Positions 1-64,000 of a DNA stretch of 64,000 nt are shown here, piece by piece. The position numbers were made by a program, and so were the translations under genes. How positions within the stretch are numbered: position 1 is the first letter of the stretch; the number at the start of each line of letters is the position of its first letter. The notes beneath the pieces are model-generated. The model was not told the DNA's origin, ran no database searches, and saw only the letters and a list, made by a program, of their open reading frames with translations. The DNA is from Bacillus andreraoultii (GTDB lineage Bacteria; Bacillota; Bacilli; Bacillales; Caldibacillaceae). The stretch covers positions 79,526 to 143,525 of the forward strand of contig NZ_LN868936.1 of NCBI RefSeq assembly GCF_001244735.1. Direction: 5' to 3'.

Positions 1-78
1 GAACCTCCCTCATTTTCGGCTCATAGACTTACTCTATGAACCCATTTTCGCGGAACCTCCCTCATTTTCGGCTCATAG
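1..78. repeat. 26-bp direct repeat pair at window edge
   Basis: A 26-bp sequence beginning GAACCTCCCTCATTTTCGGC occurs at 1-26 and again, identical, at 53-78, so the period is 52 bp. The spacer also contains a partial match (CCCATTTTCG). It may be the end of a longer array outside the window. No coding potential is seen. Confidence 0.7.
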
Positions 79-217
79 ATCACTTCCTATTAGCTAAAAA
101 AAGGGATGACCGTAAATCTCGAACATCCGCTCCACCACACGGCTTCAAATAAAATTCAAAGTCGTGCAAATCTATTTAAATATAAAGGGGGTACAAATAT
201 TACAAAAAGTTCCAGTA

Positions 218-1240
218 TTACATAATACCAATTTCCTTATCGTCGCCAACTTCTTCGTGATTCTCCTTCACATAATTAACGATCTCATCAACAGTTGTAT
301 ACGCCATTGCAACATATGTATCTGCTGCACCATAATAAATGGCAATCCGACCTGTTTCTGCATCCGCTAATGCTGCACAAGGGAAGATGACATTATTGAC
401 AAAGCCTCTTTCCTCATACCATTCTTCAGGAGTCAAGACAAGATTTTTACAACGATATTTCACTTTAGAAGGTTCATCTTTATCAAGAATCACCGCACTC
501 ATACTATATACCAAACCATTACATGTTCCCGTTACACCATGGAAGAATAGTAACCATCCTTCAGTCGTTTCAATTGGTGCCGGTCCACCGCCAATTTTAA
601 CGTTGTGCCACCAACCTTCTCCACCTTTTGTCATAACATGTCGGTGTTTTCCCCAATAAACTAAATCAGGACTTTCACTGACAAATATGTCACCAAATGG
701 GGTATGACCACTATCACTTGGACGAGATAACATGAGGTAGTTTCCATTTATCTTTTTCGGGAAAAGCACGCCATTACGGTTAAATGGTAAAAATGGATTT
801 TCTAATCGTACAAATGTTTTAAAATCAGTTGTCTTCGCTAATCCAATACTTGCTCCATAAAAATCCGTACACCAAATAATATAATACACATCCTCTACTT
901 TCACTAAACGAGGATCATATGCATATTTGGGCTGGAATGGGTTCCCTTCTTCATCAACAAACGGGATACGTTCTTCTTCAATTTTCCAGTTAATCGCATC
1001 ATCACTCCAACCAAGATGGAGGTGAGGTCTACCGTTAATTGTTTCTGCACGGAATACCCCGATAAATTTTCCTTCATAAGGAACAACAGCACTATTAAAA
1101 ATTCGAGCAATTCCCTTTGTCGGATTGCGTTTGATAATCGGGTTTGCTGAATGACGCCAAACTGGGAATTGTGTATCCTGTGGTTTTTCCTCCCACGGAA
1201 TATTCGGTAAAGCTTCACCAATAATTTTTACTTCAGACAT
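218..1240 (-). CDS. GH130 family beta-mannoside phosphorylase
   Basis: 340-residue cytosolic protein with the five-bladed propeller pattern of glycoside hydrolase family 130. The family phosphorolyses beta-1,4-mannosyl linkages (mannosyl-glucose or mannooligosaccharides), giving mannose 1-phosphate. Visible family-type segments are RNP near residue 39, YDPRL near 107-111 and a GGGPAPIETTEGWLLFFHG stretch around residue 217-235. No signal peptide is present. The ATG is preceded by AAAGGAG at good spacing. It is the last gene of a run CE7 esterase, GH1, binding protein, two permeases, GH130, which supports uptake and phosphorolysis of acetylated beta-mannan or glucomannan fragments. The exact substrate (Man-Glc versus mannooligosaccharide) cannot be read from the sequence. 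Confidence 0.85.
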   Translation of the reverse strand: MSEVKIIGEALPNIPWEEKPQDTQFPVWRHSANPIIKRNPTKGIARIFNSAVVPYEGKFIGVFRAETINGRPHLHLGWSDDAINWKIEEERIPFVDEEGNPFQPKYAYDPRLVKVEDVYYIIWCTDFYGASIGLAKTTDFKTFVRLENPFLPFNRNGVLFPKKINGNYLMLSRPSDSGHTPFGDIFVSESPDLVYWGKHRHVMTKGGEGWWHNVKIGGGPAPIETTEGWLLFFHGVTGTCNGLVYSMSAVILDKDEPSKVKYRCKNLVLTPEEWYEERGFVNNVIFPCAALADAETGRIAIYYGAADTYVAMAYTTVDEIVNYVKENHEEVGDDKEIGIM

Positions 1241-1293
1241 TTATATACTCCTTTCAGTAAATACCTATTTTTGTAGAAACAAAATGAAACTCC

Positions 1294-2127
1294 TTATTTA
1301 ACAGCTCCATTTGAAAAACCGTTATAAATATATTTTTGTAATGATAAGAAAGCAATTAATGTTGGAATAATCGCAATCATAATCCCAGCACAAATAACTT
1401 CCCATTCAGAACCAAATGGACCTTTAAATTTAAATAACGATGTTGAAATCGTCATTAAATCGGTTTTCGGCATGTAAAGAAATGGCGTATAGAAATCGTT
1501 ATATACATTCACACCTTTAATAATAATGACAGTTACAATCGCCGGTTTTAGCAATGGAAGAATAATTTTTCTAAAGATGGTAAAATAACTTGCACCATCA
1601 AGCATAGCTGACTCATCCAATGAAACCGGTATGCTTTCCATAAATTGTAAGAAGATGTAGACGGCAATAATATCTGTACCTAAATACAAGATGATTGCTG
1701 CCCAAATGGTATTAAACAAACCTAATCCGTTAACAATTTGGAATGTAGCGATTTGAGTCGTAACGCCAGGCACTAAAGCCGCTAATAGAAAAAGATTTAA
1801 AATTAATTTACTTCCAATAAATTTAAATCGATTTAATACGAAGGCAACCATCGCCCCGATTAAAGTAGTTCCTAATAAAGAGATAGAAAGAATAAACACT
1901 GTATTTTTGAAACCAGTTAACATATTTCCTTCAACAAAGGCACGCTTATAATTCTCGAAGTTTGTCCAATCGTGTGGAGGAACTAACACTCCAGTAGACG
2001 TATATTCGGTGCTTGTCTTAAACGAAGCAAACAATACAATCAAAATAGGTAATATTGCTACGATGACTCCTAGGATTAGGGACAAATATTTACCAACACT
2101 TGCTAGTCTATATTTCATTTGGCCCAT
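1294..2127 (-). CDS. CUT1 sugar ABC transporter permease (MalG-like)
   Basis: About 277 residues with six predicted membrane segments. The EAA-type loop LDESAMLDGASYFTIFRKI, about 90 residues from the C-terminus, is where importer permeases contact the ATPase. Two adjacent ATGs are possible. The second overlaps the stop of the upstream permease as TGATG and sits 7 bases after GGGGG, so it was chosen; the first ATG is 3 bases upstream. It forms a heterodimer with the gene just upstream. No ATPase gene lies in this locus, so a shared MsmX-type ATPase is inferred. Substrate is inferred from the neighbouring GH130, GH1 and esterase genes. Confidence 0.88.
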   Translation of the reverse strand: MGQMKYRLASVGKYLSLILGVIVAILPILIVLFASFKTSTEYTSTGVLVPPHDWTNFENYKRAFVEGNMLTGFKNTVFILSISLLGTTLIGAMVAFVLNRFKFIGSKLILNLFLLAALVPGVTTQIATFQIVNGLGLFNTIWAAIILYLGTDIIAVYIFLQFMESIPVSLDESAMLDGASYFTIFRKIILPLLKPAIVTVIIIKGVNVYNDFYTPFLYMPKTDLMTISTSLFKFKGPFGSEWEVICAGIMIAIIPTLIAFLSLQKYIYNGFSNGAVK

Positions 2128-3008
2128 CATGCATCCCCCTCACTGAAGAACTTCCTTTGAATAACTGTTACAATCACAACAATTAACATTAAGACAACAG
2201 CCATCGCAGAACCAAGTCCGATCTTTCCGTACTTAAACGCCGTATCTACCGTTTGAATAACAAACGTTTCACTTCCATTTGAACCACCTGTCATAATATA
2301 CGGAATTTCGAAGGCACTAATAGCCCCACTAACAGCTAAGATTAAGTTTAATGAAATAATAATCTTTATACTTGGGAAAATAATATATTTAAATTGGTGC
2401 CATCTATTCGCACCATCCATTTCTGCAGCTTCATATAGTTCACTAGGTATCGATGAAATCGCACCTAAAAAGATAATAAAGTTATTACCCATGTACCGCC
2501 AAACAGAAGTTCCAACGAGTGATACGTTAATGATTTTTGGATCACCTAACCACAAATGGTCAAATGAGCCAAGACCAATCATGTTTAAGACTGTATCAAG
2601 TCCGCCGTCCGGTTTGAAAAAGAATAAGAAAATAAATCCAATAGCAACACCATTTATCAAATATGGGAAGAAGAGTACACCTTTAAAGAAATTTTTTGCT
2701 CGTATTTTAAAGCTTAGAATTGTGGCAAAGTACAAGGCGAGGGTTAGCTGAACTATGGAGCCCACAAAATAATACAAACTAACTTTAAACACCGCAAAAT
2801 ATTCTGGATCAGTAAATAGTGTTATATAGTTTTCTAAACCAACAAAATTCTTTTCACTAAATCCGTTCCAATCTGTAAAACTGTAACCAATCATATTAAT
2901 AACTGGTATGAACGTAAAAGTTATTAATAATGTAAGTGGAACAATTAAAAAACTTACTATTAAAAACCTTCTTTGAGCACTATAAGACATGTTTGATAGT
3001 TTAAACAT
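2127..3008 (-). CDS. CUT1 sugar ABC transporter permease (MalF-like)
   Basis: 293 residues, six membrane segments, with the EAA loop ELYEAAEMDGANRWHQFKYI in the second half. It pairs with the downstream MalG-like permease, with which it is translationally coupled. The ATG follows AGGAGG at 7 bases. It is separated from the binding-protein gene by 258 bp containing two hairpins, which would allow more binding protein than permease to be made. Role: membrane channel for oligosaccharide import in the mannan/glucomannan-type locus. Confidence 0.88.
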   Translation of the reverse strand: MFKLSNMSYSAQRRFLIVSFLIVPLTLLITFTFIPVINMIGYSFTDWNGFSEKNFVGLENYITLFTDPEYFAVFKVSLYYFVGSIVQLTLALYFATILSFKIRAKNFFKGVLFFPYLINGVAIGFIFLFFFKPDGGLDTVLNMIGLGSFDHLWLGDPKIINVSLVGTSVWRYMGNNFIIFLGAISSIPSELYEAAEMDGANRWHQFKYIIFPSIKIIISLNLILAVSGAISAFEIPYIMTGGSNGSETFVIQTVDTAFKYGKIGLGSAMAVVLMLIVVIVTVIQRKFFSEGDA

Positions 3009-3053
3009 GTGTTGCCCTCCTAACTCGTTTCGTTAAGAAATTAGGAAAGGAAA

Positions 3054-3220
3054 GTGTAAAGAAAACTCGGCGATTGCCGAGCCTCCAGGCGAAAGCAGAG
3101 CCGCAGTTCGCCGAAAAAGCTTTTTTCGGCTGCGATGCAATGCTGCCAAAGCCTTCCTTGTGCGCTTATCTGTATAGGAAAATAGAAATTGGAAGATTTA
3201 TACTTTCCTATTAGCCAAGG
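3054..3220. repeat. Degenerate intergenic element, copy A, with strong hairpins
   Basis: The binding protein-permease gap holds two GC-rich hairpins: CTCGGCGATTGCCGAG (3066-3081), and a longer one at 3102-3134 whose core is CCGAAAAAGCTTTTTTCGG flanked by CGCAG/CTGCG. They are followed by TTGTGCGCTTATCTGTATAG and an AGGAAA...TTTCCT inverted repeat ending TCCTATTAGCC. The 3' part resembles sequences at 78-110, 9040-9186, 35982-36043 and 51585-51650. On the minus strand the hairpins may act as a partial terminator or mRNA stabiliser after the binding-protein gene. Confidence 0.5.
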
Positions 3221-3266
3221 GTTACACTTTCCAGTCCTTGAAACATGACACGAAATTATCTACATA

Positions 3267-4610
3267 TTATTTATTTACAATTTTATCGTAAGCTGCTTTC
3301 CAATCTTCGTTCCATTTTTTCATAATATCATCATAACTTTCTTTTCTATTACCAATGGCAGCTTCGATGATTTCTTTTTTACGATCTTCTAACCATAAAC
3401 CTACTTCTGCTTCTTTATCAATCTTATCTGCTAAACCTTGTTTGTCTTCAGGAGATGGAGTTAATGTTAAGAATAATGCCCCTTCTTCTTCAGCTTCTTT
3501 TAATGCATCAGGTAGTGGAACATCTTTAGCTGCACTAATTCCACCAGCTTGTTCTACAGAATATCCTGAATCATGGATGAACCAATCCACCCATGCCATT
3601 GCAGCATCTTTATTTTCACTGTTTTTGTTAACAGCAATATTGAAGTCCGCACCAAGTGGGAAAATGACCTTATCTGCATCTGTTGGGTATGGCATAATTG
3701 CAATGTCATCACCGTTTTCCCCAGCACCTTGAATTTGTTCAAGTGCCCAAGACCCTAATACCATCGTAGCAATTTTACCTTGATTCATCATCGTCTTAGA
3801 AGATTCCCAATCTGTTGTTAATGGGTCTTTTTCAATTAAACCTTTATTAGCAACATCGAACATTAATTTATAATGGTTGTAATGTACGTCACCTTTATCA
3901 AATGGAGTAGGGTCGTCCAACAATTTTACGTTGTAATAATCAACGTCACCAGCAGTTGTCGTAACGGCACCTTCCCATTGTGTTAATGGCCAGCCAGCTG
4001 CATAGTTTGTATACATAGGAATTGCATCTGTGTTATCTTTCACTTTTTGTAATGCATCTAAAAATTCTTCTCGTGTTTTCGGTAACTTTTCAACGCCTGC
4101 TTCTTCAAATACTTTTTTATTATAAATAACACCCGTATAAGTCATTGCAATCGGAATACCGTAAACTTTTCCATCGACTGCTCTTTCTTCAACGCCTAAG
4201 TAATCCTTTTGCATATCTTCTAATGAACCAAGTGGCTCGAAGTAACGTGGAATATCAGCAATTGGAATTTGTGTTGGGATTAACAACACATCACCATAAT
4301 CTTTCGTATTCATACGTGGCATAATTTCACCACCATAATCAGTTAACGCTTCGAAATTAACATTTACATTTGGATATTTCTTTTGAAATTCTTTTGCATA
4401 ATCTTTAAAAACAGTGTCTACAATATCAGTTCTTTGTGTAATAACCGTAATATCGCCTTTAATTTCAGATGGATCTTTATCTTTCCAATTCTCACTTGCA
4501 GAAGAATCTCCACCAGATTTTCCACTAGAATTGTCTTTTGATCCACTGCCGCAAGCTGCAAGAGTAAATACTAACGTTAAGCTTGCGAGTAATAATAATA
4601 GCTTTTTCAT
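3267..4610 (-). CDS. Sugar ABC transporter substrate-binding lipoprotein
   Basis: 447-residue extracytoplasmic solute-binding protein of the MalE/family 1 type. The N-terminus is a lipoprotein signal: MKKLLLLLA, hydrophobic core, then LAAC with the lipidated Cys at residue 20, followed by a Ser/Gly/Asp linker. It would capture oligosaccharide at the membrane surface and deliver it to the two permeases encoded downstream. An ATG start is used, with an AAGGGCGG-like ribosome site. Its own promoter region (4611-4799) holds a palindrome of LacI-operator type and a cre-like site, so it is probably transcribed separately from the GH1 gene as well. The ligand is inferred from neighbours only. Confidence 0.9.
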   Translation of the reverse strand: MKKLLLLLASLTLVFTLAACGSGSKDNSSGKSGGDSSASENWKDKDPSEIKGDITVITQRTDIVDTVFKDYAKEFQKKYPNVNVNFEALTDYGGEIMPRMNTKDYGDVLLIPTQIPIADIPRYFEPLGSLEDMQKDYLGVEERAVDGKVYGIPIAMTYTGVIYNKKVFEEAGVEKLPKTREEFLDALQKVKDNTDAIPMYTNYAAGWPLTQWEGAVTTTAGDVDYYNVKLLDDPTPFDKGDVHYNHYKLMFDVANKGLIEKDPLTTDWESSKTMMNQGKIATMVLGSWALEQIQGAGENGDDIAIMPYPTDADKVIFPLGADFNIAVNKNSENKDAAMAWVDWFIHDSGYSVEQAGGISAAKDVPLPDALKEAEEEGALFLTLTPSPEDKQGLADKIDKEAEVGLWLEDRKKEIIEAAIGNRKESYDDIMKKWNEDWKAAYDKIVNK

Positions 4611-4637
4611 ATTAACCGCCCTTTCCTCTCTCTTAGT

Positions 4638-4655
4638 TAAGTTATCGTTAACTTA
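4638..4655. promoter_or_regulatory. LacI-type operator palindrome
   Basis: An 18-bp near-perfect palindrome, TAAGTTATCGTTAACTTA, with a central CG as is common for LacI-family operators, lies 28 bp upstream of the binding-protein start. Only one position pair breaks the symmetry. No cognate regulator is encoded in this locus within the window. Confidence 0.45.
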
Positions 4656-4671
4656 CAATACAAGTATACAT

Positions 4672-4685
4672 TGAAAGCGATTTCC
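4672..4685. promoter_or_regulatory. Candidate cre (CcpA) site
   Basis: TGAAAGCGATTTCC matches the cre consensus TGNAANCGNWNNCA except for the last base. It lies in the promoter region of the binding-protein gene, 17 bp beyond the palindrome, and suggests glucose repression of the importer. Confidence 0.5.
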
Positions 4686-4799
4686 GGTCAACGATTATTT
4701 TTAAAAAAAGTACTTTTTTCTCAAAAAATATTAAAATTGTTTTCTAATATAACTTTATATATGTTAATATTTTAAGTTAATTTTAACATATATATTACC

Positions 4800-6143
4800 T
4801 TACATTTCAAACCAGTTATTAGCGATTAGCTTTTTATACCAATAGAAACTATCTTTCTTTGTTCTCTCCGACGTATGGTAGTCTACATGGATAATTCCAA
4901 ATCTTTTACTATATCCTTCTGCCCACTCAAAATTATCTAATAAAGACCAAACGCAGTATCCTTTAATATTAACACCAGATTCAATCGCACGTGAAAGAGC
5001 TGTTAAATGTTGTTGTAAATATTTAATCCGCTTATCATCACGAACTCTCCCGTTACTTGGCTCATCATTATAACAAGCGCCATTTTCAGTTATATAGATT
5101 GGGACATTACCGTAGCGATGATGAATATACGTTAATACTTTATAGAAACCTTCTGGAAAAATTGGCCAATCAATATCCGTTCGCTCATAACCCATCTCAA
5201 CATATTCAAAATCAAATAATCCTTCATTCTCTTTGTAACGGGCGATATAACCGTTATAAAAATTAATTCCTAGAAAATCAATAGGTTGGTGTATCTCCTC
5301 TAAGTCACCATCTTGAATGTGTAACGTTACACCCTTTTTCTCAAACCAATCTAGTAGAAACCTTGGATATTCCCCTTTAAAAACCGGATCCATAAACCAT
5401 TCTACATAGTGTCCAATTTCTCTATGGCAAGCATCAATATCTTCTTGTTTATTGCTATATGGTTCTAACCAAGTTGTGTTCGGCGCAAAACCGATTTTCC
5501 CTTCTATTTCCATCTCTATAAACTTCTTTACTGTTTTTCCGTGAGCAATTAATAAATGATGGGAGATATCAGTGGCAAGTTGTAAATCTTGAAAGCCTGG
5601 CGCATGTGCCCCGATATAATTCGATAAGAACGAGATACACCATGGTTCATTTAGCGTAATCCAATACTTAATTTTTCCATTGAATTCTTTGAACATTGTT
5701 TCAGCGTAATGCACAAATGCGCTAATTGTTTCCCTATTTGCCCATCCACCTTTATCTTGAAGAGCTTGAGGAAGATCCCAATGATAAAGGGTGCACATCG
5801 GCTCGATGCCATTCTCGATTAATTTGTCCACGACACGATGATAGTATTCTAATCCCTTTTGACTAACCTCACCCGTGCCATTTGGAAATATTCTCGGCCA
5901 AGCAACGGAAAACCGGTAAACATCTACTCCTAGTTCTTTTAATAAATCGATATCTTCTTCATAACGGTGGTAACTATCACAAGCAACATCACCATTATCC
6001 CCATTTATTATTTTCCCTGGGGTATGAGAAAAAGTATCCCAGATAGATAACCCTCTACCATCTTCATGAACAGCTCCTTCAATTTGATAGGAAGCCGTTG
6101 CAGCCCCCCACTTCATCCCTTTTGGAAATTCAATAATCGCCAT
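4800..6143 (-). CDS. GH1 family beta-glucosidase/beta-glycosidase
   Basis: 447 residues, the usual size for a cytosolic family GH1 (beta/alpha)8 enzyme. The acid/base motif TLNEPW places the catalytic Glu at 166, and the nucleophile motif YITENG places Glu at 353. The N-terminal GAATASYQIEGA segment is also typical. No signal peptide is present. It hydrolyses terminal beta-glycosidic bonds of imported oligosaccharides; in this locus it could act on cellobiose-type or beta-mannosidic ends alongside the GH130 phosphorylase. The start is supported by GGAGGG. It begins 19 bp after the CE7 esterase gene, so the two are probably co-transcribed. Confidence 0.93.
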   Translation of the reverse strand: MAIIEFPKGMKWGAATASYQIEGAVHEDGRGLSIWDTFSHTPGKIINGDNGDVACDSYHRYEEDIDLLKELGVDVYRFSVAWPRIFPNGTGEVSQKGLEYYHRVVDKLIENGIEPMCTLYHWDLPQALQDKGGWANRETISAFVHYAETMFKEFNGKIKYWITLNEPWCISFLSNYIGAHAPGFQDLQLATDISHHLLIAHGKTVKKFIEMEIEGKIGFAPNTTWLEPYSNKQEDIDACHREIGHYVEWFMDPVFKGEYPRFLLDWFEKKGVTLHIQDGDLEEIHQPIDFLGINFYNGYIARYKENEGLFDFEYVEMGYERTDIDWPIFPEGFYKVLTYIHHRYGNVPIYITENGACYNDEPSNGRVRDDKRIKYLQQHLTALSRAIESGVNIKGYCVWSLLDNFEWAEGYSKRFGIIHVDYHTSERTKKDSFYWYKKLIANNWFEM

Positions 6144-6162
6144 TTTCCATTCCCTCCTACTA

Positions 6163-7122
6163 TTATAACTTTGAGAATCTCTCCATTGCTTTATCCGCCA
6201 AACCTAACAAATATTCATGTCCATATTCATGGTATAAAAGTAACTCTTTATTTGAAGTAATTTTGTTATATGCAGCAAATTGTGTAGATGGTGGACAGAT
6301 CGTATCTTTTAGTCCAGTTACCCAAAGTACACGTGCTTTAATTCGATCCGCTAAGTTTTGAATATCAATATAACCTAAACGATTAAAAATTTCTTCGTGT
6401 TTTTCATGATTTGGATCAAATTGGCGGAAATAATAGACAAGTTCTTCATAAGCAGAGCTAGCCATGTCCATTTCCCACACACGTTGATAGTCTGAAAGAA
6501 ACGGATAAGCAGCAACCATTTCTTTAATTCTAGGTTCCAAAGCAGCACAAACAGTTGCTAGCGCTCCACCTTGCGATACCCCATATACACCAACTCGATT
6601 TTCGTCAACTTCTTCCATCGACATGAGAATCCTTGCCGTTTGTACTGTATCGAGAAAAACATTTCGATAATATAAGTGATCTGGATTTGGATCATCCAAA
6701 CCTCGAATAATATGCCCACGTAGCGTGGTACCGTTTACACTTAACGGATCTGTTGAATAACCACCTTGACCACGACAATCCATTGCAAGTACGGTAAACC
6801 CAAGCGCTGCATAAGAAACTTTATCAAACCAATCTCCACTACTATTGCCATAACCGTGAAACATAACAATGCCAGGGCCAGCTTTTTGAATATGTTTTGG
6901 CTTTGCTAACATACAACGAATCTTCGCATGACCGATACCAGTAAAGTACAAGTTATAGCAATCCACTTGTGATGATGGATATTGTACTCGTTCCAATTGA
7001 TAGTCTAGTGGCTGATTTTCAAGTTCTTGTAGTGCACGCTCCCAATACTCATCAAACTCTTTTGGTTTGGGGCTTTTTCCTGTATAAGTTTTCAATTCTT
7101 CTAACGGCATATCCACATGCAT
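6163..7122 (-). CDS. CE7 acetyl (xylan/oligosaccharide) esterase, cephalosporin-C deacetylase family
   Basis: 319 residues, full length for carbohydrate esterase family 7 (alpha/beta hydrolase, usually hexameric and cytosolic). The nucleophile elbow GVSQGG gives Ser183. RGQGG at residues 117-121 is the family's characteristic motif, Asp273 lies in VTGLKDTICPP and His302 in GHE, completing the triad. No signal peptide is seen, so it would remove acetyl groups from oligosaccharides after import, clearing the way for GH1 and GH130. The ATG follows GGAGGG. First gene of the leftmost locus, divergent from the chemoreceptor gene. Confidence 0.92.
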   Translation of the reverse strand: MHVDMPLEELKTYTGKSPKPKEFDEYWERALQELENQPLDYQLERVQYPSSQVDCYNLYFTGIGHAKIRCMLAKPKHIQKAGPGIVMFHGYGNSSGDWFDKVSYAALGFTVLAMDCRGQGGYSTDPLSVNGTTLRGHIIRGLDDPNPDHLYYRNVFLDTVQTARILMSMEEVDENRVGVYGVSQGGALATVCAALEPRIKEMVAAYPFLSDYQRVWEMDMASSAYEELVYYFRQFDPNHEKHEEIFNRLGYIDIQNLADRIKARVLWVTGLKDTICPPSTQFAAYNKITSNKELLLYHEYGHEYLLGLADKAMERFSKL

Positions 7123-7338
7123 GTATTCATCCCTCCATTAATCAAGCATTCACCAAGAATGTACTACTTCTCGTTACTTTAATTATAAACTATACGATTA
7201 AGTAATTAAATGGTTCTTTTGAAAGTTTTTTATATATAATTTACTTAATTCTATTGAAAACCTTTCCATTTCGTACTATCTTTGAATTAAGACCGAAAAT
7301 AAATGATTACCCTATTAAAATTTAAGGAGGTGCTAGCC

Positions 7339-9033
7339 TTGAAGATATCAAGAATGCTAAAAATAATGATTATTGTCATTTTACTACTATTAATACTGAA
7401 TGGTATAAGTATTTCCTCTCTCATATCTTCTATGAATGAACGTACGGATGCAATCGAGGAAGAATTAGAGCTGAAAGAACTATCTTCCAAAATTTATGAA
7501 TCAATTAATTTTCGGTCAGAACAATTAAGTAACTATGCTTTATTGGAAAAATCCCAATATTTACATGCATACAACAGTAGTTCGAATATGGAAGAACCTT
7601 TGATTAAAAAAGTGATGGATCGCTTGAAAAAGTTAGATGCACCAGAAAAATTAATTCGTATTATGAATGAACTAAAGGTAGGAAATGAAAACCTTTTAAC
7701 CATTGAATCAGAAGTACTAAAAGGAATGGAAAGCGGTGATGTAGGACGTGCACAGGCGCTAATTACTGGAGAAGGCTATAAAGTAAAGAAAAGTGCCTTA
7801 AAAGGATATATGGATGTTTTTGAAAAGGAATTAGGTGATTGGGTAAGTTTACGATCCAAAGATGCACAAAGTACGTTTGAAAACTCACTACATATCGCGA
7901 TTTCTTCCGTTGCTTTTGTATCTATTTTTATTATTACTTTCCTTTTATTACTGCAAAGAAAAATTAAACCACTCCATTCTTTAATGATGATTTCAGAAAA
8001 AATGGCTAATGGCGATTTTAACGTTCAAGTAAAAGCATTAAAGTCTAAAGATGAAGTGGCTCAGTTGTTTCAAACCTTTCGTATTATGATTGAAAATATG
8101 AAAATGATGATTCAACAAATCCAAGTGGCATCTAATCAGCTATCCAGCTCGGCACAAGAATTAATGGCAAGTTCAGAACAATCTACACATACAGCTGAAC
8201 AAGTATCGTACGTCATTCAACACGTTTCCGATGGAGCAGAATTACAAACGTCAAGCTTAGAAAATAATTTATTAGCACTTAATAAAGTGAATGACACAAT
8301 TGAACGATTTACAACTCAAACAGAGAACATTAATGATATGGCAGGGCAAATTACAATCCAAGCAAAAGATGGGGTTATTTCCGTAAACAAAACGGTTGAC
8401 CAAATGGGATTCATTAATGCGTCCGTATCACAAGCGAGTGAAAAAATTAATGAGCTTCTATCCAAAACAGAAAAGATTGACAATATAACAGCAACCATCA
8501 GCGATATTAGTGAACAGACAAATCTACTTGCGTTAAATGCCGCTATAGAAGCTGCAAGAGCTGGAGAATACGGAAGGGGATTTGCTGTTGTCGCAGATGA
8601 AGTCCGCAACTTAGCGGAACAATCAAGAAACTCAGCAAAAAACATTGAAAACATCATTAAAACCATTCAAGACGAAACTTCACAAGCATTTACTCTCATG
8701 CAAAATGTTGTCGAAGTTGTAGCGAACGGAATTGATATTTCAACAGAGTCGAAGGATAAATTTTCACAAATTCAACGTAGTTTACAATCATTAACTCCAC
8801 TTTTGAAAGAAATGGCTAACCATTCAAAACACGTGTTAGATCAAGTAAATTATATAACTGAAAACGAACAAAATCTTGTAAACGTCGCTCATGAAAACGA
8901 AAAGTCATCTGAAGAAGTTGCTGCAGCTTCACAAGAGCAATTAGCTACGATGGAAGAAGTCACCTCTTCCGCTCAAACACTTTCTGCGATGGCTGAGGAA
9001 TTACAAGACCAAATCGCAAAATTTCATATTTAA
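7339..9033 (+). CDS. Methyl-accepting chemotaxis protein
   Basis: A TTG start at 7339 is chosen because AAGGAGG ends 8 bases before it; the upstream in-frame ATG (7303) lies before this ribosome site. The product is 564 residues: a short N-terminus, membrane segment 1 (about 7-30), a periplasmic-side helical sensor of about 150 residues (four-helix-bundle type), membrane segment 2 (about 185-210), HAMP, and a long cytoplasmic coiled-coil. The receptor tip carries the invariant [19 protein letters not shown] and [17 protein letters not shown] segments that contact CheW and CheA. It stands between two sugar loci on the opposite strand, so a role in taxis to plant sugars is possible, but the ligand is unknown. 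Confidence 0.92.
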
Positions 9034-9039
9034 TGGGAA

Positions 9040-9186
9040 TGTAGGTGACCGTGCCCTGAAGAGATGATAGCCGTAGTCACCAAAATAAACTTTTTTTCGA
9101 CTGCAAACTTATGTAATCAGAGTCTTTCTTTTGCACACATACGTTGAAAAGTAGGAATTGGAATTTATCGTTTTCAATTTGCTAAA
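9040..9186. repeat. Degenerate intergenic element, copy B
   Basis: Non-coding sequence after the chemoreceptor gene, ending in a TTGAAAAGTAGGAATTGG...TTTTCAATTTGCTAAA inverted pattern similar to the 3' parts of the elements at 3054-3220 and 35982-36043. Divergent; the family assignment is by eye only. Confidence 0.3.
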
Positions 9187-9192
9187 CAAACA

Positions 9193-9233
9193 AAAACCAG
9201 TCCAACAAAGAGTTCCGTTTGACTGGTTTTTTT
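9193..9233. terminator. Bidirectional rho-independent terminator
   Basis: AAAACCAGTC and GACTGGTTTT form a stem around an AT-rich loop, followed by a T run on the plus strand and by A-rich sequence on the other side. It lies between the convergent chemoreceptor (+) and DUF488 (-) genes and can serve both. Confidence 0.8.
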
Positions 9234-9243
9234 ATTTTATAAC

Positions 9244-9612
9244 TCATTTCGCTATTCTTGTTAAAATTTCCTCTCTTAACACAACTGCGTGATTATGCAC
9301 TTCATCTTTCGCACCAAATAAAAGGATGATGTCATTATCTTTAAGAAGACGACATATTTCATCTACCTTATTCGATTTCACCTCATCATTTCGTAATTCT
9401 TGAATATAACGCTCGCTGAAGTCTGGGAACTTATCAGGCTCGTGACCAAACCATTTTCTCAAATCCGGACTTGGAGCAACTTCCTTAAACCAAAAGTCAA
9501 GTTGAGCATCTTCCTTCTTAATTCCGCGGGGCCAGAGGCGGTCGATGAGGATGCGAAGACCTTCTGGATGTACACACTTTTCATAAACTCTTTGTAATAA
9601 AATTTGATTCAT
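9244..9612 (-). CDS. DUF488 family protein (YeaO-like)
   Basis: 122 residues, full length for the short DUF488/YeaO-like family. Visible family-type features are VYE near the N-terminus, the LIDRLWPRGIKKE segment around residue 22-34, WF with the KWFGHEPDKF region in the middle, and LLFGAKDEVHNHAVVLRE near the C-terminus. The biochemical function of the family is not established. It is a single gene with its own weak ribosome site (GAAGGAAG), set between the chemoreceptor and the galactanase, and shows no obvious link to sugar metabolism. Confidence 0.8.
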   Translation of the reverse strand: MNQILLQRVYEKCVHPEGLRILIDRLWPRGIKKEDAQLDFWFKEVAPSPDLRKWFGHEPDKFPDFSERYIQELRNDEVKSNKVDEICRLLKDNDIILLFGAKDEVHNHAVVLREEILTRIAK

Positions 9613-9640
9613 TTTATAGCTTCTTCCTTCTTTTTAAAAG

Positions 9641-9790
9641 TGACTGGAACAAAAGAGAAATTTTTAAAGAATATTAGAATCATTTACAGGAGGTTTAAGT
9701 AGGTTCAAGAAATATCATTCGCTTTGCGCGGCGGCTTAAACCTCATTTTGTTCATCCTTACAGAAAACTTCTAGAAATGTCCCAGCTTAA
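9641..9790. repeat. Intergenic inverted-repeat element with CTGGGACA-type ends
   Basis: Outer ends resemble each other in opposite orientation: GACTGGAACAAAAGAGAAAT on the left and, read on the minus strand, GCTGGGACATTTCTAGAAG on the right. Inside is a perfect 10-bp inverted repeat GAGGTTTAAG (9690-9699) / CTTAAACCTC (9735-9744). A related word, GCTAGGACAGAAATAAAT, appears at 35873-35890. CTGGGACA-type short intergenic repeats are common in Firmicutes. The internal stem may also act as the terminator of the galactanase gene. Confidence 0.45.
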
Positions 9791-9797
9791 ATATTTT

Positions 9798-12644
<2,847 letters not shown>

Positions 12645-12669
12645 TTATAGAGATATATCCTCAATTCAT

Positions 12670-12683
12670 TGAATGCGCTTACG
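12670..12683. promoter_or_regulatory. Weak cre-like site upstream of ganB
   Basis: TGAATGCGCTTACG resembles the cre consensus with two mismatches. It lies about 50 bp upstream of the galactanase start and after the ganA terminator, where a ganB promoter would be expected. Confidence 0.3.
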
Positions 12684-12690
12684 ATCATCT

Positions 12691-12740
12691 AAAAAAAAAA
12701 CACCCATTCTAAACTACTAACACAGTTTTCGAATGGGTGT
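12691..12740 (-). terminator. Rho-independent terminator after ganA
   Basis: On the minus strand ACACCCATTC pairs with GAATGGGTGT and is followed by ten T residues (the A run at 12691-12700). It is a strong hairpin just downstream of the ganA stop and separates ganA from ganB. Confidence 0.9.
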
Positions 12741-12768
12741 AAGATCTAGGATGAGTAGGTGGATAAGT

Positions 12769-14829
12769 CTATCTTGTCTCGTCGACTATTTTCACTTCAT
12801 ATATACCAAGTTCTACTTGACCTTTTAATTCTTCTTTAGTTATTACATCTCTAACAGGTTGATCAAAGAAAATCATTTGCTGCCTTTCAGTGAAGTTCAT
12901 AACAAAAATATAATTTTTCTCATGATCTTGTCTTACTTGAACAGAAACACCTTTTCCATGTTTAACAGAAACAACTGGCTTAATAGACAGCTCTTCCATC
13001 AATCCTGAATAAAATTCTTCGTGGAATGAATGTTCTAGTCTACCACCAATATAGTAGGCTTTCCCTTTTCCAAATGAATGACTTGTAACCGCAGGTGTTC
13101 CAGCATAGAAATCTTGGTCATAACTTCCCTCAACCGTTGCACCTTTTACGTCAATGATTGTTGCGTAGTCTTTTAACGTATAAGTCTTTCCATTGTAGTG
13201 AACACGATTTTCATCTTTCGGATAATACGTATCTGTTTCTACAGGGTTAATTCCAAAAACTTCCTGCAAATCTGGATGCCAACCACCTAAATAAGTTAAA
13301 TCATGTTCGTTCACGATCCCACTTATATAGGTCATAACTAATTTTCCACCGTTTGCAACGTATTCTTTCAAACGGGCAATGGTTTCTTCATTTATTAAGT
13401 AGAGCATAGGTACAATTAATAACTTATAACTTGAGAAATCGTGTTCTTTCGTAATGACATCAACTGGTATATCATTTTCCCAGAATGTTCGATAATGCTC
13501 TTGTAATGTTTGTGGATATCGTTTCGTATCCAAACCATAACCTTGAGCGTCATTCAACGCCCAATTGCTCTCCCAATCATAAAGGATTGCAACATCAGCG
13601 GGACGGTTTGTACCGACAACATCACTTAACTTTTCTAGCGTTTCCCCTACTTTTGCCACTTCTTTAAATACACGGTTATTTGGACTATTATCATGATCAA
13701 CAACGGCACCATGAAACTTCTCAGACGAACCACGTGATTTTCTCCATTGGAAATACATCACACTATCCGAACCATGTGCAACCATTTGTAGTGATGATAA
13801 CAAATGCATCCCTGGACGTTTAGCTTTATTTACAGAATGCCAGTTAACAAGACTTGGTGTTGATTCCAATAGAAGAAATGGCTGCTGTTTTAAACTTCTA
13901 TACAAGTCATCGATAAAACCAACTTTCATCGCTAAATCAGCAGTTGATTCCCAATCATTATGCCATGCTGGGTAGGCATCCCAACTAATCACATCGACGT
14001 GTTTCGCAAATTTACTATAGTCCAAACTTTGGAATGGAATAAGATCAAATGTATCTGCCATGAAGTTTGTAGTAACTGGTATATTTGGTGTGATTTCTCT
14101 CAGTGGTACAATTTCATTTTCAAAGAAAGAGATTGTCTGATCAGTAACAAAACGTTTCCAGTCAAGCGTCAAACCATGTACAGCATTTTCCCCAATTGGT
14201 GAAGGTGATTCAATTTGTGACCAGTCAGAAATGGTATGACTCCAGAAAGGTCCCCACCATGCATCATTTAAAGCTTTCAAATCATTATTATATTTTTCTT
14301 TCAACCAATTACGAAAATCCTCTTGACATAAATCGCAATGACATTCGCCACCGTATTCGTTTGAAACATGCCACATTAATAACGCAGGGTGTTTACCGTA
14401 CCGTTCAGCAAGCATACGGTTCATTTTTTGCGTCTTTTCCCGATAAACTGGTGAAGTAAAACAATGATTATGACGTCCTCCGTGAAGTTGCTTTTGACGG
14501 TATTCATTTACTCTCAATACTTCAGGATACTTTTGGGACATCCAAGCAGGTCGCGCCCCACTTGGTGTCGCTAATATGACTCGGCCACCAATCTTGTAAA
14601 TGTTATCAATAATTTGGTCCAGCCATTCAAAATTGTAAACTCCTTCTTTTGGCTCCAACGTACTCCATGCAAAGATTCCAACTGAAAATGCATTTGTATG
14701 AGCTAACTGCATGAGCCGAATATCATCATTTAATATATCAGGTCGGTCTAACCATTGATCTGGATTATAATCACCCCCATGCAACATAAACTTCGCATCT
14801 GTTACATAAGTTTTATCAAAGTTGTTCAT
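12769..14829 (-). CDS. ganA: GH42 beta-galactosidase
   Basis: 686 residues from the ATG at 14829, close to the 687 of B. subtilis GanA. This start follows AAAGGAG at about 5 bases; an in-frame ATG 39 bp upstream overlaps the ganQ gene and lacks a site. The GH42 (beta/alpha)8 domain carries acid/base Glu158 in SNEYG and nucleophile Glu322 in LLLESTPS, followed by a trimerisation domain and a C-terminal beta-domain. The CHCDLC cluster plus CFTS Cys match the zinc-binding Cys of the family. No signal peptide. It hydrolyses galacto-oligosaccharides brought in by GanSPQ to galactose. Confidence 0.95.
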   Translation of the reverse strand: MNNFDKTYVTDAKFMLHGGDYNPDQWLDRPDILNDDIRLMQLAHTNAFSVGIFAWSTLEPKEGVYNFEWLDQIIDNIYKIGGRVILATPSGARPAWMSQKYPEVLRVNEYRQKQLHGGRHNHCFTSPVYREKTQKMNRMLAERYGKHPALLMWHVSNEYGGECHCDLCQEDFRNWLKEKYNNDLKALNDAWWGPFWSHTISDWSQIESPSPIGENAVHGLTLDWKRFVTDQTISFFENEIVPLREITPNIPVTTNFMADTFDLIPFQSLDYSKFAKHVDVISWDAYPAWHNDWESTADLAMKVGFIDDLYRSLKQQPFLLLESTPSLVNWHSVNKAKRPGMHLLSSLQMVAHGSDSVMYFQWRKSRGSSEKFHGAVVDHDNSPNNRVFKEVAKVGETLEKLSDVVGTNRPADVAILYDWESNWALNDAQGYGLDTKRYPQTLQEHYRTFWENDIPVDVITKEHDFSSYKLLIVPMLYLINEETIARLKEYVANGGKLVMTYISGIVNEHDLTYLGGWHPDLQEVFGINPVETDTYYPKDENRVHYNGKTYTLKDYATIIDVKGATVEGSYDQDFYAGTPAVTSHSFGKGKAYYIGGRLEHSFHEEFYSGLMEELSIKPVVSVKHGKGVSVQVRQDHEKNYIFVMNFTERQQMIFFDQPVRDVITKEELKGQVELGIYEVKIVDETR

Positions 14830-14851
14830 TTTTAAGCTCCTTTTCAATAAA

Positions 14852-15703
14852 TTATCCCTTCGTACCACCAGCAGTTAATCCGCTAACAAATTGTTTTTGT
14901 AATATTAGGAAGACAACAGCAATTGGTATACTTATTAAAATCGCTCCTGCTGCAAAAGTAGTATAACTTGCTCCCATAACATCGTTAACTAATTTATACA
15001 ACCCAATTGGTAATGTATAAGATTCAGGTGTTCTAAGAATTGTTGAAGATAGTACAAAATCACCCAACGGACCTGTAAACCCGTTCATCGCCACAACTGC
15101 AAGCATCGGTCTAGATAAAGGCATAATTATTTGAAAAAATATTCTCGTGCTACTTGCACCATCAATTTTTGCACTTTCATCTAGATCTATCGGAATCGAA
15201 TCCATGTAACCCTTCATTAGATAAGTATTCATCGGGATTTGTCCACCGATATAAAGTAAAATTAATAACCAATGATTATTCATTAAACCTAACATTTGCG
15301 CTAAAACGAATAACGCAACGAGTGCCGAAAATTGTGGTATCATTTGTAAGAGTAAAAATAACATTAACCCATTTTTTCTTCCTTTAAACTTAAAACGGGA
15401 AAAAGCGTATGCAGTAAAGGAAACTGTAATGAGCGAGCCGACCATTGTAAATATACTAATCTTCAGCGAATTCATAAACCAATGACCATATTGAAGACTC
15501 TCTTTACCTGCAAACAGTTCCCTATAATGCTCTAAAGTTGGACTTTTCGGAATAATAGAAGTACTGATAAGACTATTACCCGGATTGAAACTAGCGCCTA
15601 TTGTCCAAAGTAACGGGTATATGATTATCACCATTACAATAGCTATGATTAGATAGGTAGCTCCCAAACCTATATTCCTTCTTGCTTTTGAACTTAGATG
15701 CAT
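14852..15703 (-). CDS. ganQ: Galacto-oligosaccharide ABC permease GanQ
   Basis: 283 residues, MalG-like, six membrane segments, with the ATPase-docking loop DLDESAKIDGASSTRIFFQI. The ATG lies 8 bases after AGGAGG, and that site overlaps the end of ganP (3 bp gap), so the two are translationally coupled. With GanP it forms the membrane channel of the galactan-oligosaccharide importer. Assignment rests on the complete gan gene order shared with B. subtilis. Confidence 0.93.
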   Translation of the reverse strand: MHLSSKARRNIGLGATYLIIAIVMVIIIYPLLWTIGASFNPGNSLISTSIIPKSPTLEHYRELFAGKESLQYGHWFMNSLKISIFTMVGSLITVSFTAYAFSRFKFKGRKNGLMLFLLLQMIPQFSALVALFVLAQMLGLMNNHWLLILLYIGGQIPMNTYLMKGYMDSIPIDLDESAKIDGASSTRIFFQIIMPLSRPMLAVVAMNGFTGPLGDFVLSSTILRTPESYTLPIGLYKLVNDVMGASYTTFAAGAILISIPIAVVFLILQKQFVSGLTAGGTKG

Positions 15704-15706
15704 GAG

Positions 15707-16963
15707 TTACACCTCCTCTTTAAACGAATTCGTTCTCCTGAATTGCCATAATGCAATTGCAATAACGAAGATAGAGAGTAAAATCGTTAAAGCTGCAGCT
15801 AAGGCATATTGACTTGATTGCATTGTTAATTTGTATATCCAGGATACAAGAATATCTGTACCTCCAGCAGTTGAGCCAGGTACTGCAGGTCCACCACCGT
15901 TAAATAGGTAAATAATATTAAAGTTATTAAAGTTAAATGTGTACTGCGTAATAATAATTGGTGCCATCGCTATCAAAATAAGCGGTAATGTAATATGTCT
16001 AAACTTCTTGAACGCTGATGCACCATCAATCGTTGCAGCCTCATATAAATCAGATGGAATTGATTGTAAGACTCCTGTTGTTACAATGAAAATATAAGGG
16101 AATCCCAACCAGCCTTGCATTGCTAGTAAGGCAATTCTTGTCCATTGTGCATTCGTCATCCATGGTATCGGATCAATACCTAACATTGCTAAAATATCAT
16201 TATTAATCGCACCGAACGTATCATTAAATAGCCCAGCAAAGATTAAAATTGTTACAAATCCAGGGACAGCCCAAGGTAAAATTAATACCGTACGAATTAA
16301 ACCTTTGAAGCGAATTCCTTTTTGATTAACTAACACTGCCATAAAGATTCCAAGTGCTACTTGTAACGTTGATGCAACTAACGTCCATACAATTGTCCAA
16401 CCTAATACATCGAAAAATGTTGAACGCCAAATATCTACGGTAAATATATTTTTAAATGTTTGTAAACCTACCCAATCTACTAATTTAGCTGGAGGTGAAT
16501 GGTATAAGTCGTAGTTTGTAAATGCTAAAGCAAAACTAAAAAGAATTGGAAAAATGACAGCAAAAATTAAAATAAATAATGAAGGACCACTAACCACATA
16601 AGGATAGCCTTGTTCAATTAAATTATGATATTGTTCTTTTAATGAACTTACTGGTTTATTTTCGTCCCTCAATTTACCATTTTTGTAAGCATCTCTAAAG
16701 TTCATGTAATATATAGCTAGTCCAAAACACGATACGATAATCGCAATAATCCCTTCTGCTAAGAGAAAAATTGAATTATCACGTGGCACCTCTGTTCCTA
16801 AAGTAAAGATCCCCCAAAGCCCCATATTCAATAGATCACCAAAGGCTAAGAAAAAAGCAATTGTTACGATTAAATAGATAAGACCTTTAATAATTTGTTT
16901 ATTATAAAATTGTCCGAAACCTGGAACTATGGATAATAATGTAGCAATTTTCCGATGCTGCAT
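15707..16963 (-). CDS. ganP: Galacto-oligosaccharide ABC permease GanP
   Basis: 418 residues, the same length as B. subtilis GanP. It is a MalF-type permease with an extended N-terminus: two early hydrophobic segments (about 10-75) precede the permease domain (about 100-410). The EAA loop is DLYEAATIDGASAFKKFRHI. GAAGGTG precedes the ATG. It follows ganS after 145 bp containing a hairpin, which would favour higher production of the binding protein. Confidence 0.94.
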   Translation of the reverse strand: MQHRKIATLLSIVPGFGQFYNKQIIKGLIYLIVTIAFFLAFGDLLNMGLWGIFTLGTEVPRDNSIFLLAEGIIAIIVSCFGLAIYYMNFRDAYKNGKLRDENKPVSSLKEQYHNLIEQGYPYVVSGPSLFILIFAVIFPILFSFALAFTNYDLYHSPPAKLVDWVGLQTFKNIFTVDIWRSTFFDVLGWTIVWTLVASTLQVALGIFMAVLVNQKGIRFKGLIRTVLILPWAVPGFVTILIFAGLFNDTFGAINNDILAMLGIDPIPWMTNAQWTRIALLAMQGWLGFPYIFIVTTGVLQSIPSDLYEAATIDGASAFKKFRHITLPLILIAMAPIIITQYTFNFNNFNIIYLFNGGGPAVPGSTAGGTDILVSWIYKLTMQSSQYALAAALTILLSIFVIAIALWQFRRTNSFKEEV

Positions 16964-17056
16964 TTCTTTTCACCTTCTTTATTATCTTCACAATTATTAC
17001 TCATAAGGAAAAACAACATTTCATTTGGAGAAGGAACGATAAATTCGGTAAAAGAA

Positions 17057-17092
17057 GAATAGCATCAACACAGATAATCATTGATGCCATTC
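17057..17092 (-). terminator. Hairpin between ganS and ganP
   Basis: GAATGGCATCAATG and TTGATGCTATTC (minus strand) form an imperfect stem of about 12 bp just after the ganS stop. It is followed by a short T-rich stretch. It is likely an attenuator or 3' stabiliser that raises the ratio of GanS to GanPQ, as seen at many binding-protein genes. Confidence 0.6.
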
Positions 17093-17108
17093 TTTATTTT
17101 TATTTCAA

Positions 17109-18386
17109 TTATTTGCTGGCATTATTTGCTTCGATTTGACCTTTAATTGTTTCTACTGCTTGATTAAGCGCGTCTTTTGGTTGTGCCTTTCCAGTTGCAA
17201 TTGTTTGTAATGCAGCATCAATTGGTTTCCAAACTTGGTTCATTGCCGGAATATTCGGTGTTAATTCGGCATATTGAGATTGTGCTGCAACAGCTTTAGC
17301 AACTTCACTTTCAGTTACAATAGGATCATTAGCGAGTGCTTTAACAGCAGGTACTTCCTTCGTAATTTCATAACGAGTTTTCGAATTTTCCTCATTTGCT
17401 AAGAAAGCAACAAGTTTTTCAGCTAATTCTGGATTTTTTGAGTAAGAACTCACATTATAACTTTTCACTCCAACAAACGAACTCATATGCTCACCATTCG
17501 GTAATAATGGAAGTTCAACAATCCCAAAATTAATACCTGCTTTTGCAAAAGGTTCTACATTCCATGGTCCTGAGATAACTGCAGCTGCTTTTCCTTCTGA
17601 GAATAAGCTATCTAAAACATTTATACCTTGTTCACCGATAATACCAGCTGGGAAAATACCATCTTTATAAAACTTACTAAAATAATTTGCGGCTTCAATC
17701 GCACCTTTATTATTTAACCCAATATCATTTGCATTAAATCCACCATTGTCATCTTTACCAAAAATATAACCACCATACCCACTCATAATACCTTGTGCAT
17801 AATAGATTTGGTCAAATAAAGCTAGAAATCCATAATTCGTACCATCAGTTAATTTTTTCGATAAATCATACCATTCATCTAAACTTTTAGGTAATTTGTC
17901 TTCAGAAACAATATTTTTATTATAGAAAAGAACGGTCGTCTCAACTGCTTTTGGTAGTCCATATACTTTTCCATCAACCGTTTGAGATTCCATTGCAACA
18001 TCCGTATAAATCGATTTCACATCGTCACCAACGTTTAATTCTTTAATTAAACCTTCAGTAACAGCTGTTCCAATTTGGTCACCTGCCATTGTTAAAACAT
18101 CCGGTCCAGTTCCCGCAGGTCCATCTAATCGTAAATCTTCTATTTGTTTGGCATAGTTCTTTTCAACAATTTTTATCTTTACATTATTATCTTTCTCGAA
18201 CTTTGCAATGGCATCCTTAATACCATCAGACTTCTCTATATCTTCCCATACAAGTAAGTCATATCCTTTGTTGTCTGATGCTTTTTCCTTTTCTTTCCCT
18301 GAATCTGAATCACTTGGTCCACACCCTACTAGTGCAAGACTTAAAGCTAAACCACTGATAACCCCTAATAGTTTTTTACTCTTCAT
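17109..18386 (-). CDS. ganS: Galacto-oligosaccharide-binding lipoprotein GanS (CycB)
   Basis: 425 residues from the second in-frame ATG (18386), which lies 12 bases after AAAGGG; the first ATG (18398) abuts that site and is unlikely. MalE-type solute-binding protein with a lipoprotein signal ending LVGC. First structural gene of ganSPQA, immediately after ganR. It captures beta-1,4-galacto-oligosaccharides released by the secreted galactanase. Upstream are three copies of TTTTACTAA and a cre-like site, indicating induction through GanR and glucose repression. Confidence 0.93.
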   Translation of the reverse strand: MKSKKLLGVISGLALSLALVGCGPSDSDSGKEKEKASDNKGYDLLVWEDIEKSDGIKDAIAKFEKDNNVKIKIVEKNYAKQIEDLRLDGPAGTGPDVLTMAGDQIGTAVTEGLIKELNVGDDVKSIYTDVAMESQTVDGKVYGLPKAVETTVLFYNKNIVSEDKLPKSLDEWYDLSKKLTDGTNYGFLALFDQIYYAQGIMSGYGGYIFGKDDNGGFNANDIGLNNKGAIEAANYFSKFYKDGIFPAGIIGEQGINVLDSLFSEGKAAAVISGPWNVEPFAKAGINFGIVELPLLPNGEHMSSFVGVKSYNVSSYSKNPELAEKLVAFLANEENSKTRYEITKEVPAVKALANDPIVTESEVAKAVAAQSQYAELTPNIPAMNQVWKPIDAALQTIATGKAQPKDALNQAVETIKGQIEANNASK

Positions 18387-18424
18387 TATAGTTAGCATCC
18401 CTTTCTATATTTTTATTAAACTAC

Positions 18425-18438
18425 TGAAAGCGTTTTAC
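18425..18438. promoter_or_regulatory. cre-like site at ganS promoter
   Basis: TGAAAGCGTTTTAC matches the cre consensus except at the last two positions. It overlaps the first TTTTACTAA copy, so CcpA and GanR binding could compete here. Confidence 0.4.
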
Positions 18439-18511
18439 TAAATTAAATATACCACGATAGATAAAATATGTAAATAAAAATTTTACTAATTATGCATAAA
18501 TATTTTACTAA
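18433..18511. promoter_or_regulatory. Array of three TTTTACTAA words, candidate GanR operators
   Basis: TTTTACTAA occurs at 18433-18441, 18481-18489 and 18503-18511 in the ganS upstream region. The third is preceded by ATAAATA, giving 12 of 16 matches to the perfect palindrome AGTAAAATATTTTACT found upstream of ganR at 19629-19644. GanR is a LacI-family repressor, which normally binds such inverted repeats. Confidence 0.55.
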
Positions 18512-18542
18512 AATGATTTGTTGCCTTTTTAACATAAGTAAA

Positions 18543-18571
18543 CCCACAGCTTATTTGGAACAAACTGTGGG
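18543..18571 (-). terminator. Hairpin after ganR
   Basis: CCCACAG and CTGTGGG form a 7-bp GC-rich stem about 20 bp beyond the ganR stop. Only a short TTTA tract follows on the minus strand, so termination may be partial and allow readthrough into ganS. Confidence 0.6.
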
Positions 18572-18591
18572 AATGATTACCTTCTATTTGC

Positions 18592-19581
18592 TCATGTACT
18601 TTTTCGTAAAATCAGTTCAGACCCTATATACAACGTCTTAACTACTTTTCTTTTATTTGTTTTTTGCTCAAGTAATAATTCAATTGCACTTTTACAAATT
18701 TCCTTAATATCAATATGAAAGGTCGTTAATGGTGGCGAGACATACTTTGCAATACTTATATTATTTATACTAATGATACTTACCCTCTTTGGAATCGAGA
18801 TACCGCTTTCGTTTAGCGCTTGTAAGCTTCCGACCGCTATTGGATCTGCCGCAATGAAAAAAGCTGTCGGTAAGTTTTCCCCTAGCTTATTAATTGCTTT
18901 TTTCATTAAATTATAGCCATTTTCCACTTGGAATCCACGGTGGACAAATATATAGTCTTCATTTAGTAAATTTTTTTCCTGCAAATAACTTCTAAACCGT
19001 TTTTCACGGATATCTAACTCTTCCTGATCCGAATCTGGATTATGATATGTCCCTCCAATGAAGCCAATTTCTGTATGACCATGATGAATAAAATAATCAA
19101 GGGCACTTTCCGTAATATAATTTAGGTCTGGACGAACAGAATCATAATACCCTGGCTCAGGAGAACTATCAATAAAAACCCCATAAGGTGTTAATTCCTT
19201 TAAATAGTTCAGTTCTCTAGACGAAAATGCCCCAACAGCTATAAATCCCTCTATATCTTTTGGGATAACTTCAATTCCTTGATTAATTTTATACACGTGC
19301 AAATCTACATTGTACTTCTTTGCAAATTGTTCAATTTCCAATCTGATCGTTTTAAAGTACACATCTTCCAATTCCTCTTTATCTGTGAGCCAATATAGGA
19401 AGGCGATATTTTTTATATGTGGTCTGACCGTCTTTTTACGATAATTTAATTGATCAGCTGCTTGATATATTTTTTCTCTTGTTTCATCTGAGACAGATAA
19501 AGTCGAGTCATTATTTAATACGCGTGATACTGTTGTGACCGAAAAGCCTGATAATTTCGCGACATCTTTAATTGTTGCCAT
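18592..19581 (-). CDS. ganR: LacI-family repressor of the galactan operon, GanR
   Basis: 329 residues (330 in B. subtilis). The N-terminal helix-turn-helix MATIKDVAKLSGFSVTTVSR and hinge helix (about 45-60) are followed by a periplasmic-binding-protein-like effector domain. It lies directly upstream of ganS in the same direction, as in B. subtilis, where GanR represses ganSPQAB until galactobiose is present. GGAGGG supports the ATG. The repeated TTTTACTA words upstream of both ganR and ganS suggest autoregulation as well as control of the operon. Confidence 0.93.
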   Translation of the reverse strand: MATIKDVAKLSGFSVTTVSRVLNNDSTLSVSDETREKIYQAADQLNYRKKTVRPHIKNIAFLYWLTDKEELEDVYFKTIRLEIEQFAKKYNVDLHVYKINQGIEVIPKDIEGFIAVGAFSSRELNYLKELTPYGVFIDSSPEPGYYDSVRPDLNYITESALDYFIHHGHTEIGFIGGTYHNPDSDQEELDIREKRFRSYLQEKNLLNEDYIFVHRGFQVENGYNLMKKAINKLGENLPTAFFIAADPIAVGSLQALNESGISIPKRVSIISINNISIAKYVSPPLTTFHIDIKEICKSAIELLLEQKTNKRKVVKTLYIGSELILRKST

Positions 19582-19628
19582 TGTTACCCTCCTACCTCAC
19601 CCTATTTCCATTTATTTGCGAAATAGAA

Positions 19629-19644
19629 AGTAAAATATTTTACT
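19629..19644. promoter_or_regulatory. Perfect palindrome upstream of ganR, candidate operator
   Basis: AGTAAAATATTTTACT is a perfect 16-bp palindrome 48 bp upstream of the ganR start. A further TTTTACTA follows at 19649-19656. The half-site is the same word repeated upstream of ganS, so both are probably GanR targets. Confidence 0.6.
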
Positions 19645-19754
19645 ATTATTTTACTACTTTTTCCTTCTAAATAAAACCCTTTCAATCATCTTTATCCATA
19701 TTATTTAAGATATAAATTCCTTTTATAATAGTAAACAAAGGCAACAGCCTAAAC

Positions 19755-19802
19755 AAAAAAACCCTAGTAACATGATTTACCATGAAATGCTACATAGGGT
19801 TT
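19755..19802 (-). terminator. Rho-independent terminator after the aldo/keto reductase gene
   Basis: AAACCCTA and TAGGGTTT form the stem, with partly complementary inner sequence, followed on the minus strand by a seven-T run. It lies 46 bp past the reductase stop. Confidence 0.85.
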
Positions 19803-19848
19803 CATTTGTTCATTGGGATTTATTAACCATATAGAGCTTTATTTCCTT

Positions 19849-20832
19849 TTAATAAGCCCCACGAATATGTTCATGAACTTCTTTCCAATAGAAGTCTTTT
19901 AAACGCTCCATGTCATCAAACGTGAAGCTTGGGACAGTTACTGCTGCTAAGTTATCTTCTACTTGTTTTACATTTTTGAAACCAGGGATAACTGAAGAAA
20001 TAGCTTCATGGTCCAAAATCCATCTTAAGGCCGCTCTTGTCATATTGCCACGTTCATCTGCAATCCAGCGTAATTGTTCACTTAACTCTACGCCCTTTTC
20101 AAAAGGGAGGCCAGCAAAAGTTTCACCAACATTGAATGCCTCACCATTTTGATTATAATGACGGTGATCATCCTTTTCAAAAGTCACGTGCTTTTTGAAT
20201 TTCCCTGTTAATAATCCACTAGCTAAAGGTACCCTTGCCAGAATACCGACCCCTTTTTCTAATGCAACTGGAAATAATTCTTCCACTGGTTTTTGCCTGA
20301 AAATATTAAAGATGACTTGAAGTGCATGAACATTTGGATTTTCCATACAGAACAATCCTTCTTCAACGGTTTCCACACTTACGCCATAATAACGGATTTT
20401 CCCCTCTTGTTTTAGTTTATCCAAGACAGTAAATACATCGGTATTCTTTAATATTTCTAGAGGTGGACAATGAATTTGATAGAGATCGACATATTCGCGG
20501 TTTAGCCGTTTTAAACTATTTTCTAAATATGTACGAACGGTTTTTTCACTATAGTTTTCCGGATCATGAATATCACCAGCCCGACAAAATTTTGTCGCGA
20601 TATGAATCGTATCTTCTTTTCCTTTTGTCGCCTTTGCCAGTAGCTCTTCACTGTGGCCGCTTCCATAAACATCCGCAGTATCAAAGAAATTAACGCCTGC
20701 TTCCATCGCACGTTCTAACCCTTTGAGTGCTTCCGTATCATCATGATTTCCCCAATCTCCACCGATTGCCCATGTACCAAAACTTAACTCACTAATCTTT
20801 AAATCGGTTGATCCTAAACGACTATAATTCAC
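19849..20832 (-). CDS. Aldo/keto reductase
   Basis: 327 residues from a GTG at 20832, 8 bases after AAGGTAGG; another GTG three codons upstream lies too close to that site. NAD(P)H-dependent (beta/alpha)8 oxidoreductase with the family tetrad: Asp and Tyr in FFDTADVYG, Lys in IATKF and His in YQIHCPP. It is encoded directly after the Gfo/Idh/MocA gene (the ribosome site overlaps that gene's stop), so the two probably act on one sugar or sugar derivative. Substrate is unknown. Confidence 0.88.
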   Translation of the reverse strand: MNYSRLGSTDLKISELSFGTWAIGGDWGNHDDTEALKGLERAMEAGVNFFDTADVYGSGHSEELLAKATKGKEDTIHIATKFCRAGDIHDPENYSEKTVRTYLENSLKRLNREYVDLYQIHCPPLEILKNTDVFTVLDKLKQEGKIRYYGVSVETVEEGLFCMENPNVHALQVIFNIFRQKPVEELFPVALEKGVGILARVPLASGLLTGKFKKHVTFEKDDHRHYNQNGEAFNVGETFAGLPFEKGVELSEQLRWIADERGNMTRAALRWILDHEAISSVIPGFKNVKQVEDNLAAVTVPSFTFDDMERLKDFYWKEVHEHIRGAY

Positions 20833-20841
20833 CCCTTGCAC

Positions 20842-21852
20842 CTACCTTTTAGATTCGTTTAAAAATACTTTTTCTTTTGTTCCAATTGCTTTATAACACG
20901 CCTCAATAACTTCCATATTCTTAATTGTATTTTCTCCGGTGTAGATTGGTTCTTTTCCTTGGAGGACGCATTCAGAGAAATATTCTACCTCTAAAGCATA
21001 TTGATCGGCAATCAATTTTTCTACTCTATCCTCATTATCTTTTTCAATAATAATTAAACCTTCACCACCATTTTTATCTGGTCGGTATGCACGTGGAACC
21101 TGTATCCGCCCTTTTGTCCCGATAATTTCATATTCATGACGGAAACTCATATCAAAACTACAGTCAAAAACGGCAGGAATTCCATTTTCCATTTTCATAT
21201 GAACAAACGACGTTAAATCAATATTTCTCACTTCGTCCATTTCAGCTTGAACTTGAATTTCCCTTGGCTCTTCTTGTAAAATATTCCGGATAGAGTGAAT
21301 GCAATAACAGCCAACATCGTAAATGCTGCCGCCACCCTTTTCTACATCCATGCGAATATTTTTATCACGATCAGCTTGTTCCATATAGAAAGAGAATGCT
21401 GCCTTCATTAATTTAACTTCACCAATTTCCCCACTCGCCAAAATTTCACGAACACGAGCATGTTGAGAATGGAACTGATACATGAAAGCTTCCATAAATA
21501 ACACATGATTATCCTTACATACTTTAACAACTTCTCTAGCTTCATCAGCCGTCAAAGTTACTGGTTTTTCACTCAACACATGTTTCCCTGCTCGAGCTGC
21601 TTTAATAATCCATTCTTTATGCAAATGATTTGGCAGTGGAATATAAATCACGTCAATATCCGGATCATTTAAAAGCTCCTCATAACTTTCGTATGCCTTT
21701 GGAATGTCTAATCTCTCAGCAACTTCATGAACTTTATTTGACCGACTGGCAATCGCCTGAACTTCAGCATTTCTTGCACGCTTAATAGCTGGAATCAGTT
21801 GACCTTGCGCAATGTTAGCTGTACTCAAAACTCCCCAACGAACTGTGTTCAT
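20842..21852 (-). CDS. Gfo/Idh/MocA family oxidoreductase
   Basis: 336 residues. N-terminal Rossmann fold (VRWGVLSTANIAQGQL, residues 4-19), the GKHVLSEKPVTL segment with the EKP motif (about 91-102), and a C-terminal alpha/beta domain. The family oxidises or reduces sugars and cyclitols with NAD(P). AAGGAGG precedes the ATG. It is first in a two-gene operon with the aldo/keto reductase, and a near-consensus cre site lies about 75 bp upstream. The setting between galactan and xylan loci suggests a pentose or hexose derivative as substrate, but this is inference. Confidence 0.9.
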   Translation of the reverse strand: MNTVRWGVLSTANIAQGQLIPAIKRARNAEVQAIASRSNKVHEVAERLDIPKAYESYEELLNDPDIDVIYIPLPNHLHKEWIIKAARAGKHVLSEKPVTLTADEAREVVKVCKDNHVLFMEAFMYQFHSQHARVREILASGEIGEVKLMKAAFSFYMEQADRDKNIRMDVEKGGGSIYDVGCYCIHSIRNILQEEPREIQVQAEMDEVRNIDLTSFVHMKMENGIPAVFDCSFDMSFRHEYEIIGTKGRIQVPRAYRPDKNGGEGLIIIEKDNEDRVEKLIADQYALEVEYFSECVLQGKEPIYTGENTIKNMEVIEACYKAIGTKEKVFLNESKR

Positions 21853-21927
21853 AATATTCCTCCTTACGCACTTTGTTTATCCATTATACAAACTACCTAT
21901 TAATAGAATACCATAATTGTATATTAT

Positions 21928-21941
21928 AGTAAACGTTTCCA
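21928..21941. promoter_or_regulatory. cre site upstream of the oxidoreductase operon
   Basis: AGTAAACGTTTCCA (reverse TGGAAACGTTTACT) fits the cre consensus with one mismatch. It lies between the divergent oxidoreductase (-) and YesL-like (+) genes and could control either. Confidence 0.6.
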
Positions 21942-22090
21942 ACTGCTTAATATTAAATATAAATAGATCTATTTATATCAGTATTTCTTCCTATATTTTT
22001 CATGTTCAATGGGAAACAATTGGCTTATAATAATAGTAAGAATTACACTTTAAAACTTTATTTTTGAAAGCAGTTTCACGGAGGTACTCA

Positions 22091-22708
22091 ATGAAATCAT
22101 CTGCAATGAATCGACTTTACTTGTTAACTGAATGGATTTCTAAGCTTGCTTATTTAAATTTATTATGGTTTACATTTTCTGCCCTTGGATTAATTGTTTT
22201 TGGAATAATGCCTGCTACGGTTACCTTATTTTCAATCATCCGTAGATGGCTTAAAGATGATAAGGATATTCCAATATTTAAAACGTTTTTGCAAACCTAC
22301 AAACAAGAATTTCTAAAAAGTAACTTAATCGGGATTGTACTTGCAGTATTTTACGCAATTGTTGTACTTGATTTACATTTCTTAAAGGTTGAAAATAGTT
22401 TTTCCTTCGTGACAATCCCTCTATATTTATTTATATTTGCCGTAGTGATGACTACAATTTATATTTTCCCTGTTCATGTTCACTACGATTTTAAACTATT
22501 ATCACTTATAAAAAATTCATTCTTGTTTATGATTATTAATCCAATAACAAGTATGATCATCGTCTTATCGCTAATTATTACTTTTTACATTATGAAGGTG
22601 TTACCTGCTTTAATTATATTCTATGGAATTAGTTTTCCCGCATTTCTCATTATGGTTTCCTGTTATATGATATTTGAAAGGATGATGAAAAAAAAGGAAA
22701 CAAAATAA
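22091..22708 (+). CDS. YesL-like DUF624 membrane protein
   Basis: 205 residues from the ATG at 22091, 6 bases after CGGAGG; an upstream in-frame TTG has no site. Four or five hydrophobic segments of the DUF624/YesL type, with the common N-terminal pattern of a membrane helix, then GIMPATVTLFSIIRRWLKD. YesL-like genes usually accompany sugar ABC transporters and YesMN two-component systems, as here with the xylan-oligosaccharide block beyond the convergent terminator. Biochemical role is not known. Confidence 0.85.
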   Translation: MKSSAMNRLYLLTEWISKLAYLNLLWFTFSALGLIVFGIMPATVTLFSIIRRWLKDDKDIPIFKTFLQTYKQEFLKSNLIGIVLAVFYAIVVLDLHFLKVENSFSFVTIPLYLFIFAVVMTTIYIFPVHVHYDFKLLSLIKNSFLFMIINPITSMIIVLSLIITFYIMKVLPALIIFYGISFPAFLIMVSCYMIFERMMKKKETK

Positions 22709-22731
22709 TCAAATCATATTAAAAAACTCAA

Positions 22732-22766
22732 CGTTTCTATTCCAAATAGAGAAGTTGAGTTTTTAT
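22732..22766 (+). terminator. Rho-independent terminator after the YesL-like gene
   Basis: AAACTCAAC and GTTGAGTTT, with inner complementarity TCTATT/AATAGA, form a long stem followed by TTTTATTT. It lies 24 bp past the stop. Confidence 0.9.
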
Positions 22767-22779
22767 TTAATTCCAATTA

Positions 22780-22942
22780 TTATTCATTCTTAATCCAATC
22801 AAAATCAGCTTCGTTTAGAAATGCTCGTGTAGTGACCATATGACCACCTGTATTAGGATGAACCCCCTTCTAGCTATAAACGCTCACAATCTGACACAGA
22901 ATCACCAATAAATAACAGTTTTTGACCTTTCTCCATTTTCAT
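22780..22942 (-). pseudogene. Remnant of an SGNH/GDSL-type acetyl esterase with its centre deleted
   Basis: Reading the minus strand, an ATG at 22942 opens MKMEKGQKLLFIGDSVSDCE, the N-terminal block of SGNH hydrolases with the nucleophile Ser in GDS. It ends at a TAG near 22874. In another frame, just beyond, VHPNTGGHMVTTRAFLNE runs to a TAA at 22780; this is the C-terminal block with the catalytic HP(N) histidine. Together only about 50 of the roughly 210 residues of such enzymes remain, so the middle has been lost, with a frame change at the junction near 22870. It starts 17 bp after the CE4 deacetylase, same strand, and was presumably a second deacetylating enzyme of the xylan operon. Confidence 0.8.
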
Positions 22943-22958
22943 AAACCGTAAAATCCCC

Positions 22959-23570
22959 CTATCTATAAGATTGCTCTATAAGTTCACTCACCGTTACGAG
23001 TTTATAGCCTTGTTGTTGTATTTCTGGTACAAGCTGACGTATGGCTTCGATTGTTTGATTTCGATCACCATATCCATCATGAAAGATTAAGATAGCACCG
23101 TTTTGAACATGCTTCCTTGTTTTTCTTAAGATAAAGTCTACACCAGGCATTTCCCAATCAGTTGCATCCATATTTAGTGCTCCGATAATTGAATAACCTA
23201 AATTACTTACTAGTTGGTTTGTTCTTTCATTTTGGGCTAAAAAAGGTGGGCGTAACACTTTTGGGATTTTACCCGTTAACTTTTGAATATATTTTTCATT
23301 TTCTTTAATCTCCTTTAAACATTCTTCTTCCGTTAACTCAGTTAAGTTCACGTGATGATAAGTATGATTTCCAATTTCATGTCCTTGTTCCGACAAAACC
23401 TTAACGAGTTCAGGACTTTTCTCCATCTGCTCACCAATCATAAAGAATGTAGCCTTTGCATTCGCCTCCTGGAAGATTTTACGTATTTCTGGTGTAAAGA
23501 TAGGATTCGGCCCATCATCAAATGTGATTGCAATCACCTTCTCATCGGTTCCTACTTTATTAATCATCAT
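22959..23570 (-). CDS. CE4 polysaccharide deacetylase, no signal peptide
   Basis: 203 residues, essentially only the NodB catalytic domain. Motif 1 TFDDGP (16-21), the metal-binding HTYHH (His69, His73), RPPF (107-110), a DATDWE segment (135-140) and FHDG with His164 are all present. There is no signal peptide or membrane anchor, so it likely acts in the cytosol, on imported acetylated xylo-oligosaccharides. GGGGG precedes the ATG. Together with the adjacent SGNH remnant it ends the ABC transporter operon; a hairpin at 23623-23651 separates it from the permease gene. Confidence 0.88.
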   Translation of the reverse strand: MMINKVGTDEKVIAITFDDGPNPIFTPEIRKIFQEANAKATFFMIGEQMEKSPELVKVLSEQGHEIGNHTYHHVNLTELTEEECLKEIKENEKYIQKLTGKIPKVLRPPFLAQNERTNQLVSNLGYSIIGALNMDATDWEMPGVDFILRKTRKHVQNGAILIFHDGYGDRNQTIEAIRQLVPEIQQQGYKLVTVSELIEQSYR

Positions 23571-23622
23571 TTTACTAACCCCCTCTTCATATGATAAACA
23601 ATTTAGTTATCTAAAATAGAAA

Positions 23623-23651
23623 GAGGTAAATTCTCATCTAGAATTCACCTC
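23623..23651 (-). terminator. Terminator after the xylo-oligosaccharide permease gene
   Basis: GAGGTGAATTCT and AGAATTTACCTC (minus strand) form a stem of about 11 bp followed by TTTCTATTTT. It lies between the last permease gene and the deacetylase gene. Confidence 0.8.
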
Positions 23652-23671
23652 ATAAAATTGATTAACAATTA

Positions 23672-24562
23672 TTATCCTTTTACAGAACCTGCTGCTAGAC
23701 CCTCAATAATGCGGTCACTTAAGAATAGATAAACAAGTAAAATCGGTAGAATACTAATAACTAAAGTTGCACCAATAGCACCCCAGTCCGTTAAATATTG
23801 TCCGACAAAGTTATTGACACCAACAGTAATTGTTTTCCATTTCTCTGAGCTAATAAATGTATTTACAAACACGAATTCATTCCAGTTATAAATCATATTA
23901 ATAATGGCCGTTGTTGAAAGAACTGGTGCAGTCATCGGTAATGTAATTTGGAAAAATATTCTATGAACCGAGCATCCATCCATAACCGCTGCTTCTTCTA
24001 TTTCCCTCGGTAGTGATTGATAGAATCCAAGTAATATCATAATCGTAATTGGCAGATTAAATGTTGTATAGGAAAGAATAATTGAAATTGGATTATCTAT
24101 TAAATTAATTTTATTAAAAATATTAAATAAAGGAATTAATGTAGAATGTAAAGGAATCATATATGCTGCCATAAATAGGGCAAGTACAAAACCTTTTAGT
24201 TTCCATTCCATTCGTGTAAGTGCGAAAGTAACAAAACTTCCTAACACAAGTGTTAAAGCAACTGCTAATACTGTGTATAGTACACTATTAATAAAGTAAT
24301 CACTAATTCCTCCCGTTGTCCAAGCTTTAACATAGTTTATCCATTGTGGATCCTGTGGTAAAGAAAAAGGTGACATCCCAAATACTTCTTGATTTGTTTT
24401 TAAGGATAATTGGAACAACCAAACTAACGGATAAATTTGAATGACTGCTACAACGATTAATATGAAATATAGAATACTCATTCCTATTTTTTTAAATGGT
24501 GAATGATGTTTCTGTTCAGGAGTGAGTGTAGCCTCAGCATTCATATTTCCACTTAGTCCCAT
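23672..24562 (-). CDS. CUT1 ABC permease, xylo-oligosaccharide-type (MalG-like)
   Basis: 296 residues, with a roughly 25-residue hydrophilic N-terminus and then six membrane segments. The EAA loop EIEEAAVMDGCSVHRIFFQI docks the ATPase. AAGGAGGGAG precedes the ATG, and the gene begins 14 bp after its partner permease. The substrate is taken to be xylo-oligosaccharides because GH43 xylosidase, xylA/B and a YesMN-type sensor pair surround it. No ATPase gene is present in this operon. Confidence 0.88.
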   Translation of the reverse strand: MGLSGNMNAEATLTPEQKHHSPFKKIGMSILYFILIVVAVIQIYPLVWLFQLSLKTNQEVFGMSPFSLPQDPQWINYVKAWTTGGISDYFINSVLYTVLAVALTLVLGSFVTFALTRMEWKLKGFVLALFMAAYMIPLHSTLIPLFNIFNKINLIDNPISIILSYTTFNLPITIMILLGFYQSLPREIEEAAVMDGCSVHRIFFQITLPMTAPVLSTTAIINMIYNWNEFVFVNTFISSEKWKTITVGVNNFVGQYLTDWGAIGATLVISILPILLVYLFLSDRIIEGLAAGSVKG

Positions 24563-24576
24563 AACTTTCTCCCTCC

Positions 24577-25449
24577 TTAGTTAGCTTCATTCGTTTTCAT
24601 TAATTTTTGTATAATCCAAGTGGCTAACATACTAATAACTAATAAACCAAAACCGATGGCACTCCCATAGCCGAAGTTAAATTTACCGAATGCTTCTTTA
24701 TACATATACGATGCCATAACTTCTGTTGCATGCCCAGGTCCTCCACCAGTCATAACATAAATTAAGTCAAAGTATTTCAATGAACCTACAATGGCTAAAA
24801 TGACTAACACTTTTAGTACGCCCATAATAAGTGGTACTTTAATTTTATAAGCAATTTGGAAGGCGTTTGCTCCATCAATTCTAGCTGCTTCAATAAGTTC
24901 TTCAGGTACATTGACTAATGCTGCATAAATAATAATGATATAGAAACCTGCATACTGCCATACAATCGGAACGAAAATAGAATATAGTGCCATTTTGGGA
25001 TCAGCAAGCCATATTGGAGTATTTTCGACTCCTATTGAACTTAATAAACTATTTAACAATCCATTCATCGGATCAAATATTTTTATCCATAGTTGTGCGA
25101 TAGCCACTGAAGATAATAACATTGGTATAATGTAAATCTTTCTGAATATGTTTGCCCCTTTAATTTTACTTGCTAAAACTAATGAAACGATTAAATAACC
25201 AATTAAACTTAACACGGAGAAAAGACCTAGTAGGATAGAGTGCCATGTACTATCCCAAAACAGCTTATCGTGAATTAGTTTCGTGTAATTCGCTAATCCG
25301 ATAAACTTCATTTCTCCTACTCCATCCCATTTCATCAAGCCATAATAACCTGTTAGTACGATTGGAATATAGATGAGGATTAATATTAGAAAAAGTGCAG
25401 GAATGACATAAAGAGCAATAACGGATTTATTTGACATTACATTTTTCAT
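24577..25449 (-). CDS. CUT1 ABC permease, xylo-oligosaccharide-type (MalF-like)
   Basis: 290 residues from the ATG at 25449, which follows GAAGGAG at 8 bases; an in-frame ATG 39 bp upstream lacks a site. Six membrane segments and the loop ELIEAARIDGANAFQIAYKI. It lies 77 bp downstream of the binding-protein gene and 14 bp before the MalG-like partner, forming one transport operon. Confidence 0.88.
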   Translation of the reverse strand: MKNVMSNKSVIALYVIPALFLILILIYIPIVLTGYYGLMKWDGVGEMKFIGLANYTKLIHDKLFWDSTWHSILLGLFSVLSLIGYLIVSLVLASKIKGANIFRKIYIIPMLLSSVAIAQLWIKIFDPMNGLLNSLLSSIGVENTPIWLADPKMALYSIFVPIVWQYAGFYIIIIYAALVNVPEELIEAARIDGANAFQIAYKIKVPLIMGVLKVLVILAIVGSLKYFDLIYVMTGGGPGHATEVMASYMYKEAFGKFNFGYGSAIGFGLLVISMLATWIIQKLMKTNEAN

Positions 25450-25526
25450 TGTAATTACTCCTTCTCTATTACAAATTAGAGGGCTCATCGCCCTCCAATT
25501 TGAGAGATTATAAAAACTTTCAAATA

Positions 25527-26858
25527 TTATTCAGCACGTTCTTCCGCTAGCGCATCATCATGCTGTTTAGCAAATTCTTCCGGTGTAACTTGTTTTCCAT
25601 AAAGAGCAGTCATTAAATCATGATGCAGTTCAGAAACATTTGGAGTTGCTTGTGTATCGAACCAAGTTGTGACATTTGTTGCATTATTAATATCATTTAA
25701 TACATCAATATACATTGGGTGTACATCAAGTCCATCTGTGTTTACTTTTGTTGCAGGTAAAATACCAGCTTTTTCAACAGATCTTTTTCCCCATTCTTTT
25801 ACTAAGAATGATGCCCATTCTTTTGCTTCTTCTTTATGTTTAGAGTTTTCAGCAACGAATACTCCTAATCCAGGTCCGCCCACATAACTATTTACATCAG
25901 TACCTTTTCCACCTTCTACAGTCGGGAATTTAAAGTAACCTACTTTATCTTTGAAGTCTTGAGTTGTATCAGGACTTGTTGTGAAGTTTGGTATTTCCCA
26001 AGTAGCTGTTAAGAACATTGCAGCTTGTTCATTTAAGAAGTACCCTTTTGCGTCATCATTTGAAAATGCTGTGTTTCCTTTTACAAAGAAGCCCATATCG
26101 TTAAGTTTTTGAATTTCACTAGCTGCCTTCACTATTGCTGGATCTGACATATCAGCTTTTCCGTTAATTACATCTGTTAAAATTGTTGGACCACCAATCC
26201 GATCAGCTAAATACATGAACCACATTGATGCCGGCCAACCGTCTTTTGCACCTACAGTAGCAGGAATTACACCATTTTTCTTTAAAGTTTCTCCAATCTT
26301 TTTCAAGTCTTCATAAGTTTTTGGTTCTTCAAGATTGTATTTTTCGAAAATTTCCTTATTGTAGAAAACATAAGTGATGTTCATTTCCATTGGAAGTGCA
26401 TATGATTTTCCATCAAATGCATAAGATTCAACCGTACCTGGAACAAATTGATCTTGGAAATCCTTTTGAATAAGATCATCTAGAGGTGCAAATTGACCAC
26501 CTTTAGCATACGGTTCAGCAAATCCGTTTGACCAAGTTAAACCTACATCTGGTAATTCGTTAGACGCAGCTAAAACTTTAATTTTATCACGGTATTGATC
26601 AGGATTTAGCACTTCAATATCAATAACTACATTTGAATGATCAGCTTCAAAGTCCTTTTTAATTTCTTCAACTAAATTATAGTAAGCAGACGAACTCCCT
26701 TGTGGCCAATCGTGCATAAACTTAAGATGAATTTTATCATCTTTAGATCCCTTGGAGCCGTTTCCAGTTGACTCATCAGAAGAGGAACATCCCGATAGAA
26801 CGAGCCCAACTAATAAGATTAATAGAGCGAATATTGACAGCGCTTTCTTCTTAAACAT
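25527..26858 (-). CDS. Sugar-binding lipoprotein, xylo-oligosaccharide-type importer
   Basis: 443-residue MalE-type binding protein. The lipoprotein signal is MFKKKALSIFALLILLVG followed by LSGC, with the lipidated Cys at residue 24 and a Ser/Asp/Gly linker. GGGAGG lies 7 bases before the ATG. First gene of the importer operon, 127 bp downstream of the response regulator, consistent with control by that two-component system. The ligand is inferred as xylo-oligosaccharide from the GH43, CE4 and xylAB genes in the same block. Confidence 0.9.
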   Translation of the reverse strand: MFKKKALSIFALLILLVGLVLSGCSSSDESTGNGSKGSKDDKIHLKFMHDWPQGSSSAYYNLVEEIKKDFEADHSNVVIDIEVLNPDQYRDKIKVLAASNELPDVGLTWSNGFAEPYAKGGQFAPLDDLIQKDFQDQFVPGTVESYAFDGKSYALPMEMNITYVFYNKEIFEKYNLEEPKTYEDLKKIGETLKKNGVIPATVGAKDGWPASMWFMYLADRIGGPTILTDVINGKADMSDPAIVKAASEIQKLNDMGFFVKGNTAFSNDDAKGYFLNEQAAMFLTATWEIPNFTTSPDTTQDFKDKVGYFKFPTVEGGKGTDVNSYVGGPGLGVFVAENSKHKEEAKEWASFLVKEWGKRSVEKAGILPATKVNTDGLDVHPMYIDVLNDINNATNVTTWFDTQATPNVSELHHDLMTALYGKQVTPEEFAKQHDDALAEERAE

Positions 26859-26984
26859 TACGTGACCTCCCTTTTTTATTAAAACTAAACTGCCTTACAT
26901 CTATAAGTCTATCACTGAGAGGTCCTTTCAAAAAGGGAACAACGATTAGGAAAAATTCAAGTATTTTTAGATAATTGCAAGCCC

Positions 26985-27755
26985 TTACCTCCGTTTGCGA
27001 TAAACACTCGGGGTAATTCCCTCTAAATCTTTAAAAAGTTTAATAAAATATTTTGTTGTCTTATATCCACACTCTTCTGCAACCTCAGATATTGGAAGTT
27101 TTGTTGTTATTAAAAGTTCCTTTGCTCTTTGAATACGGCGTCTAGTTATATACTCACTAAACGTTAGTTTCGCTTGTTCCTTAAAAAGCACGCTTAAGTA
27201 GCTTGGATTTAAATGGACGTAATCAGCTACATCCTTTAGAGATATGTCATCTTTAAGATGTTTATCAATATATTGTAAGGCCTCTCGAACCGGTTCACGT
27301 GTCTGGGCGTTTTTATCATAGATGTCAATTAATTTATTATCAACAACCTTTTCAATAACTCCTGTCCTCTCATTCTTTTCAACAATTTGAATTGCTTCCT
27401 CAACAGCTTCAATTAGCTTACTCCTACTAATTGGTTTTAGTAAATAATTTACAACGCCAATATCAATGGCTTGTCGTGCATACTCAAATTCTGGATAAGC
27501 TGAAATAATTATCGCTACAGGTAGTTGACCTTTCTCTTTCATTTTTTCCAGGACCTCAAGTCCAGTCTTTTCTGGCATTCGAATATCTGTTAAAAGCACA
27601 TGTACCTTTTGTTCCTCCATCATTTGTAATGCTTCTATGCCACTTGACGCTGTTAAGATTTGATGTTTTCCATCAGCCCATTTCTCTAACATGTTTTTTA
27701 TTCCTACTCGTGTTCTTGGTTCATCATCAACAACTAAAATTGTTTTGTTATACAT
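26985..27755 (-). CDS. YesN-type response regulator with AraC DNA-binding domain
   Basis: 256 residues from the ATG at 27755, 9 bases after GGAGG. Receiver domain (about 1-120) has the acidic pair DDE near 10-12, phosphorylated Asp57 in LLTDIRMP and Lys107 in LLKPI. A linker leads to an AraC-type double helix-turn-helix (about 155-256), including [20 protein letters not shown]. The start overlaps the kinase stop by one base (TGATG), so the two are coupled. It probably activates the importer operon directly downstream when the kinase senses oligosaccharide at the membrane. Confidence 0.93.
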
Positions 27756-29494
27756 CAAGATTCTCCTCCAGCTAATGGGATTTCAATAATCACCGTAGTC
27801 CCTTTATTTTCAGAACTTTTAATAGAAAAGAACTTGTCTGGGTCCCCTTTATAGTAAAAACCTAATCTTTTTTTCACATTATACAGTGCCATACCTTTTC
27901 CATCTTTTGAATTGACATCACCTTTCTCGATTGACTTCATTAAAGCAGTTAATTTCTCCTCACTCATTCCCGCTCCATTATCTTCTACTACTATTTTAAT
28001 TGTATCTTTATTTACTCCATACTCGGCAAAAACCTCTATCGTACATGGTTTTAATTTATTTCCCGAACCATGTATGACAGCATTTTCAACTAATGGCTGA
28101 ATCAATAGCTTTGGTATTTTAATATTTGTTAGATTTTGAGGTAAATGAAGTTTCCATTGAATCCGATCTCCAAATCTAAACTTTATTATTCCTAAATAAT
28201 TCTCAATATGATTAAATTCCTGCTTAATTAGCGCCCAGTCATCATCAAAGTTTTTACTAATGGTGTATCTAAATAAATTTGACATTGCGACAACGATGTC
28301 TGCAAGTTCTTCTTCACCTTTATCTTCTAATGACCAATGTAAAGAATCCAATGTATTATACAAAAAATGGGGATTAATTTGCGCTTGTAGAGCTTTTAAC
28401 TCACTTTGACTACGAATAATCTCTTTTTGGTAAATCATTTTTATTAAGTGATTGGTTTCTGTTACTAACTGATTATAAGTACTATTTAATTCCGTTATTT
28501 CATTCACAGTAACGTCTTCCTGATTAATTGTCATTAATCCTTTATTAGCTTGCCGCATCGTATTGGTTAAATTAACAATTGGTTTTGTAATTCGATTAGA
28601 AATCATTAATGAAAAAATAAAATAAATGATTATACCAACTATTCCTGATAAAATGATACCCATCCGAATTCCAGAAAGCCCTTTCGTAAGTTCACTAACA
28701 GGAGTTAATATTAGCACTGTAAAACCTGTCTCATTTGAAGTCTCCTTTGTTACCATATATTCAGTATCTTCAATCTTAGTAATTGGTTTATCTTCAACTT
28801 TATTAAGATTTATATATCCTGGAAAGTTGGAGAATAATGGGACAAAACTTCCATCCAATAAAAATGAATACTGTTTTTGATTACTTTTTTCCGTTATTTC
28901 AAAGTATTTTTTATTAATACTAATAAGAAGATAACCCGCATTATTAAATTTCTGATTCATTAAACTTACTCTTCTTAAAGCGAGAAAATATTGATTATTT
29001 TTCGGATCTTCCCCCATCCATACTAATCTTCCTCTTGCATGATTCGCCTCGTCAATCCATTTAACGTTTACTCGATTAAACATTTTACTCGAGTCATCTA
29101 AAGGCAGTAGACGTTCTAAGTTATTCGTATACAATTCGACAGAATAGATACCCTCAGAATTAGCTTGTATATTATTAACCACATTACTTAGCTTTTGTAG
29201 TTCTTGAAACGGTATTTTTTCTCCACGATATGTTCGCTCATAAATATCTTGAACATTTGGATTTGTAATGATAAATTTTGTGGCTGTATTTAACTGTTCA
29301 AATAGTGAATCAATACGTCCACTTGTCTGTATTGCTGTTTGTCTAATCTGATCTTCAGCGTTATCTTTAACTAAACTTGAAACCTGTCTAAGAGTTATTG
29401 CACTAACAATCCCTAAAACAATAATCATTACAGACAAAAAAATAATCAAAATCTGATTTCTTAATGTATACCATTTCTTAAGTCGGTTCCACAT
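27755..29494 (-). CDS. YesM-type sensor histidine kinase
   Basis: 579 residues: short cytoplasmic N-terminus, membrane segment (about 12-35), extracellular Cache-like sensor (about 40-270), second membrane segment (about 278-298), HAMP (about 300-352), His_kinase region with phosphoacceptor His376 in NPHFLYNTL, and a HATPase_c domain with VENAVIHG and VEDNGAGM motifs. It is translationally coupled to the response regulator. The ribosome site is modest (GTGAGG). Placed between the GH43 xylosidase gene and the importer, it likely senses xylan fragments outside the cell. Confidence 0.93.
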
Positions 29495-29566
29495 TGCTAG
29501 CTAGCCTCACTTAAATCATAATAAATATCATTATTATTCTGCCCTTATCTGTTAAATGAAAATAGA

Positions 29567-29598
29567 TAGTCAAATAAAGGAGCATCCTTCATTGACTA
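29567..29598 (-). terminator. Terminator after the GH43 xylosidase gene
   Basis: TAGTCAA and TTGACTA with partly paired inner AGGATGCTCCT form a hairpin followed on the minus strand by TCTATTTTCATTT. It lies 27 bp past the stop and separates the xylAB-xylosidase unit from the kinase gene. Confidence 0.75.
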
Positions 29599-29625
29599 CC
29601 TATTCATTAAAAATATACTTTTCGT

Positions 29626-31230
29626 TCATGCTTTGTAAATAAAGTAATCAAAATCTGCAGCTTTTCTTTGTCCTGAAATGTCTTGACAATGCATACCAAC
29701 AAAGGCACCGGTAAAGAATCCTCCACCTTGAATGTAATCATCTGATAGTTTATACGATTCAAAGGTGAGCGGAATTTCAACCCAATTATCTCCATCAAAT
29801 GAGTAAGCATAGGTATATGTGTTTGTTTGTACATTAACTCTCATGTAAACATATTCCACATCTTCAGGAACAACAATTTCCTTCCCTTTTAATGGCTGAT
29901 CAAAAGAAAAATTGTCGCAAGTCATTATTTCTAGAATTCTACCTTTTTCTTCATCCCATGTAATCTGCAATGTTGTCCAGTTTTGTGTGTTATAGTAATT
30001 AACTAAACCAGCTGCTTGTTGGAATGTTTCCGGTTGAAAGGCAACTTTTGTCTCTGCTATAAAATTAAAATGTTGCCAACGTCGTGCTACAAATGCTTGA
30101 GTGAATTTTGAAGTAAGTGATTCTCTTCCGTATAAACGTAAATGTCCAGGATTATCTGTTAAAGACATATCTGAACCGAGTGGAATTCGTAACGTTTGGA
30201 AGTGCAAGTTTAACTCTTCTGAATCAAAGTCATCTTTTTCTGGATAATCAGGTCCCCATACAACTTCTTCTACATTAGGTCCGTCTATTTCAATTGATGG
30301 TTGATTCCCTCCAACAACATATGGCCAATCATTTTTCCATTCTAAACGTTGAATCGCTGTTTCTCTTCCTAATGGACAAAATCCTCGTGGGTCAAGTAAT
30401 GCATGACCTTCCCTTGGTAATGGGCGGCCAGTTAAGTGCACTAAGAACCATTCGTCTGTGTGTGTATGGACAATAGATGAGTGACCTGCCTTCTGCAACG
30501 GATTTCTTGGATAGGCAAATGTTGAAATTAATGGATTTTCCGGATGAACTTCATAAGGTCCCCAAAGATCCTTTGAACGTGCAATAGTGGATTGATGTTC
30601 ATATTTTGTTCCACCTTCAGCAGTTAACAAATAATAATATCCATTAATTTTGTAAATATGTGGTGCCTCAGTTAGTTTGATATCTGTACCTTTGAAAATG
30701 ATTTTTTGTGGACCAACAAGTCTTTTCTCTTGTACATTATATTCTTGTAGAACAATCCCATAGAAGTTATGATGACCAACTCGATGATCCCAATACATAT
30801 TTACTAAATATTTTTTTCCATCTTCATCGTGGAATAATGACGGATCGAAGCCTGAACTATTTAAGTAGATTGGATTTGACCATTCACCGTCAATTGTGTC
30901 GCATGTTACTAAATAATTATAGCAATCTTTCCATTGTCCCTCTGTAACCTTTACATCTGTATAAATAAGCCAAAACTTACCATCTGCATAAGATAATGCT
31001 GGAGCCCATATGCCACCTGAATCAGGGTTTCCTATCATATTTAATTGATTTAATCGATTAAGAGGCCTGCTAACTAATCGCCAATTTTTCAAGTCCTTTG
31101 AGTGATATATACCTACACCTGGAAACCATTCAAATGTTGAAACTGCAATATAATAATCCTCGCCTGCTCGACATATACTTGGATCTGGATTGAAACCAGT
31201 TAAAATTGGATTTTTAATCTTCGGCACCAT
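29626..31230 (-). CDS. xynB: GH43 beta-xylosidase
   Basis: 534 residues from the ATG at 31230, directly after AGGAGG; an upstream in-frame GTG precedes that site. N-terminal five-bladed propeller (about 1-320) with catalytic-base Asp in NPDPS, the pKa-modulating Asp in GFDPSLFHD and general-acid Glu in KLTEAPH. A C-terminal beta-sandwich (about 330-534) is typical of GH43 xylosidases. No signal peptide, so it hydrolyses xylobiose and longer xylo-oligosaccharides in the cytosol, releasing xylose for the xylA and xylB products encoded just upstream. Confidence 0.92.
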
Positions 31231-31260
31231 ATTTCCTCCTATCACCTATTAGAAAAAAAT

Positions 31261-32760
31261 TTAAGCTCTAAATCCTTTTAATTGTTCATTCATATTTTTT
31301 GTATTCACATAAATTTCTTGATAGATTTTAAATAGTTCTTTATATTTCGTTACATTTTCTGAAATCGGCTCATATACTCGTACTTGATCAAGAAATGTTT
31401 CTGCACATTCATCGAGACTATCGAACCAACCACAGCCGTAAGCAGCAAGCATGGCAGCCCCCATACCTGGTCCTTGTTCACTAGCTAATTTTATAATTTT
31501 CGCATGAAAGATATCTGCTTGAATTTGAAGCCATGTTTCATTTTTCGCACCACCACCAATGGAAACAATGGTATCAATCGTTTTCCCAGAAGCGCGGAAA
31601 ATTTCAATTGATTCATTTAATGAGAATGTAATCCCCTCGATGACAGCCCTTACGAAATGAGCCTTTGTATGTTTGGCGTCCATTCCGATAAAACTTCCGC
31701 GGATATTTGAATCCGGATGTGGTGTCCGTTCGCCAACAATATACGGCGTAAATAACAAGCCATTTGATCCAGCCGGTACGTTCTCAATTCCGGCAAGAAA
31801 ATCATTAAAGCTTTCATAACTCGCAAATACATCTTTAAACCAACTTAAGCTATAACCTGCTGCTAAAGTGACACCCATTGTATAGTAGGCGCTTTCTTTC
31901 CCATGGTTAAAATAATGGACTTTTCCTTTAAAGTCGCGATCATTTGTTTCCTCATACGATAAAACAACACCAGAAGTCCCGATACTACATAACGTTTTAC
32001 CATTTGATAATATACCTGCACCAATGGCACCGCAAGCATTATCTGCACCACCGGCAAACACTTTTGTTTTTTCACTAAGTCCTGTCTTTTCAGCAAACTC
32101 TCTAGTAATTGTTCCTACTAAATCACTAGATTCTACAAGTGGTGGACAAATGGATGGATGAATATCGAGTTTCTCACAAATTTCTTTACTCCATTCTTTC
32201 TTTGCTATATCCAATAGTAATGTTCCAGCAGCATCCGAGTAGTCCATATGAATCTCGCCTGTCATCCGGAATCGTAAATAATCTTTTGGTAACATGAATG
32301 TATGAATTTGTTGGAAAATATCAGGCTCGTATTGTTTTACCCAAAGAATTTTCGGTAAAGTAAATCCTTCTAAAGCAACATTTTTCGTAATTGAAAGTAA
32401 TTTATCTTTTGCTACGATATCATAAATTTGTTGACATTGTTCCGTTGTTCTCGTGTCATTCCAAAGAATAGCGTTTCTTAGTAACTCGTTATTTTGATCT
32501 AAGATAACAAGCCCATGCATTTGTCCGGAAAAACTAATTCCTTCAATATCCGATGGATGTCCATTAAATTGAGCAACAAGTTCCGCCAATGCTTCTGTCG
32601 TTTTCTCAAACCATTCATTTGGGTCTTGTTCACTATAACCAGACTTTTCTTGAATTAAAGGATATGATTTTGATACTTCTTGTACAACATGACCACTTTG
32701 ATTAACTAATAATACTTTTACAGCGCTTGTACCTAAATCAACACCAATGACGTACTTCAT
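31261..32760 (-). CDS. xylB: Xylulokinase
   Basis: 499 residues, FGGY-family carbohydrate kinase. The N-terminal phosphate-binding segment YVIGVDLGTSAVK, the substrate-binding SGQMHG and DYSDAAGT segments, and the C-terminal ATPase segment SIGGGAKNETWLQIQAD are all visible. It phosphorylates D-xylulose to xylulose 5-phosphate. AAGGA precedes the ATG. It lies 94 bp downstream of xylA, with an intervening hairpin, and 30 bp before the xylosidase gene. Confidence 0.95.
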   Translation of the reverse strand: MKYVIGVDLGTSAVKVLLVNQSGHVVQEVSKSYPLIQEKSGYSEQDPNEWFEKTTEALAELVAQFNGHPSDIEGISFSGQMHGLVILDQNNELLRNAILWNDTRTTEQCQQIYDIVAKDKLLSITKNVALEGFTLPKILWVKQYEPDIFQQIHTFMLPKDYLRFRMTGEIHMDYSDAAGTLLLDIAKKEWSKEICEKLDIHPSICPPLVESSDLVGTITREFAEKTGLSEKTKVFAGGADNACGAIGAGILSNGKTLCSIGTSGVVLSYEETNDRDFKGKVHYFNHGKESAYYTMGVTLAAGYSLSWFKDVFASYESFNDFLAGIENVPAGSNGLLFTPYIVGERTPHPDSNIRGSFIGMDAKHTKAHFVRAVIEGITFSLNESIEIFRASGKTIDTIVSIGGGAKNETWLQIQADIFHAKIIKLASEQGPGMGAAMLAAYGCGWFDSLDECAETFLDQVRVYEPISENVTKYKELFKIYQEIYVNTKNMNEQLKGFRA

Positions 32761-32785
32761 TTGACATCTTCCTTTTCAGGGTTTA

Positions 32786-32819
32786 TGGAAAAACAGCTGA
32801 ACCCAGTTTGAGTCCAGCT
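32786..32819 (-). terminator. Hairpin terminator between xylA and xylB
   Basis: AGCTGGACTC and GGGTTCAGCT (minus strand) form a 10-bp stem with two wobble pairs, followed by GTTTTT. It lies just after xylA and would reduce but not abolish xylB transcription. Confidence 0.7.
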
Positions 32820-32854
32820 ATTGGTAAGTCAATAATTAGTATAGGATATTCATC

Positions 32855-34171
32855 TTAAAAAGTTGTTAACAAATATTGATTTAGTAATGCTCTTAGTTCT
32901 TCGACACGACCAGATTCATTATGGAATTCTTTAATATCTAGAGCATAATCTTCTAAAGTCTTGAAGTTTGCCTTTCCTTCAACAATATCTTTACCAATTC
33001 CTTCATTGAAGCTACGATAACGTTTTGCAATGAAATCATCGAGTACTTTATCTTCAATTAATTTATGTGCAACTTTTAGACCTACTGCAAAACTATCCAT
33101 TCCTGTAATATGTGCACGGAATAAATCTTCTGGTTCAAATGATCCTCTTCTTACTTTTGCGTCGAAGTTTAATCCACCTTTACCTAAACCACCATTTTTA
33201 ATAATTTCATACATTGCAAGGGTTGTGGAGTATAAGTCTGTTGGGAACTCGTCCGTATCCCAACCAAGTAATGGATCCCCTTGGTTCGCATCAACAGATC
33301 CAAGCATACCATTGATTCGAGCAACACGTAATTCATGTTCGAATGTATGGCCAGCAAGTGTTGCATGGTTTGCTTCAATATTAAATTTGAAGTATTGATC
33401 TAGATTATATTTTTGAAGGAAAGCAATCCCTGTTGCAACATCGAAATCATATTGATGTTTCGTTGGTTCTTTTGGTTTTGGCTCAATTAAGAATTGTCCA
33501 TCGAAGCCTATCTCTTTCGCGTAATCAACAGCCATATGGAAGAAACGAGCTAAATTGTCTTGCTCTAATCCCATGTCTGTATTAAGGAGTGATTCATAAC
33601 CTTCACGGCCACCCCAGAATACATAGTTTTCTGCGCCTAAGCGTTTTGCTACTTCTAACCCTTTTTTCACTTTCGCTGCTGAGAAAGCGAATACATCAGC
33701 GTTGCAAGAAGTTGCTGCACCATGAACGAAACGAGGATTTGAGAACATGTTGGCTGTATTCCATAATAATTTTGTCTTACTTGTTTTCATATAATCTTCA
33801 ATCATACCAACAATTTCATCTAAGTTTTTATTTGTTTCGCGTAAAGTAGTTCCTTCTGGTGCAATATCAACATCATGGAAGCAGAAGAAAGGAGCATTTA
33901 GTTTATCAAAAAGTTCAAAAGCTGCTTCTACACGTGCTTTTGCTAAGTCCATTCCAGTTAAATGATTCCATGGACGAATCATATTGCCACTACCAAATGG
34001 ATCTGTTCCATCGTAAGTGAATGTATGCCAGTAAGCGACACCAAAGCGTAACCATTCTTCCATTGTACGGTCGCCAATTTTTTCTTCAGGATTATAAAAT
34101 TTAAAAGCAAGGGAATTTTTAGATTTAGGGCCTTCATATTTTATTTTGGAAACGTTTTCGAAGTATGTCAT
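32855..34171 (-). CDS. xylA: Xylose isomerase
   Basis: 438 residues from the ATG at 34171, 7 bases after AGGAGG; an in-frame ATG 36 bp upstream has no site. Group II xylose isomerase TIM barrel with [10 protein letters not shown], the metal-binding [16 protein letters not shown] segment and [15 protein letters not shown]. It converts D-xylose to D-xylulose. First gene of the xyl unit, divergent from xylR, with XylR-type palindromes in the intervening 256 bp and a cre site within its first codons. Confidence 0.96.
34147..34160. promoter_or_regulatory. cre site inside the 5' end of xylA
   Basis: TGGAAACGTTTTCG (reverse CGAAAACGTTTCCA) matches the cre consensus except at one end and falls at codons 4-8 of xylA. 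An intragenic cre in xylA is the known arrangement for CcpA roadblock repression in B. subtilis and its relatives. Confidence 0.65.
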
Positions 34172-34238
34172 AATAAATCCTCCTATTATTATATAATTGT
34201 TTTCCAATTAACTACAATTCGATTATAGCACTAGATTG

Positions 34239-34263
34239 TTAGTTTGTCTATTAAATAAACTAA
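34239..34263. promoter_or_regulatory. XylR operator 1
   Basis: A 25-bp palindrome with arms TTAGTTTGT and AATAAACTAA, close to the Gram-positive XylR operator (TTAGTTTGTTT...CAAACTAA). It lies about 68 bp upstream of the xylA start codon. Confidence 0.8.
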
Positions 34264-34268
34264 GTTTT

Positions 34269-34301
34269 TTAGTTTTGAAAATCAACTAGTTAGCAAACTA
34301 A
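34269..34301. promoter_or_regulatory. Additional XylR half-sites
   Basis: TTAGTTTTG (34269-34277) and CAAACTAA (34294-34301) face each other with a longer spacing than the flanking operators, and AACTAGTT lies between. They may be a degenerate operator or auxiliary half-sites. Confidence 0.4.
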
Positions 34302-34345
34302 TTACATTTTACTAGAGTACTTCTTGATTTTTATTTAATTATTTT

Positions 34346-34370
34346 CCAGTTTGTCTAGAGGGCGAACTAA
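34346..34370. promoter_or_regulatory. XylR operator 2
   Basis: A 25-bp palindrome with arms CCAGTTTGTC and GCGAACTAA, nearer to xylR (58 bp upstream of its start). It suggests that XylR represses its own gene as well as xylA. Confidence 0.7.
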
Positions 34371-34427
34371 GTATATAATAAATCTATATGCATTACGTTT
34401 AGAATACAGTTAAAGGGAGAAATTACA

Positions 34428-35615
34428 ATGAGTATCCTCACAGGTAACCAACAACTCGTAAAGCAAATAAATAAAAACTTAGTACTCAATAAAATTATTT
34501 ATGAAGCACCTATTTCAAGGGCGGATATCTCACAAAAATTAGGTCTCAACAAAGGTACAGTTTCTTCATTAGTCAGCGAATTAATTGAAGAACATTTAAT
34601 TTTAGAATCAGGTCCGGGGCAGTCTAGTGGTGGTAGAAGACCAGTTATCCTTCATTTCAATGAGAGAGCAGGATTTTCAATTGGGATTGATTTAGGTGTT
34701 AATTATATACTTGGTGTTCTAACAGATTTAAAAGGGAATATTACCGTTGAAATCAACAAAAGATTTACTACACGCTCTTATCATGAAGTGGTTTCCATTC
34801 TTAAAGAAGTCATTACTGATTTAATCAATGCCGCTCCAAATAGTCATTATGGAATTGTTGGGATTGGAATTGGCGTTCCTGGACTTGTCAATAAGGATGG
34901 AGCAATACTAATCGCACCAAACTTAAGATGGAAAGATATCAATCTCAAAAAGGAGATTGAAAATCATTTTCATATCCCTGTTATTATTGAAAATGAAGCT
35001 AATGCTGGTGCCTATGGAGAAAAATTGTATGGCGCAGGCCAAGATTATAAGAACATTCTCTATGTTAGTGCTGGAATCGGAATTGGTGTTGGGATTATTA
35101 TAAGTAATGAGTTATATTATGGCACAAATGGGTTCTCAGGAGAAGCTGGGCATATGGTTGTTCAAGTGAACGGAAAAGATTGCCCCTGTGGAAGTAGCGG
35201 TTGTTGGGAGCTCTATGCCTCTGAACAAGCATTACTAGATGAAGCAAGAAAACTGAATATTCCAGGGGTAACAGATGAAACTTTATCCATTGATTTATTG
35301 GTAGAATTAGCGAGAACAGGTAATGAAGATATTATCGATTTATTTAATTCTATTGGTATGTACCTGGGAGTAGGTATAAATAATATTATTAATACGTTTA
35401 ATCCAGAACAAGTCATTATTGGTAATCAGTTAGCAATCGCAAAAGATTTGCTTGATAAACCAATAGATAAGTTCATCAGTAGTCATACAATGAAGTACCA
35501 CAAACAGAATTTAGAGATTAGTTTCTCAAAATTAACAACCCACTCTTCAGCTATCGGGGTGTCAGCTCTGTCAATTGACCAATTTTTAAAGAATAGTGTT
35601 CCTACATCTGAATAA
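34428..35615 (+). CDS. xylR: Xylose repressor XylR (ROK family)
   Basis: 395 residues. An N-terminal winged helix-turn-helix (about 10-70; SRADISQKLGLNKGTVSSLV) is followed by a ROK domain with SIGIDLGVNYI and the zinc-binding CPCGSSGCWE motif. It binds xylose and releases the xyl operators. AAGGGAG precedes the ATG. It is divergent from xylA with shared operators, as in B. subtilis and B. megaterium. Confidence 0.95.
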   Translation: MSILTGNQQLVKQINKNLVLNKIIYEAPISRADISQKLGLNKGTVSSLVSELIEEHLILESGPGQSSGGRRPVILHFNERAGFSIGIDLGVNYILGVLTDLKGNITVEINKRFTTRSYHEVVSILKEVITDLINAAPNSHYGIVGIGIGVPGLVNKDGAILIAPNLRWKDINLKKEIENHFHIPVIIENEANAGAYGEKLYGAGQDYKNILYVSAGIGIGVGIIISNELYYGTNGFSGEAGHMVVQVNGKDCPCGSSGCWELYASEQALLDEARKLNIPGVTDETLSIDLLVELARTGNEDIIDLFNSIGMYLGVGINNIINTFNPEQVIIGNQLAIAKDLLDKPIDKFISSHTMKYHKQNLEISFSKLTTHSSAIGVSALSIDQFLKNSVPTSE

Positions 35616-35644
35616 GGAACAAATCAATGGAATGTTATTACACT

Positions 35645-35672
35645 AAAAACACAGGAATTTCCCTGTGTTTTT
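35645..35672 (+). terminator. Terminator after xylR
   Basis: AAACACAGG and CCTGTGTTT form a stem around a short AT loop, followed by a T run. It lies 30 bp past the xylR stop. Confidence 0.9.
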
Positions 35673-36041
35673 TCTTAAGTTCTATTAAGTAATATAAAGG
35701 TAGATTTACTCAAACAGTTTTAAATCGTAAAAGTTATAAATTAAATAAAACGTGTAACATAATCTCCTATTTTTTATTGTAATCCGAGTTATTAAGTTAC
35801 TTTACTATCGACATGATAAATTATATACATAATGAGTTTACTTCGAAGCATATATAGTTCCAATAAAGAAGAAGCTAGGACAGAAATAAATAGCCCCTTG
35901 TAAGAGGGCGAATAAATCTTATTTATAACTATATAAATAAAAAAAACATATCCGTCCAAGCCTTTAGACGGGAGAAGAGCCGAAGTTGCGCGTATACGTT
36001 AAGAAAGTAGAAACTAAACAATTTCTACTTTTCTCGTAGCT
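35673..36041. other. Non-coding gap with repeat remnants (copy C)
   Basis: No gene is seen. A GCTAGGACAGAAATAAAT word at 35873-35890 resembles the ends of the element at 9641-9790. From 35982 to 36043 a copy of the dispersed element occurs: AAGTTGCGCGTATACGTTAA, then an AGAAAGTAGAAA...TTTCTACTTTTCT inverted repeat ending TCGTAGCTAA. The remainder is AT-rich and featureless. Confidence 0.5.
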
Positions 36042-36102
36042 AAAAAACCCGAACGATTGCGAAACTCTAAATTAGAATTCCGCATGATAGTTCGGGTTTT
36101 CC
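36042..36102. terminator. Bidirectional terminator after the CUT2 permease gene
   Basis: AAAACCCGAAC and AGTTCGGGTTTT form a stem, enclosing a second inverted repeat GGAATTCTAA/TTAGAGTTTCG. It lies about 55 bp past the permease stop on the minus strand, with T-rich sequence on both sides. Confidence 0.75.
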
Positions 36103-36156
36103 TTTAACTAAAACGTTTGTCACAGCTTCTTTTAATCGGACCATTTTAAACTATAA

Positions 36157-37317
36157 TTATTTTTTCTTCTTATAAAGAATATCAAATGTTACTGCAGCAA
36201 GTAATACTAGACCTTTAATTGCTTGTTGCCAGTCAATTCCGATACCCATAATTGACATACCGTTGTTTAGTATCCCCATAACCAGTGCACCGATTACTGC
36301 ACCAAATACTGTACCTACCCCACCAGTCATTGAGGCACCACCAATTACTGCAGCAGCAATGGCATCAAGTTCAAATCCAGTACCAGCTTGTGGTGTTGCA
36401 GCATTTAACCGACCAGCAAAGATTAAACCAGCTAAAGCAGCGAGAATACCCATATTAACAAATACCCAAAACTTTACATTACTTGTCTTAATACCTGATA
36501 ATTTTGCAGCATTTTCATTTCCACCAACAGCGTAAATGTGTCTACCCATAACTGTTTTATTCATAATTGAAGTATAGATAAGATAGATAAAGAAGATTAA
36601 TACTAATACAATTGCTATACCTTCATATTTAGCTAATACAAAAGTGAATAAGTTAATTACAATGGCAGCAATCACTAGTTTTGCTATAAATAATGGTGTT
36701 GAAAGTGTTTCAACATTATATTTCTTATCATTTTGTCTTCTTCTATATTCAAAAAGAATAAAGAAAACAGTAAGTACAACTCCTATTATAATTGTTAGTA
36801 AATGAAGACTACCACCATTAAAGATATCTGGTAAAAATGACGAACTTAAACTTCTAAAACTTTGTGGAAACGGTGCAATTGTTTGTCCATTTAATACAAC
36901 TAAAGTTAATCCACGGAAAATTAACATACTCGCCAAAGTTACGATAAAAGCAGGTATTCGTACATATGCAACCCAGAAACCATTGAAGGCTCCGATAGCT
37001 GCACCAATTATTAATGATAATAAAATACCTACTATAACTGGTAAGTCATGATTCACAAGTAGAACCCCCGACATCGCCCCTACAAAAGCAACTACCGAAC
37101 CTACTGACAAATCAATTTCTCCAGTAATGATTACAATTAACATACCAAATGCAAGAAGTATAATGTAACTATTTTGCATAATGATATTTGTAATATTTAA
37201 AGGAGTTAGAAGAACACCGTTAGTTAAAATTTGAAATAAGATAGCAATTGCAACTAAAGCAATTACCATACCAAATTGTCGAACGTTATTAGAAATTACC
37301 TTTTTTAAATTGTTCAT
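36157..37317 (-). CDS. CUT2 monosaccharide ABC permease (XylH/MmsB/GguB type)
   Basis: 386 residues with about 10 hydrophobic segments, including the GEIDLSVGSVVAFVGAMSG motif shared by ribose/xylose/arabinose-type permeases, and a central hydrophilic loop (about 190-210). The start overlaps the ATPase gene stop by one base (TAATG), with GGGGG upstream. It belongs to the three-gene importer binding protein-ATPase-permease. AraR-type boxes upstream of the operon point to L-arabinose among its substrates. Confidence 0.9.
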   Translation of the reverse strand: MNNLKKVISNNVRQFGMVIALVAIAILFQILTNGVLLTPLNITNIIMQNSYIILLAFGMLIVIITGEIDLSVGSVVAFVGAMSGVLLVNHDLPVIVGILLSLIIGAAIGAFNGFWVAYVRIPAFIVTLASMLIFRGLTLVVLNGQTIAPFPQSFRSLSSSFLPDIFNGGSLHLLTIIIGVVLTVFFILFEYRRRQNDKKYNVETLSTPLFIAKLVIAAIVINLFTFVLAKYEGIAIVLVLIFFIYLIYTSIMNKTVMGRHIYAVGGNENAAKLSGIKTSNVKFWVFVNMGILAALAGLIFAGRLNAATPQAGTGFELDAIAAAVIGGASMTGGVGTVFGAVIGALVMGILNNGMSIMGIGIDWQQAIKGLVLLAAVTFDILYKKKK

Positions 37318-38858
37318 TATTTATTACCCCCAGCACGGTTTGTCATATATGTCATTAAGATTTCTTGGTCTATTTCATCCTTATTATGCTCACCAGTAAT
37401 GACACCTTCACATAACGTGTAGATACGGTCAGACATACCAATTAATTCTGGTAGCTCTGAGGATATCACTATGATACTTTTACCTTGCTCCGCCAATTCA
37501 TTTATAATTTTATATATTTCGAATTTTGCACCAATATCGATCCCGCGCGTTGGTTCGTCTAAGATTAAAATATCAGGATCTGTGAACATCCATTTTCCAA
37601 GTACTACCTTTTGCTGATTACCACCACTTAAATTGAGTGTTGTTTGAAGAATTGAAGGGGCCTTAATTTTTAATCTTTCCTTTAATCGTTCAGCTTCAAC
37701 AACTTCTTGGTTCTTATTCACTATACCACTCTTTGAAACTTTATTTAAATTTGCTAAAGTGGTATTATTCTTTATATTATCAATTAAAATAAGTCCATAT
37801 TCTTTCCTATCTTCCGAAACATATGCAACACCATTATTAATGGCATCTTTAACAGAATTAAATTCCACTTCTTTTCCATCTTTATATAGTTTCCCTGAGA
37901 TTTTCCTTCCATATGATTTACCAAAAACGCTCATCGCAAGTTCAGTCCTGCCAGCGCCCATTAATCCAGCAATACCTATAACCTCTCCACGATATAATTT
38001 CAAGTTAACATTATGCAAAATTTGTCTTTCGGAGTCTTGTTGATGGAAAACATTCCAATCTTTGATTTCAAACACAACTTCTTCTTTTATATTTTTCTTT
38101 CTTTCTGGATAGAGGTTCGTAATATCCCGCCCTACCATATCTTTAATAATAGTATTTTCATTAATATTATCTTCTTTTAATGAATAAGTTCGTATGGTTT
38201 GTCCATCTCTGAGAACTGTAATACTGTCAGAAACGCTAAAAACCTCGTTTAATTTATGGGAAATAAGAATGGTGGTAATACCTTGTTTTTTGAATTCAAG
38301 CATTAATTTTAACAAATTTTCGCTATCATCTTCGTTTAGTGCAGCAGTTGGCTCGTCCAATATTAATAGTTTTACTTGTTTAGACAAAGCTTTAGCAATT
38401 TCAACTAGTTGTTGATGGCCAACTCCAATATCTTTTACTAAAACGTTTGGGTTTAAATTTAATCCAACTTTCTCCAACAATTCCTTAGTTTTGATAATTG
38501 TTTCATTCCAATTGATAAAACCTCGTTTTGCTTGTTCATTTCCTAAGAAAATATTTTCCGCTATAGATAATTCAGGGATAAGTGCAAACTCTTGGTGAAC
38601 AATAACTATGCCCAGCTTTTCACTATCATTAACAGACTTAAATTCACATTTTTTATTTTTATAAAGAATATCTCCTTCATATGATCCAAATGGGTGTACA
38701 CCACTTAACACTTTCATTAAAGTCGACTTACCTGCTCCATTTTCTCCAACCAACGAATGTATTTCACCCTCTTGGACCCGAAAATTTACGTTATTTAAAG
38801 CCTTTACACCAGGGAAAGTCTTTACTATATCTTTCATCTCAAGGATTACATTACTCAT
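37317..38858 (-). CDS. CUT2 sugar ABC transporter ATPase, duplicated domains (XylG/MmsA/GguA type)
   Basis: 513 residues from the ATG at 38858, 9 bases after AAGGTAGG; an in-frame ATG 72 bp upstream has no site. Two ABC domains in tandem: the first with Walker [10 protein letters not shown] and Walker [12 protein letters not shown], the second with a degenerate Walker A ([10 protein letters not shown]), signature LSGGNQQK and Walker [13 protein letters not shown]. Such fused ATPases power monosaccharide importers. It is coupled to the permease gene downstream. Confidence 0.93.
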
Positions 38859-38951
38859 CAATATACACCTACCTTTATCTATAAAAAGGTCGGATGATTT
38901 TAGCTGTAAATTCTTTCTAAAATCATCCACTCACCTTTAATTACAGGTAAA

Positions 38952-40028
38952 TTATTTTAGTTGATCTTCTGTATAGTATTTTGTATCCACTAATTCTTGT
39001 TTATAGTTATCAATATCTACAGAAACAGGTTCTAGTAGGCTTGAAGGAACAACTTTTTTACCATTATCATATGTTTCAGTATCATTTACTTCTGGTTCTT
39101 TATCATTTAGTACGGCATCAACAATTTTCACAGCACTTTCTGCTAGCTTTCTAGTATCTTTAAATACTGTTTGTGTTTGTTCACCAGCTATAATAGATTT
39201 AATAGAAGATAATTCTGCATCTTGTCCAGTAACAATTGGCATTGGTTTATCCGCTGATCCATATCCTACTGATTTTAATGAAGAGATTACACCTCTACTA
39301 ATTCCATCAAATGGTGAATAGACAACATCTATTAATTCATTAGAATAATGTGCACTTAATAAGTTATCCATTCTTTCTTGCGCCTTCATACCATCCCAAC
39401 GTAGTGTGGCACCTTGCTTGAATTCTGTCTGTCCACTTTTAACTACTAGTTGTCCTTTATCAATATAAGGTTTTAAGATAGACATTGCACCATCCCAATA
39501 GAAGTAAGCATTATTGTCATCAGGAGATCCAGCAAATAATTCAATATTGAAAGGACCTTTACCATCTTTTAAGCCTAATTTTTCTTCAATATATTGACCT
39601 TGTAAAACACCGACTTTGAAATTATCAAAGGTTGCGTAATAGTCAACATTTTCAGTGTTCATGATTAAACGGTCATAAGATATAACTGTAATTCCCTGTT
39701 TCTTAGCCTTATCAACTACATCAGTAAGTGCTTCTCCATCAATGGATGCAATTACTAATGCATCTACGCCTTTTGTAATCATGTTTTCTATTTGTGATAT
39801 TTGATTTTCTACAACATCCTCAGCATATTGTAAATCTGTTTTATAGCCTAATTTTTCTAGTTGTTCAACCATGCTTTCTCCATCTCTAACCCATCTCTCA
39901 GAAGATTTGGTCGGCATTGCTATACCAATTGTCTTTGAATCTTTTCCACCTGACTCACTACTACCACACCCAGTAAGTACAGTTGCGACCATAAGAATTG
40001 CAATCAGAAAAGCACTGAACTTTTTCAT
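38952..40028 (-). CDS. ChvE/MmsE-type monosaccharide-binding lipoprotein
   Basis: 358 residues from the ATG at 40028, 7 bases after AGGAGG; the longer reading frame upstream lacks a site. Lipoprotein signal [17 protein letters not shown] then LTGC. It is a periplasmic-binding-protein type I fold close to ChvE and multiple-monosaccharide binders ([18 protein letters not shown] near the start of the mature domain; [12 protein letters not shown]). It binds free pentoses or galactose. Two AraR-type boxes and two cre-like sites precede it, so L-arabinose import under AraR control is the favoured role. Confidence 0.9.
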
Positions 40029-40060
40029 ATATTTTCCTCCTAGAGTTTTATTAGCAAAAC

Positions 40061-40074
40061 TGAACACGCTTACA
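40061..40074. promoter_or_regulatory. cre-like site 1 upstream of the CUT2 importer
   Basis: TGAACACGCTTACA differs from the cre consensus at one position. It lies 33 bp upstream of the binding-protein start codon. Confidence 0.5.
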
Positions 40075-40129
40075 ATTGAAAGAAAACTATTTACCCCCTT
40101 AATATGAAAATATGTTATTATCAAAATAC

Positions 40130-40143
40130 TGAAAGCGCATTCC
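40130..40143. promoter_or_regulatory. cre-like site 2 upstream of the CUT2 importer
   Basis: TGAAAGCGCATTCC fits TGNAANCGNWNNCA except for the last base. Together with the site at 40061 it suggests strong catabolite repression of the importer. Confidence 0.45.
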
Positions 40144-40238
40144 TTTTATGGTTTTAGTATAATTCACTTGTTCGGATATGTCAATCACATAATTAGTTAA
40201 ATTTAATAAATTGTTAACGAGTTAGATAATTTTTGAGT

Positions 40239-40254
40239 AAATATACGTATATAT
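40239..40254. promoter_or_regulatory. AraR-type box 1 upstream of the CUT2 importer
   Basis: AAATATACGTATATAT has the central TACGTA of the AraR consensus ATTTGTACGTACAAAT and matches it at 11 of 16 positions. It lies about 210 bp upstream of the binding-protein start, in a roughly 430-bp gap that holds no gene. Confidence 0.4.
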
Positions 40255-40343
40255 ATAGATGTGTATGCGTTCTATATCTTATGTTATCTATAAAATAGCA
40301 ATCATCCGCTACTTTATACAAAATAAATAGGAAACGTTTCTCT

Positions 40344-40359
40344 GCTTGTACGTATATAT
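40344..40359. promoter_or_regulatory. AraR-type box 2 upstream of the CUT2 importer
   Basis: GCTTGTACGTATATAT matches the AraR consensus at 12 of 16 positions, including TTGTACGTA. It is about 105 bp from box 1, near ten helical turns, compatible with cooperative binding and looping as known for AraR. A palindrome GAAACGTTTC lies beside it at 40331-40340. Confidence 0.5.
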
Positions 40360-40412
40360 ACGTGATCAATTATTTACTTTTTAAAAATCACTCTTAAAAT
40401 ATAAAACAATAA

Positions 40413-40450
40413 AAAAGTAACAGGGATTGCAAATTATCCTGTTACTTTTT
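40413..40450 (-). terminator. Terminator after araR
   Basis: AAAAAGTAACAGG and CCTGTTACTTTTTT (minus strand) form a 12-bp stem followed by a T run. It lies directly past the araR stop. Confidence 0.9.
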
Positions 40451-40458
40451 AGATTTTA

Positions 40459-41598
40459 TTACCCTACCTGTATATTACTCTCTTTTTTATTCAAATCTTT
40501 TGTAGAATTTCTAACAACTATTTCAGGTTGAAATACATACGAATTTAGTTGGTCTTCTTTTAGCTTCGAAGCCTTTCCATACTGGATTAAATTTATTATC
40601 ATATCAGCAGCCATCTCGCCAAGGGCACTTTTTGGATGCTCAATCGTTGTCAGTTTCACTTCTGATACCTCTGAAAGAAATGAGTTATCAAAGCCCACGA
40701 TTGAGATGTCATCTGGTACTTGTAAATTATTTTGTCTTATAACATCTAGTAATTTCATTGACAGTTCATCGTTATAACAAATGATTCCGCTTGGTCGTTC
40801 TGATGTGCCTGTTAGGACTTTTTGTAAAACTTCTACAGGTTTTGTATTCTTCTCGGCTGTTGTATATGTGATGATATTTTTCGGATTAATTGGTAGTCCA
40901 TACTCTCTATGTGCTTTAATAAAACCTTTCATCCGCTTATTCCCTTGAATGTCATCTGTTTTAAAAAATCCTAGTATATTTTTATGCCCGGATTTAATTA
41001 AATGCTCTGCTTGCAAAAATCCGCCTTTCTCATCATTAATCGTAACGCTAATGGGTTCAAGTTCATCGTAATAAGCATTAATCATAACATAGGGAATGTT
41101 TAATGCTTCCAGATTTAAATAGTAATTTATATTAGGATTGGCTATTGCACTCTTTGTAGGTTCAACAATAACCCCGTCAAATCGTTGCTCAATAATTGTT
41201 TCTAATATTCGCCTTTCATTCTCGTGATCATTATTCGTACTAAAAAGACTAACTTGATAGCCTTCCTTACTTAAAACACTTTCAGCACCCCGAATGATCG
41301 ACGGGAATATATAATCAGAAATATAGGTAACAATAATTGCGACATTCTTTTTATTGGTTTCATTAGATGGGCCTGGGTTCGCTAACTTATCGGAAACGTA
41401 TGTTCCTGAACCTTGTTCCTTATATAATAGGCCTTCACTAACTAAATCACCTAAAGCCAGCCTAACCGTATGTCTACTAACATTAAATTGCTTCATCAGT
41501 TCACTTTCTGAACTAATTTTCTGGTGCGGCTCAAAGGTACCGTCCAATACTTTTGATTTGATCCAATTTTTAACCATACCATATTTCGTTTGGCTCAT
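40459..41598 (-). CDS. araR: Arabinose repressor AraR (GntR/LacI hybrid)
   Basis: 379 residues from the ATG at 41598, after AAAGGAGG; a longer frame upstream lacks a site. N-terminal GntR-type winged helix (about 1-70; SSESELMKQFNVSRHTVRLAL, EQGSGTYV) joined to a LacI/GalR-type effector domain (about 80-360), the hallmark architecture of AraR. It releases its operators when L-arabinose binds. AraR-type boxes are found upstream of araR itself, the CUT2 importer and araB. Confidence 0.93.
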   Translation of the reverse strand: MSQTKYGMVKNWIKSKVLDGTFEPHQKISSESELMKQFNVSRHTVRLALGDLVSEGLLYKEQGSGTYVSDKLANPGPSNETNKKNVAIIVTYISDYIFPSIIRGAESVLSKEGYQVSLFSTNNDHENERRILETIIEQRFDGVIVEPTKSAIANPNINYYLNLEALNIPYVMINAYYDELEPISVTINDEKGGFLQAEHLIKSGHKNILGFFKTDDIQGNKRMKGFIKAHREYGLPINPKNIITYTTAEKNTKPVEVLQKVLTGTSERPSGIICYNDELSMKLLDVIRQNNLQVPDDISIVGFDNSFLSEVSEVKLTTIEHPKSALGEMAADMIINLIQYGKASKLKEDQLNSYVFQPEIVVRNSTKDLNKKESNIQVG

Positions 41599-41717
41599 AT
41601 AAATTAACACCTCCTTTAAAGATTTACTTATATGCACAATAAGTAGCATATCATAAAATGAAAATGAAAATAAAATATAAATTTATTACTATCCTATAAA
41701 GTAGAAGGGTACAAATT

Positions 41718-41731
41718 TGTAAACGCTATCA
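41718..41731. promoter_or_regulatory. cre site upstream of araR
   Basis: TGTAAACGCTATCA fits the cre consensus at every defined position. It lies 120 bp upstream of the araR start, between the gene and its AraR-type boxes. Confidence 0.7.
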
Positions 41732-41776
41732 TATAATAAGTTAGCTTTACAATTTTTTATCAATCTATAGACAACC

Positions 41777-41792
41777 ATTTGTACGTATAATA
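41777..41792. promoter_or_regulatory. AraR box upstream of araR, proximal
   Basis: ATTTGTACGTATAATA has a perfect left half and core of the AraR consensus ATTTGTACGTACAAAT. With the box at 41820 it forms a pair 43 bp apart, about four helical turns, as in cooperative AraR operators. Confidence 0.65.
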
Positions 41793-41819
41793 TTAATCCA
41801 TATACCCTATTCTAATGTA

Positions 41820-41835
41820 AATTGTACGTACATTC
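41820..41835. promoter_or_regulatory. AraR box upstream of araR, distal
   Basis: AATTGTACGTACATTC contains the full TTGTACGTACA core of the AraR consensus. It indicates autoregulation of araR. Confidence 0.65.
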
Positions 41836-41871
41836 AATATAATTTATATGTTATTTATATTTCTAATCACG

Positions 41872-41905
41872 AAAAAGCACAGCTGAATAACAGCCGTGCT
41901 TTTTG
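41872..41905 (-). terminator. Terminator after the AI-2E-family gene
   Basis: AAAAAGCACGGCTG and CAGCTGTGCTTTTT (minus strand) form a strong stem with a short loop and T run, directly past the stop. Confidence 0.9.
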
Positions 41906-41911
41906 CAATTT

Positions 41912-42937
41912 TTATTCTCCATTCTTCACAGCATCAACTGTTTTTACACCCAATACATCCAATAAAAATACAAAAATTGGAATTCCTAAAATCAACCCCC
42001 AAACTCCAAAGAAGTGTTCTCCAAAAATCAAGATGATAAATGTATAAAATACCGGCAAATTCGTCTTTGATGACATGAGTTTCGGGTTCAGAATATAAGC
42101 CTCAATGGCATGGACAACAGCAATCATAATGAGCACATAAATTACTTTCATAAACCCGCCAATACTATATGCAATAATGGTTAATGGAATTAAAGAAATA
42201 ATGACACCAGCAACCGGAATGAGCCCGAGAATAAAGACTAAAATTGCCAGTGCAAACAATTGTGGAAAGCCAAATAGCCATAGGAATAATGTCGTGATGA
42301 CTGTATTGATTGTTGCAATCATAAATTGAGCTTCGATTACTTTACCGAATGTGCTAACAAATTTACTACCGAAATATTCTAACTCGGCATAGAAAGAACT
42401 TACTTTACTTTGCTTGAATTTACTCGTAAAGTTGATGATCCTTTCTTTTTCAAGCAGGAAGAATAAACTTAAGATGAGAGCCAACAAAATTTGAATCCCG
42501 GTTGTACTTATATCATTCAGTGATTTTACTAAAAACGATACACCTAAATTGATGTAATCCGTTATTTCATATTTTTGAAGGAGATCATAAATATAAATTA
42601 ATACTTGATTATCGGTTGCTAATGGTTTTGAATAAAAGGCTGTTAATTGATTAATTAGTTGTGAAATTTCATTAACTAATACAGGTAAGTATTTCACCGC
42701 TCCGTACGTTAATCCAGAAACGGCAAATGTATAGAGCAATAAGACTGTGACTTTTCGATTAATGGGAACGTATTTGGAAATGAAACGTTCTAATCCATTA
42801 ATTAAAAAGGAAAATATGAATGTGAGTAAAATAATATTAATAATACTCCGTAGCAAATAAATAATAAACATAAGAATGGCGAAAATCAGAAACCTTTTAA
42901 CACCTTTTCTTTGAAATAAACGAATAACCTCTTCCAC
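41912..42937 (-). CDS. AI-2E family transporter (PerM/YtvI-like)
   Basis: 341 residues starting at a GTG, 7 bases after AGGACGG. Seven or eight hydrophobic segments, with an amphipathic extracytoplasmic region (about 85-145) and the family-type segment LFGFPQLFALAILVFILGLIPVAG split by a short loop; a GLILGIPIFVFLLD stretch lies near the C-terminus. Members export small molecules or act in ion exchange; the solute here is unknown. It is a single gene and not clearly linked to the sugar loci. Confidence 0.85.
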   Translation of the reverse strand: MEEVIRLFQRKGVKRFLIFAILMFIIYLLRSIINIILLTFIFSFLINGLERFISKYVPINRKVTVLLLYTFAVSGLTYGAVKYLPVLVNEISQLINQLTAFYSKPLATDNQVLIYIYDLLQKYEITDYINLGVSFLVKSLNDISTTGIQILLALILSLFFLLEKERIINFTSKFKQSKVSSFYAELEYFGSKFVSTFGKVIEAQFMIATINTVITTLFLWLFGFPQLFALAILVFILGLIPVAGVIISLIPLTIIAYSIGGFMKVIYVLIMIAVVHAIEAYILNPKLMSSKTNLPVFYTFIILIFGEHFFGVWGLILGIPIFVFLLDVLGVKTVDAVKNGE

Positions 42938-43171
42938 TTATCAGCCGTCCTATCTAAAAATGATTATTTTCGTAGATGATTTTGTTAATTTTCCGATATC
43001 TCACCACCTACATTCCCTACTTTTATTTTAACACATTTCAGCTTGTCTATTTTTTTATTTATCACTTTTTTCACATGTTTTTTAAAAAAGGCTCTGTTAA
43101 AGTTAGCTGTTGATTATTTGATATACAGGAACTTATGTTCTATAATAAGATTATCATTATTAAAGTTGGTG

Positions 43172-44221
43172 ATGACGATGAGAGCAACTGTTATTCTTAA
43201 AGCCATTCAAAAACTAAATCCAGCAGAAAAACATCGATTACGAGAATATTTAATTGATGCACTTACAGCATCCTCCTCAACAGGAACCGTTCTTCAAGAA
43301 ATATCTGAGCGTAAAAACAAGAATGGTTATCGTTGTCCAGATTGTGAATCGGAGCATATTGTTCGGTTTGGAAAATATTCAACTATCGTTGAAGGAGAAG
43401 AAGTTAAAAAGCAACGTTATCGATGCAAAGCGTGTAAAAAGACATTTACCGACCTTACACATACAGCTTTATATCGAACTCGTCGTCTTAACCAATGGAT
43501 GAAGTTTATCGAGTGTATGATAGAAGGATATTCATTACGTAAGTCTGCTGAATTGATTGGCAATGTTACTCACGTCACATTATTTTATTGGAGACACAAG
43601 CTCTTATCTTCGTTAAAACAATTGGAAATATCAAACTTTGAAGGTATCGTTGAAATGGACGAGACCTATTTCTTGTACTCAGAAAAAGGACAGAGAAAAA
43701 TTAAAGATAGAAAGCCCCGCAAGCGTGGTGGTTCTGCAAAGAAACGTGGTATAAGCAATGAACAAGTATGTGTTCTAGTTGCAAGGGACCGTGACAAAAT
43801 GACTTTTTCACAGGTATTAGGAATGGGTAGATTAACAAAAGAACAATTGGACAAAGCTATCGGTCATAAACTTTCAAGTGAAAATATATTATGTACCGAT
43901 TCTTGGCGTGCCTTTAAAACATACGCTGCTGAAAAAGGAATGGTTATTTATCAATTCAAGTCTGATGGTAAGGTTCGTACAAAGGGGTTATACCATATTC
44001 AGAACGTCAATAATTACCATCGAAGGCTTAAAGGATGGATACAACGATTTAACGGTGTTGCTACTAAGTACCTAAACAATTACCTTGTCTGGTTTCAGGT
44101 ATTAGAAAGCATTCAACATCAAAGAAATGAAGTCACGATGAATGACTTGATTATTAGAGGGAACTTAACACAAAATTCGGAAACCTTTGATACAATTAGG
44201 TTAAATAAAATTGTGATATAA
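43172..44221 (+). CDS. IS1595-type transposase
   Basis: 349 residues from the ATG at 43172 (an ATG two codons later is equally possible; the site is weak). The reading frame is open further upstream but runs through the left inverted repeat. N-terminal zinc ribbon CPDCESEH...CKACKKTF (about 55-95), then an ISXO2-type DDE domain with Asp in IVEMDETYF, Asp in ILCTDSWRAF and an NNYHRRLKGW segment that supplies the last catalytic residues. Catalyses movement of the surrounding element. No frameshift or stop is seen, so it appears intact. Confidence 0.9.
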   Translation: MTMRATVILKAIQKLNPAEKHRLREYLIDALTASSSTGTVLQEISERKNKNGYRCPDCESEHIVRFGKYSTIVEGEEVKKQRYRCKACKKTFTDLTHTALYRTRRLNQWMKFIECMIEGYSLRKSAELIGNVTHVTLFYWRHKLLSSLKQLEISNFEGIVEMDETYFLYSEKGQRKIKDRKPRKRGGSAKKRGISNEQVCVLVARDRDKMTFSQVLGMGRLTKEQLDKAIGHKLSSENILCTDSWRAFKTYAAEKGMVIYQFKSDGKVRTKGLYHIQNVNNYHRRLKGWIQRFNGVATKYLNNYLVWFQVLESIQHQRNEVTMNDLIIRGNLTQNSETFDTIRLNKIVI

Positions 44222-44292
44222 CATTGTTTCTTATCCAACGTATCGGGCAGATTAGTGGGAAGAGCTATTACGGTATAAAAGGGGGACAAAAA

Positions 44293-44844
44293 ATGGAAAC
44301 AAAAAAACTGCCAAAAGTAATACTAAGAGAATTAACTCTTGATGATGTCGAAGACCGATATCAATGGTGTTTAGATAAAGAAGTAACAAAACATTTAAAT
44401 ATGCCAGATAAATATCCACCATTTAGCAGAGAAGAAACTCTAAATTGGATTAAGATGTGCATTGAAAAAACAAATGGATATGAACAAAAAGCGATAGTAA
44501 CTGAACAGGGTAAACATATAGGTTGGATTGACCTGAAAAACATCGATAAATTAAACAAACACGCCGAATTAGGCATAGCAATAGGTGATAAAAACTATTG
44601 GGGAAAAGGGTATGGATTATCTGCGATGCAAGAAATGCTTTTGTGGGGGTTTAATGAATTAGAACTTAACAAGATTTGGCTTAGAGTTGAGGTTGATAAT
44701 GAAAGAGCCATAAAATCTTATAAACGAATGGGTTATGTCGAAGAAGGTATTTTGAGACAAGACCGATTAAGAAATAAAAAATTTGTTGACCGTTTAAGAT
44801 TGAGTATTCTTAAAGATGAGTTCTTCAGCAAAAGAAAGTTTTAG
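44293..44844 (+). CDS. GNAT family N-acetyltransferase (IS passenger)
   Basis: 183 residues from the ATG at 44293, 7 bases after GGGGG; the frame is open upstream without a site. RimJ/RimL-like GNAT fold: RELTLDDVEDRYQW at the N-terminus, acetyl-CoA-binding motif A ELGIAIGDKNYWGKGYG (about 95-112) and RVEVDNERAIKSYKRMGY near the C-terminus. It lies between the transposase gene and the right inverted repeat, so it moves with the element. The target could be a protein N-terminus, a small molecule or an antibiotic; the sequence does not decide. Confidence 0.85.
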   Translation: METKKLPKVILRELTLDDVEDRYQWCLDKEVTKHLNMPDKYPPFSREETLNWIKMCIEKTNGYEQKAIVTEQGKHIGWIDLKNIDKLNKHAELGIAIGDKNYWGKGYGLSAMQEMLLWGFNELELNKIWLRVEVDNERAIKSYKRMGYVEEGILRQDRLRNKKFVDRLRLSILKDEFFSKRKF

Positions 44845-44871
44845 TTGAATAAGACTATATTACAAGATAGA

Positions 44872-44905
44872 ACTTCCAGATAATTGGAAGTTCTTATTTT
44901 TTCTT
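44872..44905 (+). terminator. Terminator of the passenger gene, inside the IS
   Basis: GAACTTCCA and TGGAAGTTC form a 9-bp stem with a 6-base loop, followed by TTATTTTTTC. It lies 28 bp past the acetyltransferase stop and before the right inverted repeat. Confidence 0.9.
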
Positions 44906-44933
44906 TATATCAACATTAAACTTTAACAGAGCC

Positions 44934-44972
44934 TTAAAAAAAGAAAGAGGTCCTGAAAAACTCAGGAACCTC
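44934..44972 (-). terminator. Phosphoketolase terminator adjoining the IS insertion
   Basis: GAGGTTCCTGAG and TCAGGACCTC (minus strand) form the hairpin, followed by TTTCTTTTTTTAA, the last part of which is the IS target duplication. Termination capacity appears to be kept. Confidence 0.85.
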
Positions 44973-44988
44973 ACTAAGTTCATGATAA

Positions 44989-47361
44989 TTATTTTACGCT
45001 TTCCCATTTCCAATTTTCCACTTCTGGTAAATCTTTTCCTTCGTCACGAATGTATTGATTATGTTTTGCAATCATACCGTTCATTTCTTGTACAATATGG
45101 GCATATTTAGCAGCATTTGGTAAGTTCTTTACTACTGATTTCACAAGGTCAAAGCGATCCATTTGGTTTAATACACGCATATCGAACGGTGTTGTAATAT
45201 CCCCATTTTCACGATAACCATGTACATGTAAATTACGATTATGACGATCAAAGAATAGGTCTCTAACTAGACCTTCATAACCATGGAAAGCAAAAATAAC
45301 TGGTTTATCTTTCGTGAAGTACATATCAAATTCTTCATGGGATAGGCCACGAGGATCTAAGTTTTGACTTCTTAATTTCAAGATATCGACAACATTGATG
45401 TAGCGCACTTTTAAATTAGGTAATTTTTTATTTAAAATGGAAATAGCAGCTAAGCTTTCAATTGTTGGTTCCGTACCGGAAGACGCAATAACTACATCAG
45501 GTTCTTCTCCGTGGTCAGTACTTGCCCAATCAATCATTTTCAAACCATAATCCACGAGTTCTTTTGCTTCTTCAGGAGTGAACCATTGTGCACGTGGATG
45601 TTTTGATGATACAACTAAGTTAATTTTTTGACGATCATTTAAAATTTTATCGAATACAGCAAGAAGCGTATTCGCATCAGCTGGTAAATACTCACGAATA
45701 AATTCAGGCTTTTTATCAGCAAGATGGCCTAATAAACCCGGATCTTGGTGTGTATATCCATTATGATCTTGTTGGAACACGGTTGATGTAGCAACAACAT
45801 TCAATGAAGGAATATTTGTACGCCATGGTTGCTCAGTTGCCTTCCGTAGCCATTTGAAATGTTGAGTAAGCATGGAGTCAACGACACGTAAAAATGCTTC
45901 ATAACTGACAAAAATACCATGACGACCAGTTAATACATAGCCTTCTAACATACCTTCAGCTTGGTGCTCGGATAATTGAGAGTCAATTACGCGACCATGT
46001 GATTTTAAATATTCATCATTCGGTTCTTCAATATCCGCTAACCATTGACGTTTTGTCTCTTCAAAAACAGGTGCTAGGCGGTTAGAAGCTGTTTCATCGG
46101 GTCCAAAAATACGGAAATTATGGTTCTCTCTATTTAATTTAATAACATCTTTCAAATATTCACCTAAAATAAGCATATCTTGTTTTTCAATTTGCCCAGG
46201 AACTGGAATATCAATCGAATATTCACGGAAATCAGGTAAGCGAAGATCTCTAATCCGTTTACCAGGGTTTGTGACAGGGTTCATCGCCATCCGTTTATCA
46301 CCTTTAGGTGCCATATCCGCAATTTCAGGAAGTAGATGAGCATCATCATCAAATAATTCTTCAGGTCGATAGCTCTTCATCCACGCTTCTAACTCTGGTG
46401 CGTGCTCGGTATGATTTTGATCAACAGGAATAGGAACTTGGTGAGCACGGAATGAATTTTCAACAGGTACGCCATTCCAATCCTTTGGACCTGTCCACCC
46501 TTTTGGTGCACGAAAGACAATCATAGGCCATATCGGACGAGTTTGGTCCCGATTTTCGCGTGCATTTTTTTGGATTGCTTGAATTTTCTCAATGACTCCA
46601 TCCAATGCTGCAGCCATTTTTACATGCATTTCTTCAGGATCTTCACCTTCAACAAAAATTGGTTTCCAACCCATACCTTCAAAATACTTCGTTAACTCTT
46701 CATTGTCTACCCGAGATAGGATTGTTGGGTTACTAATTTTGAATCCATTTAAGTTTAAAATTGGCAATAACGCACCATCACGAATTGGGTTAATAAAACG
46801 ATTTGAGAACCAAGATGCTGCCAGTGGACCAGTTTCTGCTTCTCCATCACCAACGACTACAGCTGCAATCAAATCAGGGTTATCAAGAATAGCCCCTGTT
46901 CCATGTGATAAAGCGTAACCTAGTTCTCCACCTTCATGAATGGATCCTGGTGTTTCTGGAGCGGCATGTGAGGCAACTCCACCCGGGAATGAAAATTGTT
47001 TGAATAATTTTTTCATCCCTTCAACATCTTGAGATATTTCGGGATAAATTTCACTATAACTGCCATCTAGGTAGGAATTAGAAACCATCACCTGTCCACC
47101 ATGTCCTGGACCTTCTACATAAAACATATTTAAATCATATTTATTAATAACCCGATTTAAATGTGCATAAATAAAGTTTTGACCAGCAATGGTACCCCAG
47201 TGTCCAATTGGTTTTACTTTTATATCCATCGCTTTTAATGGTTCTTTCAATAAAGGATTATCTTTTAGGTAAAGTTGTCCAACTGAAATATAGTTTGCTG
47301 CACGCCAATAAGCATCTACTTTATCTAAATAAGCTTTTGAAGAATAATCGATATTTGTCAT
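44989..47361 (-). CDS. xfp: Xylulose-5-phosphate/fructose-6-phosphate phosphoketolase
   Basis: 790 residues from the ATG at 47361, 7 bases after AAGAGGTG; an ATG six codons upstream overlaps that site. Thiamine-diphosphate enzyme with the two phosphoketolase signatures [15 protein letters not shown] and [14 protein letters not shown] and the [12 protein letters not shown] segment. It splits xylulose 5-phosphate with phosphate into acetyl phosphate and glyceraldehyde 3-phosphate. Lying 250 bp downstream of araA, it offers a direct exit for pentose phosphates. A half-match to an AraR box lies upstream. Confidence 0.95.
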
Positions 47362-47444
47362 TATTGTACACCTCTTCATAAAATGGCTTAATTATGGAAA
47401 CAAATCCAAGGTAAATATGGTACCTGTTCGTTTATGTGGATCGT

Positions 47445-47460
47445 TGATTTAGGTACAAAT
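47445..47460. promoter_or_regulatory. Possible AraR half-box upstream of xfp
   Basis: TGATTTAGGTACAAAT has a perfect right half (GTACAAAT) of the AraR consensus but a poor left half, 11 of 16 matches in all. It lies 84 bp upstream of the phosphoketolase start. Confidence 0.3.
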
Positions 47461-47559
47461 ATATCTTACCATAGATCTTCATTTCCTTTATCATATAAAC
47501 TTCTATCTATCCGACGAAAATGCTGTCAACCTTCCATCTTAGTTATTGCGGATAACCCT

Positions 47560-47597
47560 ACTCCGATTCAATCATCCGTAATCATTCGAATCGGAGT
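47560..47597 (-). terminator. Hairpin after araA
   Basis: ACTCCGATTC and GAATCGGAGT form a perfect 10-bp stem with an 18-base loop, extended by GGGTT/AACCC arms, 15 bp past the araA stop. No T run follows, so it may be a processing or partial terminator site before xfp. Confidence 0.6.
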
Positions 47598-47611
47598 AAG
47601 TAAACCCAAAT

Positions 47612-49036
47612 TTATTTAATATTAACTACTTCAAGTCCGACCATCTTTGCAAAATCTTCAATTTGTTCAGCTGTTACATTAAATGATAAAACTGTGTGAT
47701 GTCCGCCACCATTTTTAATCCATTCACGTACACCGTGTTCAAAGCCACATTTTGGTGTCCACATTTGGCGTGCAACTGGAAGGTGTGGAGCCGGCTCTTC
47801 TGGCTTTTTACCTTCAACTTCATACATCACTAATTTAAATTGTGTACCAAAATCGGAAATACACAAGTTTACAGCCTCTCCATCTAGTCCATCAAAGACT
47901 AAACGAGCTGGGTCCTCTCTATCGCCAATACCTAGAGGATGAACTTCTACCCGAATTTTCGTACTTGATAAAGTCGGATCAACTTCCAACATATGCGCAC
48001 CAAGAATGGCCTCTTTTCCTTTTACTAAGTCGTAAGTATAATCCTCCATAAAACCTGTTCTTTCATTATGTGCCATGATTTTAAGTAATCGAGTGAGAGC
48101 CGCTGTTTTCCAATCTCCTTCTCCAGCGAACCCATAACCTTCTGCGTTCAGACGTTGAACAGCCATTCCAGGTAATTGCTTCATGCCCCAAAGATCTTCA
48201 AAGTTTGTAGAAAATGCTGTATAGCCAGCACGTTCTAAAAATCTTCTTAATGCAATTTCTATTTTTATTTGTTCTTTTACATGTTCTTCAAAGAATGTAG
48301 GATCATTATGACCAATAACAAACTCATACATTTCTTGGCATTCTTTATATGTTTCTTCTATTTCTTCAGGAGTTACTTTCTCCATTTCTGCTACTAAGTC
48401 ACCGATACCATAGTAGTCAACAGTCCAACCAAACTGGATTTGTGCTTCAATCTTATCCCCATCCGTTACAGCAACGTTTCTCATATTGTCACCAAAGCGA
48501 GCGACTTTTATATTGAAACTTTCATTATAAGCAACAGCTACATCCATCCATTTACATATTTTTTCTTGGACTTCTTCATCTTTCCAATGCCCAACGACCA
48601 CTTTATTATTTTTATTCAAACGGGCATTAATATAGCCGTATTCTCGGTCCCCATGGGCGCTTTGATGCAAGTTCATGTAGTCCATATCAATTGTTTTCCA
48701 AGGAATTGTATTTAAATATTGTGTTGCGAGGTGAAGTAATGGTTTTTGTAATAATTTTGTACCACGTATCCAGTTTTTAGCAGGAGAAAACGTGTGCATC
48801 CATGTGATAACCCCTGCTACATTGTCATTATAGTTTACTTCTTTCATTACTTGTGTAATACTATCAGCCGTTGTAGCCACTGTTTTAAAAACGATTGGAT
48901 ATGGAAGGTTACCGTTTTTATTTAATTCAGCAATAATTTCTTCTGTATCCTCTTTTACCGATTGTAATGCTTCTTCTCCATATAAATGTTGACTTCCTAC
49001 AACAAACCAAAACTCGTAATCTTTTATTTTTAACAT
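47612..49036 (-). CDS. araA: L-arabinose isomerase
   Basis: 474 residues, full length for AraA. The N-terminal [18 protein letters not shown] and the central [13 protein letters not shown] and [13 protein letters not shown] segments are typical; the metal-binding Glu and His residues fall in [14 protein letters not shown]-like and [15 protein letters not shown] segments. It converts L-arabinose to L-ribulose with Mn2+. AGGAGG lies 7 bases before the ATG. Third gene of araB-araD-araA. Confidence 0.95.
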
Positions 49037-49068
49037 TGGAAAGCCTCCTGCCTGAGTAATTTTGTCAT

Positions 49069-49767
49069 TTATTTTTGTCCGTAGTACGCATTTTTTCCAT
49101 GTTTTCTTAAATAATGTTTGTCTAATAAATATTGATCCATGTCAATTTTATGTGGATTTAGTTGTAATGTACGGTATGTCATTTTCGCAACCTCTTCTAG
49201 AACAACAGAATTGTGCACGGCATCATGGGCTGATTTCCCCCATGTAAAAGGTCCATGGTCATTGACTAAAACGGCCGGAACTTGATTGGGATCAATATGA
49301 CGAGAACGGAAAGTTTCAACGATGACATCACCTGTTTGTTTTTCATAATCAACAACAACTTCCTCTTCCTTCATCGGACGTGTTACTGGGACAGGTCCAT
49401 AAAATGTGTCTGCATGCGTTGTACCAGCTGCAGGAATATCAAGACCAGCTTGAGCGAAAGTAACAGCCCATGCAGAATGGGTATGGACAATTCCTCCTAA
49501 ACTTGGAAACTCTTTATATAGAACGAGGTGTGTTGCTGTATCACTAGATGGATTTAAATCACCTTCCACTACATTTCCTTCTAAATCTAAGACTACCATT
49601 TGATCTGGGGTCAGTTCCTCATACGGGACACCACTCGGCTTAATGACGACTAAACCACTTTCCCTGTCAATTCCACTAACATTTCCCCATGTAAAAGTGA
49701 CTAAGTTGTACTTTGGGAGAAGCATATTCGCTTCATACACATCAAGTTTTAACTTTTCTAGCATCAT
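49069..49767 (-). CDS. araD: L-ribulose-5-phosphate 4-epimerase
   Basis: 232 residues, class II aldolase/epimerase fold. The metal-binding HTHSAW pair and the later [14 protein letters not shown] segment, plus GNVSG and IKPSGVPYE, match AraD. It converts L-ribulose 5-phosphate to D-xylulose 5-phosphate, which then meets xfp and the pentose-phosphate pathway. It begins 3 bp after araB; AAAGGA supports the first of two adjacent ATGs. Confidence 0.95.
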
Positions 49768-49770
49768 TTA

Positions 49771-51444
49771 TCATTCCTTTGAGGCACTATTTTTAATCGC
49801 TTTTAATCGTTTCATTACATCATTTACACCTGTGCCGAAGTAATCATGTAAAATTTTATATTCTTCATAGATTGCTTGATATTTCTCGACATTTTCACTA
49901 ATCGGTTTTACTGTTTCTTCACGTAGTTTCGCCATTTTTTCAGAAGCTTCCTCTATCGTGTCAAATCCACCATTTTCTTTACCCGCCGCAACGGCAGCAA
50001 ACATGGCCGCACCAATTGCAGGTGTTTGTAAATGTTCTGATATCGTAATTTCCTTTCCAGTAATATCAGCATAAATTTGATTTAACATTTGATTTTTATG
50101 TGGTAAACCTCCACAAACTGTTAACCCGTTAATTTCAATACCATTCGCTTCAAACTCTTCAATGATTCGTCGTTTACCAAAAGCTGTTGCTTCAATTAGT
50201 GCACGATAAATTTCTTCTGGCTTCGTATCTAAAGTCATTCCAATAAGAAGACCTGTCAAATTTGTATCAACTAAAATTGACCGATTACCATTCCACCAGT
50301 CAAGGGCAATTAATCCACTTTCGCCAATATTTAATTTACTCGCCTTTTCTTCTAATAATTGGTGAATACTAATCCCTCGTTCTCTTGCTTCTTCAGAGTA
50401 TTCTCCTGGAACTGCATTATTTACGAACCACGCAAATATATCGCCAACAGCGTTTTGACCTGATTCATATGCATAATAACCAGGTATAACCCCGTCTTTT
50501 ACTACCCCACACATTCCTTTTACAGGTACCTTTTTATTTCCTAGTAAAATATCACATGTTGATGTGCCCATAATATTTAGCATCGTACCCGGTTTAATTA
50601 CACCAGTTGGTGCAGTTGAAACGTGTGCATCTACATTTCCGACAGCTACAGCAATCCCTGGGTTCAAACCTACTTTGGCTGCCATTTCTGGAAGCAGTCC
50701 CCCAGCTTTAGAACCAGGTGGTTGAAAGTCTACTCCAATTTTCTCCTCTATCACATTTTCTAACTTTGGATGAAGCTCTTTAAAGAACTCTTTGCTAGGA
50801 AAGCCTGTTTCTGCATCCCATATTGCTTTGTAACCGGCTGTTGTTGAGTTTTTCACCTTTACCCCAGTTAATTGCCATGTTAACCAGTCTGTCGCTTCGA
50901 TAAATGTATCCATCGCGTCATATACTTCCGGTGCTTCTTCGACAATTTGCATTAATTTTGGAAAAAGCCACTCTGATGAAATTTTCCCACCATAATAATC
51001 TAACCAAGTTTCTCCACGACGTCGTGCAATTTCATTCAACTTGTCCGCATGAGGTTGTGCAGCGTGATGTTTCCATAATTTCACCCATGCATGAGGGTTA
51101 TCTTTAAATTCTGGTACATTCATTAACGGTGTTCCATCATCTTTTGCTGGCAACACCGTACAGGAAGTAAAGTCAATGGAAATACCGATAATATCATCAA
51201 TATTTACTTCACTATCTTTTACAGTCCTTTTTACGGTGTCTATAAAACACTCCACATAATCATTAGCGTTTTGAAGCGCCCAATCATTCTCTAAAGCAAT
51301 ATTTGTATTCGGAAGATAATCATCAATCACAGCATCCGGATAATCTTTAACCGCTGAAGTAATTACGCTTCCATTTGATAAATCTACTAATACCGCTCTA
51401 GCCGATAATGAACCAAAGTCTACTCCAATCGTATATTTCGGCAT
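49771..51444 (-). CDS. araB: L-ribulokinase
   Basis: 557 residues, FGGY kinase of the AraB type. N-terminal YTIGVDFGSLSARAVLVDL, ISIDFTSCTVLP, IEATDWLTWQLTG and the C-terminal TVCGGLPHKNQMLNQIYAD segment are visible. It phosphorylates L-ribulose. First gene of araBDA; GGAGG precedes the ATG by 10 bases. A cre-like site and an AraR-type box lie just upstream, so the operon is induced by arabinose and subject to glucose repression. Confidence 0.95.
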   Translation of the reverse strand: MPKYTIGVDFGSLSARAVLVDLSNGSVITSAVKDYPDAVIDDYLPNTNIALENDWALQNANDYVECFIDTVKRTVKDSEVNIDDIIGISIDFTSCTVLPAKDDGTPLMNVPEFKDNPHAWVKLWKHHAAQPHADKLNEIARRRGETWLDYYGGKISSEWLFPKLMQIVEEAPEVYDAMDTFIEATDWLTWQLTGVKVKNSTTAGYKAIWDAETGFPSKEFFKELHPKLENVIEEKIGVDFQPPGSKAGGLLPEMAAKVGLNPGIAVAVGNVDAHVSTAPTGVIKPGTMLNIMGTSTCDILLGNKKVPVKGMCGVVKDGVIPGYYAYESGQNAVGDIFAWFVNNAVPGEYSEEARERGISIHQLLEEKASKLNIGESGLIALDWWNGNRSILVDTNLTGLLIGMTLDTKPEEIYRALIEATAFGKRRIIEEFEANGIEINGLTVCGGLPHKNQMLNQIYADITGKEITISEHLQTPAIGAAMFAAVAAGKENGGFDTIEEASEKMAKLREETVKPISENVEKYQAIYEEYKILHDYFGTGVNDVMKRLKAIKNSASKE

Positions 51445-51465
51445 GTTATATGCACCTCCATTTAA

Positions 51466-51479
51466 TTGAAACGCTTACA
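51466..51479. promoter_or_regulatory. cre site upstream of araB
   Basis: TTGAAACGCTTACA (reverse TGTAAGCGTTTCAA) differs from the cre consensus at one position. It is 22 bp upstream of the araB start. Confidence 0.6.
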
Positions 51480-51503
51480 TTTAATATAATTGTATTTTAA
51501 TAT

Positions 51504-51519
51504 AGATGTACGTATAAGT
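51504..51519. promoter_or_regulatory. AraR-type box upstream of araB
   Basis: AGATGTACGTATAAGT matches the AraR consensus ATTTGTACGTACAAAT at 12 of 16 positions, with the TGTACGTA core intact, about 60 bp upstream of araB. Confidence 0.55.
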
Positions 51520-51804
51520 CAATAAATTGTTCTATTAATAATAGAAATAATACTTATAAGTTACCAGTCTTTAATGTAGATAAGTTGCGCGTACTAAATA
51601 AGAAAGTATTTTGTAGACGAATGAAGATTCATTTTCCTTGCACCTTTCCTTTGTAAACAAAATAGGATATACAGGGAATCGCCCGACTGGAACTTAATCA
51701 CTATTGCGAAAACCTAATTTTCAACGTAATATAGATAAGGGTGGCCCTGTGTCTACACAGGACTATTTCTGTTTTTTTACTTACCTTAAAAAGGAATGAC
51801 CGAA
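51520..51804. other. Non-coding gap between araB and murB, with element copy D and a leader hairpin
   Basis: No gene is seen. From 51585 to 51650 AAGTTGCGCGTA followed by TAAGAAAGTA recalls the dispersed element at 35982-36043. At 51746-51761 CCTGTG/CACAGG forms a short hairpin followed after a few bases by a T run, a possible terminator or leader structure ahead of murB. Confidence 0.4.
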
Positions 51805-52725
51805 ATGGAAAATGCTGTGATTTATAATCATTTACTAACGATTCTTGATGAAAAACATATTGCGCGTGATGAATACTTAAAAAAACATACGTATACAAAG
51901 TTAGGTGGAAAGGCTGACTTCTTCGTTACCCCTAATCGTTATGAAGATGTACAGAAAGTTGTCAAACTCTGTCATGAACAAAGGATTCCTTTAACGTTAA
52001 TTGGTAATGGGTCAAACTTAATCGTTCGCGATGGCGGTATACGCGGTGTTGTCTTGTCGCTAGCTAACTTAAATAAAATTACTACGGACGGCACGAGGGT
52101 AGTTGCTGAAAGTGGTGCCGCTATTATCGAAACTTCTAGAAAGGCGCTCGCTGCAAAGCTTTCGGGACTTGAGTTTGCTTGCGGGATTCCTGGAACGGTA
52201 GGTGGCGCTGTATTTATGAATGCAGGTGCCTATGGTGGGGAAATAAAAGATGTTCTGGAAAGCATTCTCGTTGTTGATAAACATGGTGACCTCGTGAAAC
52301 GTGAAGCCAAAGATTTAGATCTCGCTTATCGCCATAGCAATATAAGTGAAAATGGAGATATTGTCCTCTCAGCGACTTTCCAATTAAAAGAAGGAAACTA
52401 TGATGAGATTAAAGCGATTATGGACGATTTAACGTTTAAAAGAGAATCCAAACAACCGTTAGAGTATCCATCCTGTGGCAGTGTTTTCAAACGACCACCC
52501 GGTTATTTTGCTGGAAAGCTAATTCAAGATAGTGATTTGCAAGGTACGCGAATCGGTGGTGCGGAAGTGTCGAAAAAGCATGCTGGCTTTATTGTGAATG
52601 TAGATAATGCTTCAGCTACCGAATACATTTCACTCATTCAACATGTTCAAAAAACGGTAAAAGAAAAATTTGGTGTTGCACTCGAACGTGAAGTGCGAAT
52701 CATCGGGGAAGAAATTGAAGAATAG
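51805..52725 (+). CDS. murB: UDP-N-acetylenolpyruvoylglucosamine reductase
   Basis: 306 residues from the ATG at 51805, 9 bases after AAGGA; an ATG three codons upstream overlaps that site. FAD-binding PCMH domain with [14 protein letters not shown] (about 72-85) and [19 protein letters not shown] (about 130-148), then the MurB C-terminal domain with [11 protein letters not shown] and a final [10 protein letters not shown]. It reduces UDP-GlcNAc-enolpyruvate to UDP-MurNAc in peptidoglycan synthesis. It stands alone, outside a division cluster. Confidence 0.95.
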
Positions 52726-52733
52726 TGTTTAAA

Positions 52734-52766
52734 AAACCAGGCGATGTACGTTGCCTGGTTTTTCTA
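52734..52766. terminator. Bidirectional terminator between murB and panF
   Basis: AAAAAACCAGGC and GCCTGGTTTTT form a strong stem with T runs in both directions, placed between the convergent murB (+) and symporter (-) genes. Confidence 0.9.
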
Positions 52767-52773
52767 TTTAATA

Positions 52774-54222
52774 TTATACACTTGCACCTATCGTATTTTT
52801 ATTATCTTTATAAGTAACGATACTAACGATCACAAATGTTATGAATGAAAATAAGACAGGAAGAACAACGGTATGCATGCCAAACGCATTTGGATAATAC
52901 GTGTGGAGTAAAATATATGAAAGAACGCCGACCACCATTGACCAGATTGCCCCATGTTTGTTTCCCTTTTTCCAGTACAGTCCTAAAACGACCGGCCAAA
53001 TGAATGCCGCTTCCAAACCACCAAACGAAAACAAATTTAGCCAAATAAGAAAATCAGGTGGTGATAAGGCCATAAAAAATACAATCATTCCGAGTACTGC
53101 TGTCACGGTATAACTTATTTTGCGAATTGCTTGATCTTCTGCATCCCGATTCACATAGCTTAAATAAATATCTTTAACAACAGCTGAACTAACCATGATG
53201 AGTAATGCATTTACCGTTGACATAATTGCTGCCATTGGTGCGGCAAGAACGACTCCGGCAAGAACAGGCGGAAGTACATCCATTGCAATGGTCGGCATAA
53301 CGGTATCGCCAACTGCTATATCTGGATTAATCGCCCGGGCAAAGACGCCAATTAAATGCATACCGAGCATAATAATCCCAACAAACACTGTACTAATAAT
53401 AATCGCCTGATGCATTGCCTTCGCATTTTTATAGGACATCGCGCGAACTGCGATTTGTGGTAAACCGACAACGCCCACACCAACTAGAATCCAATAAGAA
53501 GATACATAGAGTGGACTTAAATCCCCTTCCGCTCCGAATGGACTAATTAATCCCGGATCGATCGCAACGAGTTTCTCCATAATACTCGTTACCCCACCAC
53601 CGGCAATAATGGTTGCAACAAGGAGAATGAGTGTTCCGAAAAACATAACGGCTCCTAGGATTGTATCCGTTAAGGCAACTGCGCGAAAACCACCGACAAC
53701 TACATAAATCATGACCGATAGTGCAAAAATAATAAGGGCGATTGTGTATGGAATCCCTAATAATGATTCAATTAATCTCGCACCACCAACCCATTGTGCA
53801 GCCATCGATGAAAATAAAAAGATAATGATGCTAAATGCCGCAAGTAGTCCAACGATTTCACTTTTATACCGACTCTTTAAAAAATCAATTAACGTAATCG
53901 AACCATACTTTCGGGCAACGATAGCAAATTTTTTTCCAAGAACCATCAGAACAAAATATCCTGCTGGCAATTGTGCCATAGATAAGAGCACCCAGCCCAG
54001 TCCTTTTGAATAGGCAACACCAGGACCACCGATAAAGCTACTCGCACTCCCGTATGTCGCCATCATCGTCATCGCTAAAATAAAACCGCCCATATTCCGG
54101 CTTCCTAGAAAATACTCATGCAAGAAGGAGTCGGATTGACTTACATGTTTATTTGTCCAAAGACCAACAGAAAAAATGACAAATAAGAAAAATAATAATG
54201 GCAAGATAATTCCCCAACTCAT
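52774..54222 (-). CDS. panF: Sodium:solute symporter, PanF (pantothenate) type
   Basis: 482 residues with about 13 membrane segments, family SSS. N-terminal EYFLGSRNMGGFILAMTMMA followed by TYGSASSFIGGPG resembles the pantothenate symporter PanF, and the conserved GGFRAVALTDTILGAVMF segment lies near residue 180. It would bring in pantothenate or a related carboxylate with Na+. GGGGG precedes the ATG. It is 33 bp downstream of a small DUF997 gene, a pairing also known in other bacteria (YhdT-PanF). Confidence 0.85.
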   Translation of the reverse strand: MSWGIILPLLFFLFVIFSVGLWTNKHVSQSDSFLHEYFLGSRNMGGFILAMTMMATYGSASSFIGGPGVAYSKGLGWVLLSMAQLPAGYFVLMVLGKKFAIVARKYGSITLIDFLKSRYKSEIVGLLAAFSIIIFLFSSMAAQWVGGARLIESLLGIPYTIALIIFALSVMIYVVVGGFRAVALTDTILGAVMFFGTLILLVATIIAGGGVTSIMEKLVAIDPGLISPFGAEGDLSPLYVSSYWILVGVGVVGLPQIAVRAMSYKNAKAMHQAIIISTVFVGIIMLGMHLIGVFARAINPDIAVGDTVMPTIAMDVLPPVLAGVVLAAPMAAIMSTVNALLIMVSSAVVKDIYLSYVNRDAEDQAIRKISYTVTAVLGMIVFFMALSPPDFLIWLNLFSFGGLEAAFIWPVVLGLYWKKGNKHGAIWSMVVGVLSYILLHTYYPNAFGMHTVVLPVLFSFITFVIVSIVTYKDNKNTIGASV

Positions 54223-54255
54223 TGAACTGCCCCCTACCTTTTTTAAGTCATCAAT

Positions 54256-54540
54256 TTAAGCTTCATTCTCATGTTCTTCATCAAAGGGGACCTCTTTGAA
54301 AAATACTTTAACAACAAAGACAATTAGTACGGACATTAAAACTAAACCACCAATACAACTGTAAAAAAACCAAGCTGGAAAGCCAAATACATATGTATAA
54401 TTTTCTGGAGAAGTTGTTGACAATCCATAAGCAAAACCGAACCACCATAAGAAATTAATCAGTACGAGTCCAACACCAATGAATGCTTCCTTTTTTGCTA
54501 CTTTAAACCGAGGATCTTCTGTAAACATTTTATCTTCCAT
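54256..54540 (-). CDS. Small DUF997/YhdT-family membrane protein
   Basis: 94 residues from the ATG at 54540, 8 bases after GAGGGG; an ATG six codons upstream overlaps that site. Two membrane segments (about 17-38 and 55-82) separated by a short loop, with DPRFKVAKKEAFIGVGL at the N-terminus and an acidic C-terminal tail. This small family is typically encoded with PanF-type symporters, as here, and may be an accessory subunit. Function is not established. Confidence 0.82.
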   Translation of the reverse strand: MEDKMFTEDPRFKVAKKEAFIGVGLVLINFLWWFGFAYGLSTTSPENYTYVFGFPAWFFYSCIGGLVLMSVLIVFVVKVFFKEVPFDEEHENEA

Positions 54541-54633
54541 ATTTTTTGCCCCTCTCAATAAAAAAATGACGATGTTCTTTTATATCCCCCTGTAAACTCT
54601 TTCCTGATATAGTTTATCTCGATAATAGAGTGA

Positions 54634-54662
54634 GGGCAACAAGTTTTTACTACTTGTTGCCC
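54634..54662 (-). terminator. Perfect hairpin between the DUF2680 gene and the DUF997 gene
   Basis: GGGCAACAAGT and ACTTGTTGCCC form a perfect 11-bp stem with a 7-base loop, about 40 bp past the DUF2680 stop. No long T run flanks it, so it is a probable terminator or processing site. Confidence 0.6.
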
Positions 54663-54699
54663 GAGTATGTTTTGATGAATGAATCAAAAAAGGTTAGTT

Positions 54700-55368
54700 C
54701 TAATTTCTATCTTCATGGGGATGTCTTGGTAGAAAATTTGCTTCTTTCATTTTTTGATATCGCTGATCAATATGGGATTTAATTTTTTCACCCTTATCCT
54801 TTGAAAAAACGCCAAATTCCACATATTTGTCTATTAACTTTTTCCGTTTCTTCAAGATTTCTACATTCATCTTTTCTAATTCTTGAATCTGTTCTTTCGT
54901 TAATTGAATATTTTGATTTACTTGTGGCTCTTCATTTTGAACTTCTTCATTTGGCCCTACTTCACCTTTTGCAGGAATTGTTTTCCAAAGGCTTAATTTC
55001 CTCATTTCCTTATGATTAATACTTTTCTTATTTATTTGAGGGCTTGTCTTATTGTCTCGAGGTTCTTCTTTTGTTTCTTTTCGGGCTTGAGTATCCTTTG
55101 AAACTGTTTGGGAGCTTGTACCATTGGTATTGTCTCGAGGTCCTGTTTTCGTTTCCTGCCAAGCTTGAAAATCCTTCGACTCTTCCTTATTCTCTGTTTG
55201 GCAATTCACCTGCTTTGTTCCCTCTTTGTTGTCTGGCATTTGCACCTGTTCATCCTTATTAACCGCTTCTGTTTCCACTTGAGTTTGCTCGGAATCAGCG
55301 GGGGCATTTACGAACATGAGTGAGCTTGTGAGAAAAACGGTTGAAAGTAGAGGTAAAATTGAAAACAT
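54700..55368 (-). CDS. Secreted DUF2680 protein with internal repeats
   Basis: 222 residues from the ATG at 55368, which has GGAG 9 bases upstream; an ATG five codons earlier overlaps that site. An N-terminal hydrophobic signal (about 1-22) precedes a long, low-complexity, charged region rich in Glu, Lys, Thr and Gln, including two copies of a 26-residue repeat (KDFQAWQETKTGPRDN..., KDTQARKETKEEPRDN...). The C-terminal 60 residues (LTKEQIQELEKMNVEILKKR...) match the DUF2680/YckD helical domain. Probably exported. Function is unknown; the single-gene position gives no further hint. Confidence 0.7.
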   Translation of the reverse strand: MFSILPLLSTVFLTSSLMFVNAPADSEQTQVETEAVNKDEQVQMPDNKEGTKQVNCQTENKEESKDFQAWQETKTGPRDNTNGTSSQTVSKDTQARKETKEEPRDNKTSPQINKKSINHKEMRKLSLWKTIPAKGEVGPNEEVQNEEPQVNQNIQLTKEQIQELEKMNVEILKKRKKLIDKYVEFGVFSKDKGEKIKSHIDQRYQKMKEANFLPRHPHEDRN

Positions 55369-55526
55369 GCACAACATCTCCATTCATTCTTGATTAGCTA
55401 TATGTTGTGTCATTATTTTCCACATTATTCACTTTGTTAGCGAGAATGTCTATGTAAAGTTGTACGAACATCCAGTGTGTTAACGGACTCACTACTAAAG
55501 TCGCTGTGTCCCCATGGGTAATGATG

Positions 55527-55566
55527 AAAAAAGCACCATTAGAAAGATTCTAACAGTGCTTTTTTG
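55527..55566. terminator. Bidirectional terminator after argH
   Basis: AAAAAAGCACCATTAGAA and TTCTAACAGTGCTTTTTT pair imperfectly to form a long stem with T runs on both sides, 17 bp past the argH stop. Confidence 0.85.
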
Positions 55567-55583
55567 CAAAGATTTTTTATTCA

Positions 55584-56960
55584 CTATATACCTAGTTTTT
55601 CCTCTGCTAATTTTAGCTGTACTTTTACTTGTTCGAACCCTGTACCACCATAACTATTTCGAGCTGCGACAACATGTTTCGGTTGTAACACTGTAAAAAT
55701 ATCTTCTTCAAACGAATGACTAAACTTCTTGTATTCATCTAAACTTAAATCGAGTAAATACTTATTGTTTTGGATTGCATACAGGACGATTTGGCCAATA
55801 ATTTCATGGGCTTTGCGAAATGGAACTCCTTTATTTGCCAAGTAGTCAGCAAGATCTGTTGCGTTGGAATAATCTTGACTTACCGCTTGAAGCATATTTT
55901 CCGTCTTTACAGTCATCGTTTGAATCATTGGCGCCAATAATTGTAGGGAATCGATTAACGTTTCAACCGTATCAAACATTCCCTCTTTATCTTCTTGTAA
56001 GTCTTTATTGTAGGCAAGTGGCAACCCTTTTAATGTTGTTAATAAGCTAAATAGATTTCCGTATACCCGACCTGTTTTACCCCGGAGCAATTCGGGAACA
56101 TCTGGATTTTTCTTTTGTGGCATAATACTAGAACCCGTACAAAAAGAATCATCTAGTTCAATAAATTGAAATTCTTGACTCATCCATAGAACAAACTCCT
56201 CGGACAACCGAGAGATGTGCATCATTAAAATGGAGGCAGCGGAAAGAAACTCTAAAATAAAATCTCGATCACTTACCGCGTCTAAGCTATTTGGATACAC
56301 CATATCAAATTTTAATCGTTTGGCAGATTGATGGCGATCAATTGGAAAAGTTGTACCCGCTAGCGCCCCTGCACCTAACGGAGACCAGTTCACCCGTTTC
56401 AAACTATCTTCTAACCGCTCTTTATCTCTTTCAAACATCCAAAAATACGCTAATAAATGATGAGCGAAACTGATTGGCTGAGCCCGTTGCAAATGAGTAT
56501 ATCCAGGTAAAATGGTTTCGATATGTTCATTCGCTTGAATAAGAATGGCTTCTTGCACTTTTTCTAATAACTTGATAATTTCAATGGTTTGATATCGTAA
56601 ATATAAGTGCATATCTGTCGCAACTTGGTCATTCCGACTCCGACCCGTATGCAGTTTACCACCGACTGGACCAATTTCTTCAATCAACATTCGCTCAATA
56701 TTCATATGAATATCTTCGTCTTCAACCGAAAATGTCACTTCATTGTTCAATACTTTTTCTTGGATTTTCTTCAGACCTGCTTTTATTTGCTTTGCATCTT
56801 CAGTTGGAATAATGCCACAGGATGCCAGCATTTCAACATGGGCAATGCTTCCTTTAATGTCTTCTAGCGCTAGTTTTTGATCAAACTGGATGGATGCAGT
56901 AAATTCCTCAACTAGTTGGTTTGTTTCTTTCGTAAAACGACCGCCCCATAGTTTACTCAT
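55584..56960 (-). CDS. argH: Argininosuccinate lyase
   Basis: 458 residues, fumarase/aspartase superfamily. N-terminal [23 protein letters not shown] with the substrate-binding Arg and Asn, the catalytic-loop signature [12 protein letters not shown] (about 278-289) and HAHLL-type helices are present. It cleaves argininosuccinate to arginine and fumarate, the last step of arginine synthesis. GGAGG precedes the ATG. It follows argG on the same strand but is separated from it by a 633-bp repeat-rich spacer. Confidence 0.96.
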
Positions 56961-57061
56961 CTTTTAACCTCCAAGTTATAACTATTCTATATTTGTCATT
57001 TTTACTGGTGTTTTGGCTTTGCGATTGAGCCTATTTAAGTTTGTCTGTTTTGATTGGCTTA

Positions 57062-57243
57062 TTTTGTTCTTAAGGTCCTCCTTCTAAGACATTTCTGCTT
57101 GGTTTCACGCCCGTTTTGTCCTTGAGAATCCTTGTCTAGGACATTTCTGACTGTTTTCACGCCCGTTTTGTCCTTGAGAACCCTTGTCTAGGACATTTCT
57201 GCTTGGTTTCACGCTCGTTTTGTCCTTGAGGCCGCCTCTATTA
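57062..57243. repeat. 52-bp tandem repeat, about 3.5 copies
   Basis: Units begin GACATTTCTGCTTGGTTTCA at 57088, 57140 and 57192, exactly 52 bp apart, with a partial degenerate unit before 57088. Each unit also includes CACGCCCGTTTTGTCCTTGA. On the minus strand GGACAAAAC...AAATGTCC arms within a unit are complementary at their ends, so each RNA unit could fold weakly. Copies are adjacent, without unique spacers. Confidence 0.9.
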
Positions 57244-57317
57244 GACACTTCATCCGAATTTCGACTTCAAAGCGAATAGTTCCCAAAAATTCTTCCAGTA
57301 ACCAACATAAAACCTTG

Positions 57318-57520
57318 AGCCCTCATGATTGACACGAGGGCCTCTAATTCATTAGGTACAATATATTCACCAGATTGAGAATCTCCTTTAATCGTCACGA
57401 CGGCCTTAACATTCAACAAGAAACAGAAAATGCACCTGAGAATCACCTCTAATTGACACGAGGGCCTTGTGAAATTCAAGCACCTAAGAATCACCTCTAA
57501 GCAATACGAAGGCCATTACG
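57318..57520. repeat. Second degenerate direct repeat, period about 61/48 bp
   Basis: The word ATTGACACGAGGGCC occurs at about 57330 and 57452, with a diverged copy (ATCGTCACGACGGCC) midway at about 57391, giving a 61-bp period. GAGAATCACCTCTAA-type sequence precedes the later copies. A last copy (GCACCTAAGAATCACCTCTA) starts 48 bp after the preceding one. Confidence 0.7.
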
Positions 57521-57593
57521 AACTCAACCTCAACACTTTTTTCTGTAACACTACCCACTCTTCCACGTACATCTTTTCACCTTTACAAAACCC

Positions 57594-58805
57594 TTATTTC
57601 AATACTTTACCTTTCGTATGAATCTCTGAATATACTTTTGTTGGTAATCCCCATAGTTTAATAAATCCAACTGCTGCATGATGATCGAATAAATCACCAG
57701 TGGAGTATGTTGCAAGTTCTTCATTATATAAGCTGACGGGTGATTGCCGACGAACGACAACGTGATTGCCTTTAAATAGTTTTACTTTTACGGTCCCAGT
57801 GACACTTTTTTGTGTTTCTTCAATAAATGCATCAATTGCTGGACGTAATGGGGAATACCATAGTCCTTCATATATCATTTTTGCGTATTGGACTTCAACT
57901 TGAGCTTTAAACTGAGTTACTTCCCGTGGCAATGTTAAAAATTCCATTTCTTTATGGGCATTAATTAAAACGAGAGCAGCTGGGTTTTCGTACACTTCCC
58001 GTGATTTAATGCCAACAAGTCGATTTTCAATATGATCAATCCGGCCGACGCCATGTTTTCCTGCCACTTCATTCAATTTTTCAATCAGTTTGGCCAGTTT
58101 TATTTTTTCACCATTTAAAGCAACTGGAACCCCTTGTTCAAATGTGATTTCGACATATTCAGGTTCATCCGGCGTTTTCTCAATTGGTGTCGTCCATTCA
58201 AATGCTTCTTCTGGTGCCTCGTTCCAAGGATTCTCTAATACCCCTGCTTCACAAGCACGTCCCCAAATGTTTGCATCAATCGAAAAAGGATTATCTAAAT
58301 CTACTGGAATTGGAATACCGTGTTTTTCTGCATAAGCAATTTCTTCATCCCGTGTCATCCCCCATTCACGAACGGGTGCCTCAACAGATAAAGAAGGATT
58401 TAATGCTTGAATGGATACTTCAAAGCGTACTTGGTCATTTCCCTTCCCGGTACAACCGTGTGCGACCGCAACTGCTCCTTCTTGTTCAGCCACTTCGACA
58501 AGTAATTTTGAAATTAATGGGCGGCTTAATGCCGATGATAATGGATATTTCCCTTCATATAGTGCATTTGCTTTTAAACTTGGTAAAATATATTCTTCTG
58601 CAAGTAAGTCTTTCGCATCAATCGTAATTGCTTTTATTGCCCCGACCTTGAGCGCCTTTTCCTTAATATAATTTAAGTCTTTCCCTTCCCCAACATCAAT
58701 ACCGAGTGCAATCACATCATAGTCGTATTTTTCTTGTAACCATTTAATTGAAACAGATGTATCTAATCCACCTGAATAGGCTAGAACAATTTTTTGTTTT
58801 TCCAT
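57594..58805 (-). CDS. argG: Argininosuccinate synthase
   Basis: 403 residues, full length. The N-terminal ATP pyrophosphatase motif [12 protein letters not shown] (8-19), [14 protein letters not shown] (about 115-128) and the later [14 protein letters not shown] segment are typical. It joins citrulline and aspartate to argininosuccinate. GGGAG precedes the ATG by 10 bases. A palindrome resembling an ARG box lies about 40 bp upstream. It starts 77 bp after argF in the same direction. Confidence 0.96.
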
Positions 58806-58843
58806 CTAACCATATCTCCCTTTTGTATAAAATTTAGTCTAAC

Positions 58844-58857
58844 TGTATTTTTATACA
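58844..58857. promoter_or_regulatory. Candidate ARG box (ArgR/AhrC) upstream of argG
   Basis: TGTATTTTTATACA (reverse TGTATAAAAATACA) is a 14-bp palindrome with the TGNATANNNNTANCA-like layout of arginine-repressor boxes. It lies 39 bp upstream of argG. TTGTATAAAATT at 58823-58834 could be a second half. Confidence 0.5.
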
Positions 58858-58882
58858 TTTTACATTAAATTTAAATAAATTG

Positions 58883-59845
58883 CTATAGTAAATTTTTTAA
58901 AATTGACTTTTGTGCGTGAAGGCGATTTTCCGCTTCATCAAACACAACGGAATGGGGTCCATCAATAATCTCAGCACTCACTTCTTCCCCTCGGTGGGCG
59001 GGTAGACAGTGTAAAAAGATATAATCACTTTTTGCATATTTACATAGGGATTCATTCACTTGGTAACTCGTAAACTTTTGTCGTTTTTCTTCTGCTTCCT
59101 TTTCTTGCCCCATACTAACGAAAACATCTGTTACAACAACATCTGCATCTTGAATCATTTCAAATGGATCTTCACCGATATGAATGATAGACCCTGTTTC
59201 ATTCGCAATATTTAATGCAGTTTTTACAACCTTTTCATCTGGCTGATGAGTCGCTGGACTCGCTACAGAAATATTCATTCCTACTTTTGCGGCGCCTTCT
59301 AGTAAAGAGTGACAGACATTGTTGTTCCCATCCCCGACATAACACATTTTTAACCCTTGCAATTTCCCTTTATGTTCATAAATCGTTAGTAAATCGGCAA
59401 GTACTTGTGCAGGATGATGTAAGTCGGTTAGTCCATTGATTACTGGAATCGATGCGTATTCGGCTAGTTCGACAACTTTTTCATGCTCAAATGTACGAAT
59501 CATTATCCCATCAAGATAACGAGACAACACTTTTGCTGTATCATGAATCGTTTCCCCCCTGCCTAGTTGTAAATCGTTCGCATGTAAATAAAGTGCCTGA
59601 CCCCCAAGTTGATACATACCAACTTCAAACGATACCCTCGTTCTCGTTGATGACTTTTCAAAAATCATACCGAGAACTTTCCCTTGTAAAAACGGATGTG
59701 CTATACGATTCTTTTGTAGCTTTTTTAAATATACTGCTTCCTCCAGTAAATAAAAAATCTCCTCACTGGAAAAATCACTAAGTGTTAAAAAGTCACTTTT
59801 TATTTGCTTTTCTTGTATATTTATCACTCGTTCCAACTCCTTCAT
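58883..59845 (-). CDS. argF: Ornithine carbamoyltransferase
   Basis: 320 residues. Carbamoyl-phosphate-binding [10 protein letters not shown] (about 62-71), the HPAQVLAD segment (about 143-150), the ornithine-binding SMGQE region and [10 protein letters not shown] (about 279-288) are all intact. It makes citrulline from ornithine and carbamoyl phosphate. The ATG overlaps the carB stop by 4 bases (ATGA), so it is coupled to the enzyme that makes its substrate, as in the carAB-argF end of the B. subtilis arginine operon. Confidence 0.96.
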
Positions 59846-62800
59846 GTGATTTGCATGAGATAATCGTTAATTGATTTCACCTGTTCTTCTATCTTTGAAA
59901 AATGGACTTCGAATGCAACATGGAAAGTATCCATCGACGTATATAAAGGTACTCGGTAACGGATTGACAGCTCCCGTAACAATTTTCCAATGGACGCTTT
60001 TACCCCCGCCTTTGTTGGTAAAATTAACGCTCCATGAAATTGAGTATGTTTAAACAAATCTTCTAAACTCGTTCGATCTTTCTTTATTATTTTTACATGA
60101 TATCCGAGTTCCATTAGTACTTTCGCTGTGTTCTCTGTCGCAAAGAAATGGATGTTTTTCTTTTTAAATTTCTCTAAAGTTGCCACGAGCTGTTCCTTAT
60201 CTCGGTCAGCAACAGCGCAAAAGAGATTGATCGCATCACTTTCTTTATTTACGCGAGTTCCTAATACTTTTCCTAAAGCTTCTTCATATGTCTTTCCGAT
60301 TCCGAGTATTTCACCTGTGGACTTCATTTCCGGTCCCATAACGGGATCAACATTTTTTAATTTCGTAAAAGAAAATACCGGCATCTTTACAGAATAAAAC
60401 GGTACTTCTTTTGCTAAACCTGTTTTCTCCAATCGTTCACCAATTTGTGCACGAATTCCCATTTCGATAATCGGAATTCCAGTTACTTTACTTAAAATTG
60501 GAATTGTGCGAGAAGCACGCGGATTCACTTCAAGGCAATAGATTGTATCGTTATCAATAACAAATTGGATATTCAGAACACCGACAATCCCTGCTCCTAC
60601 ACAAATCTTCCTTGTATAATCAATTAAGGTTGTCTTTTCCTCTTTTGACAGGTGAATGGATGGATAAACGGTCATACTATCACCTGAATGAACGCCAGCC
60701 CGTTCAATATGTTCAAAGATTCCAGCGATAAAAACATCTTCTCCATCACTTACACAATCAAGTTCACATTCTCTTCCTGGGATATACTTATCAATTAAAA
60801 GTGGCCAACTTCTTTTCTCTGTAAATCGTAATGTACCTATATAATTACTTAGTTCCTCATCATTATAAATAATCTCCATCGACTGTCCGCCAATGACATA
60901 CGATGGACGCACGAGCACAGGATAGTGTAATTTTTGTACCGCTTCTTTTAATTCATCAACAGAATGCGTAATTTCTCCTTTTATATGAGGAATGTCAAGC
61001 TCATCAAGTAAATGGTAAAATTGTTTTCGATCCTCTAATAAATCAATCGTGTCTATCGATGGACCAAAAATACGTACACCTTCTTGTTCAAGTTCCGCTG
61101 CTAAGTTAATTGCCGTTTGCCCACCAAATTGAACAAATACGCCTTCTACATTTTCCTTTTCAATAATATGAAGTAAGTCTTCCGTCGTAATTGGTTCAAA
61201 ATATAATTTATCTGAAATTGAATAGTCGGTACTAACCGTTTCAGGGTTATTGTTCACAACGATTGTCTCATAGCCGAGTTGTTTCAGTGCCATAACAGCA
61301 TGAACACATGTATAGTCAAATTCAATTCCTTGCCCAATTCGTATCGGTCCCGAACCAATAATCAAAACCTTTTTACGATTAGAAACCTCTACTTCATCAA
61401 CACCATGCCATGTGGAATAATAGTAGGGAGTTACCGAGTCAAACTCTGCCGCACATGTATCAACTAATTTATAGGAAGGAACAAGTCTGGCTTCCATTCG
61501 CTGGTGACGAATTTGTTGTTCGGTACAATGAAGTAAGCTAGCTATATATTTATCACTAAAATTAAGTTTCTTTGCTTTTTCTAATAATTGTCTGGGTAAA
61601 GTTTCTAATGAATATGCCCTACATTCACGTTCAAAATCAACGAGCCCTTTAATTTTTGTTAAAAACCATGGATCAATATCTGTAAGCTGATGAATCTTAT
61701 CAATTCCTATCCCTTTTCGAAACGCTTCTGCAAGAACAAATAACCGGAGATCATTTGCTTCAATCATTGCTGAAATCAATTGTTCATTCGTATAACGACT
61801 TACTTCAGGATGATACAATCCCGATACTTTATATTCCAAGGAACGAATTGCTTTATTTAACGCTCCTTCAAATGTCCGGTCAATGGCCATTACTTCTCCA
61901 GTTGCTTGCATTTCAGTACCGAGCGCTCGATTCGCCTCTTTAAATTTATCAAAAGGAAAGCGTGGTAATTTTAGCACAACATAATCAAGAACGGGTTCAA
62001 ATGCCGCGTACGTATTCCCCGTTACAGGATTAAAGATTTCATCAAGATGATACCCGAGTGCACATTTTGCGGCAATCCGTGCAATTGGATAACCCGTTGC
62101 TTTTGAAGCTAAAGCACTCGAACGACTAAGCCGCGGATTTACTTCAATAATGCAGTATTCATTTGTATGTGGATTCATTGCAAATTGAATATTACAACCA
62201 CCAATCACACCTAATGCGCGAATCACCTTTAACGAGGCATTTCTTAATAAGTGGTACTGTTCATGTGTTAACGTTTGGCTCGGAGCGACAACAATGGAAT
62301 CACCCGTATGGACACCGACTGGATCGATATTTTCCATATTGCAAATAATCATGCAAGTATCATTCGCATCACGGACAACTTCAAACTCAATCTCTTTCCA
62401 ACCTTTAATACTTTGTTCAACTAACACTTGATGAATGGGACTTAGAAGTAATCCCTTTTTCAGAAGTTGATAGAATTCCTCTTCATTGTAAGCAAAGCCG
62501 CCTCCTTCACCACCTAACGTGTACGCAGGTCGAATGATAACAGGAAAGCCAATTTGTTGGACAAAATTGACGCCTTCTTCAATCGTACGGACAATTTTTG
62601 ATTCAGGTATGGGCTCATCAATTTGGATCATCAACTCCCGAAATTTTTCTCGGTCTTCACCGTTTTGAATGGATTCCACAGGCGTACCGAGAAGCCTGAC
62701 CCCATATGTTTCGAGAATATGAGATTGAGCGATCTGTACGGTTAAATTAAGTCCCGTTTGCCCTCCAAGCGTTCCAATCATTCCATCGGGTTGTTCGTAC

Positions 62801-63036
62801 TTAATTATTTCCTCAATCACTTCAATCGTCATCGGTTCAATATAAATACGATCAACTATTTGTTGATCTGTCATAATCGTTGCAGGATTGTTGTTAAGTA
62901 ATATGACTTCAATTCCTTCTTCTTTCAACGCAAGACAACCTTGTGTTCCTGCGTAGTCGAATTCAGCTGCCTGACCAATGACAATTGGACCAGAACCGAT
63001 AATTAATACTTTTTTGATCTCTTTATTTAATGGCAT
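59842..63036 (-). CDS. carB: Carbamoyl-phosphate synthase large subunit
   Basis: 1064 residues with the two homologous halves of the family. The N-half carboxyphosphate domain has [19 protein letters not shown] and [18 protein letters not shown]. The C-half carbamoyl-phosphate domain has [19 protein letters not shown] and [18 protein letters not shown]. An oligomerisation region lies between, and a C-terminal MGS-like allosteric domain spans about 930-1064. Both ATP sites look intact. It overlaps carA by 14 bp and argF by 4 bp. Placement with argF marks it as the arginine-pathway enzyme rather than the pyrimidine one. Confidence 0.95.
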
Positions 63037-64000
63037 TGTTCACTACCCCTATACAATCGATTGTTTCAAAAAATTGATGGAAAATAAATTGTGTATCTTT
63101 TGAACCAGGCTCCATTTCCGGATGAAACTGCACCGTTTGAATCGGTAATGTTTTATGTTTTATCCCTTCAACCGTTTGATCGTTTACATGTTGGAATGTC
63201 ACTTCGAATTGATTAAAGTCAATCGTATGTTCACTCACCATATAGCTATGGTTTTGTGATGTGATGAACACTTTACCCGTTCGTAAGTCCTTTACGGGAT
63301 GATTTGTCCCCCGATGTCCGTATTGTAATTTTTCGACTTTTGCTCCATAGGCGAGCGCAATTAATTGATGACCGAGCCCAATTCCTAGTGTTGGATACAG
63401 TTGGGATAAAGTTTTAATCTTTTGCAGTTGACTCGTTAAAATCGTTGGGTTACTTGGACCATTACTTAATACGATTCCATCCGATTGCAATAATTGTATT
63501 TCTTCTAATGGGTGGTCGAATGGCACAACCGTTACTTTACATCCGATTTTTAAGAGACTACGAAAGATTGATTTTTTATAGCCAAAGTCTACGAGAACGA
63601 CATGGGGACCTTTCCCTGCATAAAAACGGACTGATTTCGTTGAGACCATTTGGATGAAGTTTTCTCCCTTAGTCGGTGTCGGCTTCGTATCAGGTGTATT
63701 TGAAATCACTGCGCCTACCGTTCCTCGCTTTCGAATGGTCTTCACAAGTTCGCGCGTATCGACATTTGTTAAACACGGAATACCATTTTTTAGTAAAAAG
63801 GTTTGTAAGGAATCCGATTCCCCATCATGGATACAACTTTCACTTACAACGATTCCACGTATATAGCAAGGTTTATCCTCCTCGAAAACGTTGTCTATCC
63901 GTTCCTTTCCGATGAGTGGATAGGAAAAAACGACAATTTGACCCGCATAAGTTGGGTCAGACAATATTTCTTGCAAGCCAATCATGCTTGTATTGAAAAC
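63023..64000 (-). CDS. carA: Carbamoyl-phosphate synthase small subunit, partial, glutaminase site altered
   Basis: About 325 residues are visible; the N-terminus (roughly 30 residues) lies beyond the right edge, since the frame continues upstream as VFNTSM. The N-terminal CarA domain is followed by a class I glutamine amidotransferase domain. The usual nucleophile motif GICLGHQ reads GIGLGHQ (Gly codon GGG at 63377-63379), so the catalytic Cys is absent. The oxyanion-loop motif GPGDP reads GPSNP (63446-63460). The His and Glu of FHPE, and SQNHSY, remain. The gene is otherwise open and overlaps carB by 14 bp. The altered site predicts loss of glutamine hydrolysis; the subunit may be structural or the enzyme may use free ammonia. 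Confidence 0.9.
   Translation of the reverse strand, partial: VFNTSMIGLQEILSDPTYAGQIVVFSYPLIGKERIDNVFEEDKPCYIRGIVVSESCIHDGESDSLQTFLLKNGIPCLTNVDTRELVKTIRKRGTVGAVISNTPDTKPTPTKGENFIQMVSTKSVRFYAGKGPHVVLVDFGYKKSIFRSLLKIGCKVTVVPFDHPLEEIQLLQSDGIVLSNGPSNPTILTSQLQKIKTLSQLYPTLGIGLGHQLIALAYGAKVEKLQYGHRGTNHPVKDLRTGKVFITSQNHSYMVSEHTIDFNQFEVTFQHVNDQTVEGIKHKTLPIQTVQFHPEMEPGSKDTQFIFHQFFETIDCIGVVNNAIK

Follow-up and report, generated by a model that had tools for sequence, protein, structure and literature searches.

Loss of the catalytic cysteine in CarA of the Bacillus andreraoultii arginine operon suggests an ammonia-run carbamoyl-phosphate synthase

Background

Carbamoyl-phosphate synthases that take free ammonia are known from animals. 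In human and vertebrate CPS I (5dot, 5dou), the catalytic Cys of the small-subunit part is replaced, by Ser in human, and the glutaminase part is kept (PMC4655335). Human CPS1 is ammonia-specific, with its ammonia tunnel blocked at the Gly293 position (PMC4655335), where it carries Gln. A close bacterial system is E. coli CarAB with its C269S mutant (1jdb, 1c30), an enzyme with an intact triad that serves both the arginine and pyrimidine pathways. Cys269 and His353 are essential there for glutamine hydrolysis, and ammonia is usable only at very high concentrations (PMC6245113). Two further bacterial systems offer parallels in nitrogen metabolism. Sporosarcina pasteurii is reported to lack GS and GOGAT activity, to have a low-affinity glutamate dehydrogenase, and to need ammonia for growth (PMC7775470), while an amt-DUF294-dnaQ operon has been described in Geobacillus, Brevibacillus, and others (PMC3412718). 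Diaminopimelate dehydrogenase (Ddh) also fixes free ammonia, with a low affinity for NH4+ (PMC8396482).

Here we describe a carA gene in a 64,000-nucleotide stretch of the Bacillus andreraoultii genome, referred to as the window. The system resembles CPS I in that the catalytic Cys is replaced, a remnant glutaminase domain is kept, and the use of free ammonia is predicted. Unlike CPS I, it is bacterial, has separate subunits, and is biosynthetic rather than detoxifying, and the Cys loss has occurred repeatedly and separately in the arginine and pyrimidine copies. It shares the two-domain fold and carAB organisation of E. coli, but where E. coli has one enzyme for both pathways, this genome (G000; 4.11 Mb in 14 contigs) encodes two synthases with predicted glutaminase-dead small subunits, hereafter dead subunits, and an unlinked intact CarA. 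The open-access library that we searched yielded no paper linking a Cys-less CarA in bacteria to the loss of GOGAT, and none on an island that carries a lone CarA.

Results

The window ends inside an arginine operon with the gene order argC-J-B-D-carA-carB-argF. The carA gene extends past the window edge, and over its full length it occupies L004:7549-8652 on the contig. Residue numbers throughout are those of E. coli CarA, mapped via alignment to 1bxr. The product names of argF, argG, and argH are assumed from family knowledge. The features are as follows.

63023 to 64000, minus strand: carA of the arginine operon, predicted glutaminase-dead small subunit (open reading frame, NF009475, PF00988 and PF00117); the 5' end is outside the window
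63377 to 63379, minus strand: GGG codon (Gly) at the E. coli Cys269 position (residue mapping on E. coli CarA)
63950 to 63952, minus strand: Thr at the E. coli Ser47 position, part of the glutamine/oxyanion site (residue mapping)
63446 to 63460, minus strand: GPSNP, with Gly243 changed to Ser (sequence and residue mapping)
63245 to 63247, minus strand: NHSY, with Gly313 changed to Ser (residue mapping)
63116 to 63127, minus strand: FHPE, with His353 and Glu355 kept (sequence and residue mapping)
59842 to 63036, minus strand: carB, intact large subunit (open reading frame; 14 bp overlap with carA)
58883 to 59845, minus strand: argF, presumed ornithine carbamoyltransferase, the consumer of carbamoyl phosphate (open reading frame and operon order)
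57594 to 58805, minus strand: argG, presumed argininosuccinate synthase (open reading frame)
55584 to 56960, minus strand: argH, presumed argininosuccinate lyase (open reading frame)

The motifs GIGLGHQ, GPSNP, and FHPE were read exactly as an earlier note on this DNA had given them, with GIGLGHQ standing where the catalytic Cys is expected. The GGG codon at that position is two changes away from any Cys codon, again as the note had said, and carB is intact and coupled to carA through the 14 bp overlap. Compared with E. coli, the protein carries Gly for Cys269, Thr for Ser47, and Ser for both Gly243 and Gly313, the last change also occurring in some intact CarAs; His353 and Glu355 are unchanged. 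The protein belongs to the CarA family by both of its domains (PF00988, CPSase small chain, 120 bits; PF00117, class-I GATase, 167 bits) and by the curated models, scoring 416 bits against a cut-off of 221 for NF009475 and exceeding the cut-off of TIGR01368. An AlphaFold2 model of the part inside the window, which leaves out ~ 45 N-terminal residues, had a pLDDT of 85 and matched E. coli CarA and human CPS1, with 1cs0_B and 1jdb as the best Foldseek matches (TM 0.86). We therefore predict that the fold is intact and the glutamine site is not. The Cys-His-Glu triad of EC 6.3.5.5 is broken at Cys269, with Ser47 and Gly243 also changed. The replaced Cys and remnant GATase domain are features of the CPS I type (EC 6.3.4.16), although carA and carB are separate genes rather than the single fused chain of that type. 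As read from the sequence, loss of the glutaminase site in this CarA is well supported.

Three CarA-type proteins were found in the genome. The PyrAA of the pyr operon has Gly at 269 and Asn in place of His353. It had been proposed in the earlier note as a small subunit that the arginine enzyme might borrow; because it lacks both residues itself, rescue by the pyrimidine small subunit is ruled out in this genome. A search for an intact second copy failed at pyrAA and succeeded elsewhere in the genome, where a third CarA (G000:C14:2846173 onwards) keeps all tested active-site residues and has no adjoining carB. TrpG and GuaA retain Cys-His-Glu, so among the enzymes checked the loss is specific to carbamoyl-phosphate synthase.

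To estimate how widespread the loss is, 397 genomes of the order were searched. The bare GIGLGHQ DNA pattern was misleading, matching in 48 of the 397 genomes with most of the loci read being Obg GTPase, and was dropped for a CarA-specific pattern. With the latter, 9 of the 397 genomes, from three genera, had a first codon base other than T at the Cys position. Other routes added G127 (both copies), G319 (pyrAA only), G007, and G362, for a total of 13 Cys-less genomes; the arginine CarAs of G007 and G127 have Ser at the Cys position. In a related genus, g64, the PyrAA of eight genomes has Gly269 together with Glu or Gln at position 353. In seven of the eight, the arginine CarA has Gly269 as well, with Asp or Asn at position 355, and these seven genomes, each a species, have no intact CarA. 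Each Cys-less protein that we tabulated also differed at one or more of the other glutamine-site positions listed. At the Gly293 tunnel position, the window CarA has Thr and most g64 arginine CarAs have Phe, while intact CarAs have Ala, Ser, Val, or Gly. Alignment with the CarA and PyrAA of relatives, as the earlier note had suggested, shows a Cys loss that is conserved in g64 and recurrent in other genera. A tree of 47 CarA/PyrAA proteins needs eight state changes, six of them forced by strongly supported branches, so Cys-less CarA/PyrAA appears to have originated about 6–8 times in the order. In the sister species G001, both CarA copies are intact, GOGAT and Amt are present, and no Ddh exceeds the cut-off. 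In a separate observation, the GOGAT-less genome G067 (L219, L223) keeps Cys in both copies, with Gln273 changed to Leu in pyrAA and Asn311 changed to Ser in the arginine copy, and these copies are possibly at an early stage of the same decay.

Evolutionary rates were compared in two settings. In g64, dN/dS was 0.14–0.22 for arginine carA and 0.04–0.09 for pyrAA, close to the values of argD and pyrC or somewhat higher; these values were measured on g64 genes and indicate that the dead subunits of g64 are under purifying selection. Lineage-specific changes in G000 and G001 were counted at 24:4 and 25:6 for the two dead subunits, against 11:6 for argD, 14:5 for carB, 4:4 for pyrC, and 8:2 for pyrAB. 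Counted as changes, the excess of the dead subunits on the G000 branch is the larger one, but pyrAB and carB were somewhat faster there as well. This pattern fits constraint that is relaxed, not absent.

Cys loss was then compared with nitrogen assimilation. GOGAT (PF04898) was missing or weakly matched in 25 of the 397 genomes. Among the nine Cys-less genomes detected by pattern, seven lack GOGAT and two have it only on the island described below; among all 13, ten lack it and three (G000, G007, and G086) have it on the island. For the nine, Fisher's test of Cys loss against GOGAT presence alone gave p = 5e-8, a value that treats related genomes as independent and is uncorrected for phylogeny. 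The two groups were also searched unequally: GOGAT-less genomes were additionally searched with the CarA family, and GOGAT-positive genomes mostly by pattern, in its general form among the matches listed. Of the GOGAT-less genomes tested, G384 alone had Amt, and nearly every control had it. Ddh was over its cut-off in 13 of 13 Cys-less genomes and absent from most, not all, GOGAT-positive controls. Several GOGAT-less genomes keep an intact Cys-bearing CarA, so GOGAT loss is permissive, not sufficient. Three other GOGAT-less genomes, all of family f14 (G248, G291, and G352), gave no CarA/PyrAA match at all, and these organisms may need pyrimidines and arginine, or have another route to carbamoyl phosphate.

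The lone intact carA is the eighth gene of a cluster running in one direction: gltB, gltD, dapL, dapF, glnA, asnB, amt, carA, DUF294, and a DnaQ-like exonuclease; a gene for an AraC-type regulator lies upstream. The LL-diaminopimelate aminotransferase of the island scored 672 bits against the NF004937 cut-off of 585. Searches of G000 with pieces of gltB, dapF, asnB, and amt gave no copy of gltB, dapF, or amt outside the island and no other close asnB, and separate searches likewise found a single GOGAT and a single Amt, both on the island. We found ~ 17.1 kb of this island at 99.7–99.8% identity in a contig of G007, which belongs to another genus, with the match ending sharply on both sides and the carA DNA identical between the two copies. 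In G007, too, the arginine CarA is dead, with Ser for Cys, Tyr for His, and Asp for Glu. With 500 contigs and 4% contamination in the G007 assembly, contamination is a possible source of the identical island, yet its contig holds other DNA past the island end, including an LtaS-like gene. In G000, genes that we take from their appearance to be transposases flank the island just outside both ends (L006:4281-5919 and L110:11362-11913). They have two different looks, which makes the island unlike a simple composite transposon.

A related island in a third genus (G086; L197, L198) runs from gltB to the exonuclease without carA, and that genome has intact carAB elsewhere. The G086 pair stands alone outside an arginine operon, and the PyrAA of G086 is dead. 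In the tree, the island CarA groups with the family's own arginine CarAs and should therefore fit CarB. The amt, DUF294, and dnaQ trio is that of the operon described in Geobacillus and Brevibacillus; unlike that operon, the island trio is joined to gltBD, dapL, dapF, glnA, asnB, and an intact carA, and is near-identical between genera. A search around the island for a GlnR/TnrA-type box gave none. A scan of named genomes other than the window's own found no CarA on such an island, and carB adjoined CarA at nearly every locus. In Clostridia loci (L141, L167), gltB, gltD, and glnA adjoin carAB, which again links carbamoyl-phosphate synthase with GS/GOGAT genes.

Discussion

These observations would be explained by a high-ammonia lineage that gave up low-ammonia nitrogen assimilation, with no GOGAT, no Amt, and Ddh present, so that the use of glutamine was relaxed. 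The window CarAB would make carbamoyl phosphate from free ammonia in vivo, with the dead small subunit retained for structure, and because PyrAA is dead in the same way, both resident synthases would run on ammonia. We take them to do so from the essential Cys and His of E. coli and the CPS1 precedent. Given the very high ammonia that the E. coli enzyme needs, the large subunits or the access of ammonia may have to differ here. Comparative genomics supports the part of the earlier note's interpretation that had ammonia as substrate and CarA as a structural subunit, through the coincidence of Cys loss with GOGAT and Amt loss and Ddh, and through purifying selection in g64; the part that had the pyrimidine subunit stepping in falls.

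A horizontally moved island of ~ 17 kb would later have restored GS/GOGAT and Amt together with a glutamine-dependent asparagine synthase and the route through LL-DAP aminotransferase, and have brought a lone intact CarA, an order of loss and then island that we infer. The island would supply enzymes that use glutamine or glutamate as alternatives at steps otherwise run on ammonia, and under ammonia shortage its CarA would act in trans as the glutaminase of CarB, PyrAB, or both, through a presumed exchange of subunits. We consider this explanation as a whole, with a dead but retained CarA, ammonia-run synthases, and an island CarA acting in trans, to be probable. That the mobile CarA swaps with the dead subunits of two synthases, letting the cell switch between free ammonia and glutamine, is a proposal we put forward tentatively, and trans-complementation itself is inferred. 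Sporosarcina pasteurii is a physiological parallel, except that the window organism has GS/GOGAT on its island.

Alternatively, both synthases could always run on ammonia only, with the island CarA as a passenger or in another role, such as a free glutaminase, or pairing with no CarB. Seven g64 species have no intact CarA and keep their two dead subunits under selection, which suggests that carbamoyl phosphate can be made without a CarA glutaminase, and the island CarA has no carB neighbor. We nevertheless find this rather unlikely, as the intact CarA sits among genes of glutamine- and glutamate-dependent assimilation, keeps every tested active-site residue, clusters with the family's arginine CarAs and so should fit CarB, and is identical at the DNA level in the two island copies.

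That the window CarA is a pseudogene in decay, without a function today, is improbable: both dead subunits did accelerate on the G000 branch, but the gene has a full-length open frame coupled to carB, its fold is predicted intact, and the same loss is kept across g64 species at dN/dS of 0.04–0.22, measured on their own genes. Another residue standing in for Cys, so that glutamine hydrolysis persists, is more improbable still. The window CarA does retain His353 and Glu355, but Ser47 and Gly243 of the glutamine site are changed, PyrAA lacks His353 as well, and the E. coli enzyme cannot hydrolyze glutamine without Cys269 and His353 (PMC6245113). A sequencing or assembly error we regard as negligible. 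A change of TGT to GGT would take a single T to G, but the codon is GGG, further site residues are changed, and the same loss occurs in the paralog and in independent genomes with differing accompanying changes; the intact TrpG and GuaA agree with the earlier note's view that one read error does not explain the codon.

Should the preferred explanation, with ammonia-run synthases and an island CarA in trans, be true, then bacteria have repeatedly evolved a carbamoyl-phosphate synthase that takes only ammonia, as animal CPS I does, and its evolution tracks nitrogen lifestyle, occurring where GOGAT and Amt are lost and Ddh is present. Decay of the CarA catalytic site would then mark, in a genome, growth that depends on ammonia. 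As a natural experiment, the shared island would have restored glutamine-dependent metabolism as one package, and its lone intact CarA makes the exchange of subunits between carbamoyl-phosphate synthase complexes directly testable.
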